Shown: positions 1 to 6,920 of the stretch, one piece after another
Layout of the letters: every line of letters begins with the position of its first letter
Numbering within the stretch: the first letter of the stretch is position 1
From: Candidatus Omnitrophota bacterium
GTDB lineage: Bacteria; Omnitrophota; Koll11; Zapsychrales; Fredricksoniimonadaceae
Length of the DNA stretch: 6,920 nucleotides
Direction of reading: 5' to 3'
Assembly: GCA_015233705.1 (NCBI GenBank)
Contig: JADFXE010000066.1
Span: 1-6,920 of the forward strand
Made by a program: the position numbers and the translations under genes
Notes under the pieces: generated by a model
The model's database searches: none
The model's input: the letters and a program-made list of their open reading frames with translations, nothing else
What the model was told of the DNA's origin: nothing

Positions 1-1
1 C

Positions 2-709
2 CGCGACGGGTTGGACCGCTACATGCACAAGTCCTGCGCCAACTCCCTGGAGGGAGTGGATTGCGTCATTCACCTGGCCGACACCTCGCGTCCTATCGGC
101 GAGGAAGAGTTCCGCGTGGTCGAGCGGCTCAAGCATCTGACCATTCCAGTCATCCTGGGGCTGAACAAGATCGATCTTAAAGGCGAGTTCCTGCATCAGT
201 ACATCTCGCTCTGGGAGGATGCCCGCAAGAAGAAGATCGACGAGATAGAGAATCTTACAATGCTGCCTTTGTCCGGCAAGGAGGGCACGCAGGTCGAGAA
301 GCTGATTGACATCATTTTTTCTGTCCTGCCTGACGCGCCGCTTTTCTACGATCAGGAGATCGTCTGCGACATTCCCAGGAAACTGGTTGTTGCGGACATC
401 ATTCGCGAGAAGTTGTTCTGTTTGACGCGCGAGGAGGTCCCGCATTCGATCGCGGTGACCGTCGAGGAGATGCGTCCGGTCAAGGGCAAGACGGTCCGCA
501 TCACGGCCAATATCCTGGTTGAGCGCGATTCCCAGAAGGAGATCATCATCGGCAAGGGCGGGCAGCTGGTCCAGAAGGTCGGGTTTAGGCCGGGCGCGGA
601 GCTGGAAGCGCGTTTGGAGAGCAAGGTCTTTCGGGAGCTTTATGTGAAAGAGCAGAAGAACTGGCGCGACGATGTCACGATCCTGGCGGATATGGGGTAT
701 CAGTTCTAG
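2..709 (+). CDS. era: GTPase Era, C-terminal part (5' end outside window)
   Basis: Era is an essential GTPase that binds the 3' end of 16S rRNA and helps mature the 30S subunit. The reading frame is open from base 2, so the start and the G1-G3 motifs (P-loop, DTPG) lie upstream. About 235 residues are visible against roughly 300 for the family. Visible are the G4 motif NKID (164-175), a G5-like PLSGKEG, the linker IIREKLFCLTREEVPHS, and a type II KH domain with VERDSQKEIIIGKGG, in which GKGG lies at 551-562. The protein ends with the family-typical NWRDD and a C-terminal aromatic tail. One oddity is FRPG just after the KH GxxG loop, where most Era proteins have an Ala-Arg pair. The TTG at 11 and ATG at 23 are internal codons, not starts. 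The next gene begins 18 bases after the stop, suggesting cotranscription. The family call is secure. Confidence 0.96.
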   Translation, partial: RDGLDRYMHKSCANSLEGVDCVIHLADTSRPIGEEEFRVVERLKHLTIPVILGLNKIDLKGEFLHQYISLWEDARKKKIDEIENLTMLPLSGKEGTQVEKLIDIIFSVLPDAPLFYDQEIVCDIPRKLVVADIIREKLFCLTREEVPHSIAVTVEEMRPVKGKTVRITANILVERDSQKEIIIGKGGQLVQKVGFRPGAELEARLESKVFRELYVKEQKNWRDDVTILADMGYQF

Positions 710-727
710 GCGCAACAGGAAGCCCGA

Positions 728-2140
728 ATGGCAAGATTTCTTTTTGTTAATCCTTCAACCAATGATGTCAAGGGCGCCACGGCAGTAGCCTTGACCATGC
801 CGCCTTTGGGGCTGGCTTATTTGGCCGCGGCCCTGCAGGCCTCCGGTCATGAGGCCAGGATCATTGATGCCCATCTCGAGGGATTTTTACCTCAAGATGT
901 GGTCGCTTCTGTCAGCGAAGCGCCTGATGTTGTCGGAATATCGTCCAATATCCTGACTATCAGGCCGGCACTGCGTTATGCAGCGGCGCTCAAGGGTGCT
1001 TTTCCCGCGGCCCGGGTCATTTTGGGTGGACCGTATGCATCGATCATGGGCCGGAAGTTGCTGGAAGATCGGCCGTTCATTGATGCGGTTATTGTCGGCG
1101 AAGGTGAGCGGACCATTTGCGAGATTGCTCTAGGCCTTTCGCAACCGGATCCTTTTCGCGATGTGAAGGGTGTAATGTTCCGCTGTGCCGGTCAGGTCAT
1201 CGATAACGGTCCGCGGGACTTTGTAAGCGATATTGACGCGCTTCCGTTTCCTGCGTACGGCCTTTTGCCGGATTTGAGGCGGTATCGTTCGCGCAGCCGC
1301 GCTTCTCCGGTCGGGTATATCTTCACCAGTCGTGGATGCCCGGCCGCGTGCACCTTCTGTTACCGAACTTTTGGCGCGCGGTTTCGTGCGCGTTCGCCGG
1401 AGAAAGTACTTGAGGAAATCGCCTATCTGCGGGAGCATTACGGCATTTGCCAGCTGGATATCCTGGATGATAATTTCACTTTTGATGCGGCCCGTGCCAG
1501 GCGTATTCTGGAGATGATCCGCGATCGCCATCCGGGTCTTAAGATCAATCTTCAGATCGGTGTGCGTGTGCACAGTCTCGACGAATCGCTTCTTAAAGTT
1601 ATGAAGGAAGCGGGCGTTTTTAAATTCGGGTTTGGTATCGAGAGCGGCGATCAGGCCATGCTCAAGCGCATCAAGAAGGGGTTGAGCCTGGAGAGAGCTG
1701 TTGAGCTTGTGCGTCTCGCGAGAAGTATGGGGTTCGTGACGCACGGGTATTTTATGATCGGATTTCCTGGTGACACGCCCGAGACCATGCAGCGCACCAT
1801 TGATTTCGCCGTCAAGCTTGATCCGCACTATGCGAGCTTTTCCATTTGCACGCCTCTTCCGGGTACAGAGATGTTTGATGATATTGTCAAAAATGGAACG
1901 ATGTTGGAGGATGTCTCGGAGGGTATTGATGAAGGAATTTTCGCATTGAAGTCACTCTTTCGTTACGGTGACGCTGATCCCGACGATGTTGTGCGCTATT
2001 GCAAGAAGGCCTGGAAAAATTTTTACCTGCGTCCGGGGAAGATTGTGGATGTCCTTTCGACAGTTCGTTCGTGGGGAGAAGCGGGTTGGCTTTGGCGCGT
2101 GGTCAGTGATATACAACGTTCGAGGGGTTCGAATCAGTAA
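728..2140 (+). CDS. B12-binding-domain radical SAM protein, substrate unknown
   Basis: This 470-residue protein has the two-domain layout of cobalamin-dependent (class B/BchE-like) radical SAM enzymes. Residues 1-140 form a Rossmann-like B12-binding-type domain: strand FLFVNP at 4-9, PPLGLAYLA at 25-33, LGGPYAS at 99-105 and IVGEGE at 122-127. The radical SAM core follows at about 195-400. Its cluster motif is C204-P-A-A-C208-T-F-C211 (bases 1337-1360), which should bind 4Fe-4S and SAM. Further core motifs are LDDNFTFD (246-253), GIESGD (303-308) and GFPGDTPE (345-352). A C-terminal helical part of about 60 residues follows, as in hopanoid- and BchE-type relatives. The start is supported by AGGAAG at 717-722, five bases upstream of the ATG. 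Family members do methylations, ring closures and other radical chemistry, so the substrate cannot be named. The neighbours era and nth give no pathway clue. The DAHLEG string at 47-52 fits DxHxxG by letter but sits after the second strand, so it is probably not the cobalt ligand motif. Confidence 0.9.
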   Translation: MARFLFVNPSTNDVKGATAVALTMPPLGLAYLAAALQASGHEARIIDAHLEGFLPQDVVASVSEAPDVVGISSNILTIRPALRYAAALKGAFPAARVILGGPYASIMGRKLLEDRPFIDAVIVGEGERTICEIALGLSQPDPFRDVKGVMFRCAGQVIDNGPRDFVSDIDALPFPAYGLLPDLRRYRSRSRASPVGYIFTSRGCPAACTFCYRTFGARFRARSPEKVLEEIAYLREHYGICQLDILDDNFTFDAARARRILEMIRDRHPGLKINLQIGVRVHSLDESLLKVMKEAGVFKFGFGIESGDQAMLKRIKKGLSLERAVELVRLARSMGFVTHGYFMIGFPGDTPETMQRTIDFAVKLDPHYASFSICTPLPGTEMFDDIVKNGTMLEDVSEGIDEGIFALKSLFRYGDADPDDVVRYCKKAWKNFYLRPGKIVDVLSTVRSWGEAGWLWRVVSDIQRSRGSNQ

Positions 2141-2161
2141 ACTTGAGGAAGCGGGTTCCCA

Positions 2162-2827
2162 ATGAGATTGATGAATAATGTGCAGATGGATGTTGTGGTC
2201 CGCAAGATTAGGGCTGCGGTTCAGCATCTGCCCGACCCCTCTGTCACGCTCGTCGGTAAACGCTGGCAGTCGCCGTATCTGGTCCTGATCTCGTGCCTGC
2301 TCAGCCTGCGCACCAAGGATGAGACGACACTGCCGGCTTCACAGAGGTTATTTGAACTTGCCGACACGCCGGAGCGCATGGTAAAGTTGTCGGCTGCAAA
2401 AATCGAACGGGCCATTTTTCCGGTCGGTTTTTACCGGACCAAGGCCCGACGGATCATTGATATATCGCGTGATATTCTGGGACGCTTCGGCGGAAAAGTG
2501 CCGGACACCATTGAGGACCTTTTGACCTTGAAGGGCGTTGGCCGCAAGACCGCCAATCTGGTCCTGACCGAGGGATTTCACAAGCCCGCGATGTGCGTTG
2601 ACACGCACGTCCACCGGATCTCCAATCGTTTGGGGTATATCAAGACCAGGACTCCGGAAGAGACGGAAACGGCGCTCAGGGAAAAGCTTCCCGGAAAGTT
2701 CTGGGGAGAATATAACGCGCTTTTGGTTTTGTGGGGGCAAAATGTCTGCCGGCCGGTCTCGCCGAAATGTTCAGCGTGTCCGCTTAGCGGCATCTGTCAG
2801 CAGGTAGGCGTCGAACAACATCGTTGA
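2162..2827 (+). CDS. nth: Endonuclease III, DNA glycosylase/AP lyase
   Basis: This base-excision repair enzyme removes oxidised pyrimidines and cuts the abasic strand by beta-elimination. It is 221 residues long, close to the family norm of about 210. The helix-hairpin-helix is LKGVGRKTA at 123-131, with the catalytic lysine at K129. The catalytic aspartate is D147 in CVDTHVHR. The C-terminal 4Fe-4S loop is complete, with C196-x6-C203-x2-C206-x5-C212. Near the N-terminus the segment LLSLRTKDETT (46-56) has Leu-Arg where the E. coli type has Ala-Gln (SAQTTD), a variation seen in other lineages. GAGGA at 2145-2149 lies 12 bases before the ATG; a second in-frame ATG at 2171 is farther away and less likely. 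The gene sits 21 bases after the radical SAM gene and directly before the CBS protein, so it is probably in the same operon. All catalytic and cluster residues are present, so I expect an active enzyme. Confidence 0.96.
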   Translation: MRLMNNVQMDVVVRKIRAAVQHLPDPSVTLVGKRWQSPYLVLISCLLSLRTKDETTLPASQRLFELADTPERMVKLSAAKIERAIFPVGFYRTKARRIIDISRDILGRFGGKVPDTIEDLLTLKGVGRKTANLVLTEGFHKPAMCVDTHVHRISNRLGYIKTRTPEETETALREKLPGKFWGEYNALLVLWGQNVCRPVSPKCSACPLSGICQQVGVEQHR

Positions 2828-2839
2828 TTGCTTTCGAAT

Positions 2840-4132
2840 ATGGCTGATCAATTCTTTATTTATTTTTCCGAGATACTGGGATTTCCCGTTGTGGATTCCG
2901 CCGGATTTCGTGTCGGCCGGGTTTACGACCTTTCCATTGCCCTCAATAATGATATTTATCCCCGCGCCAAGAGCATTATCATTAAAAAAGGGGTTTTGGC
3001 TTCCCGTTATGCCGAGGTTCCGCTCACGGAGCTTCACAAGATCGCGGGCAAGATTTTCCTGAAATGCTCCGCGGCATCGATCCGGTTCCAGAAAGACAAG
3101 GTGGCCTGTGAGTTCGGTCTGCGGCGCGATCTTTTGGACCAGCAGGTCGTTGACGTCGAGAACAAAAAGGTCGTGCGCGTCAATGACGTCCATCTTTTGC
3201 GGGTCGACAATCAGCTGCATATCGCCCACGTTGACGTTGGTCTGCGCGGGATTATCCGTCGTCTTGACTGGGAGCCGTTTGTGGATGCGCTGGTTCGTCT
3301 TTTTAAGAGAGAGGCGGATTATCTGACCGCGGAGGAGCTTGTGTCCTGGAAGAATTCGCAGGTCCTCACGCTGGGGAACCTGAAGAATGTTCTGAAATTG
3401 GATGTTTCGCGCGAGAAGATCGCCAAGATTCCTCCGGTGGCTTTGGCGGATATCATGAAGGATCTGGATATTTTTGAGAAGACCTCTCTTTTTCGGACAC
3501 TGTCTCCGGACGTTCAGCTAAAGGTATTCGCGGATATGATCCCGGACGATAAGGTCAGTCTGGTGGATCAGCTGGAGGATAGGGAGGCGGCTCAACTGGT
3601 GACGAATATCCCCTCCGACGAGGCCGCGGATTTTCTGATGGTCCTTCCCAAGGCGCGCATGCAGCAGCTCTTTCGGCTTATGGAATCGCAGACATCCAAG
3701 CGTCTGCGCGCGCTTCTGGGTTTTCGTAAGGATTCGGCCGGCGGCCTGATGGCGGCGGAGTATTTGTCCCTGAACAGCAGGGCAACGGCCGGGGACGCGA
3801 TGAACAAGATCAAGGCCAGCGTTGATCATCCGGGCAGCCTGACCACGATCTACGTGGTCGACGATAATGGCCGATATTTGGGTACGACTACGATCGGGCG
3901 CTTTATCAATGAAGATGTGAACCGACCCATCCTGGAGACCTGCCATCCGCACAAGTTGTTTGTCAGGACAGACGATGGCATGGAGAAGGTGGCGCTTTTG
4001 ATCGAGCAGTACAAGTATTCTGCGATCCCGGTCTTGGATGAGAATGATATCCTGGTGGGATCCATCACGGTTGACGACGTCATGGAAGAGCTCATCACGA
4101 TCGCCTGGGGCAAATACAAGGACCAGTTATGA
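2840..4132 (+). CDS. Soluble PRC-barrel / MgtE-N / CBS-pair protein, probable Mg2+ sensor
   Basis: This 430-residue protein has no membrane segment. Residues 8-85 and about 96-140 look like two PRC-barrel modules, each opening with a phrase such as SEILGFPVVD or DLLDQQVVDV. Residues 197-300 resemble the superhelical MgtE N domain, with repeated acidic helices such as LEDREAAQLV and IPSDEAADFL and the signature RKDSAGGLMAAEYLSL at 296-311 (compare PEDSAGRLMTPEY of MgtE). Residues 303-425 form a CBS pair, with TTIYVVDDNGRYLG, SAIPVLDENDILVG and ITVDDVMEEL. In MgtE these domains sense cytosolic Mg2+ and close the pore; here the chain stops right after the second CBS domain and no channel follows. 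I chose ATG 2840 because MADQFFIYFSEILG fits the family start; an in-frame TTG at 2828 directly after the nth stop would add four residues. No clear Shine-Dalgarno site is visible, so coupling to nth is possible. The end overlaps the Nramp-like gene by ATGA. Domains are confident; the Mg2+-sensor role is inferred. Confidence 0.88.
   Translation: MADQFFIYFSEILGFPVVDSAGFRVGRVYDLSIALNNDIYPRAKSIIIKKGVLASRYAEVPLTELHKIAGKIFLKCSAASIRFQKDKVACEFGLRRDLLDQQVVDVENKKVVRVNDVHLLRVDNQLHIAHVDVGLRGIIRRLDWEPFVDALVRLFKREADYLTAEELVSWKNSQVLTLGNLKNVLKLDVSREKIAKIPPVALADIMKDLDIFEKTSLFRTLSPDVQLKVFADMIPDDKVSLVDQLEDREAAQLVTNIPSDEAADFLMVLPKARMQQLFRLMESQTSKRLRALLGFRKDSAGGLMAAEYLSLNSRATAGDAMNKIKASVDHPGSLTTIYVVDDNGRYLGTTTIGRFINEDVNRPILETCHPHKLFVRTDDGMEKVALLIEQYKYSAIPVLDENDILVGSITVDDVMEELITIAWGKYKDQL
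4118..4122 (+). promoter_or_regulatory. Ribosome binding site for the Nramp-related gene
   Basis: AAGGA lies six bases before ATG 4129 and inside the last codons of the upstream sensor gene. With the ATGA stop/start overlap at 4129-4132 it fixes the start and points to coupled translation of the two proteins. Confidence 0.75.
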
Positions 4133-5463
4133 AGATCATTGAAAAGATCAAGTCCAGCCCGGTTGTCAGGAATTTCTTTCTTTTTTTGGCCATTCTGGGG
4201 CCCGGGATCGTTACCGGCAGCGTGGACAATGACGCCGGCGGCATCACGACCTATTCGGTCGCTGGTGCCATTTACGGATATGGCCTTTTGTGGACGCTGA
4301 TCCCGTCGTTCATTGCGCTTTTTGTGGTCCAGGAGATGAACCTAAGGATGGGCGTCATCACCGGCAAGGGATTGGCGGATCTGATCCGTGAGAACTTTGG
4401 CGTCAAGATCACGGCGTTCATCTTTCTGGGGCTGATCATTGCGGACATCGGCAACACGGCCACCGAGTTCGCCGGTGTTGCCGGTAGTATGTCGATCTTC
4501 GGGGTCAGTAAGTATCTTTCTGTACCGATCACGGCGGTCGCGGTTTGGATCCTGGCAACCAAAGGCAATTACAAGATCGCCGAGCGGATCTTTCTGTTTT
4601 TCAGTTTCTGCCTGCTGTTTTATATCGTCTCCGCCATCATGGCGAAACCGGACTGGTCCGCGATCGGCACGGCGTTTGTCAAGCCGGAGGTGCGGTTTAA
4701 CAATGAATATCTCAGCATGGTCCTGGGCCTCATCGGGACCACGATCGCGCCGTGGATGCAGTTTTACATGCAGTCGGCGGTTATTGAGAAGGGGATCACG
4801 GTTAAGGAATACAAGTTCGCGCTGGCGGACGTGGTGGTGGGCTGCACTGCGACGGTGGTTGTCGCGTTTTTCATCATCATTTCCTGCGCGGCCACGCTTC
4901 ACAAGAACGGCGTGGTCATCAAGGAAGCGGCTGACGCGGCTATGGCCCTCAAACCATTTGCCGGTGTCCTCGCGTCCCAGGTTTTTGCCTTCGGTCTTTT
5001 TATTGCCTCAGCTTTCTCCGCAACGATTCTGCCGCTGGCGACCGCGTTCTATGTCTGCGAAGCCTTTGGGTTTGAGGCCGGCATCGATAAGCGCATGGAC
5101 GAGGCGCCGCAATTTTACTGGCTTTTCGGCAGCATCATCGCCATCGCGGTCGGGATCATCCTCATGCCCAACGCGCCCCTGATCGCGATCACCATCTGGA
5201 CGCAGGTCATCAATGCCATGCTCCTGCCGGTGGTCCTTATTTCCATGATCTACATGGTTAACAGCCGCTACATCATGGGTGACTACGTCAATAACCGGAT
5301 TCAGAACCTGATTGGCTGGACCACGACCGTGGTGTTGATCATCCTGACGGTCCTGCTGATCGTTTCTCCTCTGGAGCCTGTTTTCCAGAAGATCTTTCAC
5401 AGGACGCCGGCAACGGCTCAGGTTTCAGGGGGAAGCGCTCAGGTCCAGGGAACCAAGACTTGA
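4129..5463 (+). CDS. Nramp-superfamily permease, probable Mg2+ type (NRMT-like)
   Basis: This 444-residue inner-membrane protein has about 11 predicted membrane segments, at roughly 17-45, 47-70, 92-118, 131-145, 153-172, 194-218, 233-258, 277-311, 328-346, 349-376 and 393-413. A polar tail follows from 415. The first helix has GPGIVTGSVDNDAGG: the DPGN metal-binding motif of Mn/Fe Nramps is replaced by D35-A36-G37-G38. In helix 6, GLIGTTIAPWMQ replaces the canonical MPH, so the metal-coordinating methionine is A207 and the histidine is W209. As I recall the SLC11 literature, loss of the Asn and the Met (to Gly and Ala) marks Nramp-related magnesium transporters, which take a hydrated Mg2+ and are not proton-coupled; I could not align it here. 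The preceding gene, overlapping by four bases, encodes MgtE-type Mg2+ sensor domains, which supports Mg2+ as the substrate. Superfamily membership is secure and the substrate is inferred. Mn2+ or another divalent ion remains possible. Confidence 0.9.
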   Translation: MKIIEKIKSSPVVRNFFLFLAILGPGIVTGSVDNDAGGITTYSVAGAIYGYGLLWTLIPSFIALFVVQEMNLRMGVITGKGLADLIRENFGVKITAFIFLGLIIADIGNTATEFAGVAGSMSIFGVSKYLSVPITAVAVWILATKGNYKIAERIFLFFSFCLLFYIVSAIMAKPDWSAIGTAFVKPEVRFNNEYLSMVLGLIGTTIAPWMQFYMQSAVIEKGITVKEYKFALADVVVGCTATVVVAFFIIISCAATLHKNGVVIKEAADAAMALKPFAGVLASQVFAFGLFIASAFSATILPLATAFYVCEAFGFEAGIDKRMDEAPQFYWLFGSIIAIAVGIILMPNAPLIAITIWTQVINAMLLPVVLISMIYMVNSRYIMGDYVNNRIQNLIGWTTTVVLIILTVLLIVSPLEPVFQKIFHRTPATAQVSGGSAQVQGTKT

Positions 5464-5487
5464 TGCGCTTTATGCGTTTCTTTGCGG

Positions 5488-5515
5488 TTGACAGAGTCAC
5501 ATAAAAGAATATAAT
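5488..5515 (+). promoter_or_regulatory. Consensus sigma-70-type promoter of rpsU
   Basis: TTGACA at 5488-5493 and TATAAT at 5510-5515 both match the housekeeping consensus exactly, with a 16-base spacer. Transcription should start near 5521-5523, giving a leader of about 57 bases before the S21 start. The leader has a weak inverted repeat (CTTTTA at 5523-5528 against TAAAAAG at 5535-5541) and is otherwise A-rich. The promoter lies just after the Nramp-like gene, where I see no good terminator, so some readthrough into rpsU is also possible. Confidence 0.88.
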
Positions 5516-5578
5516 TAATCCACTTTTAGTCTGATAAAAAGAATAGAAATCCACAATACCTGAAGGTTGGTGAAAAAC

Positions 5579-5749
5579 ATGGTGGAAGTCAGGATCACGG
5601 ACAGGAACGGTTTTGAGAAGGCCCTGCGCACGTTCAAGAAATTGTGCCAGCGCGAAGGTTTTCTCGTCGAGCTTAAAGAGCGCCGGTTCTATACCAAGCC
5701 CTCTGAGCGCAAGCGCAAGAAGGGCAAAATGGGCGGCAGCATGCGCTGA
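5579..5749 (+). CDS. rpsU: 30S ribosomal protein S21
   Basis: S21 is a small basic protein of the 30S platform that helps initiation on mRNA. The 56-residue product opens with VEVRITDRNGFEKALRTFKK, carries LCQREGFLVELKERRFYTKP at 22-41, and ends in a Lys/Arg-rich tail (SERKRKKGK). All are hallmarks of the family, whose usual length is 55-70. I chose ATG 5579; in-frame TTG 5567 and GTG 5570 would add residues not typical of S21. The likely ribosome site is GAAGG at 5562-5566, 12 bases upstream. The gene is monocistronic, with its own consensus promoter and a strong terminator 20 bases after the stop, fitting a highly expressed ribosomal gene. Confidence 0.95.
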   Translation: MVEVRITDRNGFEKALRTFKKLCQREGFLVELKERRFYTKPSERKRKKGKMGGSMR

Positions 5750-5769
5750 TAGCCCGTAAAGGCTCTGTG

Positions 5770-5808
5770 ACAACGCCGTCCCCTTAAAAGGACGGCGTTG
5801 TATTTTTT
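5770..5808 (+). terminator. Intrinsic terminator after rpsU
   Basis: A perfect 12-bp stem pairs 5770-5781 (ACAACGCCGTCC) with 5790-5801, with an eight-base loop CCTTAAAA, followed by a six-T run at 5803-5808. The reverse strand lacks a T run after the stem, so it should work only for + strand transcripts. Confidence 0.93.
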
Positions 5809-5869
5809 AATGAGGACAAAACTTACGGAGCGAGCAAGGCGAGCGAACATAAGTTGTTGTCCGAATTAA
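5807..5869. repeat. 63-nt imperfect palindrome with mirror-symmetric loop
   Basis: TTAAT at 5807-5811 pairs with ATTAA at 5865-5869. Two opposed G/A mismatches follow (G5812-A5864, A5813-G5863). A 12-bp stem then pairs 5814-5825 (GGACAAAACTTA) with 5850-5862, with a single bulged G at 5856. The 24-base loop contains no T and holds a mirror repeat, AGCGAGC at 5829-5835 and CGAGCGA at 5840-5846 around AAGG. It starts within the T run of the rpsU terminator and has no terminator T run of its own. It resembles REP-type dispersed elements in architecture. Whether it is repeated elsewhere cannot be seen from this window. Confidence 0.7.
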
Positions 5870-5895
5870 CCCCGTCCCCTTCAGCGGCGGTGGGG
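5870..5895 (+). other. GC-rich leader hairpin before the DJ-1/PfpI gene
   Basis: CCCC at 5870-5873 pairs with GGGG at 5892-5895. The stem continues through two G-T pairs, a C-G, a C-C mismatch and two more C-G pairs, with a loop of six bases (TTCAGC). It ends five bases before the AGG used as ribosome site at 5901-5903, so it could affect translation. No T run follows, so it is not a terminator. I see no convincing promoter between 5809 and 5908. Confidence 0.4.
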
Positions 5896-5908
5896 CCGGC
5901 AGGTGCAC

Positions 5909-6418
5909 ATGACCAAGAAGATCGCTATTCTCGTTGATGAGTCATATCAGGTCCTGGAGGTCTGGTATCCGCTGTACCGTCTGCGTGAGGCTGGCTTTGA
6001 GGTCGTGCTGATCGGCAACGGCACCCGGGATACCTTTCCCTCCAAGGAGGGCTATCCCTGCAAGGTCGACCGTTCGATCGAACAGGTCGCGGCCAAAGAT
6101 TTTGATGCCGTCATCATTCCCGGCGGCTGGGCCCCGGATTTTCTCCGGCGTTACCCCAAGATCGTCCAGTTCGTCAAGGACCTGAATGCGGCCGGCAAGC
6201 TGATCGCCTCGATCTGTCACGGCGGATGGATGCTGGTGTCGGCCGATTGCTGCCGCGGGAAGAAGGCGACCTGTTTTTTCGCCATCAAGGATGACATCAT
6301 CGCGGCCGGTGCCAGATATGTGGATGAGGAGACGGTCGTTGACGGGAACCTCATCACGGCCCGCAAGCCCGATGATCTGCCAAGATTTGTTAAGGAAATT
6401 ATAAACAAGTTACAGTGA
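5909..6418 (+). CDS. DJ-1/PfpI family protein with altered active site
   Basis: This 169-residue cytosolic protein has the single-domain DJ-1/PfpI fold, closest in pattern to YhbO/PfpI-type proteins, which are variously described as proteases, deglycases or glyoxalase-like stress proteins. Visible motifs are KKIAILVDESYQVLEVWYP at the N-terminus, FDAVIIPGGWAPD at 65-77, the nucleophile elbow ASICHGG with Cys103 and His104 (C103 at 6215-6217), LVSADCCRGKK at 109-119 and TARKPDDLPRF at 150-160. The glutamate that normally supports the cysteine (the Glu of FED/FEE in relatives) appears to be Gln14, and the usual HGP is HGG. Cys114, Cys115 and Cys122 are extra cysteines near the active site. I chose ATG 5909, with AGG at 5901-5903 five bases upstream; GTG 5903 would add two residues. 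No operon partner is obvious. Family is secure, and enzymatic activity is uncertain. Confidence 0.9.
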   Translation: MTKKIAILVDESYQVLEVWYPLYRLREAGFEVVLIGNGTRDTFPSKEGYPCKVDRSIEQVAAKDFDAVIIPGGWAPDFLRRYPKIVQFVKDLNAAGKLIASICHGGWMLVSADCCRGKKATCFFAIKDDIIAAGARYVDEETVVDGNLITARKPDDLPRFVKEIINKLQ

Positions 6419-6423
6419 AAGAA

Positions 6424-6439
6424 TCAGGCGTCAGGCGTC
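6424..6439 (+). repeat. Short tandem repeat upstream of purH
   Basis: TCAGGCG occurs twice in direct tandem (6424-6430, 6431-6437), followed by TC and by a further TCAGG at 6445-6449. It fills the 33-base gap between the DJ-1/PfpI stop and the purH start. No standard Shine-Dalgarno site at normal spacing is seen there. Confidence 0.6.
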
Positions 6440-6451
6440 TGGTTTCAGGGT

Positions 6452-6920
6452 ATGATTAAAGTCAAGCGCGCGCTCATTTCTGTTTCTGACAAGACCGGCC
6501 TTTTGGAGTTTGCCAAGGGTCTTAGTCGCTACGGTGTTGAGATGATCTCGACAGGCGGGACAGCCAAAATGATTCGTGAGGCCGGGCTTCTGGTCAAGGA
6601 GGTCTCGGATTACACCGGATTTCCCGAGATGATGGACGGGCGTGTCAAGACGCTGCATCCCAAGATCCACGGCGGGCTTTTGGCGGTCAGGGACAACCCC
6701 GAGCACATGAAGGCGGCCGAGGCGCACGGCATTGGCATGATCGACATGGTGGTCGTCAACCTCTATCCCTTCGAGAAGGTGATTCAGAAAAAGAACGTGT
6801 CGCTCGAGGAGGCCATCGAGAATATTGACATCGGCGGTCCTTCGCTGCGCCGCTCGGCGGCGAAGACCTACCAGAGTGTGGCGGCCATCTGCAATCCCGA
6901 GCGCTCCAGCGACATCCTGG
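6452..6920 (+). CDS. purH: Bifunctional AICAR transformylase/IMP cyclohydrolase, N-terminal part
   Basis: PurH catalyses the last two steps of de novo IMP synthesis: formylation of AICAR, then ring closure to IMP. The 156 visible residues cover most of the N-terminal MGS-like IMP cyclohydrolase domain; the transformylase domain lies beyond the window edge. Motifs are [12 protein letters not shown] at 5-16, STGGTA at 33-38, [16 protein letters not shown] at 63-78, MVVVNLYPF at 99-107 and [16 protein letters not shown] at 123-138, all typical of PurH. ATG 6452 is the start because the DJ-1/PfpI stop (6416-6418) is in the same frame and no start codon lies between. AGGG at 6447-6450 is too close to the ATG to be a normal ribosome site. 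The frame remains open at base 6920, so the gene is cut by the window, not broken. Confidence 0.96.

Follow-up and report, generated by a model that had tools for sequence, protein, structure and literature searches.

Genes for proteins resembling the cytosolic part of MgtE have been described before beside Nramp-related magnesium transporters. Shin et al. 2014 (PMC4072509) reported that an MgtE-N-like protein is encoded next to most NrmT genes; they speculated on cytoplasmic feedback by this protein, named a chaperone role as an alternative and left its role open. In that study, the C. acetobutylicum NrmTs gave rescue without the sensor gene, and co-expression of the partial MgtE of A. capsulatum gave no better rescue of a Mg2+-transport mutant. 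The A. capsulatum NrmT, which is adjacent to an MgtE-like gene, resembled a Mn2+ transporter in its behaviour. The main text of this paper uses neither the term PRC nor the term CBS. On the permease side, the closest solved relative is EleNRMT (7qia; Ramanadane et al. 2022, PMC8806188), from whose main text the terms CBS, operon and genomic are absent. On the channel side, mutating any of the sites Mg2 to Mg7 of MgtE blocks its closed state, according to an excerpt of PMC5882242. In the PMC literature searched, we found neither a later study of the MgtE-like neighbour of NrmT nor a paper on PRC-barrels with MgtE, alone or with Nramp.

The window, a 6,920-nt stretch of contig JADFXE010000066.1 from a Candidatus Omnitrophota bacterium, carries the same gene pair as that of C. 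acetobutylicum (Ca_c0685) and A. capsulatum (PMC4072509). It differs from those pairs in its origin, Omnitrophota, and in being without an M-box riboswitch (a search of the window for RF00380 found nothing at E values up to 1). Both genes lie on the plus strand. The upstream gene (2840..4132, ATG start, with an in-frame TTG also present at 2828) encodes a soluble MgtE-type sensor of 430 amino acids. Pfam matches are to PRC (residues 7–73, E 1.3e-7), MgtE_N (198–298, E 1.4e-18) and CBS (E 2.7e-13). The MgtE_N-like helical domain spans residues ~188–293 (3401..3718) and the CBS pair residues ~305–426 (3752..4117), and their combined fold matches 2yvy, 8gpv and others. The structural matches (VIA rows) to the full model fall mostly on the CBS part and those to the N-terminal model mostly on the first barrel, and the lack of other folds among them is uninformative. 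There is no Pfam match to the MgtE transmembrane domain in the sensor, which stops at residue 430, just past CBS2. The TIGR00400 mgtE profile aligns over positions 19–253 of 450 only, with 131.7 bits against a cut-off of 232.75. Thus, the earlier note was right, coordinates included, in describing a soluble protein with MgtE-N and CBS domains but without the channel.

A missing pore is what would be expected of a decayed MgtE channel left beside an unrelated permease. The reading frame is open, however, and the family is kept across phyla, with columns that are on average 66% identical in a 26-sequence alignment and aspartate at the positions of TtMgtE D95 and D247 in 73 of 74 sensors each. 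This conservation, together with an added PRC module, rules out an MgtE pseudogene, and we regard the probability of such a remnant as negligible.

The PRC module occupies sensor residues 1–180 (2840..3379) and was absent from the earlier note. It consists of tandem PRC-type barrels. The first scores 32 bits against Pfam PRC, a domain found in 22/22 N-termini. The second (~residues 93–141) is tentatively assigned as PRC from a match to CdpB and from a Pfam PRC score of 14.1 bits, which is below the cut-off. The tandem resembles the PRC folds of CdpB and RimM; identity to the archaeal CdpB tandem PRC-barrel of A. fulgidus (8qzo) is 15%, and no shared function is implied. Conservation within the family is highest in the second barrel, where 18 of 49 columns reach 90% identity or more, versus 18 of 106 in MgtE_N, and where D100, D116, D132, R140 and R141 hardly vary. 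This barrel is a candidate docking site on the permease. Compared with the MgtE cytosolic domain (TtMgtE 2yvy, CbMgtE 8gpv), the sensor is detached from the channel and extended by the tandem barrels; it also has altered Mg5, Mg7 and ATP-contact positions and a truncated plug helix.

Canonical Nramp/MntH transporters carry the motifs DPGN in TM1 and MPH in TM6. The downstream gene (4129..5463) encodes a 444-amino-acid permease that matches Pfam Nramp (E 3.7e-93) and has NDAGG and TIAPWM instead. Its best PDB match is EleNRMT, at 369 bits over residues 13–413, followed by an MntH chain (8e6i) at 100 bits. The NRMT metal-site signature, given in an excerpt of PMC8806188 as DxxG in TM1 and TxxA/T in TM6, is present as D35, G38, T204 and A207, and EleNRMT shares this site. 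The proton-pathway histidines on helix 6b are replaced by W209 and M214. Both proteins have W at the first former histidine and an equivalent E and Q (E113 and Q359 in the window), whereas the second position is N in EleNRMT, according to the same excerpt. Based on the signature, the replaced histidines and the nearest solved relative, the permease is, as judged from its sequence, of the NRMT type.

The earlier note had reported an Nramp-fold permease starting in an ATGA overlap with its own AAGGA site, and both elements were confirmed: the overlap of sensor stop and permease start at 4129..4132, and the ribosome-binding-like AAGGA at 4118..4122, 6 nt before the ATG. Of the 74 loci in which the sensor lies upstream, 7 share this overlap. 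It is not a conserved trait, and we rejected it as a sign of coupling.

Adjacency of the two genes, the lack of which across genomes was named in the earlier note as grounds against its reading, proved strongly conserved. Across draws from three phyla, the sensor adjoins an NRMT-like permease, in either gene order, in 89/91 cases, although these are not independent events because the genomes in the draws are related and many are incomplete, and some sensors scored as adjacent are cut by the contig start (e.g. L013, L030, L036, L071, G224). NRMT-like permeases have an adjacent sensor in 45/45 cases in Omnitrophota (193 genomes), where every match at E 1e-20 was counted (at least 185 bits, the lowest cut by a contig end). 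The corresponding counts are 24/25 in Bacteroidota (198 genomes; cut at 268 bits or more) and 20/21 in the phylum of C. ljungdahlii (199 genomes; cut at 358 bits or more), with both breaks set after the scores had been seen. Removing four previously known genomes (G001, G009, G005, G006) leaves 84/85. Among the 89 adjacent pairs, 66 have the order sensor–permease and 23 the order permease–sensor, so adjacency survives rearrangement. When loci were found via the permease alone, 74/80 had a co-oriented sensor match no more than 400 bases upstream. Of the other six, three are preceded by 0, 391 and 758 bases of contig; the genomes of the remaining three hold a sensor elsewhere. These counts rule out chance neighbours and argue strongly for a functional link of sensor and permease.

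The association follows the NRMT type. Lower-scoring Nramp homologues from the Bacteroidota and C. ljungdahlii phylum draws have an adjacent sensor in 0/21 cases at E 1e-50, and with a looser threshold of E 1e-3 a sensor lies near 0/20 of their loci (flanks mostly 0.5–1.3 kb a side; G377:C67 excluded). The NRMT signature is missing in 18 of the 19 lower-scoring Nramps with a readable site, the metal site having been read for retrieved loci only. Conversely, among the matches listed for the 148 Omnitrophota genomes without the permease, none covers the PRC part of the sensor. At one locus (L146), a permease with the NRMT signature lacks a sensor over the 4.3 kb on one side and the 3.0 kb on the other, and in some genomes (G002–G004, G006, G596, G597, G631) the sensor and permease genes lie apart. 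In tallying such separated genes, two pieces of one G619 permease were merged as one row, and a sensor fragment of G521 was added; the G521 sensor is split near the start of MgtE_N.

Other PRC-barrel proteins act on, for example, ribosomes or cell division, the latter being the role of CdpB. The soluble protein could thus be merely co-transcribed with the permease, under the same control, and act elsewhere, on targets of this kind. The likeness of its tandem PRC part to CdpB and RimM would fit, as would its position beside other genes in a few genomes. Against this stand the adjacency in two orders, which is seen for NRMT-like permeases but for none of the 21 other Nramps, and the fact that several genomes in which the genes are separated still hold both. 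We consider co-transcription alone very improbable. Fusion proteins were also sought as proof of partnership and were set aside: there was no true sensor–permease fusion among 7994 scored candidates, and the joined-protein search gave 17 matches, none of them clean. One of these proteins, P0243, read as deposited, has the first part of the sensor, then an unlike stretch, then the permease, and resembles a lost reading frame.

The residues by which MgtE senses Mg2+ are kept in part. In the window's sensor, the Mg4 and Mg6 ligands D91, D247 and D95 of TtMgtE are retained as D260, D413 and D264. The Mg5 and Mg7 ligands D226, D250 and E59 correspond to K392, E416 and K228, two of the three being lysine, and the ATP contacts R187 and D188 to G353 and R354. 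The plug helix is shortened: the chain stops where residue 264 would be in TtMgtE, and by this offset E258 and D259 (Mg2, Mg3) become G424 and K425. Across 74 sensors the D91 position is D in 65 and N in 9, while at the D226 position 54 have N and 12 have K, and 66 keep the arginine of R187. Sensors of the reversed gene order have lost D91 (G or P in 6/6) and keep D95 in 5/6 and D247 in 6/6. Upstream of the sensor gene, M-box aptamers are present in 8 of the 14 other loci scanned, and the C. ljungdahlii pair is one example of an M-box operon.

A regulatory partnership of sensor and permease is likely, because the neighbourhood is conserved, the Mg4 and Mg6 ligands are kept and M-boxes precede Firmicute sensor genes. 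To this extent the proposal of the earlier note, that an MgtE-type sensor acts in trans on the permease, holds up; the lysines at Mg5 and Mg7 in the window and the A. capsulatum co-expression result (PMC4072509) count against it, and neither the pairing nor the feedback idea is new, both being in Shin et al. 2014. What is added here are the adjacency counts, the reversed gene order, the named ligands and the candidate docking module.

The sensor might instead regulate NRMT mainly by another cue, such as Mn2+, or an adenine nucleotide or c-di-AMP bound by the CBS pair, with the Mg2+ ligands partly relics. The Mn2+-transporter behaviour of A. capsulatum NrmT (PMC4072509), the changed Mg5 and Mg7 ligands with N or K at most D226 positions, and the widespread arginine at R187, an ATP-phosphate contact, are all consistent with this. 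It is harder to reconcile with the near-invariant D95 and D247, also in reversed-order sensors, with the Mg2+-responsive M-boxes, or with the loss of R187 and D188 in the window, and we consider it unlikely. A metal chaperone or buffer that exchanges Mg2+ with NRMT but does not gate the permease, the alternative named by Shin et al. 2014 (PMC4072509), fits the same adjacency evidence; we think this improbable.

We slightly favour a detached cytosolic subunit that gives Mg2+-dependent feedback on the NRMT permease; that the two proteins bind each other, the module through which they dock, the ligand and the direction of regulation are all inferred. Under this reading, the two genes would form one transport system, in which NRMT would carry Mg2+, and possibly Mn2+ as well, across the membrane, and the PRC-PRC-MgtE_N-CBS protein would be its detached regulatory subunit, probably docking on the permease via the conserved second PRC-type barrel. 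At high cytosolic Mg2+, the ion would be bound by pairs of acidic residues where MgtE_N meets the CBS domains (sites Mg4 and Mg6 of MgtE); the Mg2+-bound sensor would compact and uptake would be damped, which would amount to the negative feedback of MgtE exerted in trans. If the sensor does gate NRMT in this way, transporters of two unrelated folds are under the control of one Mg2+-sensing module, and a regulatory subunit is missing from the solved structure of NRMT. The role of the sensor can be tested directly with the help of the adjacency counts, the ligand residues named above and the candidate docking barrel.

A broader reading is possible, to which we give somewhat less than even weight. 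Here the pair would be a Mg2+ transporter of two nearly inseparable parts: a whole sensor module sharing descent with the MgtE channel would act in trans on a LeuT-fold permease, docking via tandem PRC-barrels that are absent from MgtE, and the sensor may also have been swapped to other LeuT-fold carriers, one copy lying before a KimA-like K+ transporter gene. The sensors found beside other genes are this copy (L139) and those at L167–L170, which adjoin a phosphofructokinase-like gene (assigned by eye). KimA as a regular second partner was rejected, since G400 was the only one of the 73 genomes in its order for which a comparison of coordinates placed the two genes side by side. KimA-like genes (E 1e-60) occur in 42 of these 73 genomes, and two of the nine lone sensors in the order lie at contig ends.

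The earlier note had described a soluble MgtE-type sensor gene overlapping the gene for an NRMT-type, Nramp-fold permease, and this description of the pair is correct. All genes in the window lie on the + strand: the end of an Era-like GTPase gene (2-709), a B12/radical-SAM gene (728-2140), an endonuclease III-like gene (2162-2827), the sensor gene (2840-4132), the permease gene (4129-5463) and, downstream of it, genes for ribosomal protein S21 and then DJ-1/PfpI, with the start of a purH-like gene last (the first and last genes were named by eye). The nearest named relatives of sensor and permease alike are from Candidatus Omnitrophica/Omnitrophota bacteria, so this phylum is the most likely origin of the window. 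The S21 gene is preceded by a sigma-70-like promoter (12/12, 5488-5515) and followed by a terminator-like hairpin with a T run (5770-5801), which suggests that it is a unit apart from the pair. The endonuclease III-like gene is also found directly 5' of the sensor in Omnitrophota loci (eight near-full-length tblastn matches at six distinct places), and in locus L126 it precedes the sensor although the permease is missing.

The expectation of a conserved neighbourhood across genomes was borne out. Scanning genome contigs with the permease alignment confirmed 587 stretches, of which the best 80 were kept; these come from Omnitrophota, Bacteroidota/Ignavibacteria, Spirochaetes, Firmicutes and others. 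Of these best 80, 74 have a sensor match no more than 400 bases upstream and on the same strand, and in 70 of those 74 a start codon is -10 to +32 bases from the sensor end. In three of the misses (L010, L065 and L049), the contig extends 391, 0 and 758 bases, respectively, beyond the permease frame on its upstream side. The others (L005, L006 and L067) have no sensor upstream, yet each genome encodes one elsewhere; in the L005 genome it is divided over two reading frames.

Adjacency was also counted in three genome draws. The permease adjoins a sensor in 45/45 cases in Omnitrophota (193 genomes; sensor first in 40, permease first in 5), in 24/25 in Bacteroidota (198 genomes; 6 and 18, respectively) and in 20/21, all sensor first, in the phylum of C. 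ljungdahlii (199 genomes). Leaving aside genomes known from the permease-led scan, adjacency over the three draws is 84/85. The Bacteroidota exception comes from G377, where the contig stops 368 bases away from the permease, on the expected sensor side, and sensor fragments lie on other contigs; the remaining miss is on contig C63 of genome G006, a genome with a split sensor on contig C12. The Bacteroidota and C. ljungdahlii phylum draws also gave 21 lower-scoring Nramp homologues. At E 1e-50 none of them adjoins a sensor; for 20 of them flanking sequence was retrieved, mostly 0.5-1.3 kb a side, and it contained no sensor at E 1e-3. The case for a functional link between sensor and permease is very strong.

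The closest relative of the window permease is EleNRMT (369 bits), and it has the NRMT signature D..G / T..A with W209, E113 and Q359. An alignment of 122 Nramp homologues, taken from the window and from loci L001-L122 (some places being represented twice), shows these metal-site residues (D, G, T, A, W, E, Q) in 121, the sole deviant being a canonical-type Nramp in L061. The site was readable in 19 lower-scoring homologues, 18 of which lack the signature and have DxxS/AxxM, DxxG/TxxS or GPGT/VVPY types; L146, a low-scoring Nramp with the signature and no adjoining sensor, is a real exception. The Nramp-like proteins of L149-L153 and L158-L162 have metal sites of unusual kinds (TDAGS/IMPW and DDDPSG/TISPY), and no sensor was found in the flanking sequence available; these are candidate uncharacterised Nramp-like groups.

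The idea of an MgtE-type sensor for an Nramp-fold permease is sound but not new. According to the available text of Shin et al. 2014 (PMC4072509), who named NrmT, most NrmT genes have an MgtE-N-like protein encoded next to them, M-boxes precede some of these pairs, and a feedback or chaperone role was speculated for that protein; A. capsulatum co-expression made rescue no better. In our view, improved rescue is not to be expected from a negative regulator. In the accessible parts of later sources, the EleNRMT structure was solved alone (Ramanadane et al. 2022, PMC8806188), a 2026 preprint uses an 'NRMT-like' group (PMC12873925), and the term NrmT does not occur in a 2026 review (PMC13209247). 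Our search of a PMC library found no paper with both PRC-barrel and MgtE, and no follow-up on the MgtE-like gene beside NrmT. Of 14 loci chosen from 175, eight have an M-box Mg2+ aptamer ahead of the sensor gene (six named Firmicutes and two from the draw around G006); none was found in the other six (L001, L008, L034, L045, L053 and L139) or in the window.

Mg2+ ligands and ATP contacts of MgtE were taken from the portions available of PMC5882242 and PMC5529423, respectively, and ligands were counted (TtMgtE numbering) in the 74 sensors from the best 80 of 587 permease stretches. D95 and D247 are each D in 73/74, D91 is D in 65 and N in 9, D250 is E in 44 and D in 16, and E59 is D in 62. At D226 we found N in 54, K in 12, D in 5 and S in 3. 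At other acidic TtMgtE positions, D224 is replaced by K in 69 and D92 by E in all 74, and D is kept at D214, D212 and D246 in 8, 30 and 45, respectively. In 20 full-length control MgtEs from the three genome draws, D is kept at D91 in 20, D95 in 19 and D247 in 20; D250 is D in 18 and E in 2, D226 is D in 13 and N in 6, and E59, which varies in MgtEs too, is E in 8. Based on these counts, Mg4 and Mg6 are kept about equally in detached sensors and MgtE. The D226 (Mg5) position differs between the two sets, and Mg7 differs from MgtE in the window's clade. R187, an ATP contact, is R in 66/74 sensors. The window sensor has D260, D264, D413, E416, K228 and K392 at the MgtE sites and G353, R354 and Y393 at ATP-contact positions. 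The proposed feedback of sensor on permease is likely; because of its two lysines and short plug helix, the window sensor is unlikely to reproduce MgtE gating to the letter. In a reversed-order class, permease first and sensor second (L123-L125, L128, L129 and L147), the NRMT permease is more divergent (266-291 bits in complete copies), and the six sensors keep D95 in 5, D247 in 6 and D91 in none.

Over the 74 loci, the most conserved sensor part is the second PRC-type barrel (residues 93-141; 2.79 bits per column, 18/49 columns at least 90% identical), followed by MgtE_N (2.54; 18/106), the linker (2.18), the CBS halves (2.13 and 2.16) and the first barrel (1.82). Since sensing accounts for the MgtE part, the second barrel is inferred to be the docking unit. 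PRC domains are also known from the reaction-centre H subunit, where they lie on membrane proteins. Sensor genes in two open frames are broken in the linker (G002, L085), near the MgtE_N start (G521, L143) or near its end (G006, L142), and may reflect sequencing errors.

Within the order of genome G400 (73 genomes, overlapping with the C. ljungdahlii phylum draw), 33/39 permease matches adjoin a sensor; three of the six misses are at contig starts, and G596, G597 and G631 are true separations. Nine sensors lack an adjoining permease at the cut-off. Those of G636 and G638 are at contig ends, those of G596, G597, G631 and G632 (L167-L170) have a phosphofructokinase-like gene after them (by eye), and two others are in G552 and G633. 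The ninth is the second sensor copy of G400, on contig C4 (L139, 5983-9405): 150 bp downstream of it begins not an NRMT gene but one for a KimA-like K+ transporter (6s3k, 372 bits; AA_permease_2), the single such case among the 73 genomes.
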